From Byssochlamys sp. IMV 00236 (taxonomy: Eukaryota; Ascomycota; Eurotiomycetes; Eurotiales; Thermoascaceae), in contig MSJH02000820.1 in NCBI GenBank assembly GCA_001931875.2, positions 124,001 to 188,000 on the forward strand: a stretch of 64,000 bases of DNA, in the 5' to 3' direction. The position numbers and the translations under genes are program-made. Of this stretch, positions 1 to 64,000 are shown piece by piece. Within the stretch, counting starts at the first letter, position 1, and every line of letters starts with the position of its first letter. Below the pieces are notes generated by a model, which ran no database searches, was not told the DNA's origin, and saw nothing but the letters and a program-made list of their open reading frames with translations.

Positions 1-615
1 CAGTGGGATCTCCTTGCGGGCGACGTCTTCAGGCTTGAGCTCATTCAAGTATGTTCCAACAAATCCTCCGAACAAGGTTGCAGCCACATTATCGGGGTGT
101 CGCTCTACACAGCGTGGAAAACCATGGGTTAGTCACAGTGTCCTTCGAAAAAAAGTTGAAGATGGGCAGATCCAAGCCATCGACGTACCGATCATCAAGC
201 AGTAGTCCAGTAACCGCTCTTTGCTCAGTCCTAGTCGACCGACTTCATTGCCCAGCATGACCCCTGCTACGACCGCAGTGCCTGACGAACCCAGCCCTCG
301 ACTCAGCGGAATGGGATTTACAATGTGAACGTGGGTTTCCACGGGAAACGCTCGCTGCTCATGACATCGCAGAACATAGAGGGCTACGCGCGTGATCAGG
401 TTGACCTCCGGGTCCAAGCTGATCTGCTCCGTGCTCCCACTCTGGTCCTCATATGTGATCACGCAGTTGAGCGGTTGCGACGACGTCTTCTTCGAGGAGT
501 CCACGGTCACATGGAGTTCCATATACAGCGACAGGGCCAGACCGATGACATCGAAGCCAGGTCCGATATTGGCGGACGAGCATGGCGTCCGCAGTGTGAA
601 GGAGGAGCGACTCAT
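1..615 (-). CDS. thr1: Homoserine kinase (3' end beyond window)
   Basis: GHMP-family kinase that phosphorylates homoserine with ATP in threonine biosynthesis (cytosol). Exon 1 is 615-189 and begins MSRSSFTLRTPCSSANIGPG, with the family's early ANIGPGFD segment near residues 15-22. The glycine/serine-rich ATP loop PLSRGLGSSGTAVVAG lies near residue 105. A GT-AG intron at 188-105 (84 nt, donor GTACGT) joins MI to the conserved ERHPDNVAA motif in exon 2 (104-1), which runs off the left edge, so the C-terminal half is missing. The open frame reading straight through the donor loses all homology, which supports the intron. It is divergent from the CorA gene across about 1.5 kb. Confidence 0.93.
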
Positions 616-2159
616 TCTGGCTTGATGACCGTCCCGGATCTAGAAGTTCGGGCGTTGATTTTCTGCGATTGCGGCGGGGGACGTCAAAGGAGGGGTTGAA
701 AGAAAAAGGCGATCAGGACGTCCAGCCGATTTCTGTGCTTCCTCGCTCTCTCTCTCTATTATTGCTGATGGGCTTTCCCCGGACCTGATCTCTCAATGTC
801 TTGGGATAGAGAGACAAAGGTCGGTCCTTTTGCTACCAGTATGACTCCAAAGTGTGCTCTTGGCGCTCCAAAGCCAAATCGGGTGGATCTGGCGGTGCAG
901 TTGAAGTCAGGCTAATAACTAGGAATTACGCGACGACAATAATATATGACCTGCACACAGATGGAGTCGATTGATTCTGCGCATGCATCACATCTTGAGG
1001 ATCTCCCCCGTCGATAAAGGACCATATGCACCACCAACAATAATGATACATTCCTCTGCGCAGGAACCCGGATGTCTCAGGCGAACAGACAATTAATTAT
1101 ACCGCGGAAATCCAGCAGAGTCTACCTAGATGAGCCGTGGCTGAGGAAAGTCGTGGAAATTTCGCTTCTAATAATAATGGTTATTCTATTTCTTGTCCCC
1201 CTCTTTCCTTTCTGTCTAAGTTAAAAATCTGGACCAAAAAAAAAAAAAGAACTCGCTATATTAATATTATTGAAGGGCCCATCCGCCCACTAAGCCAGCT
1301 TGGGCGCCCGATGTGACTTTGGCCTCCAAACTTGTGGCCCCTCGCTTGCGCTGCCGTGCGCTGTTATAATATTAGCTCTTTTCCTTTTCCCTGCTTTTCT
1401 CTCCTTCCCCATCCAACACGCCGTCAAGGTGATTATCACCCTGTCGCATCTTCTTCTTCTTCTCTCTTTTTTCTCCCCCGTCTTCAACAATTCAAATTCT
1501 GTCGTTTCGATCAGGACTCGCGCCCGTTGAGTTCCCGGTTTTCTTCAGAGGGGTGTAGCCACTGATCTTGACTGATCTCGATCGACGTTTCGGACGAGGA
1601 GCGGTCAGGGAAATCTGTGGGAAAGTCCCTCACCACCACCGAAACACGCGTTGTTAGTTGCCAATTGATATTTCACGTTTATCGCGGGCAATATCGTGAC
1701 GGCTTTATTGCTGGAGTCTCAAACCCGGGACTCCCTTCGTCAAAACCAACAACCACTACATCCCTGCGACCCTGGAGCGTGAACGCTCCCCTCGATCACA
1801 CACAGCCAAGTTGGCGGGCATTCGCTTTACCCAGGCTTCCTTCCTCCACCCTCTGCTGGGCCCAAAATTCCGGGTCTTCTTCGGGGGCGACACCAGGCCT
1901 CCATAACTACGGTTTAGCAACAAGAATATTCTGGCACCCGGACGTGTCGCGCAATCACCAGGCCCTCCCCTGGGGTCTGGCTGAAGAAGCTCACGGTTTA
2001 AACGTCCCGGGGGCCCCCCCTACATACACTGTGGATAACCTCATATTGTGCTGGAAATAATCTGTTAACGCTGGCGTGCATCTAACTGCGGCAGCGAAGC
2101 CGCCAGTTCTCCTGGTCGGTTAATTTTGGGTTGCATTTGTGTGCTGCGTCCTTATCACC
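616..2159. promoter_or_regulatory. Divergent intergenic region thr1 / corA
   Basis: No conserved coding sequence is visible. The region holds a 12-nt A tract near 1237, and a TC-rich tract at about 1449-1483 of the sort that sits near fungal transcription starts and probably marks the corA leader. An open frame at 1617-2060 begins with GTG, resembles no protein I know and is not called. Confidence 0.5.
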
Positions 2160-4193
2160 ATGTCGGAATCACCGAGATCGTCCAAGTGCCTGACTCGGTT
2201 CAGCACTCCGGTGCCCGAGTTGGATGATCACCGTTTTCAACTCGATCCTTCAACCGCAGCAGACGTCGGTGCGGAGACCCCACAGAATACCACGCAGCCG
2301 GCATGTGCAACGGACGCGCCAGAGCGTCCCGATCTGCTAAACGTCAATGAAGCTATTCGAACGGCGGGCTCCATCTCTCGCGATTTTGAGCATGCGGTTG
2401 TGGACGATGACAAGTCGTGCCGGGACGTCGATGGGCGCATCTCGATCGACCGTGCGTCGCCTCTTCTGGCAGCTCGTAGATGGAGTCGGAATCAGCAGGA
2501 ACCTCCGACGCGGTCCCGAGAATCGTCGCCTTCGAGCAGATCGTCCTCACCACCCAATTCAGTCGACGCCTTCGCCGATCCGCGTCGCCGCGAGCGCGCC
2601 AACACTCTGGAGAGCCATGCCACTGTCGACGTGGAAGCTATCCTGCAGCGGACCGTGTCTGGAGGCAGCCATGGTCGCCGTCCGACCTTCAGCAATGCAA
2701 GCGTGATCAGACCGGAACAGGGGGATGTCAGGCTGGAAATACCGGAGAATGCCTGCGTCACTCCGTACGAGCAGCCTGGCAGAATTCCGGTCATTGATTA
2801 CGAGGAGCTGGAGGAGTTCGTCGCTCTCAACAAGAAGGCGAAACCGATCACGAGCAGTCGAAAACACAGTCTGAGTTCCCAGAGCAGGACCTATCGGGTC
2901 TTCCACGATCTCAGGCCCAATACTTTCAAGCCCGATCTTCCGAAGATAGTGACACAGTCCTGGGGTCCGGAGCGGTCATCTTCAGAGGCCATTGGGCCTC
3001 TCGACGAGAAGCTTGAGGACATACCCAGCAAGGGTATGGATGACAAGGACCTGCTTGAGAAACTGCAGAATGAAAACGGACCAAACCGCTTCAGCTTCTT
3101 CTCGTCCGAGTCTCAGAGCACAGTGCACGCCTCGGAACTGGGTGACCTGGTCCTGCCAGGAGACACCTTCCGGGACCTCTTCCAGTTGGGCCCGGAGGGA
3201 GGTGTCTGGTGGCTAGATGTTCTCAATCCCACCGAGGCCGAAGTTGGTGCCCTCTCTCGTGCCTTTTCCATCCATCCTTTGACGGCGGAAGATATCGTGA
3301 CCCAGGAAGCCCGTGAGAAGGTCGAGCTATTCAAACAGTACTATTTCGTCTGTTTCCGTACCTTCTACCAGGTGGACAAGACCAGTGAGGATTACCTGGA
3401 GCCAGTGAACCTTTACATGGTGGTCTTTCGCGATGGAGTGATCACGTTCTCCTTCACGGAAAATCCTCACGCCGCCAACGTGCGAAAGCGAATTGGAAAG
3501 CTGCGCGACTATGTGTCTCTCAGTAGTGACTGGATCTGTTATGCCATGATGTAAGTGTGCAAGTTGTGCAAATCAGACCTATGGTTGCTGAATAGTATAC
3601 TAACCATATCCAGTGATGACATTGTTGACAGCTTCGGCCCTGTCATCCGGGAAGTGGAAATCGAATCGGAAGCCATTGAAGACCACGTCTTTGTCGCCCG
3701 TGTCGATGATTTCGAATCCTTCCTGCCCCGCATCGGCGAACTGCGAAAGAAGGTGATGAGCCTGATGCGTCTCCTTGGCGGCAAAGCCGATGTCATCAGG
3801 GGTTTCTCTAAGCGCTGCAATGAGCAGTACTCGGTCACTCCCCGTGGTGATATCGGTCTGTATCTGGGCGATATTCAGGATCACGTCGTGACCATGATGT
3901 CCAACCTGGGTCACTTCGAGAAGATGCTCAGCCGTTCACACGCCAACTACCTCGCGCAGCTCAACGTCACCAACCTTGTCCTGGGAAACCATGTCAACAA
4001 GGTGCTGAGCAAAGTCACCCTGATTGCTACCATGCTTGTCCCGATGAATCTCATCTGTGGTCTGTGGGGCATGAACGTTCCTGTCCCCGGCAGAGACAGC
4101 GAGAATCTTGGCTGGTTCTTTGGTATTGTTGGCATCCTTGGACTAATTGTCGTCGTCAGCACCATTGCTGCTCGATGGCTCAAGCTGATGTGA
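2160..4193 (+). CDS. CorA-family Mg2+ transporter (ALR/MNR2 type)
   Basis: Divalent-cation channel of the CorA/Alr/Mnr2 family, in plasma or vacuolar membrane, moving Mg2+ into the cytosol. Two exons, 2160-3550 and 3614-4193, give 656 aa. The intron (3551-3613, GTAAGT...CAG with a CTAAC branch point) joins AM to IDDIVDSFGP. The first ~330 residues are a Ser/Pro-rich cytosolic extension usual for fungal members; then comes the CorA soluble domain and two C-terminal membrane segments. The signature GMN is visible in LICGLWGMNVPVPG at about residue 617, at the end of TM1; TM2 is GWFFGIVGILGLIVVV. The start chosen is the ATG in caccATGtcg; the frame is open upstream only to a GTG. Which of the Alr or Mnr2 branches it belongs to cannot be told by eye. 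Confidence 0.92.
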
Positions 4194-5051
4194 CTACATG
4201 GCAGCATTCAGCAACGCGATTACAAGTATTTGCTGCTTCTTCCGCTCTGTTTGGATGTCTGCTCTTATATATCAATTGGATTCTTTCTTTTGTCCGTCGG
4301 GAAGTTCGACTTCTCTCACCCTTGCATGATGTTTAGGCGTCTGATTACTGTACTGTACTGTTCCGTGTCAATACATACTCTCCATATATATACATTGCCA
4401 ATACATAGTCGACTCGGTCAGACATACCAGGCAAAATCAATGCAGTTCAAAATTGGTTTGAATGCAGTGTGTAATTATTAGCATTTCCAGTAATTTTACA
4501 AGGAACTTTCCCATGCTGGAATAAACTCGTGGATTCACCGCGTGAGGTGCTGACAGACGTTGCGTCGAATCTACTTCTCTACAGCAGCAAACTCAGACAA
4601 CTTTGCGGGTCAAGTAAGAACACCATTGGAATTGGAGATGTCCCTTTGGCATGAATATCGTTTCTAGAGTAATTTGAATCTTAAGAAAGTGGACCCCTTT
4701 CATCGTTGTTCAAGCACCATTGGCTGTGGCGCAGCTCTGATGAGACGGAGGTCGGAGATGGGAGGCGATCGTTTTCTAGACTTCCAACGAATGTGAAGCG
4801 CCTCAGACTGCAAATGGCCCTGGCGCTCTTTATCTCTCTGTTGGCCTCCTCTGCAGTCCTGCTGCAAAAGTGAAAATAAGCAGTTGGATGTCCTGATATC
4901 TCAAATTGAGCAACACTGCAATCACTCATCTGCGTCTGGGGACAGCTCCCCTTCCACGTGCCAACGCTTCACCCCGGATTCCGAGCACCAGGTTGTCCAC
5001 GACGTTGATCTTCAGCCTCACCCCGGTTGATACTGACGCACTACATCCTCG
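4194..5051. other. Intergenic region corA / mid1
   Basis: Contains the corA 3' UTR (AT-rich, TATATATA near 4385) and the mid1 promoter and leader. No supported gene. Confidence 0.5.
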
Positions 5052-7018
5052 ATGGGGATGCAATTCCCCAGGCTCACCCCGCTGCAGTCTCGGTTTGCTG
5101 CGACCTTTACCGCCACTCTCTTCCTCGTCCTCCTCTATCTAATCTTCTCCAGTCCCCGCTTCGCATACGCCGCCGACATCTCCTCTTCTATCGCAGAGAC
5201 AGACCACAACTATCCGATCTCGATAGGCTCGTTGTCCGATGGGATTGGGGAGGAAAGGATATGGCTTGAGCTGGGTGACTTCGACGACGTCTTGGAGGAA
5301 GATGAAGCACCGCAGCTGGCCATAGTTCGGAGAGCTCCTCAGGGAGTCACTGCTCTGGGGAACAATCAGTTCAAACAAAACAACATCAACCAAGGAGAAA
5401 CACAATACTTCGTCTTTCCAAAGGAGGCTGTGGCTGGCCCAAAGTCTCCAAAGCCGAAAGGGCTTCCCCCATTCGAACCGGCTCCAAACGATGATAGTGA
5501 CCAGGTCGACCTCCGTGAATTGAAACGGCGCGATGACGAACTTGACAAACGTTCAACGACGGTGTATATCTCGATGACCACCTGCTCACAACCCAGTGGT
5601 AACAAGAGCGATCCCGACAGCGGATACACGCCGCCCCAGCTCCAGGTTTACATCTCCCGATCCGAATCGCTGCAGAAACCGGGGCCTTCAGTCGATAATT
5701 CGAGCCAGGTCCAATACGATGCGGACGGTGGATACATGGGAGTCGCTATGCAGGCTGACGGGGACGTTTACCTCTCTGTGTCGGCACCCAATGCGACGGG
5801 GTATTCTGGAATATATACGTACGAAATCGCTGCGTCCATCGATGCCTATTTCCACAGTGTGGTGGAGGATGATCCCTTTCTTTACTTCGTCGATGGCGAT
5901 ATCAGTGCCGCCCTTCTTGTGACGAATAACGTTACCGAGTCAGCGTCGGATTCTGAGAATTACAAGCAATGGATGAACATCACTCCGCCGTATACAGTCT
6001 TTGCGAGCAACACCAACGACACGTCTATAATTGGTATGCAAAAGTCGTACTGTGCGCTGGATCAATTTGCGCAGATCAGGAAGAGCAGCAACAACGTCGA
6101 GGTGGGAATGACGAACAGAGGCTTGGGAAATAAGCCGAAAGAGCAGTTCTACATCACCGGTCTGAATCGCAGTTCGACATACTATGGTATCCTTGCTATG
6201 GATGGCAATTCGACCAGTTCAGGAAACGGGATCATCGGCGGAGGAGGAAAGGTCTGGCGGCCAATGAACTTCTCCACCAAAGCAGGCATGTACTCCTCGA
6301 TCATGCGTCTATATTGTCGAACCTCACTGACCGTCTGATAGATGACAACTGCGCTGTTTTGTTCAACCTCTCATTCTGCTCAGAGGTCGCCTATGCCGTC
6401 CCCTCCAACCCATCACTCAATGTCGCTGAACTCACCGACATCTACGACAGCTACGCTGCCTCCCTGTACAAGAACTTCTCCTATTCTCTACAGCAGATCC
6501 AGTGCAACGCCTCTGCCGACTCAGCATACTCACTCGCCGTCGGCTGCGACGACTGCGCTGCAGCCTACAAACAATGGCTCTGCTCAGTCACCATCCCCCG
6601 ATGTGCCGATTTCTCAAACGACGCAAGTTTCCTACGCGTCCGAAACGCAGCCCAGCCCTTCCTCAACGGCACCCAAATCCCCAGCGACAGCCCTCTCGTG
6701 CAATCGCCAGTGGAGAGTCGATCCCGCAATCCTTTAATCGACAGCCAAATCCGACCAGGTCCCTACAAAGAGGTCCTACCCTGCCAGGACCTCTGCTGGG
6801 ACCTCGTCCGGTCCTGTCCCTCCAACCTGCAATTCTCTTGTCCAGTAGGCCGAGCCCTGAATGCCTCCTACGGCTACCGCGACCCGAACGGAGATATCAC
6901 ATGCAGCTATCTCGGCGCAGCGTACTATCTCAATCATTCTTGGAGTTTCCGCTCTCAGGCCTTGGTTTCTCTTTATACTGTGGCTATTTTCTGGACAGTC
7001 ATTTGGGCGTTTGTGTGA
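5052..7018 (+). CDS. mid1: Mid1 stretch-activated calcium channel subunit
   Basis: Regulatory subunit of the Cch1-Mid1 high-affinity Ca2+ influx system. Two exons, 5052-6285 and 6342-7018, give 636 aa. The N-terminus has a signal peptide or anchor (TATLFLVLLYLIFSS, then FAYAAD). The ectodomain has many N-glycosylation sequons, and the conserved cysteine-rich C-terminal region includes CAVLFNLSFCSEVAYAVPSN and CDDCAAAYKQWLCS; a hydrophobic tail ends in IFWTVIWAFV. The intron 6286-6341 (56 nt) begins GCATGT after GCAG and ends TAG. Only this GC-AG splice keeps the frame, giving KADDNCAVLF; a nearby GT donor (GTACTC) gives a stop. An in-frame second ATG lies two codons after the chosen start. 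Identity is inferred from the characteristic C-terminal domain. Confidence 0.9.
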
Positions 7019-7689
7019 AGAAGTTATTTTTTTTTTTTCTGTATTTTTTCTTTTCCTTGAGTTGGGGAATGGGGGAAAGAGACGGTTCATGAGTAAATTA
7101 GTTATTATTATCATTGCGCCCCCCCTTTTTTTTCTTTTTCTTTTTAGCTATCTAGCGGATATCATACCATGTCATGTTCTTTTTTTTGTTGTTGTTGTTG
7201 TCCCTTCTGACATTGAATAAATACCTACTGTTTTGTGTGCTTTCCCCTTGTCTAGGACGATAGATATCATCGTACATATGTGAAAATGAAATAGAACCAA
7301 CTATATTATAAAAAGTGAGTGTAAACCTCGGTGCTTGTACCTGAAAATATTTCATGTTGAGGTCGTGAATATATAAATATAAATTATGGATTCTTCCTTC
7401 CTAGATATGTCAAGTTTCAAATTTTCCTATTCCACAACGAATCTTAATCTGTAGTATATCTCAGGAGATATCTAGTTATTCTTCTTCTTTAATAATAAAC
7501 GATACAAGAAGAAACAAATAAAAGGAAAAGAAAAAGGGGGTATCATGATTCGTATCCCATCCATCCAACCAACCAACCAGCAAATCATAAAAATAAAATA
7601 TTCTAAAAGCAAACCATACTCCCCAACCAATCAATCATAGTCAAACACCAGAAAACTTTTATAGAAAAAGGAATCCACTTCACTTCACT
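7019..7689. other. Convergent intergenic region mid1 / ess2
   Basis: Two 3' UTRs face each other. The region is AT-rich, with T runs at about 7026-7038 and 7126-7145 and many AATAAA-like signals. No gene seen. Confidence 0.5.
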
Positions 7690-9090
7690 TCACTTCCTCT
7701 TCGGAGTCGGGGTCCACATATTCCTCAACCCGGACGAAGAAGAAGAAGAAGAAAAAGAAGACCCTCTAGGCGTGCTACCTACTCTCTGTAACAATTTCTG
7801 CGCCGCAGGCGTCAATGTCTTTCCCGGCGTACTTCCCCCACTAGGCGTTCGTCCAGAGGTGAACATCGGACTACTCGGGAATCTAGGGACAGGGGTCTTG
7901 ATTTCGCGAGCTGTTTTCTCGGCGCGTTTGGTGCGTGCGGCGCTCTCGACCATGCGGTGATGGAGTTCTTCGCGTTTGCGGTTCTCTTTGATCTGGAAGG
8001 GGTTGGGGGTTGAGTCGCTGCTGGTGGTTGAGGTGAGGAGTTTGAGGTAGTGAAACTGGTCGATTTCGGGTTCGGGCTCGTCTTCGTCGACGAACGTGTA
8101 GCCGTTTACTCGGGGTGTTTCGCCGCCCGTGAAGCCGGGTTCAGAGTCCGTACGACGTGGTCGTCCTGCGATGGCGTCTTTGATGGCAGATATGGATGGA
8201 GATGGAGGCACTGCTGCAGCCTCGTTGGATTCAGGACGGAGTCGAGTATTATCGTATATGACCTGTCTCGGGCCCGCGCGAGACGCAGCCTCTGCTTTCT
8301 GCTGGACGGTCTGATGCGTATCCTCCACGCCAGAGGGAGTGAACATGAGGGAGTTTTCCGCGCTAGATTTCCACGCATCAGGTTTAGCTGGCCTGGCGTC
8401 CATATCCGTCGTGATGGCCACCAGTTGCTTATCATTATTATCCGGATTCCGCCCCTGCTCAATCAACTTCTTCTCCTCTCGTTTCCGATGCGCAATCTGC
8501 CTCGCAGTCGGAATCTTATTCCCACTCCACATCCACGCGTAATTCTCCCTCCGCTTCGTATTCTGCCTATCCAACAACTGGTAAAACGACTCGTTATCCT
8601 CACTTGTATATTTCGCCTGGAAGGCACCAAGTCCCATATTCGACACATCAGGCATGTCTTTCCTCGTACCCTCCGTCTGCGCAGTCGATGCGCTCGACAC
8701 AACAGACATGGGCGTATCGCCTCCCCATCCAGCAGGCGTATCGCCCGGCCTTCCTCCTGCGGGAGTCATCGGAGTCATGCTCACGCCGCGTCGACCCCTC
8801 GCGCTACGACCGGGCGTCATAACTTCAGATAGTCTCTTGCCTGCGCTTGCGATCCATTCTTTATCCTTCGACTCGAGGGCGTCGAGGTATTCTTGCTTCG
8901 TTTGCGTTTCGAGTAAGCCCGGGAAGAAGTCGCGAGCGATGATGTGCGAGAGCGCATCGGTATAGGTATCTTCGTCGAGGACGGTAGCTGGTCTCTTGAT
9001 CCGTTTGGGCGGGGGAGGGGGCGGCATTAATGCATTGTCGGATTGGCGTTTGATTAACACCTGCTGGGAAGAGGGCGTTGACGACGCCAT
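7690..9090 (-). CDS. ESS2/DGCR14 family nuclear protein (splicing-associated)
   Basis: Intronless, 466 aa. The sequence has the ESS-2/DGCR14 (Es2, fission yeast Bis1) layout. It begins with basic KRIKRPATVLDEDTYTDALS, then IIARDFFPGL and a TKQEYLDAL segment that are the family hallmark. A middle part follows with SLDKF-type NESFYQLLDRQNTKRRENYAW and then W.NKIPTARQIAHRKREEKKL. The C-terminus is Ser/Pro-rich (repeated TPGG, SSSSS) and ends NMWTPTPKRK. Members associate with the spliceosome in the nucleus, but the biochemical role is poorly defined. The start is the ATG at 9090, beginning MASSTPSSQQVL; the open frame extends 15 codons further upstream without homology. Confidence 0.88.
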   Translation of the reverse strand: MASSTPSSQQVLIKRQSDNALMPPPPPPKRIKRPATVLDEDTYTDALSHIIARDFFPGLLETQTKQEYLDALESKDKEWIASAGKRLSEVMTPGRSARGRRGVSMTPMTPAGGRPGDTPAGWGGDTPMSVVSSASTAQTEGTRKDMPDVSNMGLGAFQAKYTSEDNESFYQLLDRQNTKRRENYAWMWSGNKIPTARQIAHRKREEKKLIEQGRNPDNNDKQLVAITTDMDARPAKPDAWKSSAENSLMFTPSGVEDTHQTVQQKAEAASRAGPRQVIYDNTRLRPESNEAAAVPPSPSISAIKDAIAGRPRRTDSEPGFTGGETPRVNGYTFVDEDEPEPEIDQFHYLKLLTSTTSSDSTPNPFQIKENRKREELHHRMVESAARTKRAEKTAREIKTPVPRFPSSPMFTSGRTPSGGSTPGKTLTPAAQKLLQRVGSTPRGSSFSSSSSSSGLRNMWTPTPKRK

Positions 9091-9651
9091 GGTAATTTGG
9101 AATGAACAGGAAAGGAAAGAAAAGGAAGAACGCAAAGCGTCGAGAAGCGACGAGAGGAGAGGAGAACCCCTAGATATAGCGACGGGTCAGACAGACATGG
9201 AAAATTAGGATAACTAGAGAAGTCGAGGAGATGAAGTAAGTATGGAGGCTGACAAGGTTCAAGACGGAGTTGAGTTGGTGGCGGCGTCTGCTGTTATCTG
9301 ATTGGCTGGTGCGCCAGTACTAGGAACCCCCGTCCTTTCAAGTTGTTTAATATAGAATAATATAATAATACAGTCATTAAGCTAACTGTCAATTGCTTAC
9401 TGGGATGTATGATTTGAATAATCTATCAATGTTCTTTTTTATTGCTATATGCGACTGTTCAGTGTCCTTTCATAATAAGCCATGCAGTCAACTAGTGGCC
9501 GATTCGCTGGAAATTGCCCAACAGGGTATCTGCGATGAATTTTTGGATATTCTATTTCTGAGGTCATGTGACAACGTGGCCGGCGAATTTCGCCTTCACT
9601 TTGGAGAGCTATCGGCGATTCTCATATAGAGCATGCTGTTCATAGGTAAGC
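9091..9651. other. Intergenic region ess2 promoter / tyrS 3' end
   Basis: Holds the ess2 promoter and leader, and the 3' UTR of the tyrosyl-tRNA synthetase gene. ATAATA-rich DNA lies near 9350-9370. No supported gene. Confidence 0.45.
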
Positions 9652-11101
9652 CTAAGGCTTCGGGTGCTCTGGAATCTCTTGTTCCTTGTTAGCTCCTGGG
9701 TAGCGAGAACCCTTGTCCTTGACCTTCTTCTGCTTCTTCTGTGCCACAGGAGGCGGGTAAGCCTTGAGGGTAATCTCTTGCCACTCAGGGGACGCTTGGT
9801 AGGCTTCGTGAATAGGTGCCATGAGACGGGTCAGGGCATCTGCAACAGCAGGCTTCAGGGTTTGTGGCGTTAACTAGTAAATACCTCAGTTAGTATGCCG
9901 TTTTGAGAACCGGAATTAGTTCAGAATCAAGAAATTGACTTACAATGTCATTCGAATAATCGTCCTTGAGCTTCTGAATATCGGTGTAAATCAAGGGTTC
10001 GGCATCCCGGCGTTCCACACGGAATTCCCTCTTTCCAGCAAGGGCGGCTGCAGGAAGTAAGACAAATTCGACTAGTGCAATAATGCCATTGTTTTCGACA
10101 ATTTTCGGAGCCGCTTGGGATTTGCGGATCTTCTTAGCGACAACCTCAGGCGGGTCAAGGAGATCAATCTTGCTATCTGTTTGACTTTAGTGGCTGTTCT
10201 GGGGAAGAGAAAACAAAAAAGACTAGAAAGAGAGAGTCTTTTACCTTCATCACTGGAACTCATTTTACCTCCACTAAGACCCGCAACCATGGGCGTGACA
10301 AGATGTGCGCGCTATGCCTTTGTTTTAGCTCGCTGTTCAAGATGCTAGCTTGATCGAGACCGGTCTTACCTTTCGATATCCGAGCTTAGGTAGCCACTCC
10401 GTCGCCGCCACGAAAAGCTTCCTCTGGTCGACACCTGTCTATTGTTAGATGGAGTATAAAATAGGAATATGCGGAAGCGCACCTCCTAGCTCAGCATCCA
10501 CATTGAGATACTCCTCATCGAGAACCTGGAGGAGAGGGTAGAGAAGACCGCTCAATGGAGCATTAGTGGACTGCTTGACAATTTCAGCGCCACTCTTCCT
10601 AGCGTCGTGCTCAGAAGTCAAGGCTGATAGGCGGTATAAATCCATCGTGTACTTAGGACTCGTCTGGTATGAACTGCCCAGCACGAACTCGAGCTTCTCT
10701 GTCGACACGCCAACTGCCTCCAGGATTGCTCTGATGACCTTCTCATAATACTTGACACGGTTCTCCACCAACTCCAACGGCGCCTTCAACGAATCCAGGA
10801 ACGCATGGACGTCCGCAAGCAGAATCACAACCTCACATCCCGCAGCCAATAACTGCGCAATCTTAAGTGCCGGTGTGAAATATCCCGTATGAGGTTTTCC
10901 CGTCGTGGCCGTGCCTAATCAACAACAGGTATCATCATGTTAGTCTGGGAATAATGAGGGCTGCTGGTGTGTCATTGACTAACCCCAGTAGACACGCGGA
11001 TTGCGCCCCTCCGCGAGGACGCTCTCCACCAACTCCGGGTTGATGATCTCCGCGAGGTTTTCGCGTATAAGATCGAATCTTGCCTGTGCGGATGCGTCCA
11101 T
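9652..11101 (-). CDS. Cytosolic tyrosyl-tRNA synthetase
   Basis: Class I synthetase charging tRNA-Tyr in the cytosol. Six exons give 378 aa: 11101-10984, 10914-10483, 10434-10370, 10311-10245, 10176-9944 and 9873-9652. All five introns are GT-AG (69, 48, 58, 68 and 70 nt). The HIGH-equivalent is TGKPHTGYF near residue 45. ELGGVDQRK spans the exon 2/3 junction and [20 protein letters not shown] lies in exon 4, with KMSSS as the second catalytic motif. The C-terminal exon ends in a lysine-rich [10 protein letters not shown] tail. Every junction restores the family sequence, so the model is firm. The start [12 protein letters not shown] is the first ATG in frame. Confidence 0.93.
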
Positions 11102-11910
11102 TGTGCAAGCCTGTTAACACTTCTTAACAGAGATATCAAAAACGAGGGGCAACCAAAAAAAGAGTATGGTGCCGCGGGGAAGTCTATTTCTGCCAATGCC
11201 TATGACTCCGCCGGATCATCTGAATATCCGGTCCCGGCGGAATCCGTGGATCGGGGATTATTCTGAGCTTCTTAGGTTGACCATCTGTGATAATGGATGA
11301 ATGATATCTCCAGAGCTTAGAAAATGCACAGAGATCTTGTCAAAGACAGCACGACAAGCTTATTATAACCAACTCTGGTCGAGTCTAATGCTAAATCACA
11401 AAGTAAAAAAACAACCCACACTCCCCCAATCAGCCAGATTCCCACTCTTATGTTTTGTCTTCCTTTCAAGTACAGTTCCAAAGTGCCGCCGGCCAACCGG
11501 GGAGAAGTTCGCGAAATACCCTATTCCATGCCCATTCGCCCCAATCTATGTATGCAGAAAGTATATAAAGAAATAAGGAAACAAGCGAGGGTTTCCAACA
11601 GCCCGCTTTTTCAACCTTTTTGCAAATACTGGACAAAAGAAACCGAGTGACTCTCTGCTTTTAAAGGCAAGAAAAGATAGGAGAGATGAAAAGAGAGAGG
11701 AAGGAAAAGCACAATTGATGACTGAAAAGAAATGGTGCACAACCGCCAAAAGTTGGATGACGCAAAATCACAGATGCAATGCTGAAAGGGAATTCGTGAA
11801 GTCGTATAGTATACCGGGAGTGTTTGAATATGGATATGAGGAGTGAAAGAGGATGAATGAAGGTGGTTCGGATCTGGTGGACTCCAGATGTGATCCGTAC
11901 GCAAAACAGA
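11102..11910. other. Intergenic region tyrS promoter / CRIB gene 3' UTR
   Basis: Promoter and leader of the tyrosyl-tRNA synthetase gene, and the 3' UTR of the CRIB-domain gene. No convincing coding sequence. Confidence 0.45.
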
Positions 11911-14459
11911 TCACTTTCGAAAGCGCGGTGATGCCGGCGCAGGTGTAGGAAAGAGGGAGTAGCTCCTCTGTTTCTTCTGGCCGATGGCCTTGTTCAAAGC
12001 CGCCGACTGCATTCTTGCCGCGAAGGGTAGACCCTCTTCCTTCATCATGCTCGCGGCGGCGGCAGCACTGTGGGTGTCAACCGTCGACACGGATCGACCC
12101 TTATGCTGCACTGGCATTGAGGTTTGGCGGGCCATCTCACTAAGGTCAAGGCCATAGCTTCTGGTTGCACGGTGGCGTGGGGACGAGGCTCCCTGGGTAT
12201 GTGCCGCGGCAGGGCCGCCAGCAGCATAACTAGGAGGCTCGATGGACCCAAAACTGTCCTGGGACATATGCTCGCGACTGCTGCTCGCGCTGGGCACCAA
12301 TTCAGGGACACTGATGGTCGAGATGGAGGAACGATGCTTGCGGACAATTGAAGCTGCACGAGACAAGATCATGCTCTCCTGCGAGTTGCACTTGCTGATG
12401 GGAGAACAGCTGCTCCGGGGAGAGACGGGCTGTTCCAAATACTGCGAGCCCCTCTGGGACCAGAACGAAAAGTGCCGGTCCGATGCACCATCAGCGGTCA
12501 GGTACTCTTCATATAGCGTTTCCTGCGGGATTTCCTTTCCCAAGGGCGATGGTAAGAGCTGGCTTGCCCTAAAGTAATCCCCCTGCACGTTGTGCTTTCC
12601 GCCTGAGAGATAATCGAGTGCATCCCCCGATGTCGAGGGCGTCACTACGCTATGTGCCGTCATCAGAGACTGTGTAGATCCGGGTTCAAGGTCAGGTGTT
12701 GCAAGATCGGCCGGGTCCAGATAAAGGGAATTTAGCGCACCCTTTTCTTGCCTCTTTGAGGACTTATTAGTAGCCTCTGGGTGTTGAAGTGGAAGCTCAG
12801 CATCTCGACCGTCCGCTTCCTCGAGGGAGCTGCGATGCCAGTCGAAGTTGCAGTTAGACTCAGCTGCATGTTCATAGCAATAATCGATATCTTCGTCCCA
12901 ATTGTCAAAGAAGGCCTCGCCGAGGGTAGGCCTCCTGCTAGCGACTCCCCTGCTGAGATCTTCTGCTTGAGGAATGGGTGACTCCTTCAGATTACCTAGG
13001 CTCTGCGGGAGTGTAGGTGATCCTAGAGAAGCCGACAAATCCGCGGCCAGATCATCTTCAATATACATTGACAGACCGTCTCGAGATTTCGGCATATCAG
13101 AAGCTCTTACGGCCAATGCTTCGTCCTCCTGGTGGACGAAAGATCGGGATGTGGATGGTCGAGAGCTATGGTCCGAACCGTCGCGCCAGAAAGTTGCCTC
13201 TTCCTCCTCCGGTACGTCCTCCAGATCTGAAGGCTGCATCGTAAAATACGAGCTCCGGTTCGGGTCGAAAGACTCGTCGGGTGTAGTGACTGCATTGCCT
13301 CCATCAAGTCGGGCAGAAGGATCGAGGATCTCATCGAGACTTCCCATTCGGGAGCGCGCTGGCGGCGACACCGACCCCGTATTCCCGTCAACTGCTTGCG
13401 TTGGTCCTTCAGTCAAGTCGGGAGAACGTGCCAGTCTGGACGAGACACGAGGTGGCGGCACGATCGATGGGTACGAAGGGACCTTCTGGTGTTTCGATAC
13501 CGGACGAGAGAAGTTATCTACCAAGCGAGCAGATACTTCCGGAGTTGATCGCACCGGGCTGGTTGGAAGTGAAGTACCAGGAGACACTGGAGGGCTCATA
13601 GCGGAGCCGTACTGGGAATCTTCGCCGCCCTCTTCCGGGCGATAAGTGGACAGGTCGACATCAGAAAAGTTGCGGAAATGGATATCCTCCGCCCTGATAC
13701 CTTTGAGCTCGGTTCCGGGCCTCTGCGAGGCACGAATGGCAGAGAACTCGGTCACTAACTCATTCCTACTGGCGTTATCTATCGCTTGGAATTGAGCGGG
13801 GTTGGTATGGGTAAGATGGTGAAAGTCAAAAGGGTCTGAGATGATACGTTTGATTTGCTCATCTGGGCAAATTGAGTCAACAATCTCCCTACACCCGCCA
13901 AAAGAAGGGTGACCGGATACTCACGAGATTCGCTTCGACGCGACTTCCTGCTGAACAATTCGCTGACTCTTTGTTTCTCTTTCTCCTTCTCCTTCTCCTT
14001 TTCTTTCTCTGTTTCGTCCGCCTCATCGAGAGTAGCCGATATGCTGAACTTGCTTCCCTGCCGTCTGATGATTCGGCTGCCCCGAGAAAAGAACGACTTG
14101 GACGTGCTCTCCTGCTTCTCGAGTCCCGCAGTAGAACCAGACCGCTCCTCCTGCGAACGCAGTGACGATGCATCGAGAGAGGTCATCGACGACGCCGGCG
14201 ACTGGCGGTTGGACATCAGAGAGGTAGTTGTTGACGTGGTCGTATTGCTTCTCGACCGTCCGCTGAAGACTGAAAGTCGCCGGGGACTCTGTGACTGCGC
14301 ACTGGATCGCGAACGAGTGTGCCATGAGTGCTCGAGGGCATCATTGGCAGCCATTGTTGCGGGTCTCTGTTCCTGGTCTGAATCCTCCTGCCATGCACCA
14401 GCGGTGAACTTGGGTACCGACGACGACGACGACGTCGATGTAGGATAAGGACTAGACAT
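11911..14459 (-). CDS. CRIB (p21-Rho-binding) domain protein
   Basis: Putative effector of Cdc42 or Rac. Two exons, 14459-13925 and 13862-11911, give 828 aa. The intron (13863-13924, GTGAGT...CAG) falls just before the CRIB motif, which is only in frame after splicing: IISDPFDFHHLTHT matches the I-S-x-P-x(2)F-x-H-x(2)H consensus at about residues 185-198. It is followed by a short helix, QFQAIDNASRNELVTEFSAI. Everything else is Ser/Pro-rich and probably disordered, apart from an acidic/basic (KE)n run before the CRIB. No kinase or PH domain is seen, so this is not a PAK; it may be an adaptor as yeast Gic1/2 are, but the name is not transferable. A 6.7 kb gene-free region lies upstream. Confidence 0.85.
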
Positions 14460-16410
14460 CCGACTGCTTGTAGGATCGGGGATATTATTGCCGGATAGTA
14501 GATATGCGAGTGACCGGGGTTTCTGACCAGGACCTTAGACCATGGCCTAAGTCCAAACACTTGTCCGCCGAATTGACTAGTAGGTAGTATAGCAGCTAGG
14601 CAAAAGAGAGAATAATAATGATGCTGACGAGGAGATTGCTACTCCGCACGCCAGGCTAGTAGTGTATTGGGAGGTCCAGAACAGAGGGAGGAAAAGGAGA
14701 AACACGCTTGCGTCTGAGGCTTGAGTAGTAGTAGTGATAATGGTAAGTAAGGAGAGAATGATCGATGCTACTTGTTAGGGCACAGGGCTGGATAACCGTT
14801 GACAAGCAGCTATTTTGAGAAAAGGGAGCGGATCCCACTACGACGAGGGTGTGGGTAGGAGAGACAATTCAGAACTGATCAGACGAAGGTCTTGCCCGGG
14901 TACTAAAAAAGCAGCAATAATAATAAAACGATAGGAACCCCGCAGGGCAATTGGATTGATTGACAGACCTCCACTTCTTCCTATAAGAAGTAAGGAAATG
15001 GAAGGGAAGAAAGAAAGAAAGAAACGAAGATGGCAAGAATTGCAAAGTGGCAGCGCACCTGTCAAATAATAATAATAATAATAATATGTGATCGCCTTTT
15101 TTTCTCATATCCAATTTTTTTTATTATTATTATTTCTTTTTTTTTTTTTTTAAACCATAACCTTCAGCCCAAATAGCAAACACCGCACAGACAGCGCGCG
15201 GCAGATAGTTTGCCGTGCCTGAATGCTGATCGCGTCGAGTGATTGTTCGACCAGCAGCAGGAGGTTCCGGGGAAAGGGCCAGACGCCAGCGAAAACGGCG
15301 TCAAACGTGCAAATAGTTGTGAATCCAACGCTGTGGATTTCTCTTTGAGAAAGAATCGGCGTCAGTGGGGCGTAGCCAGGGGACAAGTTCGCTTTTCTGG
15401 AGGTTCAGAAGCGAATTAGCTTAACTAGAGCGAGAAGTTAGAACCGCGATGGTTCTGGCTGGTTTGTCCACACGCGCGTTGTTTAGCCCCAAAGTCTAGC
15501 TAACTAGCAATTATTCCCTCTCCCCCCCGTATGTTTCAGGCCGGCCAGCCTGTCAGATCCAGTCCATGACATGTGTTTAGAACAAAAGATATACGAGGTA
15601 TGGTCTTGCTATTATGTATTTATCTTCTTCTTCTTCAATTCAATCTTCTCATGAGTAACCCCATCATAGACTCACTACTCTCTCTCTCTCTGGGATGACC
15701 CGACTAGCCGGTCTGCCTAAGCGGAAGAATAATAATAATAATAACAACTCTTGTCCACCCGTGCTCAGGGGCAGTTCCTATCCGCAGATGATGAACACCG
15801 AACAGTGAGGAACCACGGCTGGGCGTATCAGAACACCTCACAGCTCCCTGGGTCAACCCTGTTGGTGCGAGACCGGGTCGATGGTGGCTGAACGAGAAGC
15901 ATCAGTGGGGGGACGAACGCACTCTAGCTGCGCAAGGCCATTTGGATTGCGGACTCAATAACTAATACTCAATAAATCCTCCAGCAGACGTACCAGCATG
16001 CGGGATGAGTCCGTGTTCGCTATCATCCTACTCTAGCGGATCGCGGTCGGTTTCCCTACTTTGGTGTAGCATCCCAAGTCCAACCCGATGGACAACCCGC
16101 TGTGACGCTGGGTTCTCCATGCGTCGTCAGGATCCAGGCTCCCCCGTCCAGATATTATTATGATCTTATTGTTTTTGAGGCTACTCGATAATAATAATAA
16201 CTTACTGAGAGAAGCTGTTCAGGCTTCCTCGCCGTGCGACAAGGGGAGGGATCAATAAATCTGCTGCTGTACACCGGCTGACGTTGTCCTAGGCGCAACG
16301 CGGTACAGCAGCAGTAACTAGATGGTTGTTACTTCGCGTCTAGAGTAATATAGAGTCGAGTAGCGTAGCGCAAGATGCTGGGTTGTCACTCCTGCCGCCA
16401 GGTATATCCC

Positions 16411-16429
16411 ATCATCCCAGCGGGATGAT
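16411..16429. repeat. Short perfect inverted repeat
   Basis: Arms ATCATCCC and GGGATGAT with a 3-nt spacer. A further half-copy (ATCATCCC) lies near 16474. It could be a dimeric transcription-factor site; no factor is assigned. Confidence 0.4.
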
Positions 16430-16974
16430 CCGCTTGACGGAGAGGATAACATCGAGCCGTGCCTGATATCATCCCGGCCTTTTTTCTTTTCTTTTCTTTT
16501 TTTTTTCTTTTCTGCAGAATCTTTCGGTGAAAGAAAACTGCAGAAGGTCCCCGGCGGTGTGACGGTTCCAGTATTGTGAGAAGACCCATGGCAATACTAG
16601 TATACCATACTCTATACAACCCCGACGGGTTCTGCAAGGCTGGTAGATCCCATGTCCGCATCTCTCTCTCTCTACCAAGTTCCAACGATACCACCCGTTA
16701 CCTATTCTGTCGACGATATCGCAGATGATCGGATACGATCCAATAATCAAGTGGGGGTGGAAAGCTCTCTTAAGCCTCTGTTCTCCCACGACTGGAGAAA
16801 GTGGCTTGAGGATGGTTAGTTGCGCAGCTCAGTGGGTTCGCGATCGCAGACGGCGTAAGTTGCGATGATGATTAATTATTTGCGCATTGTCCCGTAACTA
16901 CTATGTATGTATATCGCATAACGAGTCCCCGAGGATAATGAATAATAATGACAAGATCAAATAATACCATAATA

Positions 16975-16995
16975 TGTGTGTGTGTGTGTGTGTGT
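16975..16995. repeat. (TG)n microsatellite
   Basis: About ten uninterrupted TG units in non-coding DNA. Confidence 0.9.
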
Positions 16996-19024
16996 CCACG
17001 GGGAACTGCCGCGTTCCATGGTTCCTGGGATGAACTATTCCTTCAACCGGTGGAGCAATTCGCTGGGCGCAGATCACTCTCTCGAGTCTCGAGGAACTCC
17101 AGCTCGGCCGGCGAAAAGGTAAGGTTCACGGCAGCAGCTTTCATCCTCGTGGTCGCTCGGAGCCGTCAACGTGGTCGGAAACGGTCTTGACGATGCACAA
17201 TGCACGCTTTTATTGTTAGTCTGGTCTGGTCAGGATGGTTCCATTAAGTATTGTCCAATACAGAGCGCGCCAAGGAAGGGAACACGCAAGAATATAGGCT
17301 GGGGACGCCGCAGTGAAACCGTAAGAAATAACAATAATCGCTCATGTTGACGCTCCTCTGCAGTGGTTTTTTCTTTCTTATCTTTTCCATTGCTTGGGAC
17401 GCGTTTTCTTTTTTTTACTATTTTTCTCATCCACAATTGGACAGAAAATCCCGTCTACATCGACCAATTCTCCAATCAGTCGACAATAATCCGCCTGGCT
17501 TCATTGACTTTTTATGCATCCAAACTAGCTAGTCTTTTCTTTTTCCCCTCACCTAGCGGGCTCCGGCTCTGAGGACCGGCAAGAAGGACCGCGGAGACGT
17601 TTCAAAAGTAACTTTACACCGTCTGTCTAATCTGTCCAACGGTTACATTCCGGCTGGGGACTTTGGCCCCAAGCTGACGAGGACGACCGTTGAAAAACCA
17701 CGCGGAACTGTCAGGTTCGAACTTGAAACCGACGGCATGTGGCAGAAACCAGGTGTGCGGTGCTCTAGGTCCGTTTCGCTTGTATTATTATAGAAATTCT
17801 ATCGAAGTAGATAGTTAGATACTGATCAGAAAGACACTTGGTGGGTGTTTAATAATATACATAAGAATCTCCATGAACGCCATCTGAGAGCCATCAAGAC
17901 GGATCTCCGGTTGGAGATCGACTTGCCGTGGGATCATCGACAGGTACCAGGAACCGTTGACAAAAAAAGGCCCGAGTCGGCGCAATTGACATCCCACGAC
18001 ACCTCGGGACCCGATCTATGCCCGGCCCGTAACTATTACGTTGCGTTGCTGTTGTTGTTGACGATCTAACAGGAGAGAGAGAGAGAGCTTTCATGAGTCA
18101 AAGCACCGAAGGCCGTGCAGACTCGCATCGAGATCAATTGAGATATCCGCAGCCAATGAGCCTATTGCAGTGACAGTATTCTATAGAGATCGGTATCGTG
18201 CCACGGCATGAAGCAAGGGATATAAAGACATGGTTACGAGGTCAAAGCCCACATCGTGATGCTCTCTGTACTACTGTAGATACTACTAGATAGCTTAAAT
18301 AACAATAATATTCTAGATAGAAGAAGCTGGTCAGCATTAACGAACTGACTAACTAGTACTCTTCTCTTCACAACCAGACCGTCTCCGTCAACGGTAGATA
18401 ATTACCTTTCATCCCGTCTTCATAGCAACTCGTCCAGCTCGTCCAGCTTATCTGATCCGACACTTACCCCGTTCGTCTAGGTCGGGCAAATAATCTCTAA
18501 GCCTCCACGAGAATACGTACATAATAATAATCCACAAGAAAGAAACGACCTTCCTTTCTGAGCAATTCGCTTTCTTTCATCTATCCCTCCGCCGGATCTT
18601 TTCTATTCCCGCGTAGATCTCCATCCACCGGTCGATCAATAAGTATTCTGGAGTGCGAACAATCCGATATCAACAACTGACTCATATGACCCCCCCCCCC
18701 AAATTCCATAGAATCAATATCCAGTCTAACGGATTGTGGATAATGGAGAGAAAGACGAAGCGACCGCGTGGAAAAAGAGGGGGCAATGGGCAGTCGAAAC
18801 CGCCCACAGTGGAGTTTCTGCGACGATGAAATCCGCCAAAAGCCGAAAAGCAAAGCTGAAAAATGATGAACAGGACCTAAACTCGACTAGAACGAGGGTG
18901 AACTAGAGGAAAACCTAAACCTACTCCGTGGCTAGCTGGGCGTGATGGAAAATCATTTGAGAATCTTTTTAACTAGTAACAGGAGTAGTTAGCATAGGTG
19001 GAGCGACAGATCAAAAGACCACTT

Positions 19025-19046
19025 TGATGATGATGATGATGATGAT
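19025..19046. repeat. (TGA)n microsatellite
   Basis: Seven tandem TGA/GAT units in non-coding DNA. Confidence 0.9.
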
Positions 19047-20505
19047 AGTAATCCCTTCTCCAGAAAAAGGAACATAACTTATACCATATAGTTAACTAGA
19101 CCCTAGATAGACCAATTTGGATCCATCCTCGAATCTCGGTTTTATTGAATTAGTAGCTAACTAGATAATCGATAAGACGATAACGGCCAGCAAAAAAACT
19201 ATCTACCTGATACACTCGCAGTTCCAGATGTCAATAGAACATCAACTCCCCCTGGCATTCTAGAGCTGTCGAGACTCGAAAGAGTCGAACCACCCTCCCC
19301 CTAACTTCACCCTGGTCAAAAACTTCCGGAATCTTTCTGTGGCACTGTGCTAACTGGTCGTCTGGGGAATCATATCGGAAAATTAAGCAGATCCTTGTAA
19401 AAGTATACTCCGTACTCCCTGCTCTAATTACTTACTCGCTTTATGCTAAAATGATATGATCGTCTAGCAAGCAAAACAACCATGCATGATCCAATAGTGA
19501 GTGGACGATACATACCTAAATCAGTAAAATTAAATCACACAAAACCCAATGATTGATTTTACACCGGATGTTTTTATTTTATTTTATCCGGCCCTATACC
19601 CGCGCTCGCATGCGTGAGGCTGTACGGGGTAATATTAGTTAAACAGGGGATGGAGACCAGATCACCTCTAATCCAATCCCCGGATTCGGAGGATTTCTTT
19701 TTTTTTTCTTTCTGCTTATCTACCGTTGCTCCATAGGTACCCTTGTCCGAATTTTCTAGATTTTCTACCGGTAGGTATGGCGTAAATATTATTCTCCGCA
19801 TAATGAATAATTACTCTCAACTATTAGATAGATAAAATAGTATAGTCAAACAATGAAACTCATAACCCTCTAACTATACCCCGTCCAATTTTGAAATCTG
19901 GGATAGATATTTGATAGTTACTAATAATCCATCCGATTCTTCAGACTGAATTCCTACCGTGCGTTGACTATTTCATATTTATCACTAAATAAATTATGCT
20001 CTCGTCCATTATCCACGAATCTATCTCGTCTCATCTCATCTTACCGTATTTCATGCGTTTAGTTCTGGATAGTCACAATGTAATAACAATACATTATATT
20101 CCCGAGGACAGGTATATGTAACTAAATGCTGCACACTACATCTGCAATTGCAGGGGAGCAATTCCTCTTTTTCCCATTCGTCCACTTACTCTACATTACG
20201 TATTATCGAAGATACATAAACCCAGCTGCATCGCATCGCATCACATCACATCGCATCGCATAGCATTGTATGTAGTAGTACAGTATAGTAAAATATATGT
20301 AAGTCCCTAATCTGGAAACTACACCCATCCTATCCTATCCTATCTCGTTTCATTCTTACCATCGAAAGAACAAATAGATATCAAATAATAAGCCACTGTG
20401 ATAGTTAGACTGGGCTGAAAATGATGCTGACGACGAGTCAGTCCTTCCGGGAACAGATGTTACATGCAGATCGGGATCAACAAGCCCTAAATACCGCTGC
20501 AGGCT

Positions 20506-20531
20506 GTAGTTTTGCGGCGTAGTTTTGCGGC
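20506..20531. repeat. Tandem 13-bp repeat
   Basis: Two perfect head-to-tail copies of GTAGTTTTGCGGC, followed by the start of a third (GTAG). Confidence 0.85.
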
Positions 20532-21173
20532 GTAGTATGTACCATTGTACATATACAGTACTATGTAAGTACGAGTAGTCCGTACGGTGAGTCGGATAAG
20601 TTAGTCTACTAGGGGTGGATGGACAAGCAAACTTATCAGGGATGTGCCACCTGCGTATGTTTGCTGGTTTGTGTTTGTTGGAATCCTATCTTTTTTCTTC
20701 GCTTCTCAGGGGCTTTTTTTGCTTTTTTTTCCTGCTGAGATGAACTGGGGTTTGGGGGCCGTTTGATATATGGATGAAGATTGCTTATGTGTTGTGACAC
20801 AAGCGGAAAAAAAGTAAAATAGACGGGGAATTGAAATTCACTCCCATGGCATAAACCAGGGATGAATAGTTATAGGTTGTAAATGAGAAAATAGTAACCT
20901 ATATAATATTGAGACGACAATCATAGTCTTTCAGATTGATGCATTTAGACAACCGCTGGACAAAATAAATATAGTAATTTTCTGTTAGAATACACTGGAA
21001 ACAAACCCCCAACCTATACAACCACCGACGCCTTCAAAAAGTCAGGGTATTCAAATGCGAAGCTATTTGTTGTGGCTTTCCTTAAAATGCTGCCTGGACA
21101 AGCTGGGATAGTCGAGAATGACAAGAAATAATTGATGATGGTAAACGACACCGAGAGAAAGAGAAGATTACGC

Positions 21174-24100
21174 TTATTCCTCATCGTCATCCTTCATTTC
21201 CGCATCCTCATTCTTGGCCCCCTCGTCGCCGGACTTTTCACCAAATAGATCATCGTCATCATCTGCAGGTGCAGCAGCTTCAGCTTCCTCTTCTTCCTCG
21301 TCGTCATCGTCTTCGATCCGGCGTGTGATCTTCCGACGGCTTCGAACAACTCCCTCATCCTCATCACCAGCACCGCCCATCTGCTCATCGTGATCAGATT
21401 CAGCCGTACGAGCGTTATCCACACCACCTTCTTCGCTGTCGGAATCCACGACGATTTCGCTGCTCTTGTACTTGGTATTCTCCTTGGCAGCAGACCTCCG
21501 CTCCAGTCGTCTGCGCTTCTTAGGTGCAGACTCGCCATCACTTGGAGGTTCTGTGCTTCTGCCACGGCGTGATGAGTCTCCATCGCTCTCAGCATCTTCG
21601 GCCTTCTTCTTGCGCTTGGAAGGCTTCCTCTTCGTCCTCTTGGTCTTGGTGCCGGTCTCCTCATCCGTCGTCAGTTCGGCTTCTTCCCTCGCGCGTTCTT
21701 CCTCAGCGCGTTGTTGAGCGAGTCGCGCGGCTTCTTCAACCATCCGTTGTCTTTCTTCTGCGATTTTCTTCTTCCTTTCCTCCTCAGCTTCCCGTGCTTT
21801 TCTGACTTCCTCTTCACGTCGCCTAATCTCGGCCTCACGAGCTTCGCGAGCCTGTTGAAGCTTGATAGCATTCTTTTCTTCGTATTCTTTCTGGCTCTGC
21901 AAGGCGCGCTCAAGCTGCTTACGGATCGTGTTACGACCCATGTTCGCGCGCTGTTCCAATGCTCCGCGAGGATAAGGAGGATTCTTTGCCTTCGCGATGC
22001 GATCAAAAGCTTCGATGGCTTCGTCCAGGCCTGCGGACGCCTCCTGCACATCCTGGACAGTTCTCTGGGTTTCTGGCAAGCTATAGACCAAAAGTGCGAT
22101 CTGATTCTGGACGAACGCCACGTTGAATTCCAGATGGATCTGTTCCGGTGCGACCTCACGAGCACGCTGGGCGTAATCCAGCGCCGCCTTCATTGCAGAT
22201 ATGCTCTTCTCCTGCTTGCCCTTGAGGAACCAGACTCTTCCAAGACAGGCCAGAATTTGGGCATCTCGAGCTCGGTCTTTCGAGAGCGCCATTTCGTAGT
22301 TCTCGATAGACTTTGAGAACTGCCTCAGTTCCACGTACACATGTCCCAAGTTCAGATAGACGCTGGGATCCTTGAGCGTATCACGGACCTTGGAAAAGAT
22401 ATGCACCGCCGTGCTGTAGTCCTTCTTGTCGTCGACAAGAGCGATGGCGATACCCTGAGCTGCGTAGGCGTTCTTCGGATCAAGTTGCAGAGCCTTGTCG
22501 AAGAACTCGACAGCTCGCTCGTACATCTTTCTCCTCTTCTCCTTATCTTGATCGGTATCACGCCGCATGTCTCGGGCGGTAAGAAGGTGCACGTTGCCCA
22601 TGCCAGTCAGCGAATATTTGTCATGCTTGTCGAAGTGCTGCAAAGTATGCTTGTAATGCCGTTGCTCGTGGTCTTCCGCGAGGTTTGCCACGCGTCTCTT
22701 CGACTTACTGAGATACCATCCGAACAGAGCACGCACTTCCAGGTCCGTGTTTTCTGTCTCATATAGCTTAGCCATCTTCTTGGGGCCCTCATCGGTAGGA
22801 CTCTGCCGCAAGGCGATGTATGTTAGTCTTGCGCTTGCCTCCGTGTAGTCTTTGTGCCTCTCCAGCAGACCCTCGTAGACCTTTTTCGCTTCGTCTGGCA
22901 TATTGGCCGCTTCGTAAGTGCGCGCGAGATTGTAACTAATGGTCGTCACAAGGGCATCAGTGTCAAGTTCCTCATCCCGCTCCCGAGATTTCACGCAAGC
23001 ATTCAATGCAGTCTGGAACATGTTCCTGGCCTGCTCGATCTTCTCGGACTGATAGAAGAAACAACCGATGTTGTTGAGAAGCTGGGGAGGCAGATTCTCC
23101 CGCAGAATAGCGTTCATGGTCTCCTCGTCCTCGACATCCTCTGGCCGATCCTCTTCAGGGATCTGCGCGAGCTGCATCTGCTCGAGTTGGGTGAGACACT
23201 GCATGCTCTTTTCTGGAGCAACGGTTTCATATAAGCGAGACAAATAGACCAGCACAGACTCGTCGGGAGTGAGCTTCTTCTTTTCGTCTTTCCACATAGC
23301 CCGCACACCCTCGAAAAGACTGATAGCCTTCTTAGCCTCGGCGGATTTATCTTCTTTGGTACTGCTTCTCTGAGCTGCAAACACTTCCTCAGCTTGAAGT
23401 GCACCAAGCAGCATCATGCACTCCGGGTTCTTGGTCTGCTGGATGATCTTTTCCAGACGGAATTTGGCGCCATCGTAGTCTCGATTCTTCACTTGCATCT
23501 GCACAGTACCAAACTTTGCAGGAAGATAGCCCTGTTCCGAACCACCTCTGGCCTGATCGGATCGGTTATAGTACTCCGAAGCCTTTGAAGCATCGCCCTC
23601 ATAGTGCTCCTTTCTCGCAAGCAGATACCATCCATCACTGGCAATGGACATAACATCGGTTCGCTCGATAGCCTTGCGCGCCAATGTCTCCACCGTCGGG
23701 TACGCCTTTCGCAGCAGGAAGTAGCTACCGAACAAGGCACAGGTCATCGGATATTCTTTGTCCAGCTTCAAAGCCTTCTGTGTATACTGGGTCATCGCTA
23801 TCTTGTACAGCGACCCAAAGGCGGGATCCGTGGTGGCATGACGGGAACTGCTGTACAGGTAGTAGACAGCAAGGAGGACATTGGCGACTTTCGAGTCCGG
23901 ATTCTATAAGATACGTTAGATATGTTTTTTCATATTGCATAAACGACAACATACCAGAGCTAGAGCTCTCTCCCAAGCCACTTTGGCCTGGTCCTTGAAG
24001 CCAAGCTGCCACAAGCAACTTCCAATACCGATTCTTGGGTCTGGATCAGTCAGGCTGGGCATCTTCATCAACACCTTCTGGTATCCTTCCAGGGCCTCGG

Positions 24101-24809
24101 GGTATCTTCCAAGAAGATACAATGCCCTAGCCCTTCCAAGCAGGGCCATAACGTTCCTGCCCCCAAAAGCCTTAGACGACTCATCGAAAGACTTCAACGC
24201 CTGCCGCAACGACTCCACTCTCTCAGAAGTATCGACTGCTCCCGGACGAACGACCTTTGGCGGGCACAGGGAAGCACGCAACAGAGAGAGAACACCACGA
24301 GCAAGGAACAAGGGCGGGAACGCAGGATTGAGTCGCGAAGCCTCGTTCAGCGTCGACGTCGCAAGCTGCAGATAATGATCCTTCGTCTTGGCCTCCGAGT
24401 AAAGTCCACCATCCGGCGCGACTCGAGGCGCCTGTCGACTCTTGAGCAGCAGCAGCCAACAAACCCACGCCAACAGCCCCAGCTTCTCCTTCGTGGCGCC
24501 ATGGGAGACTGAAGCAAGTCCCTTGTTCAAGATATCAATCGCATGGTCGATCTGTTTCTGCTTCGCGTACGCGAGAGCTATAATCACCCAAAAGTTCTTC
24601 GCAGCCTTCTCATTTTCGAGCAGAGTGCACAGCTCCGTGGGATCATCCGGTAACTCTTCAAGACTGACTTCGACCTCGCTGTCGAACGTCGATGCGGGGA
24701 TATCGATGGCAGAGGGGATGTCGGAGAAGCGGAAATTCGCAATAGAGGTGGGAGAGGTGAGATCCTCGCCATTCAGGCCATTCCCATAGCCATTCTGCAG
24801 AGGCGCCAT
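21174..24809 (-). CDS. ctr9: Ctr9, TPR subunit of the Paf1 complex
   Basis: Nuclear scaffold subunit of the Paf1 transcription-elongation complex, needed for H2B ubiquitylation and H3 methylation. Two exons, 24809-23955 and 23903-21174, give 1194 aa. The 51-nt intron (GTATGT...TAG) joins ALAL to NPDSKVANVLLAVYYL. Tetratricopeptide repeats fill roughly residues 40-800, with clear examples such as AYAAQGIAIALVDDKKDYST and SVYLNLGHVYVELRQFSKSI. A long charged Arg/Glu coiled coil follows (RREEEVRKAREAEEERKKK). The C-terminus is acidic and serine-rich, with a KRTKRKPSKRKKK basic patch, as in Ctr9/fission yeast Tpr1. Length and order match the family. Confidence 0.93.
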
Positions 24810-25352
24810 GATGCCTCTGTCCGAAGACTAGAGTCGCGACAGGTCCGAGGTAGCTGGGCAGGTTTCACGACCTAACTCATGGTCGCCTGGCGACAATGAA
24901 AATTGACGTGACGGGCTCGTAGAGACAGCAAGAGCACCGTTCAAGATTGGTGTGCTACACCTGGAAGGATGATGAAGAGCAGAAAGAGCTTGCGAACTGT
25001 GTCTCTTGCGCGGACGGAGGATTGAGGCTGGGACGTCGGCGCCGGTCGGGGCCACACCGCCACAGACGCCACAGCCCGCGTTTACAGCCTAGCTGACTCT
25101 TTAGAGTAGGTAATTTAGGTATTCAATGATCGATTGAGAAGTGAAAGCCCAAGGATTATTACAGCAAAATTGAAATAGATAGTATATATCTGTGACTCCT
25201 TTAGAAAACCCCCGCATGTTGCTCGTCAGTCGAATAAACAGATCATGTGTCGTAGTCAAGCCTCGAGGCTCACTCCAAGAACGTCCCAGCTGCCACCTTT
25301 ATGAGCGTGACTCGGAAGCTCAAATAAACATAAGAACCCAGCATTTGGCTCT
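24810..25352. other. Intergenic region ctr9 promoter / acyltransferase 3' end
   Basis: Promoter of ctr9 and the 3' UTR of the acyltransferase gene. No gene seen. Confidence 0.45.
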
Positions 25353-26745
25353 TCACGCTCCTCTAAACAGAAGCTTGGGTATTTTCAAGAGCAACGCAGC
25401 GCCCACAAGCACCGTGAATATATGTCCGACTTCAGACCAATGGCCCAGTTTGACATCTGTCTCTACATATCCGTGAGCTGCAGCAGTTTTCTGGTCTTCG
25501 TCTGTCGAATGGCAGGAAATAGATCCTTCTAGCTCTGTTGGGAATTTGCCAGTCTCAAAGAACTCTTCAAGTAGCTCATCCTTCTCGGCCCAACGAGCCA
25601 AGAGCCAGGCTTCAAACTCTTTCTGGTCATCCAAAGGAATTTCGCTCACGGCGAATCGCCTCCAGTGCATGCAGACTGACTTAGGAGGGCGTCCCTGCAA
25701 GTAAGTGGAGCGTAAAGTCAGATACTTATCGGGGAGACTGTCTTTTCTGTTTCGTGCAAGGAATAATTAGCACCATTGAGACGGTATACTCAGAAGGCAT
25801 TACTTACGGTGGTCCTTCATATCCTACAGTACAGTCATACACCCAATCAACCGTACCCCTCAGTTGTTGGAGGCAAAAGAAGAGCCCCGTGGTACGCGGC
25901 AGAAGAACGTGCTTGAACAGAGGCAGTCCGTTTTTTGCGCCATATTCCTCACTCCTTCTCTTCGTATTGGCGGATAGATTCGTCCCTTCCGGGAAGATGA
26001 GAAGCCACATAGGGTCGTAGGGCTGCGATCCCGACATTGGTCCTGAACACATTGTCTTCAGCTTCTCCAGACGGTGCTGCAGTCGAGGCTTGTCCGACTG
26101 CCATTTGCGGGCCATGAAAATGAAGCCATAAAACATCATGCCTTGTCCGATGACGGGGATATACTTGAGGGACTCCTTCAAGATGATAAAGATGTGACCG
26201 TGCATGCGATTCGTGTAGGCGAACCACCACAAGTAGAGCCAGTCGGTATATACTTGGTGATTGGCAATCAGGACGAGCCGCTCAGAGAACCCCGATTCCA
26301 ACCTTCCGTCTTTAGCCACACTTAGCTCTCCTCTCACACTCTTATCCCCACTGACACGGACAAGTGTTGGACATCCCCACTCAGTCATGGCAGTAATCAC
26401 CAAGCCAAAGCTCTGCTTCGTGATCGCCATGTAGTTATAAAACCATTTCTTGTTTATCAGGTACAATGGAGAGCCTAGTAACTGCGTAGCGACGATGGTG
26501 ACAGCGCAACAATTAAACCAAGTGGCGAGCAGAAGCGTTCGCAAGAGTTGCATGGGAATGCCATGTTTCAACCGCTGCTCCGCTCCCTTGTCTTTTCTCA
26601 GGATCCCATTGGCGTGGTGTGTCTGATCCGGGGAAGAAGCAACCTTGCGCAGTCGGATGTCGGACGCCTGCATCGTGGAAGGTAATGGCACTGTTAAATC
26701 TGTAAGAGGTTTCCGTCGTGGATATAGTTGTGCCAAAGACGCCAA
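25353..26745 (-). CDS. PlsC-type lysophospholipid acyltransferase (LCLAT/AGPAT-like)
   Basis: Membrane acyltransferase that would transfer an acyl chain to a lysophospholipid in the ER. Two exons, 26745-25808 and 25746-25353, give 443 aa; the intron is 61 nt (GTAAGT...CAG). A hydrophobic segment at about 65-95 precedes the catalytic NHxxxxD motif, seen as NHQVYTDW at residues 162-169. The substrate-binding FPEGTN block follows at about residue 250. After the splice the protein continues DKYLTLRSTYLQGRPPKSV and ends with a C-terminal hydrophobic helix (VLVGAALLLKIPKLL). This is the layout of yeast Cst26/Psi1 and animal LCLAT1, which remodel phosphatidylinositol; substrate assignment is by family only. 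Confidence 0.87.
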
Positions 26746-27495
26746 TGTCTTATCTTGTTCGGTCGGGGCTCAATCAAACAGCAGACAGCACAATCAGAGT
26801 ACAGCAAGCGGTGTCTTCGGGAGATCCAACGATCGTTCACTTCGAAGAGACGACCGCGCCTGTTTTCGTTGTCATAGCATGAGCAGACAATATTGCCTGG
26901 CAAGGGATGTATTGAATATGCCTGTGATTCCGGCTGATGGCGAGTGTGGTTATGTTAGGGACAGATAGATGTACCAGCGAACAACGGCTTTCCCCGGAAA
27001 AGCACCAGGATCGCGTGGACAAGATTGATTATGGTAATAATGCTTGGATCCCGGTGACGTCCTCGTGCACGGGCCATGAAGGCCTCGGCTCTGGGGGAAA
27101 GCGGTGTGGACAGCCCGATAAGGTGATTTCGTTCTGCCGGCAGATCGATTGATTACGGGAGAATTCCAGCCTGCACGTGCCATGCTGATCGATCATCATA
27201 CTCTGTGTCTGTCAACGTACAACAAAAGATAGTGAAGACGACAGCATTTGCACATTTACGTGTCTGCTCAATTACTAACCAGCCTGATTCTTGAAGATGC
27301 ATTGTACGATCTAGCAAAAGTGCTAGGATTGGATGTACCACTTTTGCCGAGCAGAAGATCACGAATCGTGATCTGTCAGAAAATGGCACATGAAGAGACG
27401 GTATAGACTAGACGGTGAACACAGAAGACGCGCATTTCTTGGTATCCCTTGATAGTCTGTGTATACAAAGTCATTTTGCTTACCTTTCCGCCGCC
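26746..27495. promoter_or_regulatory. Divergent intergenic region acyltransferase / NADH kinase
   Basis: A 750-bp region between two genes transcribed away from each other, presumably carrying both promoters. No conserved open frame. Confidence 0.5.
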
Positions 27496-28968
27496 ATGCA
27501 CATGCCTTTCCGGCCTCGAGGTCACTGGCTGGGGCGGACAGGCTGGGCACAATGGCACCGGCCGTTCTCTGCTTCATCATCATATCGAGAAATTAGAGAC
27601 ATCGAGACACTTCCGCAACGGTATATTCCTAAATATCAAGGTACGTGCTGAAACTTAATGTCCTGTCAAGATCTTGTTGTTGGCTGTTGCTGATCCACCC
27701 GATGTTAGAATCGCGACAAAGCGATCTTCTATCTTTGAAATGGCCAGCCCCACCTAGAAATATACTGCTGGTGAAAAAGGACTCAGCTCCAGATGTGACT
27801 GAATCCCTGATTGAATTAGTTAAGTACGGGGACCTCTTCCGCCACCTAACATGGCCTTCTATTAACCATGTATCTTAGTCATGTTGTGTCTACATACCCG
27901 TCAATTAGTATCATCCTGGAGCCAAAAACGGCTGCTGAAGTACACTCGTCTCTTTCATTTCCCGTGTACTCCAGCAAGTCCGGTGGTGTGCTCTCCACTG
28001 CTGCACATGAAAAGGTGGACCTAGCCATTACTCTCGGAGGGGACGGGACCATTTTACGCGCATCGTCTCTCTTTGCCACATGTAAAGATGTACCTCCCGT
28101 TCTCTCATTTAGTATGGGCACACTCGGGTTCCTGAGTGAATGGAAGTTCGCAGAGTATAAGCGAGCGTTCCGAGAGGTGTACATGTCCGGTGCTGGAGTC
28201 GGAGATCGCACTTCCATTCTGGATGATTCTCCTCATCATCATCATCATAAACCCACTACGGAGCAGACAGAAGCAGCGCTTGGTCCTACGGGATGGTCCT
28301 CCATCCGTGGCAAATCCATGGGCTCCTCTCGCGGCGCCCGTATTCTGATGCGAAATCGCCTCAAGGTCGGGCTCTATGCGCCTGACGGGAAGCCCGTGCG
28401 GCCTCATCGGGACGTTTTCCAGCCCGGAGCTGACGGTAGAACTGAGGGCGTCTATGCGATGAATGAGGTCCTGATTCACCGCGGTAAGGAGCCGCATTTA
28501 ACCATCATCGACGTGTTTGTCGGTGGACGCTTCCTTACGGAAGCTGTGGCCGATGGCATGATCATCTCGACGCCTACAGGAAGTACGGCGTACAGTCTCA
28601 GTAGTGGAGGCAGCATCGTCCATCCGCTGGTGCCGTCTTTGCTGCTGACGCCCATCTGCCCCCGAAGCCTTAGTTTTCGGCCGTTGGTGTTACCTTCCAG
28701 CACTCCGGTTACCCTACGATTGAGCCAGAAGAACCGCGGACGCGAGGTCGAGGTAAGCATCGACGGCGTCAACATGCGCCACGGCATGGCTGTCGGGACG
28801 GAGGTCCGTGTCTGGGACGAGGAGATCCGACATGGGAAAAACGACTGGCGCGGCGGCGTGCCCTGTGTCATGAGAAGGACGCTCGGGGTTGGCGACGCAG
28901 ACGACGGATGGGTCGGCGGCCTGAACGGATTGCTGAAATTCAACTACCCCTTTGGTGAAGAGCCATAG
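27496..28968 (+). CDS. pos5: Mitochondrial NADH kinase (Pos5-like)
   Basis: ATP-dependent NAD(H) kinase supplying NADP(H). Three exons, 27496-27640, 27709-27823 and 27879-28968, give 449 aa. The introns are 68 and 55 nt, the second with a CTAAC branch point. The N-terminus looks like a mitochondrial presequence: arginine- and serine-rich, no acidic residues in the first 30, and a HRPFSASSS stretch like a processing site. The catalytic LGGDGTILRAS lies near residue 140, GTLGFLSEW follows, and the NAD-binding GSTAYSLSSGGSIVHP comes later. A His-rich loop with HHHHH and a Ser/Gly linker interrupts the domain and is probably lineage-specific. The start ATG (ccgccATGc) is the first in frame. The mitochondrial location is an inference from the presequence. 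Confidence 0.9.
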
Positions 28969-29837
28969 GGCCGACTCGCCCTATCTCAGCGGCGTAGACT
29001 CTGCAGCGCATGTCTAACAGAAGCTTATGACCTGTCTTCCTGCTCCGGACGAGCGTTTCAGTGAACATACCATGTTTCTTATTGCGAGCATATAAATCCT
29101 AGGCTAGCGACTAATATCGGGATTCGGTATATTATAATTACGGCATATGCGTTTCTACTACTATTTAGTTACGGAGTACGGACTTGGCCATGGGTAATAT
29201 GGGAAGCTCTGTGTCCCGACTATATAGACCACTAACTGGGGAGCTCAAACAGCGTGGACTTGAGGGCGACAACTATCACTGAGGTATCTATTAGTCTCTC
29301 CAGCGACTGAATGTGATGATACTCCTTTTTCTCCAAGCAATTTGTATGATATACAGCGAACTTTGGGTTAGGGAAAAGGCAATAAACGCTAGAAAGTTCG
29401 GACGGATAGCCGACTCGCCTGTGAAATAATACTTAATAGATTGGTTACTAAGTGCCAACTAAGAATTGAGCTATAATGGCTATTCCTCCGAATACGAGTG
29501 CGTTGGTACCTTTTTAGGACCGTGGATTTTAGCTGCTGACATTAAATTAGCCCGTGTCACATCACTGTCACGAGCGCCAAACCGTCTTCTTCAACGTTAA
29601 ACCTTCAGGGAAGTAAGTAGTGCCTGGCTGGATGACCACCAGCGAATTCCTACCACTAGGTATTCAAATTCTTTTTCATCTTTCTCCTTTTGTATGTTTA
29701 TACCAGTCTATTTTTGTTGGCTCGAATCAATTCTCCATGTGCGGACAACTCAATCGCAGCCGCCCACTTATTCCTCTGTCCGCAGTTAAGTAACAGTCTA
29801 TTGAAGCAGAACAGGAACACGGTCGAGACATTTCAAA
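28969..29837. other. Intergenic region NADH kinase / F-box gene
   Basis: The left border of the accessory island. It holds the pos5 3' UTR and the F-box promoter; one TACGGAGTA 9-mer lies at 29170. No gene seen. Confidence 0.4.
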
Positions 29838-31621
29838 ATGCCCGATCCAGCATCTTTACCACCTGAACTATTCGGGATGATCCTGCACGAGGTCATACGC
29901 CAAAATCGCGACAATCATGGTTCTCCCGAGAAGAGGTTCGACCCGGCATTATTGCCACTTGAAATACCCAGCAAGGACCTAGATGCTGCAGTCCGGCGTC
30001 TGCCGGACGCTCGTTCTGAAGAAAGACAACTTTCGGACCTTTGCCGGGTTGGAAAGCAGTGGAGGGATCTGGTACAACCAACGTTGTACGAAACGTTCAC
30101 ATATCGCGGAGAAAGGCAATCCTTAAGAAATCTCTGGCTCTACCTCCGAACGATACTCAGTCGCCCGGAACTTGCTTCATGCGTGAAGCATCTAGAAATT
30201 CGCGCATGGGGCTGCTGGGTTATTCCGTCAGACGTGGAGAAGCCGGAGAATCAGCTAACTCTCTCGCAGGCCGAGAGAGTCGTGCTCAAGGCCGCCATTG
30301 GTGACGCTGGTTTTAATGAGAAAGATGAATTCAACATGTTCTGGGCAATTGAAAAGAATNNNNNNNNNNNNNNNNNNNNATCTTGCTCACACGGCTGCCG
30401 AATGTGGAAAGCATTCAGGCTCACGTCCCGGCTTGGTGCTATTATCTCAGTGAGATCTTCAAAAAAGCCATTGAAAAAGAAGAGGAGGGCACAACGAATC
30501 GCAGTCCCAGGTATCGAGCTTTTCAGAAATTATCACGAGCGGAATTCTTCTGTGAGGGCTATCACTGCAATGACACTGGTCACCCGTGGGAGAGATACTA
30601 CGATCTTAATTTGGACTATCTATGGCCTGTGTTCTACCTGCCGCAACTGAAGGTATTGGGTCTCTACGATCTGAACCCGAGGGGCGCTGCAGCGATATTT
30701 GACAAAAATGCCCGACAGATATCGCCGGTGGTAGATTTGACGATTGTGCTCGATCATCCATTATCCGAAGAAAATGATGATCTTTGGACACTTCTTGATC
30801 TCCCGGAGACTCTCGACACGTTACGTCTCTCGGTGATGAAGACGTTGGAGACAGACCCTGTGACAACTTTGAAACGGAAACTGTGGCCGAGTTTAGATCG
30901 ATTCAAAGACCAGCTGTTTCATCTCGATTTGCATGAGCACGTGAACGAGTTTTGGTGTCCGCCGCCGATAGGTGCGTTTGGTGAAGAGGAAGAAGAACAA
31001 GACGACTACGACGATGACGATGACGATAGTTACGATAGTTACCAAGAAGAAAAAGAAAAGGTGGAGAAAAAACCAGTTTACTGCTGTCCATTACGGTCAT
31101 TTCTTTCTCTGAAACACCTTGCTGTTGTCCCAGATCTACTCCTTGGCGACCAGTGCAAGCATCAAAAATTGACCACCGGTTATCTCCGGGCACATCTGCC
31201 CAACCGATTAACAAAACTCACCCTTTACAGGTCTTGCTTCGCGAATTTTTTGTATCACGATTGGGACACTTCTCTAGAGGGTTACGTGCGTCGTCATGAA
31301 GACGAAGGTGGACCGATGGACAAGATCCTAATTAATGAGAGATTCGTCGATAGCGAGGGTAGTTCGATGTTTACACCCTATGGGTCGTTTGAAAAGACTG
31401 AAAAGGCTTGCCAGGAGCAAGGAATCGTTTTCCAAACTAGCACAGAGGCAGAACATGAACTTGAGAATGGTGGAAGATTAACCAAAGTATACACTGACAC
31501 CGAAAATATTCGTGGACATTTTGAATATATGACTACACTGCATCGGGATCCTAGGGCGTACAGCTGGAGCTCGACGGAACAAGGTTACGGTGCAATGACT
31601 TGGAGTACCATATGTATTTAG
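29838..31621 (+). CDS. F-box-like protein, interrupted by an assembly gap
   Basis: Fungal F-box/leucine-rich-type protein of the kind often found in expanded accessory families; a substrate adaptor for SCF ubiquitin ligase is the usual suggestion. It begins MPDPASLPPELFGMILHEVI, an F-box-like helix, and later has KQWRDLVQPTLYETFTYRGE. No intron is seen. The frame before the gap (174 codons, frame of 29838) and the frame after it (from 30380, ILLTRLPNVESIQAH) differ by one register, so the 20 placeholder Ns do not have the true length. The C-terminal part carries an acidic run (residues DDYDDDDDDSYD) and ends ...TWSTICI. Whether the intact gene is functional cannot be judged here. Confidence 0.72.
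30360..30379. other. Assembly gap (20 N)
   Basis: Twenty Ns inside the F-box gene. The coding frame shifts across them, so the gap size is nominal. Confidence 0.98.
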
Positions 31622-32093
31622 GGCGTCCGCCAGTCTCATCGAGAAAGAAGTTATCTGTGTTAGCTCAGAGATCATAATGTTTACAGTATTTAGTACATAG
31701 GTCTTATTCTGTGCTACGAAATGGATCCAAAAATTGAGGCCAACAAGCAGGCCAGGACAATATCGCAGATACGCCTTAGGCATTTCACTCTCGTCCATTA
31801 ATCATTTCAACTCTTTGCCAAAAGTCTAGGTATAAGGGCTGCGGGTTCATGGAGCCAATAGAATCTATGACATACATCCTGTGTTGTATAACATGCAAAG
31901 CCATCGTCGAAAATGTTCTTCAGTTATATACAACTTTGTGAAATACTGTCACCTAGTATGGGTGGTCTAACATGAAAATGACCTGCGCTCCTAAGGGGGT
32001 ACCTTTTTAGCAGAGCTGCAAAAGTTGTCAAATACGTATCAACTTTGTCCGACTATATCGAAGACCCGCATGATCAGAGAAGATAAGCCCCAA
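31622..32093. other. Intergenic region F-box / desaturase relic
   Basis: About 470 bp of AT-rich DNA with no recognisable gene. Confidence 0.4.
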
Positions 32094-32612
32094 CTAGGAA
32101 TCAGCTTTTACCATTCCCATTCTTTTCAGCAAGCGAAGATGGTCACCCAGCGCAGCTAGATCGAGCTCTATATGTGATTCCAAACTCGATACACGTCCAT
32201 TTGACAATATTGGCAATCTCTGGATAATATGGCTGATTAATCTGTTTGAAGGATTAGAATGTTCCTTTAATGACAAGTAATATTTCGAAAGGCAGGAATC
32301 GAAACTGTTAAGGATTGAATAAGCTCACCTGTGGAAAGACGTGATGGACAACCTGATAGTTCAGTGATCCAGTCTCCATGGCCGTAATCCTGAGCTGCTT
32401 CAATTTGTAGTTAAACCCAGTCTACCGGTGTAATATCGTGATCACTAGCTCGAACCCATAATACTTCCTCGACAACATTGTTTGATTCGAAGACGCAGGG
32501 GGCGATCCAGTAAGTAAGCAGCTCCGTACATGAATAAGTAATCAGGACTCTTTGGACGCTAGTGGAGGAAAATACACCTTGAAGGAGAAGCATGACCAAG
32601 TTAACATTTCAA
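32094..32612 (-). pseudogene. Decayed membrane fatty-acid desaturase (C-terminal relic)
   Basis: Only the last third of a front-end-type fatty-acid desaturase remains. Reading down the minus strand: a membrane-helix remnant (LITYSCTELLTYWIAPCVF), then SNNVVEEVLW, then a segment DW-V-stop-LQIEAAQDYGH with an in-frame TAA at 32413-32411. A frameshift follows, then the third histidine box GSLNYQVVHHVFP with HH at 32346-32341. After a likely intron comes INQPYYPEIANIVKWTC, then another frameshift and a tail LAALGDHLRLLKRMG. I see no first or second histidine box upstream. Several independent lesions make this a pseudogene. The substrate of the ancestor (delta-5, delta-6 or sphingolipid type) is not resolvable. 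Confidence 0.8.
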
Positions 32613-33905
32613 CCGGGGGAGCTATCGTATGTTTTCGCGCCTCGAGCATAGTTCCTAGCTTAATATTGGGTTCTTATTATCAAAAACGACATATTTAGTA
32701 AAGTGATGATCTGGCTGCCCATCAAATTGATGACTAGAGGGCCCAATGAATATTGTATAGTATGAAAGGTTTCTCAAGCATGTCCCTAGTCCACGTAATC
32801 ACTCTGTAAATAATTCACTTTCAATCGTTGTGCGTCGAATTGAGTGTAAGAGTCACGCTGTGCCTGGGAAGGCACGTGGTTCTGTTGGACTTATAAGTCC
32901 GTAGTGGGTGCCGCGACGTTTCTCCTTCTCCTTCACCTTTCCCCTTCCCTCTCCGCAACAGCAGACACGTACGTGATGCACTAGATTTTTGTGTCCTTAT
33001 TTTTATTGAAATGTCTGGTCTGTCACAACCAGAGCAGCTTCTTTTATTATATTACACTAGTTCTTTTTGACCTTTGACTGAGTAGCAGATTCGATAACCA
33101 TGTGACCTATCTGGAGCGAAGCTCGCTGAGCTTGAATTCTCTAGCAACTAGCTCGGCCTATATGTCTCTGTGGATAGAGCTAGAAGGCGTGGGAGAAACC
33201 CGACAGGAAGTCTGCCTGTAGGCAGGCTCCGACAAGTTATGAGGATCATTCTCAATCGAAACTGGCCAACCTGATTGAACTTCCTAATTTCAAGTTCTTA
33301 ACTGAATTCTGTAAGTAAGCAGTGACCTTTGTTGCTATCAACGAGCTAGTATCGCTGACTGATAATTCAATATCTCATAGTCCTAACTTATGTGAGAATA
33401 TCTTCATTGCAATCTTCGTGGTTCGAGAGACAAGCTTGGCTAATAATAGGACTTATTGAAGAACAGACTATCTGAGAGTGGAAGCTTATTCTACCTGTTC
33501 TGGAAGCGCACTGAAGACCAATTGACTAATTAATAGAAAGAAAACTGAGAGTAGGTAAATCGTCCTGTAACTTACAAAATGCAGTCCGATGCTGACATAT
33601 GTCTCGCTTGAACTTCAAGACAATGGGCAAGCTAGTCTAGCGATCTATGAGCAGTAGAGCCCTGCTAATATGAAGTCTACTTGCTTTGAAATAGCCAGAA
33701 AACAAGGTGGATAGAAACAAAGGAAGGGTCGATGGAAAACGCTAATAGTCTAACTTTATTGCTGTCATTAGAATGGGAGCTCTCATCGTGTAAGTGTTCC
33801 TCTCCATAATGAGAAGAATTCTGTTAATGTATTCATTTTATATAGCCATAGGAACGGTAAGCAGCCAGGGTTGGGGTTCGAATGGACTAGCATTGACACA
33901 ATTAG
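32613..33905. other. AT-rich region 5' of the micro-exon gene, with possible upstream exons
   Basis: A perfect 14-bp palindrome GGACTTATAAGTCC at about 32888, TATA-like, is followed by a pyrimidine-rich tract at 32919-32956, as expected of a plus-strand promoter. Candidate small exons in phase with the zinc-knuckle exon lie at 33695-33706 (PENK) and 33772-33789 (NGSSHR). A separate frame-consistent set lies at 33184-33310, 33381-33391 and 33450-33533. None has a firm start codon, so the 5' end of the gene is unresolved. Confidence 0.35.
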
Positions 33906-35652
33906 TGTCGGCTGTGCCACCGACAGGGGCACAAGAAGGAAAAATGCCCCTTTAGGGCTGACGATAAAGTATATGATCCTTCACTTCAAAATACCTATAT
34001 GGTGATTTGTACTTCCATTGCTGATAGTTCAGTAGGCAACTGTATGTGATAAAACACTGAAGCTGTCACCACGTCAATCATAGTATACTAATTTTGGCAA
34101 ATTGTCGTGGGGACAGACGGCGGTTGAGTTTGTAAGCAAGGGTCTTACATTTGCCATGGAATTAATTAACAAAACATCGTTCTTCCAGGGAACGAAGAAA
34201 GTATGAAGCTCTACACAAAGATATCTCTTTAAATTGGGCAGCTAATAGGTTCGGAATGTAGTACTGGCAGAACGTGGCCCATGTAAGCATCCTTTGTACA
34301 CATTAACTAGGTTATAACACTGACTAATATATAATCAAGGATTCCAAACAGAAGTGGAAGGTACTTCATACTGAGCTTGTTTCGCGAGTATTATTAGACT
34401 GATATGCTCTTCTCTGATAGGGCCTCGACTCTCTGATCCAGGTCAGTATTATCTTTATAAATAAGCTTAGACAAGGCTTATTATATTGTATTATTACAGC
34501 ATATGATGGAGGAGAGAGATGTAAGAGGTCCTAAATGTATTCTTAAAGGTTAAACTAACTGACAATTGTCTGCAGGATGCTCGTGAAAAATACCTGGTAG
34601 AATTTATCACTTCCGTTCGACTGTGCGTTAGATGATTACTAACAAAGCTACCATATAAACATAGAAAGCGGAGAAAAAGCTGAAGGTCAGCATACATGAC
34701 AATTATACTTGTATATGGCCTTTCTGCTAATAATTGCTTAGGAACTAGAAAAGAAGGATGCAGTATGTTCTTTGGTAAGAATTCCGTATAACTCAACAAA
34801 GCTAACTTGAAATGATTTTATAGGACGCGGCGGCCCAGGGGCTGGCGACTATGTCTGGGGGGCACAACAGAGGCATGTCTGTTCGACAGATTTTCGAGAC
34901 AGATCGAAGCTTGCCCGTCGATCTGAGTCGGCGGTAAATATGTCTCTGATCTCGTTTCTGCAAGCTCTGGCAATGGTAGCTGGGCTACCTGCCAATCAGT
35001 GGAATGGGGATAGAATCCCGCTGCAAGCAGATTTTGGGGGCCCTGCTGGCAGCTTTATTGCTGTCACAGACGGCCAGCTCCAAAGTGTGACAGATAAACG
35101 GATTCTGGCACTCGTCGAGTGCAAGCGCTGGGAGAGGCACAGACACAGTCCTCAAGTCGAACTCCAAGAGACCGCACAAATGGTCTCCTGGATCAAGGAA
35201 TTCCCGGACCCCGTCCGAAGACCCTGGCGAGTACCACTCAATATGCCCTTGCGGGGAAATCTATTTAACGGATTAAGGCAAGCTCTTGTCTCCCAGGATG
35301 GCAAGGAGACATACGTGTCAATATTCGAGTACGACTGGGCCTGGGAAAGCTATATCAACGGCAGTCCGAGACCGATCAAGAAAGCTAACTTGAAATGATT
35401 TTATAGGACGCGGCGGCCCAGGGGCTGGCGACTATGTCTGGTGGTACCGGGGGTATGTATTTATCTATGGACTTTCAGTCTCACATGTCTCGTGCTGACC
35501 TTTTGATTAGAGGCAAGTAGCGAAGGTATGTACATGCTCAATCACGCGAAAAGATTAATGCCAGTTCAGTTCGGCTTACTGTGGACGGTGATAGCCTAGG
35601 GGCAGCGAATGGGAGACTTACATACTCCCAATTTGTCGAGATACTGAATTAG
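33906..35652 (+). CDS. Zinc-knuckle/coiled-coil gene with a micro-exon array (5' end unresolved)
   Basis: I do not recognise the family. Exons seen, all phase 0 and bounded by AG and GT: 33906-33968 (63 nt, CCHC zinc knuckle CRLCHRQGHKKEKC), 34036-34041, 34117-34131 (TAVEF), 34189-34200 (GTKK), 34271-34282 (NVAH). Six exons of exactly 21 nt follow: 34340-34360, 34421-34441, 34500-34520, 34576-34596, 34665-34685 and 34742-34762. They encode DSKQKWK, GLDSLIQ, HMMEERD, DAREKYL, KAEKKLK and ELEKKDA. Positions 2 and 6 of each block carry most of the hydrophobic residues, giving a coiled-coil register. The terminal exon starts at 34824 (DAAAQGLATMSGG) and stops at 34937. A duplicate terminal exon at 35407-35452 can splice to 35511-35525 and 35600-35652, ending SQFVEILN. 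Function is unknown; the zinc knuckle suggests nucleic-acid binding. Confidence 0.62.
34798..34858. repeat. 61-bp direct repeat, copy 1
   Basis: Identical over 61 bp to 35381-35441, offset 583 bp. It spans the 3' end of an intron, the TTATAG acceptor and the first 35 nt of the terminal exon. Confidence 0.95.
34940..35398 (+). pseudogene. PD-(D/E)XK-nuclease-like open frame, probable fragment
   Basis: A 152-codon frame lying almost wholly between the two 61-bp repeats; its last six codons (KKANLK, stop) come partly from repeat copy 2. The core TDKRILALVECKRW has the E-x-K of a PD-(D/E)XK fold, with QETAQMVSWIKEF after it and VSQDGKETYVSIFEYDWAW as a closing strand pair. The sequence just upstream in the other frame (IFETDRSLPVDLS) looks like the N-terminal part of the same domain, so a one-base frameshift near 34932 is likely. 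I read it as a domain fragment carried in by the duplication or insertion. The catalytic assignment rests on motif shape only. Confidence 0.5.
35381..35441. repeat. 61-bp direct repeat, copy 2
   Basis: Perfect second copy of 34798-34858; it regenerates the splice acceptor at 35406 and the start of the terminal exon. Confidence 0.95.
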
Positions 35653-35847
35653 AAATCTAAAGTTGTCCTCCAGGATCATATGTGTTGAAAGTAAGATAGC
35701 AACCATCGTATGACGTGAGGTGAAAAGACATTATACTAACCGTCACATAGATTTCTTTTCAGCTTTTCTTTTTTTTTCATTATCTTTATATATTGTTAAA
35801 TAAGCAGCAATGGAGCTTTTCTCGATGAAGATCATTTCTCCCTCCTC

Positions 35848-37398
35848 TTATTTCATGCCATGATTGTACATATGAGAGTAAGACTCTTTCAGCCGCCAGC
35901 CATCCAACAATGGCCTACGTCTCAACTCGTTGTCCCAACGTCCGATGTGGCTTTTGCAGTTCAATGACAGCATGCGCTGTCCATGTCCTGGCAATCTGAC
36001 CAACTCACGGAGGAAGACGTCTCTCCATCTGCCATCCAATCTGTCTGAAGAAAAGAATTTGCCGTCAGGCTGCGCTGGACGCCCCAAGGAAGGATCCCAG
36101 TATTTTCCATAATCTAGTCCAAGATACAACAATCGTTTGTAATCCCGAAGACAGAGGCCCAGGTAACCAGAAAACCAAAGATCGCGTCTTTCGAGATCCA
36201 ATATGCTAAAGCTAGGGAGACGACTCTCCCTCTCCCATACCGACCAATAGACGTCTCTATACTCCGAGTTAGGCTTCTTCGTCCAGCTCGCTGCCTGGCC
36301 CCAGTAATAAGAGGGTGTGTCTTCTGAGGGCGCTGGGTCTTCGAACTTCCAACCAGCAGTCTCCTTGAAACTGAGTGCGAACTTGGACCGGGCTTTGGTA
36401 ACCAATGCTTTCCGTTCCTGGCTGGATATGGCCGTAAAGAATTTCACTGGTTCACAACCGAGAAATTCGTAAACCGCTGCTGATATACAATTCATCTCTT
36501 CAACCCTGTGTGATATGATCTTGGCATCTTCTTGTTCTTCTGCGATTATGCTTCCGCTGAGCTGCCGTATTCTTTTGTTATATTGACGGAGGTCAGGATC
36601 TTGCACAGTAGCTTTAGAATGGACTGCTTCAATATTCTAGTACATAAATAATCGCCAGAGTGCTCGCTCAATGCGAAACCTTTCGACCCATGATGGGGAC
36701 CACCAGGCGACGGGCTTGAAGAATACTCCAGGCCGGAACTGTTTCAATGTATGGACGTCACTGAAATTTCTTCCGTCCACGGGACTGACAAAAATGAGTT
36801 CATGAATATTTTGCAGAAGAGTGGTAAAACAGATATGTCGGAGATGCTCAATGCGATAAGCTGTCAGCAACACGTATCGCGGACCCGAGGTACCAGTTAT
36901 GAAGGACAAGGACGGAGCAGCCTTGGTGAGTAAGTCCTTAGGCAGAGCGCCGTATCTAGTGACTGTTTCTGATAATCGACGTGAATTGAAACCAATCCGG
37001 ATGTCAAGCGAGCCTAAAAGAGAAATCATGCGAGCTAAAGGCTGAAAGTCTGGTATTGAGCGCTTGATGACCTTATCCAAAATGTGAGGAGCATCCATTT
37101 TAAATACCGCATTAGCTTGTGCTGATGCACATATGAATCTATAGAGCGATGGCAGATCCGGTACATTGCGAAGAATGATCCGCAATACTTCCGGAGGAAG
37201 ATGGGCGAATGTATTATTGGCCATGTTCTCTGGCTCGTAGGAGCTGTCAGAATGCAATGGAGGGGGTGGATCTGACTGTTGACACTTCTCGATGTGCGCG
37301 TCAAGTTTCTGTGTGAGAGTCGTGACTTGCTGTGTTAATAGTGCAAGTGCTGCAGTCAGATCGACGGTGCTGCTGTTTGCAGCTGATGTTGAGGCCAT
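35848..37398 (-). pseudogene. F-box protein gene with an in-frame stop
   Basis: Two open frames in the same register, 37398-36637 and 36636-35848, are separated by a single TAG (36639-36637, after RALWRLFMY). Joined they would be about 516 aa, a normal size for the fungal F-box family. The N-terminal half has a short coiled coil (LLTQQVTTLTQKLDAHIEK) and an F-box, FAHLPPEVLRIILRNVPDLP. The second half has NIEAVHSKATVQDPDLRQYN directly after the stop and a W-rich domain (YYWGQAASW, VYWSVWERE). I tested splicing around the TAG; the nearby GT...AG choices give other stops. A CAG or TGG changed to TAG would explain it. Read-through or a truncated functional protein cannot be excluded. Confidence 0.7.
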
Positions 37399-39688
37399 CG
37401 CGTCGTGATCCTTTGCTGCGTCGACTTCGTGATAGCGATTGAATCGACTGAACTTTGTAAAGTCTCCAGTAGATGGAGGGGATAGGCTGTCAGAACTATG
37501 GCTTGGACTCCCCAGATCAATCGCTATTGCTATGGTATCTACCGAAGATCACACCGTACAGATGTTGATTGAGATCTTGTTTGAGGATGCAATGGGCTCG
37601 TCAATTCGATTGGATTCCTGTAACCAGGCCTTGTCCCGACTCTACATGTTTAGAGATGAGGTGGCTAGTCACAATGAAATCAAATATTCACTGATTTCGG
37701 TGTTCGCTAAGTTATGTGATGTCAATGAATAAAAGATTTCAAGGGTTCCTATGCCTGTTCCGCCATTATCAAGACGCGATGATGCCGACAATGGTCAGCA
37801 TTCTAGAACGTTGCCTTGCCGGTTCCAAGGTTCAGGAATAGGTAGCTGATCCCTTCCCACACAAAAAATATGATATTCTTAATTGAGTTAGTAAAATGGA
37901 TGTCCAACACTCGGTGGTGGGATTGCTAGCCACGTTGTAGAGCATATACTCAATAATGAGTTGGCAATGCTGTCCTTGATTGCTGTCACCGTGCTAATAA
38001 TATATGCGCAACTAGATCCAGAGCAAATGAGTCCTGGCAGGGTATTTTATATTCTTCGCCATATCACCAAGATATAGGAATTATGGCATTCTAGGATGTA
38101 GTCACGTAAGGGAGTAAAGCGGCGATGTTCCCGTCCCACTCCCGTCTGGGTTTTACTGAGCTGCCGACAAGTAGCAGTATAGAGGGAGCGAGTTAGAGTA
38201 CTAACACCGTCCTAGCCTTCTGTGCTCTCCGACCACTTACTTAGCTAGCAACGCCAATTAGATAAACGAGCGGACCCGAAGCAGAATAGACGTTTCGAAG
38301 ATACCATTCAGCGGACGAATCAGACCAGCTATAACGGCCGCTATGGCGCTTCCCGTTCGCCATGTAGCAAGTGGCCTATAGACGCTGCTTTTTTCGACGC
38401 GTTCCGTGTCGGAAGGGGTGAGCGAACAGAGCAAAAGGGAAAAAAGGGGTTGTTCCCGAGAGCTTAACGAGTAAGCAAAGAATCCACGCTCACTCTAACT
38501 AACTACCATGGCTCTCCCTGAACAGCACCCTGAACCAGAGAACAATATGGACGGTTCAGGAACCCGTCTCATCGCATCCCTTTTCTGTTGGTGGACTCGG
38601 ACTCGGGGACAATGGGCCGCTTGATCTATACTCCAGTTAACGCCATGTGTAGTCTACTCCGTACTAGGCGACTGATGGGGCGATGGATTCCGCCCGAGAA
38701 CTAAGATAATAATAATGATTATTATGTACTCAGTTGTGCTCTGTAGTTGTAATAATCTCTGTCCGGCGACTGAGGGACTGACTAGACTCGTGTCGTGAGA
38801 GAGCCGCCACCGCGTCCAGCGTTCGCAGTCAGCATGGTCGTTCTTCTGTCTCTGAAGGGTTCAACTCACCTGGCAGTCTCAGTGATAATAAAGGCATGAT
38901 AATAATAAGTAATCCCCGTCCAGTAGAAACAAACATTGTTCTTTCTCAGCCACGCCAAGATAACGATACCCCGCCACCCAACGGCTGTCCATCATTCATT
39001 CACTGTAATTCACTGGTGGTGGTGGTTGGTGGTTTGCAGAGCCTCCATTCGGCTTCCCCCCCTCAAACCAACTTGGGGATCCGCGCAGGTGAAACTGCCG
39101 ACACGCTGCCACTCCTCTCTCGTCTTCCTTACTTGCTTTCTTGTCTTTCTCCCTTTCGTCTTCGCTCACCCCGTTCGTTTCCTCTCTCTCCCACCACGCT
39201 GCTCGTGCGTGTCTGCGGTCTGTTCGTTTCCCAAGCCTGTACGTCTCAAGGCGTTCGAGTTGCCTTGAGGTACCTCGAGCGGTGCCCGCCCTGGGCTCGG
39301 AGTATCCTCAGATCGATACGAGGAACGCGCCCCCCGATAACTAACCTGCGGGTATAAGCCAGGTAAGCGAAGCGCAAGCAGCCTCGACAGCATATCGCTC
39401 CCTGGGGCAGAAAGTGTTGTAGTTACCTACATTTCCTCTCCTGGGGAAGCTTGCATTCAGAGGACAATGTTGTCTGGTTGCTATTGATGGATAACCCTGT
39501 CTATTGTTGTAGTCGATTCATTGAGCTCTTGTACTGATGCTGATCCTCACCCAGTGTTGCTTGCTTTCAGTCCGCTTCTCTTCTCTCCACTCCATCCTTC
39601 GATCGCAGAGCGTTCCCACTACCGCGTTTCCCCTGACAGACAGAAAGAATCCTAGCCAGAGAGATCGCTGCTGCGGTCGTATTTCAGA
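37399..39688. other. Intergenic region F-box relic / cla4
   Basis: About 2.3 kb. The only ATG frame worth noting is 37532-37732 (+, 66 aa, beginning MVSTEDHTVQMLIEILFEDA), with no recognisable homology; it may be a relic. The last 600 bp before cla4 contain C/T-rich leader-like DNA with several short upstream frames. One TACTCCGTA 9-mer lies at 38655. Confidence 0.4.
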
Positions 39689-42479
39689 ATGGCGTCTGGA
39701 AAGTACGTTGAATGCTTCCCTTGTCGCAGCTTAATGTTTCTCCCCCACATTCACTTCCCCGCCGAATTCGCCGAGGGCGGTGGTCGCTAGAGTCGCAATT
39801 GACCGCCCTTTCGTCCTGGTGGAGTCTACGGAGAAAATATAATATAATCAGTCTCAAGTCTCTTGCGTCCCGAGCTGATGGTCTGCCAGTTTCTATTCCC
39901 CCGGGCAGTTTATGAACCCGGGTCCTGCCCCTCGTCCTCCGACAGAGCGCCCGCCCCTGAGTGTGAACCCTAGCATGTCGAGCGTGTCGACTTCGTTCAG
40001 TCAGATGAGCATGAATTCACCAAGCACTCCGTCGCTTTCGATCTTCCCCAATACCAGCAGTATGTCTGTTGGCACCAACAAATCCAATCAGTCTGGCTCA
40101 GGAGGTTTCGCCGTCATCAAGGAAGGATATGTCAGGTGCAAGGAGGACAAGTTCCTGGCCAGCTGGAACCAGCGCTACCTGGTCCTGCGCGAATTCCGTC
40201 TGGATTTCCTCAAGAGTGAGACTGGAAAGGTGGTCCTGTCAATTCAGCTGTCCACCGTGACGGGAGTGACCCGCTCGGAAGACAGCAAGATGGCGTTTGA
40301 AATTACTCGTCTCGCTAATCCTAAGGACGTGTCCTCAAAATCGGGACTGATGACACGCGATGTGCCCACCAAGACGATTACATGTGAAGTGAAGAATGAT
40401 GACGAGATCTACGACTGGATTGACAAGATCTACGAACGCTGCCCCGGAATGGGAGGAGTCAGTAATCCCACGAACTTCAGTCACCGTGTCCATGTCGGTT
40501 TCGATCCGCAGACAGGTGCTTTCGTGGGCCTTCCGTCTGAATGGGAGAAATTGTTGACTGCATCTGCCATTACAAAGGAGGACTACAAGAAGAACCCTCA
40601 GGCCGTCATCGAGGTCTTGGAATTCTACTCGGACATCAAGATGCGCGAACAGAACCCGCAGTACTTCCAGAACGGTGCAGCCACCCCTGGCTCCGGCTCT
40701 CAGTCGATGCAGAGTGTGGGTAGTTCCATCGCGCCTCCCCGGCCGCCGCCACCAGGGCCTTTGCAACGTCTGGACACTTCCTCATCTGGAAGACTGGGCA
40801 GTGTTTCGAGTGCTTCGTCACCTCAGTCCCAGCGACGGCCTTCCGAAGCTGATCAGGAATACCGCCGTCGGGCAGAAGAGGAGGCGCGCCGACGCGAGCA
40901 GGAGCGTCTTGAACAGGAGGAATACAATGCATCTCTTCCCAAGACTCGTGTTCCCCTGGCCAAGCAGGAGCTTGGTGGCTACGGCGCGTCGGACAGCGAT
41001 CCCAGCATGAACAACAGATACAACCCGAGCCGTCCAGCTCCTCAGGCGCCTGGGTCTGCTGCTCGACAGCAACCCCCGAGACAGATGACCGCGCAGCGTC
41101 CTGCACCGTCTCCGCCGACTGCCCAAAACAATGGACAGAGACCGGCCAATGGCCAAGCAGTGCCGCATCCTCTGCAGTCAAATGAGCGCCAACCTTCTCC
41201 CAACCCGGCCACCCGCGCGCAGAACGGCGTCAAGCCTCAGGGTCAAGGCCCTCCTCCCACGAAACTGCCGACTCCGGTACAGGCTGTGAAGCCATTGAAC
41301 ATTGCCAACAAGCAGAATGCGAACAAGAACGCTGTTCCCGATGGTGTCCGACAGGCAGAGGCTGCGTTGTCGAAGAAGGCGGAGCCGAGTAAGAAGGAGG
41401 TCCGCATGTCGAACATGACCGAGAACGAGGTCATGGAGAGACTCAAGGCAGTTGTTTCCAAGGAGAACCCCACCGAGTCATACAGTAAGCAGCGGAAGAT
41501 CGGACAAGGTGCCTCTGGTTCCGTGTACGTTGCTCGTATCAAGGAGAACGCAACCTCGCCCGTGGCGCGTGAGATGTACCGCACCTATGGTCCTCGAGGC
41601 CAGGTTGCTATCAAACAGATGGATCTCCGTAGCCAGCCACGCAAGGAATTGATTGTCAACGAGATTATCGTCATGAAGGACAGCCAGCACCCCAACATTG
41701 TCAACTTCCTTGACTCGTTCTTGCAGGAGCAGAACAACGAACTCTGGGTGGTGATGGAGTTCATGGAGGGTGGTGCTTTGACAGACGTTATCGACAACAA
41801 CCCTGTTATCCAGGAGGACCAAATCGCCACGATCTGTTTAGAGGTATGCTTTCCAGCAGATATTTCACATATTTGGTTATTCGCTGACTTTATTTTTCGT
41901 TTAGACTTGCAAGGGTCTGGCCCACCTGCACAGCCAGAACATCATTCACCGTGATATCAAGAGTGACAACGTCCTCCTTGACCGTGTTGGAAATGTCAAG
42001 ATTAGTGAGTTTCGGTCCGATGTTGATAATGAGAGGTCATAGCTAATGGAGTTCTTCCCTTTTCAGCTGATTTCGGTTTCTGCGCCAAGTTGACCGAGTC
42101 AAAGAGCAAGCGTGCCACCATGGTCGGCACACCATACTGGATGGCCCCTGAAGTCGTCAAGCAGAAGGAGTATGGTCCCAAGGTCGACTGCTGGTCGCTC
42201 GGTATCATGGCGATCGAGATGATCGAGTCTGAGCCACCGTACCTCAACGAGGAGCCTCTGAAGGCGCTGTATCTCATTGCCACCAACGGCACCCCACGAC
42301 TGAAGAAGCCGGAGAAGCTTAGCAAGGAGCTCAAGTCCTTCTTGAGCGTTTGCCTGTGCGTCGACGTGCGCAGCCGTGCCACTGCTGACGAACTGCTTGC
42401 GCATGAGTTCCTGAAGATGGGCTGCAGTTTGGCCAGCCTGGCTGAACTGCTCCGCTGGAAGAAGAACAGCGGACAGTAA
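39689..42479 (+). CDS. cla4: Cla4-type PAK kinase (PH + CRIB + kinase)
   Basis: p21-activated Ser/Thr kinase acting downstream of Cdc42 in polarity and septation. Four exons, 39689-39702, 39890-41843, 41905-42004 and 42067-42479, give 826 aa. The first coding exon is only 14 nt (MASG plus two bases), and the 187-nt intron leads into [18 protein letters not shown]. The PH domain spans about 78-185 ([20 protein letters not shown]). The CRIB motif is around residue 200 ([20 protein letters not shown]). Then comes a Pro/Gln-rich linker and a kinase domain from about 535: glycine loop [19 protein letters not shown] lysine, HRDIKSDN catalytic loop, DFGFCA, and GTPYWMAPE. The PH domain separates Cla4 from Ste20. 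All introns are GT-AG, and all junctions restore conserved sequence. Confidence 0.95.
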
Positions 42480-43728
42480 ATATAGACGGTGGTGGGCCTG
42501 TGACAGACTTCGGACAACAACAGTGCTTGCTCATCGGATATGTTTGCCTGTCTGCAGAACTTGACCACTTCTACGCGCCGAGTCTCAAATTTTCGACTTG
42601 ATCTTCATATACATATTGGACTCCGATCTCATCCGCCTCATCTTCTCGGGCCCTCAACTTTTTTTTTCCCTCTCTCCTTTACGACTTGCGTTTGATAAAA
42701 GACTTCTGGCATGATATCCAAACTACAATTTGTCTTCTGAAAACTACAAATTTGGCGTGGACAGTTCGGCGTCTTGATTTGGTTCGCATGGGATCTTGTT
42801 CTCTTTCGCTCCTTTTCGTTCGCCATTCCTCCTTCTTTCTCTAGCTGTGTTGGTGGATTACCATGTTTGGTTGATGTGGATCTAAATCATTAAAAACCCC
42901 CTTTCCCTACACTGCACAGCTAGAAGTCCTTGTCTCGATTTGAGATCGCAGTGAAGATGCGATGCGATGCGATGCGATCTATCCTCCACGAAAGATGACG
43001 TCCGGTCGCCATGAATAATATGTCCTTCGTCACATCACCCGATATCCCTGATTGCACTTATACCACCCCCCCATTTCCTCGACGCCCCCCTCTCATGTCA
43101 CCGACGCCTTTTGACGAGACGAGTTGACGATGAAATATTGGTTCATGGAAAGCAAGCGGAACCGTCACATAGACCAATAATACCTTTTCGTATTCATTTT
43201 TTTTGTGTTCTTTCAAGTGGTCATTCGTATTGTAAATTTAATCTTAGTAGATCAACAATGCAGATCTCAACCATATGACAATCCATATAAAGTACAGTTA
43301 GTAGTATGAAATAGCCTACTTATCGGCATGTTAACTAAGTACAGCAGAGCCAAGGCGACAACTCTTTTGAGCAGTGTGGAAACCTACTATCTATTCTATT
43401 AACTACCCCAGCCCAAGTTTATGCATATGTATATATACCTTTCGAGTCAGAATGGATAGGATAGGATACATCGAGATCTATCCAAGAAATTAATTCAATA
43501 TTGATTAATCCTTTCTGTTTTCTTTTTTCTTTTTTCTTTTCGCTATTTTTCATCTTTCTCATTTCAGACATTAGTTATCTAGTTAATAAATGCAGATACA
43601 ACAACACAACACAACACAAGACATACATACATACATCGAAAGAATCCAAAAGAAAAAAATAAAATAAAAAATAATAATACCTCAATGCTTAATTTATTAT
43701 TATTGAAATATAATAATAATCATCATCA
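42480..43728. other. Convergent intergenic region cla4 / sec12
   Basis: 3' UTRs of two converging genes. Contains a (GCGAT)n tandem repeat near 42957-42979, CATA and CAACA repeats near 43600-43635, and ATAATA runs near 43670-43730. No gene. Confidence 0.5.
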
Positions 43729-45785
43729 TCATCTCGCAATCGCACCACCAATCATCTCACCGATCTGACTGAAGAACACACCCTTGAGAACGGCCTCTCC
43801 TTCCTCAATGGCCCAGTGGCCCGCTTCGATGAGGCGTTTCTTCCATTTCTCACGCTCCTCTTCGTGGAGGTCTTCCCATTTCCGAGCTGTTTCTTGCTGG
43901 ATGAGCGCTTCGGCGCCCTGGGCGGTATATGCGGAGATGGCGGTTCCTTCGTCCCGGACGAAGATGGCGGGGGGTTGGGGGGCCGTGTCGGAGGCGAGGT
44001 CGATTGCTCCGGCGGCGCGGCGTGCGGAAAGGAGCTTGCGGAGGGATTCGTCTTGGACTTTGATCTGGGGGATGGGGGAAGGGGGAGTAATGTCTGGTAC
44101 TACGCGGCCGGGGATGTGGTGATCGAACATGTAGGGACGAGCGATCCATGCGCGCACGCGGGGAGAGAGCCAGTCTGTAGCGCCCAGATATGGAGGAGTG
44201 CCGCCGCGGATTTCGGTGAAGGCTTGCAGGAGGAAGCAGGCCAGGACGACGACGAGGAGGGCGATGAAGCTGGAGAAGATGGTGTCCCAAGTCTCCGGGT
44301 GGCCGGGCTTGACGAGGAGATAGCGGGGAGTACGAGATGGAGGTGGCCATGGAATAAGAGGGAATGTGTGGACGACGACGGTATTGCCCATGCTGACGGA
44401 GGCTAGCTTGAGATATTGAGGACCGACAGCCGCCGTGACCGGGTGAGCAGGAGGGGTGAACGTCGAGAAGCAGAGCTTGGTCATGGAGAATGGATGGACA
44501 TCCCGTAGAGTGGTGTATGGCCGTGGTGCACTGTAGCCTTTCTTCGGGCTGTAATCGAGAGTATAGACCCCAATCGACTGATCGCTACCGGACACAGCCA
44601 GAACGTACTGGCGTTCTTTTGTCTCGTTTTCTCCCAGATTGGATACATCCAGCCCCAATCCGATCTTCATCGATCTGGGCAGCTTCCGACGGCGAATGAC
44701 AGTCGCCTGGGCAGGCCCAGAAGGAGGTATAGACAACACCGCCAGCTCACATCCAGATCGATTCGGGGCGTTCTGAAGCACTAGTACAGCCCACGGAGAG
44801 AGGAGGCGCAAGGCACGCAATTTCGACCTCGTTTTGGTTTTCGGCATTGTATAGACGGACCGTATCTCCGGTGAAGCATTCGACTTGCTCTTGGACGAGA
44901 TATCGAATATGGAGACCTGGACACCATCGGTGTACGCAACTCGGAAGTTGCCGTCCTCCAAATCAATAATATCAAGATCCTCTGCTTCCTCCCCAGCGCC
45001 CAGTTGTATCCGGGCTAGAATGTCCGACTCGCTCGGCGTCGTAGTCACATTGAACAGCACAATCTCCCCGGAGGGTGCCAGTCCCGTCGCGACGGCCCCA
45101 ATGCGCGGAGCATCTGGTCCCCTCCACGGCGACAGCCTCAAGATCCGCTGATACGTATCGATCTTCTGGCCCTTGGCGGGCTTTGTAGTCGGCTTCCTGA
45201 ACAACGACGCTCGCGACAATGGCACCGTCTTCTGCTGCTTAGAGACCGCGTTGGCCGACGTCGTCTCCTTCTCTACCTCTCCTTCTGCATTTGCTTCCGG
45301 TTCCGTCACCGCTGCTGTACTCTTCCTGGGAGGATACGCGACCCGAAACGATCGTAAATGCTGATTATTCCCCTCTAGCTGCTCCTTCTGGGAGCTATTG
45401 ATCCCCGCAAACGCAACGACCGACTCATCGTCCGCATGCGCAGCCGCCAGAGAAGTAACCGAGTCCTCGTCGCGCGAAAGCTCAATGTCCACGACTTCTG
45501 CGATCTCATTGCGTTTGGAGGTATCGAGGAGAGCCTATTTCGTCCCATGGCCTGTTAGTCCAACGATGCCCGGATTGTTTGCGTCATCGAGAGCGATGAG
45601 AGAAATAGAAAAGAAGAAAACAAAACAAAGAAAGGGTCGAGACTTGCGATCTTGTTGCCAACACCACTGCGACCTTCTCCTCCGCCACCGCCGACTAGCA
45701 GGAAGCCATTATTTCGCGGGTCGAAGTCGGCTGCGAACAGCGGACATGAGAGGGTGATCTTCGCGGAAGCGATGTTCGGCGCCAT
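43729..45785 (-). CDS. sec12: Sec12-like guanine nucleotide exchange factor for Sar1
   Basis: ER membrane WD40 protein that activates Sar1 to start COPII coat assembly. Two exons, 45785-45648 and 45534-43729, give 647 aa. It begins MAPNIASAKITLSCPLFAAD, and the loop FLLVGGGGGEGRSGVGNKI carries the conserved GGGG(G)xGxxG turn of the Sec12/PREB family. The beta-propeller fills roughly residues 1-440; a single transmembrane helix TIFSSFIALLVVVLACFLL is at about 463-482, followed by a lumenal tail of about 165 residues. The 113-nt intron begins GCAAGT and ends TAG. The only GT option next to it (GTCTCG) breaks the frame, whereas the GC-AG splice yields NKIALLDTSKRNEIAEV. The topology fits Sec12. 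Confidence 0.85.
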
Positions 45786-46350
45786 GTGGCCGCAGGGCAG
45801 TTGTTGGTCACAGTCACGGATGGAAAGAACCGAGAGAAACAGTTGAAAAGGAGGGAATCGACCGGGAGTGAAAGGGAAAAAAGGAGGTTATTCAAGAGAT
45901 CCCCAGAGAAGAAAGACATCAATGGAGAGAGAGGATGATGCCAGTTGGAAGTCACGCCGAAACTCTGGCTGGACCGCGGATGCTCTCAGACTCTTGGCGC
46001 TCTTCCGATGAAGTATATAGTAAACTAGTAGTTATAACACAGATCATATCATGTTTACAACCTAGCATCTAGCATTGCAGTCGAGAGACTGATCGGAAAT
46101 GAATGATCGACTCATTGCTCTGCACTGGTCATGACAATTGATGCTTTTGCATTCCGTTCGTTCTACGTATAACACGTATACACTACTCTAGACACCTGGA
46201 GAAAAGACAACGTCCACAGGTAATCGGAGCCCTCCATGCATAAACCTTTCTAGAAAGGTAAGAACGAAAATAAAAGATAAATAATAGATAGATATAGAGC
46301 ATCAGGAGACAGCAGCTTTTTTATTTTCTTTAAACGGCACCCAAGTCCCC
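45786..46350. other. Intergenic region sec12 promoter / glycyl-tRNA synthetase 3' end
   Basis: Promoter of sec12 and the 3' UTR of the glycyl-tRNA synthetase gene; no gene seen. Confidence 0.45.
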
Positions 46351-48512
46351 TTACTCAGCCTCCTGTCCGGTGAACTCGGGCAGGCGTTTCCGAATATCCT
46401 CCCAAGTCTCGTCACCGTCGACGAGCGACTTGACGGCCTGCAGGATCTCGTCCTCGCTGGCGCGCACCTGCTTAGTAGTGTCGCGGTCACGGAGGGTGTA
46501 CGTCTGGTCCTTGACGGACTGGAAGTCAACCGTGATGCCGAGAGGAGTACCCAGCTCGTCGTTACGGGCATAACGCTTGCCAATGCTGGCGGAGGAGTCA
46601 TCCACGCGGTTGGAGATTCCAGCACGGCGCAGCTTGGAGGTCAAGCGCTGAAGCAGAGGCCGGAAAGAGGCGTGGTTCGACAACGGCACAAGCAGCACCT
46701 TGGTGGGCGCAATCACCGGCGGGAAGGACAGAACCTGATGCAGCATTAGTATATGATGAACATACAAGAATTATTTGAGAGAAAAAGAAGAAAAAAAAAA
46801 CTTACACCACGGGCCTCGTCGTCGGGTCTGGACCAGTACACGTGCTCGATCAAACTGTACAGGATACGACCGATACCGAACGACGGCTCGATGACATTGG
46901 GAGTGTACTCCCGGATGTGCTCCACGCGCTCGCGCTTCTCGATGGCAACGAGCTCCTTGTCAAGCTCGACCTTGCCATTGCCGACACCCTCGACGTCCAC
47001 CTCGATCTTGCCGTTCTGCTGGAGGTCCAGGGCCAGCTTCTCGCGCAGCTCCTGGGAGAGCGCCTCGACGGCGGCCTCGACGGTCTTGCTGTCCTTCTTG
47101 AAGCGGGGACCGAACTTCTTCTTGTCCAGGTTGACCTGCCATTCCTCGATGCGGAGAGGCTCGGGGCGGGTCTCGCGCACGACGAGAGGGGCGCCGGTCT
47201 TGTTCTTGTGCACCGTCAGATCGTAGGCGCTGCGGTCCGCACAGCCAACGCACTCGATCCAACCGTAGCTGGTGTGCAATTCAGCATCCCAGCAGTCGGC
47301 CGCGTAGTGAGCCATCTCGTTGGCCATGTGCTGACGGAACCGGAGCTTGCTCTTGTCGATACCGATCTTCAGCAGGAACTGCTGGATACGGGCGAGGAAG
47401 TAACCCAGGGTCTCGTTGTCCACCAGTCCGATCTCGACCGCCTTGCCGATGGTCATCTGCTCGGTCTTGGTGCTGCCGGACAGCTGGACGTCGCGGTTGA
47501 GCAGCGACAGCTCGGTGTCCTTGACCTCCTCGAAACGGGGGTGCTTCTTGCCACCCTCGGGGTCGACAAAGTGCTCGATCTCCGCCATCAGGAACTCACG
47601 CACGCGCAGCAGACCCGCGCGAGGCGAGATCTCGTTACGGAAGGACTTGCCAATGGAGGCGGAGGCAAACGGCATCTGCTGCTGGTTGAACTCGAGCAGC
47701 TTCTGGAAGGTGAGGAACTGACCCTGCGCCGTCTCCGGTCTGAGATAACCGGGCATGTTGCTGCTGGGACCGATCGAGGTCTGGAACATCAGGTTGAAGG
47801 CGACGGGCGGCAGCAGAGGGCCGTCCGTCTTGGGGTTCCGGATGTCGTACTTGGTGATCAGCTGGCCGAGCTCGTCGCCGTCGTAGTTGTCGATCTTGGC
47901 CAGGACCTCCTCGTACTCGGCGACGACTGCATCGTCCAGCTTGACCACCTTGGTCTCCTTGACCTTCTTCTTCTTCTTGGCCTCCTTCTCCTCGTCGACC
48001 ACGACCTTCTGGCCACGAGCCTCCTTGTCGCCCTTGAGACGCGACTCCAGCACCTCCTCGACCAGGTGGTCTGCACGGAAGATCTCACCGGTCTTGGGGT
48101 CCTTGCACATCCAGTCGGCGAACTTGTCGACGTGACCACTGGTCTTGAGGACCTCGTGCGGGGTCAGCATCGTGGTGTCGACCTCCAGCATGTCCTCCTC
48201 CAGCACGAAGTGTTTCCTCCACAGGTCGACGATGTTCGCCTGCAGAGAGCAGCCGGGGGGACCATAGTCGTACAGACCGGACACACCACCGTAGATCTCG
48301 AAGGAGGGAGTGAAAAACAGGCGGCGACGGACGAGCGACTCGAGACTGGACCGGTCAACGGTCTGACCGGTCTTGGTGGTGAGCGTAGCCATGGTGGAAT
48401 CGACCTTGACGGCCTTTGCGCGGAAAGCGGCGTGTGTGGAGGAAAAGGCTCTGGCGGGGTTGGAGTTGTGGTTGCGCTGGCGGAGGAGGCGAAAGACGAC
48501 GGACCGATTCAT
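46351..48512 (-). CDS. grs1: Glycyl-tRNA synthetase, probably dual cytosolic/mitochondrial
   Basis: Class II alpha2-type synthetase charging tRNA-Gly. Two exons, 48512-46806 and 46734-46351, give 696 aa; the intron of 71 nt is GTAAGT...CAG. It starts MNRSVVFRLLRQRNHNSNPA, an arginine-rich presequence without acidic residues. Forty codons on is a second in-frame ATG, MATLTTKTGQTV (48392), giving a 656-aa form. Motif signs: YDYGPPGCSLQANI, RPETAQGQF, FRNEISPRAGLLRVREFLMA (motif 2) and NVIEPSFGIGRI (motif 3). The C-terminal anticodon-binding domain is VIAPTKVLLVPLSNHA... in exon 2. A Lys-rich insertion (KEAKKKKKVKETK) is present near residue 210. The upstream context of the first ATG (T at -3) is weaker than CCACCATGG at the second. 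Confidence 0.94.
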
Positions 48513-49033
48513 CCACGGTCCAGGGCAGAAGAATGAGAGGGAGAGAAAGAGAGAAAGATGGAAAAGATGGAAAGATAGAGTCAAGAGGGGTAGTTATTTT
48601 AGTTATTTAAACGTGGAGGAGAAAGAACCAGATATCTCCCTCGGACAGGAAATTAAATCAATAATCAATCAATCAATCAATGAATCAATCAATTTAAGTA
48701 AGTAATTAATTAATTAATTACTTCCCCAGACAAGATTATTCGCATATAATAATTTCCTTAGATTAATTAATTAATTAATTAATTAATTATTATTGCTCAT
48801 TCTTTCTCTTCGATCTGATTTGATTTCCGTTTCGGCCAAACATTTCGCCGTGTTCTTTTTCCCCATTTCCGTTTTTATTTTATTTTATTCTTCTCTCCAG
48901 AAGATAAAAAGATATCAAATCACTGCGAAAGCTGCTTCTTTGATTCATTTCATATTTAAATTTACATTATATATTTATTCCCTTTCGCACATTCTCTAAT
49001 ACTATCGAAGGAGAGACAAAAAAGAAAAGAAAA
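48513..49033. promoter_or_regulatory. Divergent promoter region grs1 / rpf1
   Basis: A 520-bp region between two translation-related genes transcribed divergently. It contains (TCAA)n at about 48664-48695 and two self-complementary AATT-repeat blocks, at 48704-48720 and 48762-48789, which could pair with each other or each form hairpins. Confidence 0.6.
48704..48789. repeat. Paired (AATT)n blocks
   Basis: Blocks 48704-48720 and 48762-48789 consist of perfect AATT repeats 41 bp apart. Because AATT is its own reverse complement, the pair forms a potential cruciform. Confidence 0.8.
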
Positions 49034-50341
49034 ATGCCCAAAAAAACCAGCTCCAAAGCGCCCCCCAATTCCAGCACAGACTACAAACCCGCCAACAAGC
49101 TCCGTCGACAACTCTTGCACGTCAAGCGCAAGCGCGCCAAAGATGAAGCGCGTCGCAAGCAACGGTTCGCAATCAAAAAGGAAGAGGCCAAGGATCCCAG
49201 CCTGCGCGCGGAGCGACTACGGAAGAATATCCCCTTGACCCTCGAGCGGAAACGAGTATGGGATGACGCCGGTAGCGATGTCGAGGAGGGAGGATTGGGG
49301 CTCAGTGTCGATGTGGAGCGCATCAAGAGGCAGCGGAAGGAGGAGGAGGAGGAATTGAACCGGCCGTTGTCGAAGGAGGAACAGTCGGAGGAGGAGGAGG
49401 AGGATGACCAGGATGAAGTCGACAGTATGATCGCGACGAGCGATGATGATGACGAAGATGAGGACGACAAAGATGAAGATGATAATGAAGACTCAAAATC
49501 AAAAGATCGCGGTCGTCGCAAATCCTCAATCCCAACAGCCACCGAACGAGCAACCAGCCCGAGTCAATCGACGAGAAGCACGAATCTCAATCTCGCCCCA
49601 GAAGCCCTGGCCGCCAAATTCCCATCTCTCTTCTCCAACGAGATCCCCCCGACACCCAAGATCCTCATCACCACCTCCATCCATTCGACTCTGCATCACG
49701 AAGCCGAACTCCTCACCAGTCTGTTCCCCAACAGCGTCTACATCCGCCGCACCGCCCACCACCACTCCTACAAGTTCTCCCTACGCGAAATCTGCTCCTT
49801 CGCCTCGAACCGGAACTACACAGCCGTCGTCGTCCTGCAAGAGGACCAGAAGCGTCCGTCCGGACTCACCATCGTCCATCTGCCCCACGGACCAATGTTC
49901 ACCTTCTCCATCAGGAATTGGGTCGAGGGAAAGAAACTCCCCGGCCACGGAAACCCAACCGACCACTGGCCCGAATTGATCCTCAACAACTTCCGCACAC
50001 CCCTCGGTATCCTGACGGCCCATCTCTTCCGCACGCTGTTCCCGCCCCAGCCGGAATTCCAGGGCCGACAGGTCGTCACCTTGGCGAATCAGCGCGACTA
50101 CATCTTCGTCCGTCGACACCGCTACGTCTTCCGCGAGAAGCGCGAGACAGAAAAGGCCGTCGTGGGCGCCGATGGCGAGCAGATGAAAGGCGCAGAGGGC
50201 ATCCGAGTCGGTCTGCAGGAGCTAGGTCCGCGATTCACCCTCAAGCTCCGACGTGTCGATAAGGGGATCCAACGAGCCAGTGGACAGGAATGGGAATGGA
50301 AGGGAGGAATGGAGAAGACGAGGACGAAGTTCCAGCTATAG
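49034..50341 (+). CDS. rpf1: Rpf1, Brix-domain 60S ribosome assembly factor
   Basis: Nucleolar Brix-family protein needed for 27S pre-rRNA processing and 60S assembly. Intronless, 435 aa. The N-terminal ~180 residues are basic then acidic (KLRRQLLHVKRKRAKDEARR, then runs such as DDDDEDEDDKDEDD). The Brix domain starts at PKILITTSIHSTLHHEAELL (about residue 210), includes SYKFSLREICSFASNRNYTA, LTIVHLPHGPMFTFSI and VVTLANQRDYIFVRRHRYVF, and ends with the sigma70-like LQELGPRFTLKLRRVDKG. The start is the ATG in gaaaaATGccc after an A-rich leader. Convergent with the methyltransferase gene. Confidence 0.93.
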   Translation: MPKKTSSKAPPNSSTDYKPANKLRRQLLHVKRKRAKDEARRKQRFAIKKEEAKDPSLRAERLRKNIPLTLERKRVWDDAGSDVEEGGLGLSVDVERIKRQRKEEEEELNRPLSKEEQSEEEEEDDQDEVDSMIATSDDDDEDEDDKDEDDNEDSKSKDRGRRKSSIPTATERATSPSQSTRSTNLNLAPEALAAKFPSLFSNEIPPTPKILITTSIHSTLHHEAELLTSLFPNSVYIRRTAHHHSYKFSLREICSFASNRNYTAVVVLQEDQKRPSGLTIVHLPHGPMFTFSIRNWVEGKKLPGHGNPTDHWPELILNNFRTPLGILTAHLFRTLFPPQPEFQGRQVVTLANQRDYIFVRRHRYVFREKRETEKAVVGADGEQMKGAEGIRVGLQELGPRFTLKLRRVDKGIQRASGQEWEWKGGMEKTRTKFQL

Positions 50342-51407
50342 TTCTTGCAGTCTTTCTCCTCTAGTCATGTTTTCTTCTCGCCCTTTCATTCCTCCATTCG
50401 GATCATTCCATTTCCATACTACCTTTTCCTTCTTGTACTCTCTAGCATCGGTTCTGGCGGGAGTTCTCTGGGTGTTTTATCCACATATCATACCTATTGT
50501 GGTTCACATGAGGCAGCAGTGTATGTTTTTTTTTTTTTTTCCTCCTTCAAAAAGTTTTCCCTGATAGACATAAGTAACTACTTTCAAGAAATGATATGAT
50601 CCATAATGTATCTAACTTGCTCGAACAAAAGAATGAATGAGATAATGTCGAAGGATCCTAACTGATTCGACCAAAAAGGAGAACTCCTTAGAGGAAGATC
50701 GTGGATTCGACAGATAAGAACCAAAGAGAGAGCAAATAAAAACCAAGTCTGTATATATATATATATAATCTTCTAATATTTTATCTTTTCCTCCTTTCCT
50801 TTTTCTAGTTCACGCAACCTGGGTGTAACCAAAAGGAAGATAATGTGTAATCTAGACCTAGTTATGGTATGGCAGACCAAAAATAAAAAAAGAATAACCA
50901 ATCGATCAATATACCGGTCCGCGAGTCACCGATATAGATCCAAAAATTTTAACGTGGGAAAAAAAGAATGCTATGTACAGTAGATAGATAGATAGATAGA
51001 TAGATGAAAATGGATCCAGGGGCAAGTTAATGCAGAGTTGAATCAATCACTACTCCGCTTAGCATGGTGGTTGTTTTCATTTCAGGACGGAGGGCGATAT
51101 GGGATATCGAAGTCAATTCAGACGTCTATCTCGCCTTTCTATCACTTTGTTTTTCTTGATGGGTGGTGGTGTTGTATGGTGATTGTAACATGATGCGTTG
51201 AGAGGACGGACTAGAATGTCTGTTTTTTGCCTCCGCATCGTCATGTATGCCTGGTGATGATGATGATGATGTCTTGTTGGGAAGACATCTCGTCGTAATT
51301 TGTTCTTCTTTTTTTTTTCAAGTATGAATCTCTCAGATGGACCCTTCGTGGTATTTCCTCTGTTTCTGCAGCTGCAACTGCCAGAATGCTGACCTCTCTC
51401 CAACCTC
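50342..51407. other. Convergent intergenic region rpf1 / methyltransferase
   Basis: 3' UTRs. Contains a (TA)n run near 50752-50767 and a (GATA)n microsatellite near 50979-51004. The reading frame at 51113-51499 on the minus strand is the methyltransferase 3' end out of frame and is not a gene. Confidence 0.5.
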
Positions 51408-52666
51408 TCACCTCTCACCTCTCTTCCTCTCACGCATCCGCAACCGCGCCAAAGCCTCCTCCAACATCTCGTCATCTGTCCGACCCCTTCTGAGATCATG
51501 AGCGAAAGGCCTTCTCCCAGTCAAGATTCGTACTTGCGCCGTCATCCCCGTTGCTTTCACCAATTCGCCCTTGACCTTATCGCATAACGCCCTCACTTCC
51601 TCCGCAGTCCAGTTGCCGGTATCGGTTAACTGTCGTAGACTCCATGCCTCTAGTCCTTCCAAGATTGAAATCAATGCCATCTTCCCCAGAGTCTTTTGTC
51701 GGGGATCTTCCGGCCATACACCCACTGGGATCGTGATTTCGGTGCTGCGAACGGCCGTGAAGCCAATCGACGTCAGGAGGTTTGGGCGTAAATGGTCCTG
51801 GTTACGGGGAAACCCCGTCCTCTCGGCGGCCGATTGCATGGCGGCGACGAGGATACTGAAATAGGAGTTGCGAATGTCTGGGAAATTGATCACGCCTGCT
51901 GCGGTATCGGCATCGATCACTTCGATGTAGCCGCCTGGTTTGAGATGGTTGAAAGCCTGTCGGTAGACAGAGCCCCAGTCACGGAAAGCTCCTGATAGAC
52001 TTCGTAGATGGATTAGATCGAATGGTTCGTGATACGTCCATTCGGCTTCGGTGTCGTCTAGTTGGAAAGATACATTGGGTAGACCCAGACTACTGGGACC
52101 GATATCAAAGACGCTGATATCAGTAGCGACGATTTCCGCGTCAGGATATCGTTCACCCATCTCGACGGCCCAGTCTCCGGGGCCTGTACCGATATCCAAG
52201 ATACGAGCCCGACCCCGCGGTACAGGGACCCTCGTTAGCTCGCCATCGAGAACGATCAGGTAGACTTGATGAGCGATGTTTAACCGGGTCTGCTCGGCTT
52301 CATCATTCGGCATGAAGTAGGTGTCGTTACAATACCTCCGGCCGTTTTCATATACATCTTCGATAGTGTCTTTGTGGCATGACCTGGTTGATCTTCTGTT
52401 GCAATCAGTTGCCGGCCAATTTGAGAGACCATGGATCTCACGATTATTATTTATCAGGTGTGGGTAGCCAACATGGAAGTCGAGTCTTCGTCGGATTCTG
52501 ATTCAGATATCGAAGAGGATTCAAGTGTGGTTTCCTCCTCCTCCTCCTCCTCCTCTAGAGCCAATAATTCTCCTTCTTCTCCATCGCTTTCCGCTTCGAT
52601 TTCGATAACAGGGCCATCATCTTCCCTGACCTCGTATTCCCTGGGCCGAAGATTGTCTCCGGACAT
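51408..52666 (-). CDS. LaeA-like SAM-dependent methyltransferase
   Basis: Class I methyltransferase of the LaeA/Llm type common in Aspergillus; relatives regulate secondary metabolism or development, but the substrate is unknown. Proposed exons 52666-52473 and 52395-51408 give 393 aa. The N-terminal exon is acidic (LALEEEEEEEETTLES), as in many family members. After the splice comes the hallmark VYENGRRYCNDTYFMPNDEA; motif I is ILDIGTGPGDWAVEMG; then AEIVATDIS, FDLIHLRSLSGAF and LKPGGYIEVIDADT. The conserved core from YENGRRY on is certain. The 77-nt intron uses a weak donor (GTTGGC), so the first exon is provisional. The C-terminus ends in a basic RLRMRERKRGER. Confidence 0.8.
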
Positions 52667-52881
52667 GACATGACTGTTCTATCAGGAAGAACGGGGGAGT
52701 CACGCGCGGCTGGACGCACCGAGAAGGGATACGTTCGGAAGAGCAGCGACGAGTTCACTCCCCTGCGGGGCGTGCCCTTACTCCAAAGCCAGAGGAAAGC
52801 CTGGCAGTTTCGTGTGTGGCCAGTGAACCCGTAGCAAAGTGTTAGGGACGGTAGAAACTAGTACGAGGGAAAGGGACGACA

Positions 52882-52911
52882 NNNNNNNNNNNNNNNNNNN
52901 NNNNNNNNNNN
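52882..52911. other. Assembly gap (30 N)
   Basis: Thirty Ns immediately before a run of G (52913-52923); probably a homopolymer sequencing failure. Confidence 0.98.
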
Positions 52912-55900
52912 CGGGGGGGGGGGGCAATGGCAGAGATTCGTGCTTTTGAGCAATCGACAAGATGGTGGGAGAGGACTGGAGAAGCAAGGCAATTCACTAC
53001 TTTGCTTCAGAAAGGCAGCAAGGTTAGCTATGAGGCGGCGTTAATAATAATAACAACAAAGAAGCTGGCGCTGGACTGTCAACCACCGCTACGATGCGAA
53101 GTCTAAAATGCGTTTCCTCAATCCAGAGAGGGCTCGGGTTACTCCGCAGGGGAAAAACCCACCGGTCGAGCAGGCGAGAAAGCAAACTACGGAAATGGAG
53201 GAAGCGCTGTGCCTCTTTGCAACGGTCAAGTGGTGGTCTGAGCCTGCGTGGTGAGTTTAACTCCATTCACCAGCGAACTGTCACTGGCGACTACTGGATA
53301 TTCTCGGCGTCAACCCTCTTGCGCACAGGCGTCCAGTTTACCAACTTTCTCCACTCGCCGAGGAGGAGAGACCCAGCTCGAAGGGACGGCGTGGGTGGAA
53401 AGCGACGGACAGAGACCGACCTCTCCGCTGGCTGGTATCTATCTAGACCGGAATTGACGGTATCAACCTAGATGCTTTTGACATGCAGGAACGCCCTGGC
53501 GCCGGTATTGTGGCACCAATGCTGACAGGTCTTCCGGAAATCTTTATTTTCATTATTAGAATATCCCTCCTGGAAGGCCTGGCATTCGACCGGTGCGTGA
53601 AGCATGCCAAAGTTGGCTTGAATATCCTTATGGTAAGTCGGTTCCTCAGCTCTGGTCGTCTAATAAAGTGGGACTCTATAGCAGTCATGCAATTCCTGCA
53701 CCCAGGGCTGTGAGAGTCATATCATATGGTAGTTATGTGTTCTCGACATCTCCAATCCTGCTTCGGACACAAAGCCCCCTCCCGTGCTATACGAGAGTAA
53801 AATAATAATAATCCCTGGCTCTTGGTCTCAGGGGAAAACCGCAGCTGGAGCTTCCAAAGGTCGTGTGCTGGTGGAAACACGCATCATGGCCCACGCGCTG
53901 AGAGGGGTCCCGGATAGCGGATGGAAGCGGTTCAAGAGGCGTGCTCCGTCGGAACCCTTCTGGATGATAGGCCTCCACCAGGCGGAAACGTTCTAGCCCG
54001 ATCAGATTTATGCCGCTATAAGACGACTACATGACGGGAAGGGATGCATCCAGTTGCTCGACGGTGTTGCACCTCGACGCGCTACAGCAAAGCAAAGGTC
54101 AGCCTCAAGAGGCCAAGTGGGAACGTGCAGGCGGGAACGGCTGGCGGACTCGAAATGATTGAAGTTAGTTCATCAGCGAGACGGCTAGATCATGATTAGT
54201 ATACGAAGCAACTCTCGCTAAGAGAGACCGAGCTTGGAGGAATGTGGGCAGGTAAGCGTACTGCGTACCTCGCACTCATTATCATTAACTGTCAATAATA
54301 TCATAATGCCGAGTAGAATATGATATGACTGTTTCTGCAGAACGGTTCAAACTTGCTCCCGAGAGACGATCTGCAACACTCTTGGGGCTCCGTAGGAGAA
54401 GCGGCGAATCATGACAATCGGTCGTTTACGCCGGTGATCGTCTAGAGAAGAGGGGAGGACGAGACAAGTCTATCGAGGTCTGGACGACGGCTCCATCTCT
54501 CCTAGAGTAGTAATACCCGCGATGTTCTTCCAGGGCTCATTCATACCTCTAATCTTTCCCGTCTTTCGCGACTATTCTGGCCATTGCTTCTGTCTCTTTC
54601 ATACTGGCCAAGCAATGCGTATTATTAGTTATGTGCGCACCAATTCAGGAAGTGGTTGTCCGCGGAAGAAAGCTGCTCTAACGGTCTAACCCCTCAGAAA
54701 GACTCAGACCATTGTCCTGGGACGGACGATCCATGGACTAGACAGCAATCGCTGTGTATGGCTGTCTCCAGGAGTCCAGATTGTCTAGGTACTTAGTACT
54801 AGATACTATTAGCCAATCCAGCAAGTTGCAGATGTTATTGCCATTTCCCGTGTACTTGGCTTCCCTCTCGACTATCTATCATAAATGATGTTTATCCGAG
54901 AGCCCTATGATATTAACTACCAAGGCGGGACGCAGCGTTCCAATTCCTTGGTGCGCTACCCTTCACGGAGTCAACGTTTAGTCCCTAGTTAGTTAACTGT
55001 ATCTATAAGTCAGCATTCACGACATCAAAACTGCTGTGTCATTCGCGAACTCGACAAGGTGGCCCGTTCTACAGAAGACTTTATGGACGATCACCAGGGA
55101 TGCTTCCCAATTAAAGAGGTTTCGCACAAAAAGCCCTGGTGTTCTTTCCGCGTTCCCCGGCCAAATAGTGGACTATGGACGTTCGTGCAATAATAATGAT
55201 TCCAACCGGGCTAGTCTACTGGTATCATCCCCAGTCTAAGGAAAAGCGCCAAAACCTGTTGGACGAGTGTAACCGACTCTATCGATTCTCCGGACCCAAC
55301 TAGACGGTTAGGTTGGAACGTACCAGAGTTCAGACCGAGCGGTCTCCCCGTTGAACCCTGAATTGCCGGCACCAATCAGACGGGCGTCAAAGAGACGGCG
55401 GCCGCGACGTTACGAGGTCCAAGCGATGCCAGCGCAGCATCCAGACGCCACAAGCCCGTCACGTCACGGTCCAAACACGGTGTTCGGCGTTGTCAAAGGC
55501 GTTTAAAAGGTCTATTCAGCATCGTAGACCCCGCAGTCTAGACAACTCAAGTCTCAAGAGGACGATAAACTTCCGTTGGCACGCTGTACTCGAGTACCAA
55601 TGCTGCATGCCGAGCCGTTCTCGGGGTCTGGTGGCATAATACAAGATTCGGCTGCTAAGTATCTAGCCTAGTCGTTCCCCCGGACGGGATGTCGTCTGCT
55701 GGGCATCCGACCAGTTTTCCTTAGCAGCAGGCACGATCTGCGGCTGAGCCTAGCTCTCGGCATATGCGACATGGCACATATCCCAGGATCCGCGTAGACG
55801 AATAGATAGACGAATCCCGCCAAGTAGAAGCCATATATGGTTTACGGATCTCTTTCCCATGTGGATCCTGCCCGCGAAGTTACCAAGTCTCATCGACAGT

Positions 55901-56910
55901 GTCTTGGCAGCCAAGTGGCAGGCCTTTCCCCGTAAGTACAGTTGACTAGTTCGTCGGACTCCTACTCTATGTCAGCGAATATCCTTGGACCAAGAGCGTT
56001 ATTGGGGAGTTCTATTTCTGGGGAAGGATCCTGCCAATCACCTGTATCCATGATCCGGCAGACACAGAGACCCCCAACAGGGGCACGCTAATGTGCAAAG
56101 AAAAAGAGTCGGGCCTGCCCAACACCTCCATTCCTTGAACGGGGTTCAGCTCCCCGCCGACACGACTCGGAAATAATATGACTAGTATTTCGTATTCTGG
56201 TTCAGAATCGTCAGCACGATGATAGCTAACAAGTTATCAGGATAACATGACTCGTCGTAACCTTGGTTGGTACTTGATTGCAAATGCTGCTACTCCGTAA
56301 TTCGAGTTCTATGTTTCCAACACAGTGCACACAATCCTCGAGTCAGTACCCGCGACGAATTGATCGACAGTGCACGTAACCGATCCCCTTCGGTCCATCG
56401 TGCGTATCCTCCTCAGAAGGCCATGGGCCATGTGGAGTTAAAACGCCGGACAAGCGGCCCAGTCTCGAAGTGCTGACGGGCGATTGAACTCGTCGACACA
56501 GCCTAGATCCAGTAACTTACTACATAGTCTTCTTCACATACGCACCCATGTCTGTGGAAAACCGGGTCCTTCGTGACTGCGAAGGGGCTTCCAACAACAA
56601 ACTCCTGTAGAAAGTGTTTCGAGCACCAGGTAAGGTAAGATCCAGTACCTAGTGGTATACCCGCCATGCGACCATCTGATATCGAGGGTAGACGGTTCTG
56701 AACAGGTCAGACAGCCCCGCCAGTAGATAGTCTAGTGAGAGGATCCGGTACAACGGTACCGCCTGCATCCAAGCTCTTTCGGCTTAATGCATGACTCGTC
56801 GTTCTGAATCAAGCCGTGCGACAAAGCCACTGCAGCATACCGCGTTTCTGGATCAGCAAGGCGGTGGAACGTGGAGGGCGTCTCCTGGGCCCAAACTGCT
56901 GGAACAGACA

Positions 56911-56918
56911 CCCGCGAG
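56911..56918. repeat. Target-site duplication, left (CCCGCGAG)
   Basis: Perfect 8-bp match to 57208-57215, flanking the MITE. Confidence 0.75.
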
Positions 56919-57207
56919 TAGGGATGGCGATTTGAAATTCAAAATGTCATGAATTTCAGTAATAAAAAAGATTTTAATTTCACGAAAAATTTTTGAATTT
57001 CAATTAGGCACGTGACCGAAATTTTGCGCTTTTACTTATTAATAGTATCGTACCTACTATTGGTTATTCTCTTCGCTTAATTTCCTAATCCGTATTTAGC
57101 GCGCCCCATTTATGGTCTGTGCGTTTTGAATTTCGAAACGAAAAAAAAAGGGTCGAATTTCAGTATTTCAGTAATAAAAAGAAAATGTCTGAAATTCACT
57201 ACCCCTA
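56919..57207. mobile_element. Non-autonomous hAT-like MITE, 289 bp
   Basis: Ends are TAGGGATGGCGATTT and, reversed, TAGGGGTAGTGAATT: 11 of 15 match, and three of the four differences are transitions. Exact 8-bp target duplications flank the element. The 8-bp duplication and TAGGG-type termini are typical of the hAT superfamily. The interior is very AT-rich, non-coding, and repeats TTTCAGTAATAAAAA near both ends. No transposase frame is present, so it must be mobilised in trans or be fossil. Confidence 0.72.
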
Positions 57208-57215
57208 CCCGCGAG
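57208..57215. repeat. Target-site duplication, right (CCCGCGAG)
   Basis: Perfect 8-bp match to 56911-56918. Confidence 0.75.
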
Positions 57216-58508
57216 AGACGCCGTAAAAACAAAGGCGCCTCTGTCCATCACAGAATCAGAATGATGAATATTCCCACTACCTAGATGAGCTGTCATTCGC
57301 TAGAACGTCTAATTCAATAGCAATTATTCCTTAAAACCCCCCAGGTCCCTTTTATAGATAGCATCAATCCAGTACACTTTCAAGCTGGGCTGTCGACTTA
57401 CGCGTTAAAGACTCCTGCAATCAGTCTAGATAGAATGGCTCCCGTTTCCTGTCAAACCCGTGGCACTGAGACAGCGTTTTAGTATAGTATCCAAGCGTCG
57501 ATGAGACGTCCAGTAGTGGGTCCAGGGGATTCTCATCCAGGATTATTAGTTATTGTAGCGCCCGTCTTCAAATGAATCCCGGACGGAGATCAGCCCATTT
57601 TGGGTATTTGTGCTAAGGGGAATAGATAGATGCAACTAGTTCTTGTTGTGGGATGAAATAATTGCACGTTGGGATTTCTGTGCCAAGGTTTGTGTTTTCC
57701 AGGATATTCCTTACAACGCTGTTTAGCTTATCCGGGATGGCCAGCAGCCACGTAATATGTGCTGGCGGAAATAGGCAGGAGAAGCGGAGCTCCGGGGTTT
57801 GTTAAATGATGAAAAGCCCGAAATGCTAAGTAGATAGTGAAAGATGGGATGGATGATCCCAGAAATAATAAATAATCCTTGGATGGAGAGTGCTTAACTT
57901 AGGTAGATTAACCCAGGGAGGTGACCGAAGATAAGGCAGCAACGCAATGCCATCCAGGCATCCATCACTGAATAGCAATACAGCATCACGATAGCCATAG
58001 AGCGTGATTTTCCCACTCCTTATTCAACTAGATTTATTCAGGAACAAAACATTCTTCTATACTCCGTAGTTAACTTTACAGTACTAGATCTATGTTATCA
58101 GAGAGCCAATCGGGGCACCCGTCCAGCTTCCCCGCGAAATGCTCGGTAGATCTCCCGACGCAGAAAACTCGACTTGCTACGAACTGCCCATACCGAGAAC
58201 TAGAGAATATCGATCTCTCACCACCAACTGACTTCCATATATCTCTTCTCGCATTAATACAGGAGAACTATTCGATCTAAGAAGATCTAAAAACCTCGAT
58301 CTGCACACCGACAAATGCAGCAGAGCCGAATTTGGAGGGAATACGAAACTCATTAAATCCATATACAGGCCTAAAATATCAGAAGACGCCGCGAAAGAGA
58401 AAAGAAAAAAGAAAGAAACAAGCTCGAGGCGGATATCTAGTCACAGAACCTCTTTACCATCCTCTACCTCTATCGGGACCTAGATATATCTTCTCAGAAG
58501 GTCTGACA

Positions 58509-59276
58509 ATGGGCGAAATCCTCCGCACCACCGCCCCGATCCTCACACCACAAAGACATCTCTTCATCGCCTCGATAGGAAACAAAGGCCCCTACCGCAC
58601 CACCCGCCACAGCGCAGGCCACATCCTCCTCGATGCCGTGAAGCCGTTACTACCAACCAAAATCCCATTCATCTCACCAACCAAACCCGGCCAACCCGCC
58701 TTCTACCAAACATGGACCAGCCCCTCATTCATGAATGAATCCGGACCAAAACTCACCCGACAACTAGACGGATGGCTCTCCACGCAAAGAGAGACATTCA
58801 ATCAGATCGTTCAGCGAGATGAACCGCTTCAGATGTTTCCAACCAGTGAAGAGGCGGGGGGCTGGAAAAACCATCCCCGCGGTGTTGATCCTCGGGGATT
58901 GAAACGGTTTCAACCGACTCTGGTCATTCTGCACGATGAGCTCGAGGCGCCTCTTGGTCGATTGAAAGTGCGTCGTGGTGGTCCTCAGCAGGCTAGTCTG
59001 CGTGGTCATCGTGGTCTGATTAGTATCATGGAGAGTTTACGCGGGAAGGGTCTTCTTCGCCCATCTTCGAATCAGAGCAAGGGTGACGACGTGCAGTTGT
59101 CTATCATGCGAGTAGGCGTTGGTATTGGACGACCCGAGAGTCGAAAACCGAAACACGTCGCGGATTATGTTCTCAGCGAGCTGAGTCGCGATGAGCTGGA
59201 TGCCATCCGCGCAGCCGCTGAGCCGACGGTTAATCTCCTGGTTGATGAGTTTTACAGGGAAGGGGAGTTGCCATGA
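58509..59276 (+). CDS. Peptidyl-tRNA hydrolase (Pth1 family)
   Basis: Cleaves peptidyl-tRNA released from stalled ribosomes. Intronless, 255 aa from the ATG at 58509 (MGEILRTTAPILTPQRHLFI). Active-site residues of bacterial-type Pth are visible: Asn in ASIGNKGPYRTT, His in the following RHSAGHILLDA, and Asp in VILHDELEAPLG. Then comes the conserved GHRGLISIMESL. The insertion between about residues 70 and 115, with QTWTSPSF, is longer than in bacteria. The frame is open upstream to a TTG at 58332, but this stretch (KRKEKRKKQ) has no homology. Possibly mitochondrial, though no clear presequence is seen in the ATG form. Confidence 0.9.
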   Translation: MGEILRTTAPILTPQRHLFIASIGNKGPYRTTRHSAGHILLDAVKPLLPTKIPFISPTKPGQPAFYQTWTSPSFMNESGPKLTRQLDGWLSTQRETFNQIVQRDEPLQMFPTSEEAGGWKNHPRGVDPRGLKRFQPTLVILHDELEAPLGRLKVRRGGPQQASLRGHRGLISIMESLRGKGLLRPSSNQSKGDDVQLSIMRVGVGIGRPESRKPKHVADYVLSELSRDELDAIRAAAEPTVNLLVDEFYREGELP

Positions 59277-59889
59277 ATTCCTCCGACCGGTTGGCAAAAA
59301 GTCAAAAAGAATATTGATAATAATCTGGTTATAGCGGTGGCGTTATGATCCTATACTGGGGCAAGATAGGTTGACCAAGACGATCTAGAGAGCGTTTCAT
59401 ATACCCTGGACTAATGTACGATCAGATCTTTCTTTCATATCAAACAATGTACCATAGAGCATATAGAGAATAGGAAAAAGACGAGCATCCGCAGACGCTG
59501 CATTTCTAGTTGCCACCAAGAGAACTTAAAAACCTTGTCGCAGATCCTACGAATTACAACTCCAGATATGCATATCATACATACTACCGTCAATCTCGAT
59601 AGCTGACAACGTACCTAATCAGACAGGATCATGAGAATGACCAGAGAGAAATTCCCTATTTCCGCACGGTAGCAGAGAAGAAAAAAGCCACTATTCGCTA
59701 TTTCGCTATTTCAACAAATACAACGTAAAAGCGCCCCCGAAAGATGCAATGTAGACAAGCACAACTCAACGTGCCATAAGACAATGTACGGGAATGAAGG
59801 ACCGAATCGAAGTACACTAAATAAACCGCCATCTAGAGGAAGTTTGAGAAAAGAGCCGATGGGAATAAGAAAACATAAGAACGACAAGC
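59277..59889. other. Convergent intergenic region pth / rvs161
   Basis: Two 3' UTRs; no gene seen. Confidence 0.5.
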
Positions 59890-60962
59890 CTAGACCGTTC
59901 CAGCGATGCTGAGGTCTCTGATTTCCTGGAGGACCTCTTCGACGCGGTTGTCCAGATCACCGTTCGCATATTGATCTCTCGTGTCAGCATCGAGGTACTG
60001 TTGTACCTGAGCCATGCGTGAATAAGCTTCAGCACAGAAGCGCAGCTGGATCTTGACGAGGGCCTCGAAACTCGGGTCCAGGTATGGCACTCTCAGGTCG
60101 ATAAGTTGGGGGAGTTCGGTGAAAAGCTGCTCGTTGAGTTGCTCGTAGGCCTGCTTGGCCATCTCGGCCTCCCGCTCCGCCCGCGGCAGCTTGGTGACGT
60201 CCTTGTCGGGCTTCTCCACCAGCTTCTTGACCTTGGCGCGCATCGAGTCGTAGTCCAGCAGCTTGTGATTCCTCTTCTTGATGCACTCGTTGACATCCGG
60301 GAAGTAGGCGCAGAAACGAGAGATCGGCTCGAGAACTGTATTCCGGTATGGGCCATCGAGCGCCTTGATAGTCTCGGCATCTAGGTCTTCCACAGCCTGT
60401 TTATAGCTCCGACTGACACCATCCTTGGTTCCGGCATCGCCGTAGAAGGCATCGATCGTTTCCGCAATCCTCATCTGAGAGGCAGTCATCGCTACCGCAT
60501 CATAGCACGTCAGAGAACATATCCCACTGAACAACCCATTTCGCTTTCGTCATGACAAACCTCTGAGCGAGTCAAGATATCCCTTCGCTTCCTTCTGCAG
60601 ACGGTTCGCAGCGGCCTCCATTGTCCGGTACCGTCTATATCAGCCCCATCAGTACATATCCCAACCTATGGACAACTGCAATCTGAGTGAACCATACCGT
60701 TCCTCGACTTCATAATCACGATCATTGGTTCTTTCGACATGACCTGTTCAGCGTCGCAGTCAGGCGTCAGCCAACAAGTCGCGAATCGGCATTGGCCCTC
60801 CAGCTGGGCGGGGTAAAGAAGACCAACGAACCTGTCTTCATCATAACCTGCGTCGTAGCGCGGTTGACATTTTTCTTGAATCCTTTACATCAATCGTCAG
60901 CCATCGACTTCATCCATAGCAATTCTTCTCGCGGGTAATGGTTGCTTACCTGCCCACGACAT
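59890..60962 (-). CDS. rvs161: Rvs161 BAR-domain protein (amphiphysin-like)
   Basis: N-BAR protein that dimerises with Rvs167 and drives vesicle scission in actin-dependent endocytosis. Five exons, 60962-60950, 60882-60832, 60743-60698, 60634-60561 and 60491-59890, give 261 aa, close to the 265 of yeast. The N-terminal amphipathic part MSWAGFKKNVNRATTQVM is split over exons 1 and 2. Then HVERTNDRDYEVEERRYRTM, AAANRLQKEAKGYLDSLRAM and ASQMRIAETIDAFYGDAG; the BAR domain runs to about 235. Introns are 67, 88, 63 and 69 nt, all GT-AG, and every junction restores conserved sequence. The first coding exon is only 13 nt. No SH3 domain is present, which separates it from Rvs167. Confidence 0.95.
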
Positions 60963-61853
60963 GGCGGATGCGCGGCTCAGCTACGAATCCGGAAAGACTT
61001 GGTGAGAGTTGTACTTAGGTGCGCCAGGCCAGTAAATAGAACAACGAGACTCTGAAGAGAAGCAGGACGCTCAGTGATGGATATCACTCTGGGGAGATAG
61101 CGATATCGTCGAGATGGAAGAGAATGTCCTTCTTTGGCACCAGACAACTTGCGACTCGATACGAAGTACCTAGGTAGGTAGGTAGTAGTAAGTTAACCTT
61201 GGGAAGATGGATGGATAGCGACGCCTGCCTTACGGCCCTACGGGTTCGTTAGGCGGTGGAAAGTTCGGGCTGTGGCTGAAGTTCGGAAGTGTGGCGATGC
61301 TCGGAACTCAGCGTTGCCTTTCCGCGGCAGAAACACGTAAGGAACAGTAATATGACCGTATCGAATTTCGATAATACGGGCGGTTTACCGGCGGCTCGAT
61401 TTGCTTCCGTCGCGCTTCGGAGTTGGCCATCTTCATCATCACATTCACGGCCAAGTATTCCCTCGTCGACGTCATCGGGACTAGAGTAACTAACTACCTA
61501 GTATCTAGTGAGGAGTTGGATGAGAACGAAACACCGTTAGAGAACGGAAGGATCGGCCTATTTCGAACTATACTACTAACTATCTGAGTTACATCGTACT
61601 ACGTAGTTACGCATGGCGGACGATCAGTTTCTATAAACGTCTGGATTATCTGGGCTGATCCACGTGGAAAGAGAGCTTTACCATACTGACGACGAAAACG
61701 ACCAGAGAACACAGCTAGATATAGACTATATTATCTTCAGCCATAAAGTTGTATAGTATACCAGCTACCCACGAACCCACAAGTCATCCGAAGCCCAAAA
61801 TCATCCATACATACATTCGATATCGAACATATTGCCAAACCCAACCCAGTAAA
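60963..61853. other. Intergenic region rvs161 promoter / chitosanase 3' end
   Basis: Promoter of rvs161 and the chitosanase 3' UTR. Contains a (GTAG)n-like run near 61171-61190. No gene. Confidence 0.45.
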
Positions 61854-62973
61854 TCAAAAACAAATCCTACATTTCTCACACTTCCAAATTCCAACACACC
61901 TCTTCCTCGGCACTCTCTTTCTCACCAACTTATCTCCAATACGCGCCAACGAAGCCTCAAAATCCTCGAAATTGCTCGCCGTCCACCTAGCCCCTTTCTT
62001 TCCCGGCACAGCTGACGAGCCAGTGAATCCCAAATAAAGCACATCATGGGCCTGATGGCCATTATCCGCTGTGATATTCCCATTGGGGAAACAAGCGGTG
62101 GCCAGCGAGATCGATGCCTCGCCGGTATCTACACCGCCATTCGTATCTCCCCAGACGCCGTAAAACTAGATTTTAGAGGTAAAAAGTTAGATGGCTTTTC
62201 CTTGTTACGTTTTGTTGAAAAAAAGCTTATTTTCAGGTATTGAAGTCTGCATTTTGTTCGTTGCTGGAGTATATGCAGAAATGACAAAAAGGGGTAAAGA
62301 GGGGGGGGAGGGGGAAGACTCGTGTTAAGTATGTGCCGGCACGTACCAGCTGATTGTTACAGATCACAGCCATCACGCTCAATGGTCTCATGCCATGGGC
62401 CCGTGGGTTGAAAGATGGGACGGCCCCTTCGTTCCCGAATACGATGTAGCTGTGGATGTTGGCGTTCAGGTCTGGTATACCATAGGACTGGGCGATGTTC
62501 TTAAATGCAGTTTCCCCCTGGCCAGATGGGTCATTACCGCATCTCCCAACTGTGTTATTGGCGCCATCACAATCGACGTCCATATCGGCTAGGAGACGAT
62601 GAGATCTAGGACCTGAGATGTATATGATGCCGCGTTTGCTGTAGTCACCGCAGTATGTGAAGCCGGCTAGTTATTCGCAGGGTATAAAGTCAGCATAAGT
62701 TATATTCAAGAAATGGGAAAAGGGACGTATGTATGTACAATGTCCATGACCATCCTTGAACCCAGTTGCTAGGGGCATTCTACAGCCCGATCTCTGTGGA
62801 GGCAGCAAGTCAGCAAAAGCACATCACACATCCCAAGATGAGAATACCTTCACTTCACGATAAAATGACCGTAGACGTAAAGGAATATCACGACCATCTA
62901 CGCAAGTAGGGTAGCATGCCAGCAGGCAAATGAAGAAAAAGAACAGTCCGAGATGAAGTGTTTTCATATTCAT
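61854..62973 (-). CDS. Secreted chitosanase, glycoside hydrolase family 75
   Basis: Endo-chitosanase hydrolysing beta-1,4 bonds in chitosan outside the cell. Four exons, 62973-62848, 62793-62739, 62666-62347 and 62165-61854, give 270 aa. The signal peptide is [20 protein letters not shown]. The GH75 core follows: [63 protein letters not shown], then [17 protein letters not shown] across the 181-nt intron, and [25 protein letters not shown]. The Asp of DVDCDG and the acidic residue of the YGVWGDTNG block are the likely catalytic pair in this family. After DKLV an extra basic, cysteine-rich tail ([17 protein letters not shown]) is present. Other introns are 54 and 72 nt. Confidence 0.92.
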
Positions 62974-64000
62974 GTTGTCTCAAATCCTCAATAGAGTGTT
63001 GTAGAAGCAGAGTGTTGGTAAGTAGAGATCGGTTCCTAATTATACTCTTGTCTTGAATCAGGCTTCACTGTAGGAGAAAAGCATCCATGGGAACTATCTC
63101 GCCAGACCACGGTTATGGAGCCCAGATTTCTCATATTAGATGCGGCTGTCCAAGAGCATCATGGTACTATCCACAGTTCAGGGGTGATCTTAAGATCTTA
63201 TTATCATCCTTTAGTAATCTACCAGCATCTTTCTTGCCGAATCTAGCTTTATGCTGATGATACCAGGTTCCGGAAAAGCCTGAGCAGCTTTGGCTGCCTA
63301 AGCGGAAGCTTGATGGGCATTGAAAGAAAATCAGAAGAAAATGATGTTTATATACATTTGCAAGAAAGTATATACCGCCTATAGTACATGACAGATGTCA
63401 AGGAAAGATTGCATACCGCATAGCGCTCAAAACACGACCTTATAGCGGGAAACATAGTTCGACCGGCATGAACGCCCAGAGAAAAACACACACGCACCAA
63501 TACCATAACACCAAAGCTGCAAGAAATAAAAACCGAAACATGCCTGAATGGTCAGAGAAGGAGAAAGAAAGACAGAACATAATGATCATACCCTCCCACA
63601 ACTCACTATGTCCCAAAAGTATGCCGAGTCCGAGGTCAGAAGAAACCGTTGTGGTCCTGGTGTGCGTTCAAAGCCTTGGGTGGACAACAGAGGCAAAGTC
63701 TCCAAAATAGAACGAGAAATAGAAAAAAGGTCATGGTCTTCGTTGCATTTAAACACAGAATGTGGAAGTGAAGCTAAACCGTAACGCTAACGCCACAGGA
63801 TTGCACGCATGACGGCCTCGAGACAAACGACCTCCGTCTATAGACGTAGTAAAAAACAAAAAGAAAAAAAAAGGAGATGGGTTTCTAGAAGGCGTATAGG
63901 ATAACGTAAAGCTAGCCCGCTTGACTTCCTCAGAACACCAAGAGCCAGAAAGCGCAAGATGGCTGGAACACAAATCCTGAACCCATAATCTCGTGGACAG
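62974..64000. other. Right-end region upstream of the chitosanase
   Basis: Chitosanase promoter and further sequence. Short frames at 63468-63784 and 63749-63973 show no recognisable protein. No gene called up to the window edge. Confidence 0.4.

Follow-up and report, generated by a model that had tools for sequence, protein, structure and literature searches.

Genomic setting of the array

The window, which is the whole stretch of 64,000 nucleotides analysed, lies on contig C817 of an assembly (G000) of 47.4 Mb in 840 contigs and carries an array of seven consecutive 21-nt blocks in phase 0, separated by gaps of 57, 60, 58, 55, 68, and 56 nt, with a start-to-start spacing of 76-89 nt. The first-pass annotation had described six of these blocks with introns of 60, 58, 55, 68, and 56 nt; the intron lengths and the coordinates, AG/GT neighbours, and peptides of all six blocks were found to be exact on recheck, and the observation is confirmed with one more block added. 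The putative exons are given below together with their agreement with two deposited Paecilomyces variotii gene models (DTO164E3_7803 and DTO166G4_574) and, for most of them, their selection by a splice-chain program.

34262-34282, + strand: 21-nt exon 1, YWQNVAH; 7/7 residues in DTO164E3_7803 and DTO166G4_574; codon score +3.0
34340-34360, + strand: 21-nt exon 2, DSKQKWK; 6/7 residues in both models; coding-like codons
34421-34441, + strand: 21-nt exon 3, GLDSLIQ; 7/7 residues in both models; coding-like codons; splice-chain pick
34500-34520, + strand: 21-nt exon 4, HMMEERD; 7/7 residues in both models; coding-like codons; splice-chain pick
34576-34596, + strand: 21-nt exon 5, DAREKYL; 6/7 residues in DTO164E3_7803 and 7/7 in DTO166G4_574; coding-like codons; splice-chain pick
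34665-34685, + strand: 21-nt exon 6, KAEKKLK; 7/7 residues in DTO164E3_7803, missing from DTO166G4_574; splice-chain pick
34742-34762, + strand: 21-nt exon 7, ELEKKDA; 7/7 residues in DTO164E3_7803, in another frame in DTO166G4_574; splice-chain pick

The additional block, exon 1, stands in the context gtag / TACTGGCAGAACGTGGCCCAT / gtaagc and encodes YWQNVAH. The donors of exon 2 (GTACTT at 34361) and exon 5 (GTAGAA at 34597) are weak, and exon 2 has an alternative in-frame acceptor at 34352, besides the one at 34340, which would reduce it to 9 nt. Taken together, the seven putative phase-0 exons have the make-up of a micro-exon gene, namely several internal exons of at most 36 nt with lengths in multiples of three.

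A Sec12-like protein encoded nearby (window 43732-45492) shares 99% identity with a P. variotii protein and 86-87% identity with proteins of P. lecythidis and P. variotii No. 5 among the best 120 of 640 matches, which makes the source P. variotii or a species close to it. The P. variotii genome is roughly 30 Mb, so that the present assembly is larger and may include repeats or foreign contigs. The use of a second haplotype within the 47-Mb assembly as an outgroup was considered and dropped; the Sec12-like gene is single-copy. The open reading frames flanking the array (29838-31621 and 35848-37398) are by eye presumably of a fungal F-box type, and the two at 35848-37398 returned no Pfam match. 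Window positions 33108-33234 are occupied by a dispersed element about 130 bp long, which is present in many copies and recurs on many contigs and both strands; by its size it would be SINE- or MITE-like, and it accounts for 38 of the 40 matches to the query 32900-34340 that were scored in the genome (76 candidates). An RNA family or a tRNA-derived structure was ruled out, with no Rfam match up to an E-value of 1 across 32400-36000 and no tRNA found within the 64-kb window.

The putative zinc-knuckle exon and the small candidate exons upstream

The following features were recognised upstream of the array, together with one related fragment elsewhere in the assembly.

33906-33968, + strand: 63-nt zinc-knuckle exon coding CRLCHRQGHKKEKCPFRADDK; putative, from the CCHC pattern C-x2-C-x4-H-x4-C and the comparison with contig C816
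34036-34041, + strand: candidate 6-nt exon (AT); splice-chain program only
34117-34131, + strand: candidate 15-nt exon (TAVEF); splice-chain program
34189-34200, + strand: candidate 12-nt exon (GTKK); splice-chain program, or alternatively the end of a first exon from the ATG at 34156 (MELINKTSFFQGTKK)
G000:C816:149284-149520, - strand: truncated paralogue of the knuckle exon and both flanking introns, matching window 33807-34041

The CCHC pattern is formed by CRLCHRQGHKKEKC and is conserved in the paralogous fragment on C816, which is 237 bp long, 83% identical, and covers the knuckle exon; the only Pfam profile to respond was AIR2-like_ZnK4, at an E-value of 0.55 and 10.8 bits, below its cut-off of 27. 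Between the two copies the exon has 12 base differences, by which nine codons are changed synonymously and two are not; 20,000 random sets of 12 changes gave no case with as few altered residues, a pattern which indicates that the exon is under purifying selection. By eye, the IGT codons preceding the knuckle exon likewise show only synonymous differences from the C816 copy, and the intervening intron is one base different in length with the frame kept. From the excess of synonymous changes, the IGT codons, and the intron length shift that leaves the frame intact, it is very probable that the knuckle is a genuine internal exon. The 28 nt from position 33969 are identical in the C816 copy, although the knuckle exon itself differs at 12 of 63 bases, and this intron start may be under a constraint of its own. 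The homology to C816 ends at 34041 and is thus uninformative on the array.

Small exons of 6, 15, 12, and 12 nt had been proposed ahead of the array; the first three are retained as candidates, and the last (NVAH) is better read as the end of the 21-nt exon YWQNVAH, because both P. variotii models read ...GTKK-YWQNVAH-DSKQ... at this point. That the knuckle and the array belong to one transcript is what we infer from the compatible chain of the 6-, 15-, and 12-nt candidate exons. In the alternative reading the array would belong to a gene of its own, with its start at MELINKTSFFQ (34156), where both deposited models start. The putative knuckle would bind nucleic acids.

Chance expectation and coding signal

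A chain was defined as a series of stop-free phase-0 AG-N21-GT blocks with gaps of 45-90 nt. The longest such chain in the window comprised seven blocks on the + strand and three on the - strand, whereas for control block lengths of 15, 18, 24, 27, and 30 nt the longest chain was three or four on either strand. Single stop-free AG-N21-GT blocks occur often, with 191 on the + strand of the window. In 150 simulated windows of 64 kb (order-3 Markov, one strand) the longest chain was five, found in three windows, and six blocks were reached in none. Elsewhere in the same genome, both strands of 29 loci not on contig C817 were scanned (96,847 bases, with some overlap among the loci); two of these loci had a chain of four, and none a longer one. 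When a branch point was required the observed chain shrank to four and the simulated maximum was three, reached in 4 of 150 windows.

For the codon scores, nine long ORF stretches within the window served as the training set, with local non-coding DNA as the contrast. The scores of all seven 21-nt exons were positive and summed to 23.7, whereas 3,027 null blocks from simulated non-coding DNA had a mean score of -2.75 and sums of seven reached at least 23.7 in 0 of 200,000 draws; the two other frames of the joined array sequence scored -38 and -24. The splice-chain program, which is crude and uses splice weights set by hand, recovered six of the seven blocks with exact borders and cut exon 2 to 9 nt via the acceptor at 34352. 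Its score was 45.2 at an intron penalty of -11, against a maximum of 23.5 over 60 simulations; at a penalty of -14 only exons 4-7 were retained and 2 of 60 simulations scored as high, and at -17 no array exon was retained. Chance is a poor explanation for the seven-block array, and the 21-nt blocks look coding and real, with their splicing predicted.

Deposited gene models and the search for relatives

A protein search with the joined peptide returned DTO164E3_7803 (P0001, 113 aa; E-value 1.6e-21; one match of three candidates), which runs unbroken across all seven exons with 47 of 49 residues identical and reads MELINKTSFFQGTKK-YWQNVAH-DSKQQWK-GLDSLIQ-HMMEERD-DAHEKYL-KAEKKLK-ELEKKDA-... A second search (one match of 90 candidates) returned DTO166G4_574 (P0002, 237 aa), which contains the first five exons with 34 of 35 residues identical, then reads through the donor at 34597 as VEFITSVRL, later enters the ORF of an insert described below, and leaves exons 6 and 7 unused in the array frame. 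By eye VEFITSVRL is also encoded by the window's own intron at 34597, and the intron sequence after exon 5 is present in DTO166G4, because the model reads these residues there. Both models begin with MELINKTSFFQ / MELINKTSFFQGTKK, of which the splice-chain program treats MELINKTSFFQ as intron. DTO164E3_7803 continues after the array with a longer Ala/Glu-rich stretch and without the insert, whereas DTO166G4_574 carries the insert.

Both sequences evidently represent the same gene as the array locus. They are automatic and partial predictions rather than transcripts, and each takes presumed intron as protein at one end, so that the models of the two strains disagree. The cross-strain comparison rests on these two protein models, and strain-level identity alone cannot separate exon from intron, because the presumed intron pieces are conserved between the strains too. 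It had been claimed that no ORF-based caller would find this gene; this holds for plain ORF lists, but the two P. variotii models contain five or seven of the exons.

Neither protein search returned a relative outside P. variotii (one match of three and one of 90 candidates) or an annotated protein of the JGI P. variotii strain. The lack of relatives outside P. variotii carries little weight, because annotation easily goes wrong for genes of this kind and the search requires shared five-residue words and a similar length. At the DNA level the array has no other copy in this genome, the segment 34300-34880 matching only itself and the flank copy described below. A degenerate pattern of exon 4 with at most three mismatches matched once in the genome, at exon 4 itself (control, 0), and DTO164E3_7803 gave two weak matches to the genome, both at the array locus. 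A weak match on contig C809 (E-value 0.07) lies within an open frame of 1,236 residues.

The predicted coiled coil

Hydrophobic residues had been noted at position 6 (a) and position 2 (d) of each exon, and this was borne out, imperfectly: the residues at the d position of exons 1-7 are W, S, L, M, A, A, and L and those at the a position are A, W, I, R, Y, L, and D, so that R and D occupy two a sites and S one d site. The joined 49-mer has a hydrophobic period of 3.5 residues, as in the heptads of a parallel coiled coil, which was equally strong in 8 of 10,000 shuffles, the strongest period being 3.6. An AlphaFold2 monomer model of DTO164E3_7803, computed with no alignment, consists of one helix over residues 6-88 with a mean pLDDT above 90 over residues 11-60 and a low pTM (0.38). 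Pfam searches of the joined peptide gave five matches, all of them sub-threshold, the best being HrpJ (E-value 0.0051, 17.6 bits against a cut-off of 25). The predicted coil would be expected to oligomerise. Because each putative exon is in phase 0 and one heptad long, skipping of one of them would retain both the frame and the heptad register, as had been pointed out.

The duplication and insert downstream

Downstream of exon 7 the next exon lies within a direct duplication that is split by an insert.

34793-34861, + strand: 69-bp duplication, first copy; 97% identical to 35376-35444
34824-34936, + strand: first copy of the putative next exon, DAAAQGLATMSGG, running on into the insert as far as a stop; sequence and splice-chain analysis
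34862-35375, + strand: insert, a fragment of a dispersed repeat or gene family; seven further matching places in the genome
35376-35444, + strand: 69-bp duplication, second copy, with the same acceptor; 97% identical to 34793-34861
35407-35452, + strand: putative next exon, second copy, DAAAQGLATMSGGTG, donor GTATGT; splice sites and model comparison
35511-35525, + strand: candidate following exon (EASSE); canonical sites, DTO164E3_7803 having GEASGRG here

The insert is about 0.5 kb long and its copies, on contigs C654 (locus L030), C711, C820, C693, C824, and C807, are 70-91% identical, the best (91%) being the one on C654, where it lies within an ORF of 252 residues. The direct flank duplication of 69 bp is long for a transposon target duplication. 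Since each copy of the duplication keeps the same acceptor, the gene may have two 3' ends, one running into the insert to an early stop and one passing the insert to GTGEASSE... The gene in this strain could be impaired by the adjoining insert.

Proposed mechanism and alternative explanations

In the reading that we favour, at a probability of about 0.7, the locus is a real, spliced P. variotii-like gene whose coiled coil is cut into seven heptad exons, the lengths of which have most probably been kept by tolerance to skipping. It is supported by the computed evidence from the blocks, the coding signal, the periodicity, the presence of the peptide in the models of two strains, and the selection on the knuckle exon, and all exons would lie on one transcript. 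The short phase-0 introns between the heptad exons (55-68 nt) would split the coil so that each exon supplies heptad positions c-d-e-f-g-a-b. In filamentous fungi the pairing of splice sites is considered to take place across short introns, which allows very short exons to be joined. Such intron-wise pairing would join the tiny exons into a 49-residue amphipathic helix in which all seven heptads are normally included and which a CCHC zinc knuckle would precede. A skipped exon would cost one heptad while the frame and the a/d register were kept, and the likeliest reason for the persistence of the exact length of 21 nt is that the loss of an exon then takes out one whole heptad in this way, so that slips in splicing are tolerated; the same length could also set the length of the coil.

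It is possible, though unlikely, that the exons of a real array are regulated cassettes and that isoforms with fewer heptads tune the length of the coil. Their common phase and length would make skipping harmless by design, the in-frame acceptor at 34352 and the weak donors at 34361 and 34597 offer places for such choices, and switching of fungal micro-exons is described for the Trichoderma Xlr2 and Tuber nank genes; but the only complete gene model, DTO164E3_7803, includes all seven exons, and the properties of exon length do not by themselves show use. We hold it equally doubtful that the gene is a splice-tunable molecular ruler, i.e., a rod changed in length by whole heptads through exon skipping and attached to a nucleic-acid-binding zinc knuckle.

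The equal lengths might instead be the memory of a unit of about 80 bp, exon plus intron, from which the array arose by tandem duplication, as the regular spacing would suggest. In-register identity among the exons was matched by 10 of 2,000 plain base shuffles, which ignore codon structure, and this low count is explained by codon structure; the identity is 0.331 against 0.314 in codon shuffles, of which 915 of 5,000 were as high. For whole exon-intron units 34 of 200 shuffles aligned as well. The earlier suggestion of exon gain by duplication was thus not sustained, tandem duplication was rejected as the origin with no similarity left past codon structure, and we consider it improbable; if it did make the exons, the event was long ago. 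Introner-like introns were likewise rejected, 34300-34880 not being repeated elsewhere in the genome.

Quite unlikely, in our view, is a decaying gene in which proper splicing has been lost and the exons are remnants. The insert and flank duplication just 3' of the array (the insert also being found in DTO166G4), the weak donors, and the truncated paralogue on C816 would fit such decay, but all seven blocks are open with coding-like codons, the duplicated acceptor gives an intact path past the insert, and the DTO164E3 protein is without the insert.

That the blocks arose by accident in intergenic DNA and were picked up by a reader and by automatic gene callers alike is very improbable. Single blocks are frequent, the array was selected from a reading of many windows, and conservation between strains spans presumed intron pieces too; against this stand seven consecutive blocks, their codon use, their heptad period, and the joining of all seven in a deposited model.

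Relation to known micro-exon genes and implications

The spliced gene with a heptad-cut coiled coil, to which we return as the preferred reading, would be a fungal micro-exon gene with heptad-quantised exons, micro-exon genes as such being already known. In the literature searched, which covers mostly journals other than subscription titles, no description of an array of heptad-sized exons came up. The micro-exon genes (MEGs) of Schistosoma resemble the array in having a coding region of many tiny exons with lengths in multiples of three, and differ from it in that the seven exons here share one length equal to a structural repeat, and in a fungus. Schistosoma MEGs have exons of varied lengths and mostly secreted, disordered products, with the signal peptide in a longer first exon.

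Among fungi, micro-exon work in Schizosaccharomyces pombe and Trichoderma is cited in PMC11121469. The Trichoderma virens gene Xlr2 described there, like the array gene, comes from a filamentous ascomycete and has a micro-exon, functional in Xlr2, but this is one lone switch exon, in the gene of a Zn2Cys6 transcription factor, rather than an array. According to PMC10197012, PMC3689799, and PMC4986451, nank (NACHT-ANK) of Tuber melanosporum, likewise from an ascomycete, has many micro-exons that keep the frame and can be alternatively spliced, and unlike the 21-nt exons these are codon-sized (3 nt) and lie in NLR receptors; the joined peptide had no Pfam match to NACHT or NB-ARC, by which fungal NLRs are recognised. 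Human TNNT3 offers a series of in-phase small exons, alternatively spliced, in a gene with a heptad-repeat domain, but in PMC2447309 these cassette exons lie apart from the heptad domain and are not described as one heptad each. The portions available on schistosome MEGs, Tuber nank, and Xlr2 describe no uniform array of one heptad per exon.

The two P. variotii models show that gene catalogues can mangle micro-exon genes, since the models of two strains disagree on one locus and both read presumed intron as protein. If the predicted reading is true, the question of whether exon length is held by tolerance to skipping or serves a tunable coil length becomes testable, and if transcripts confirm the array, exon borders would fall exactly at the coiled-coil repeat, seven consecutive times, in an ascomycete.
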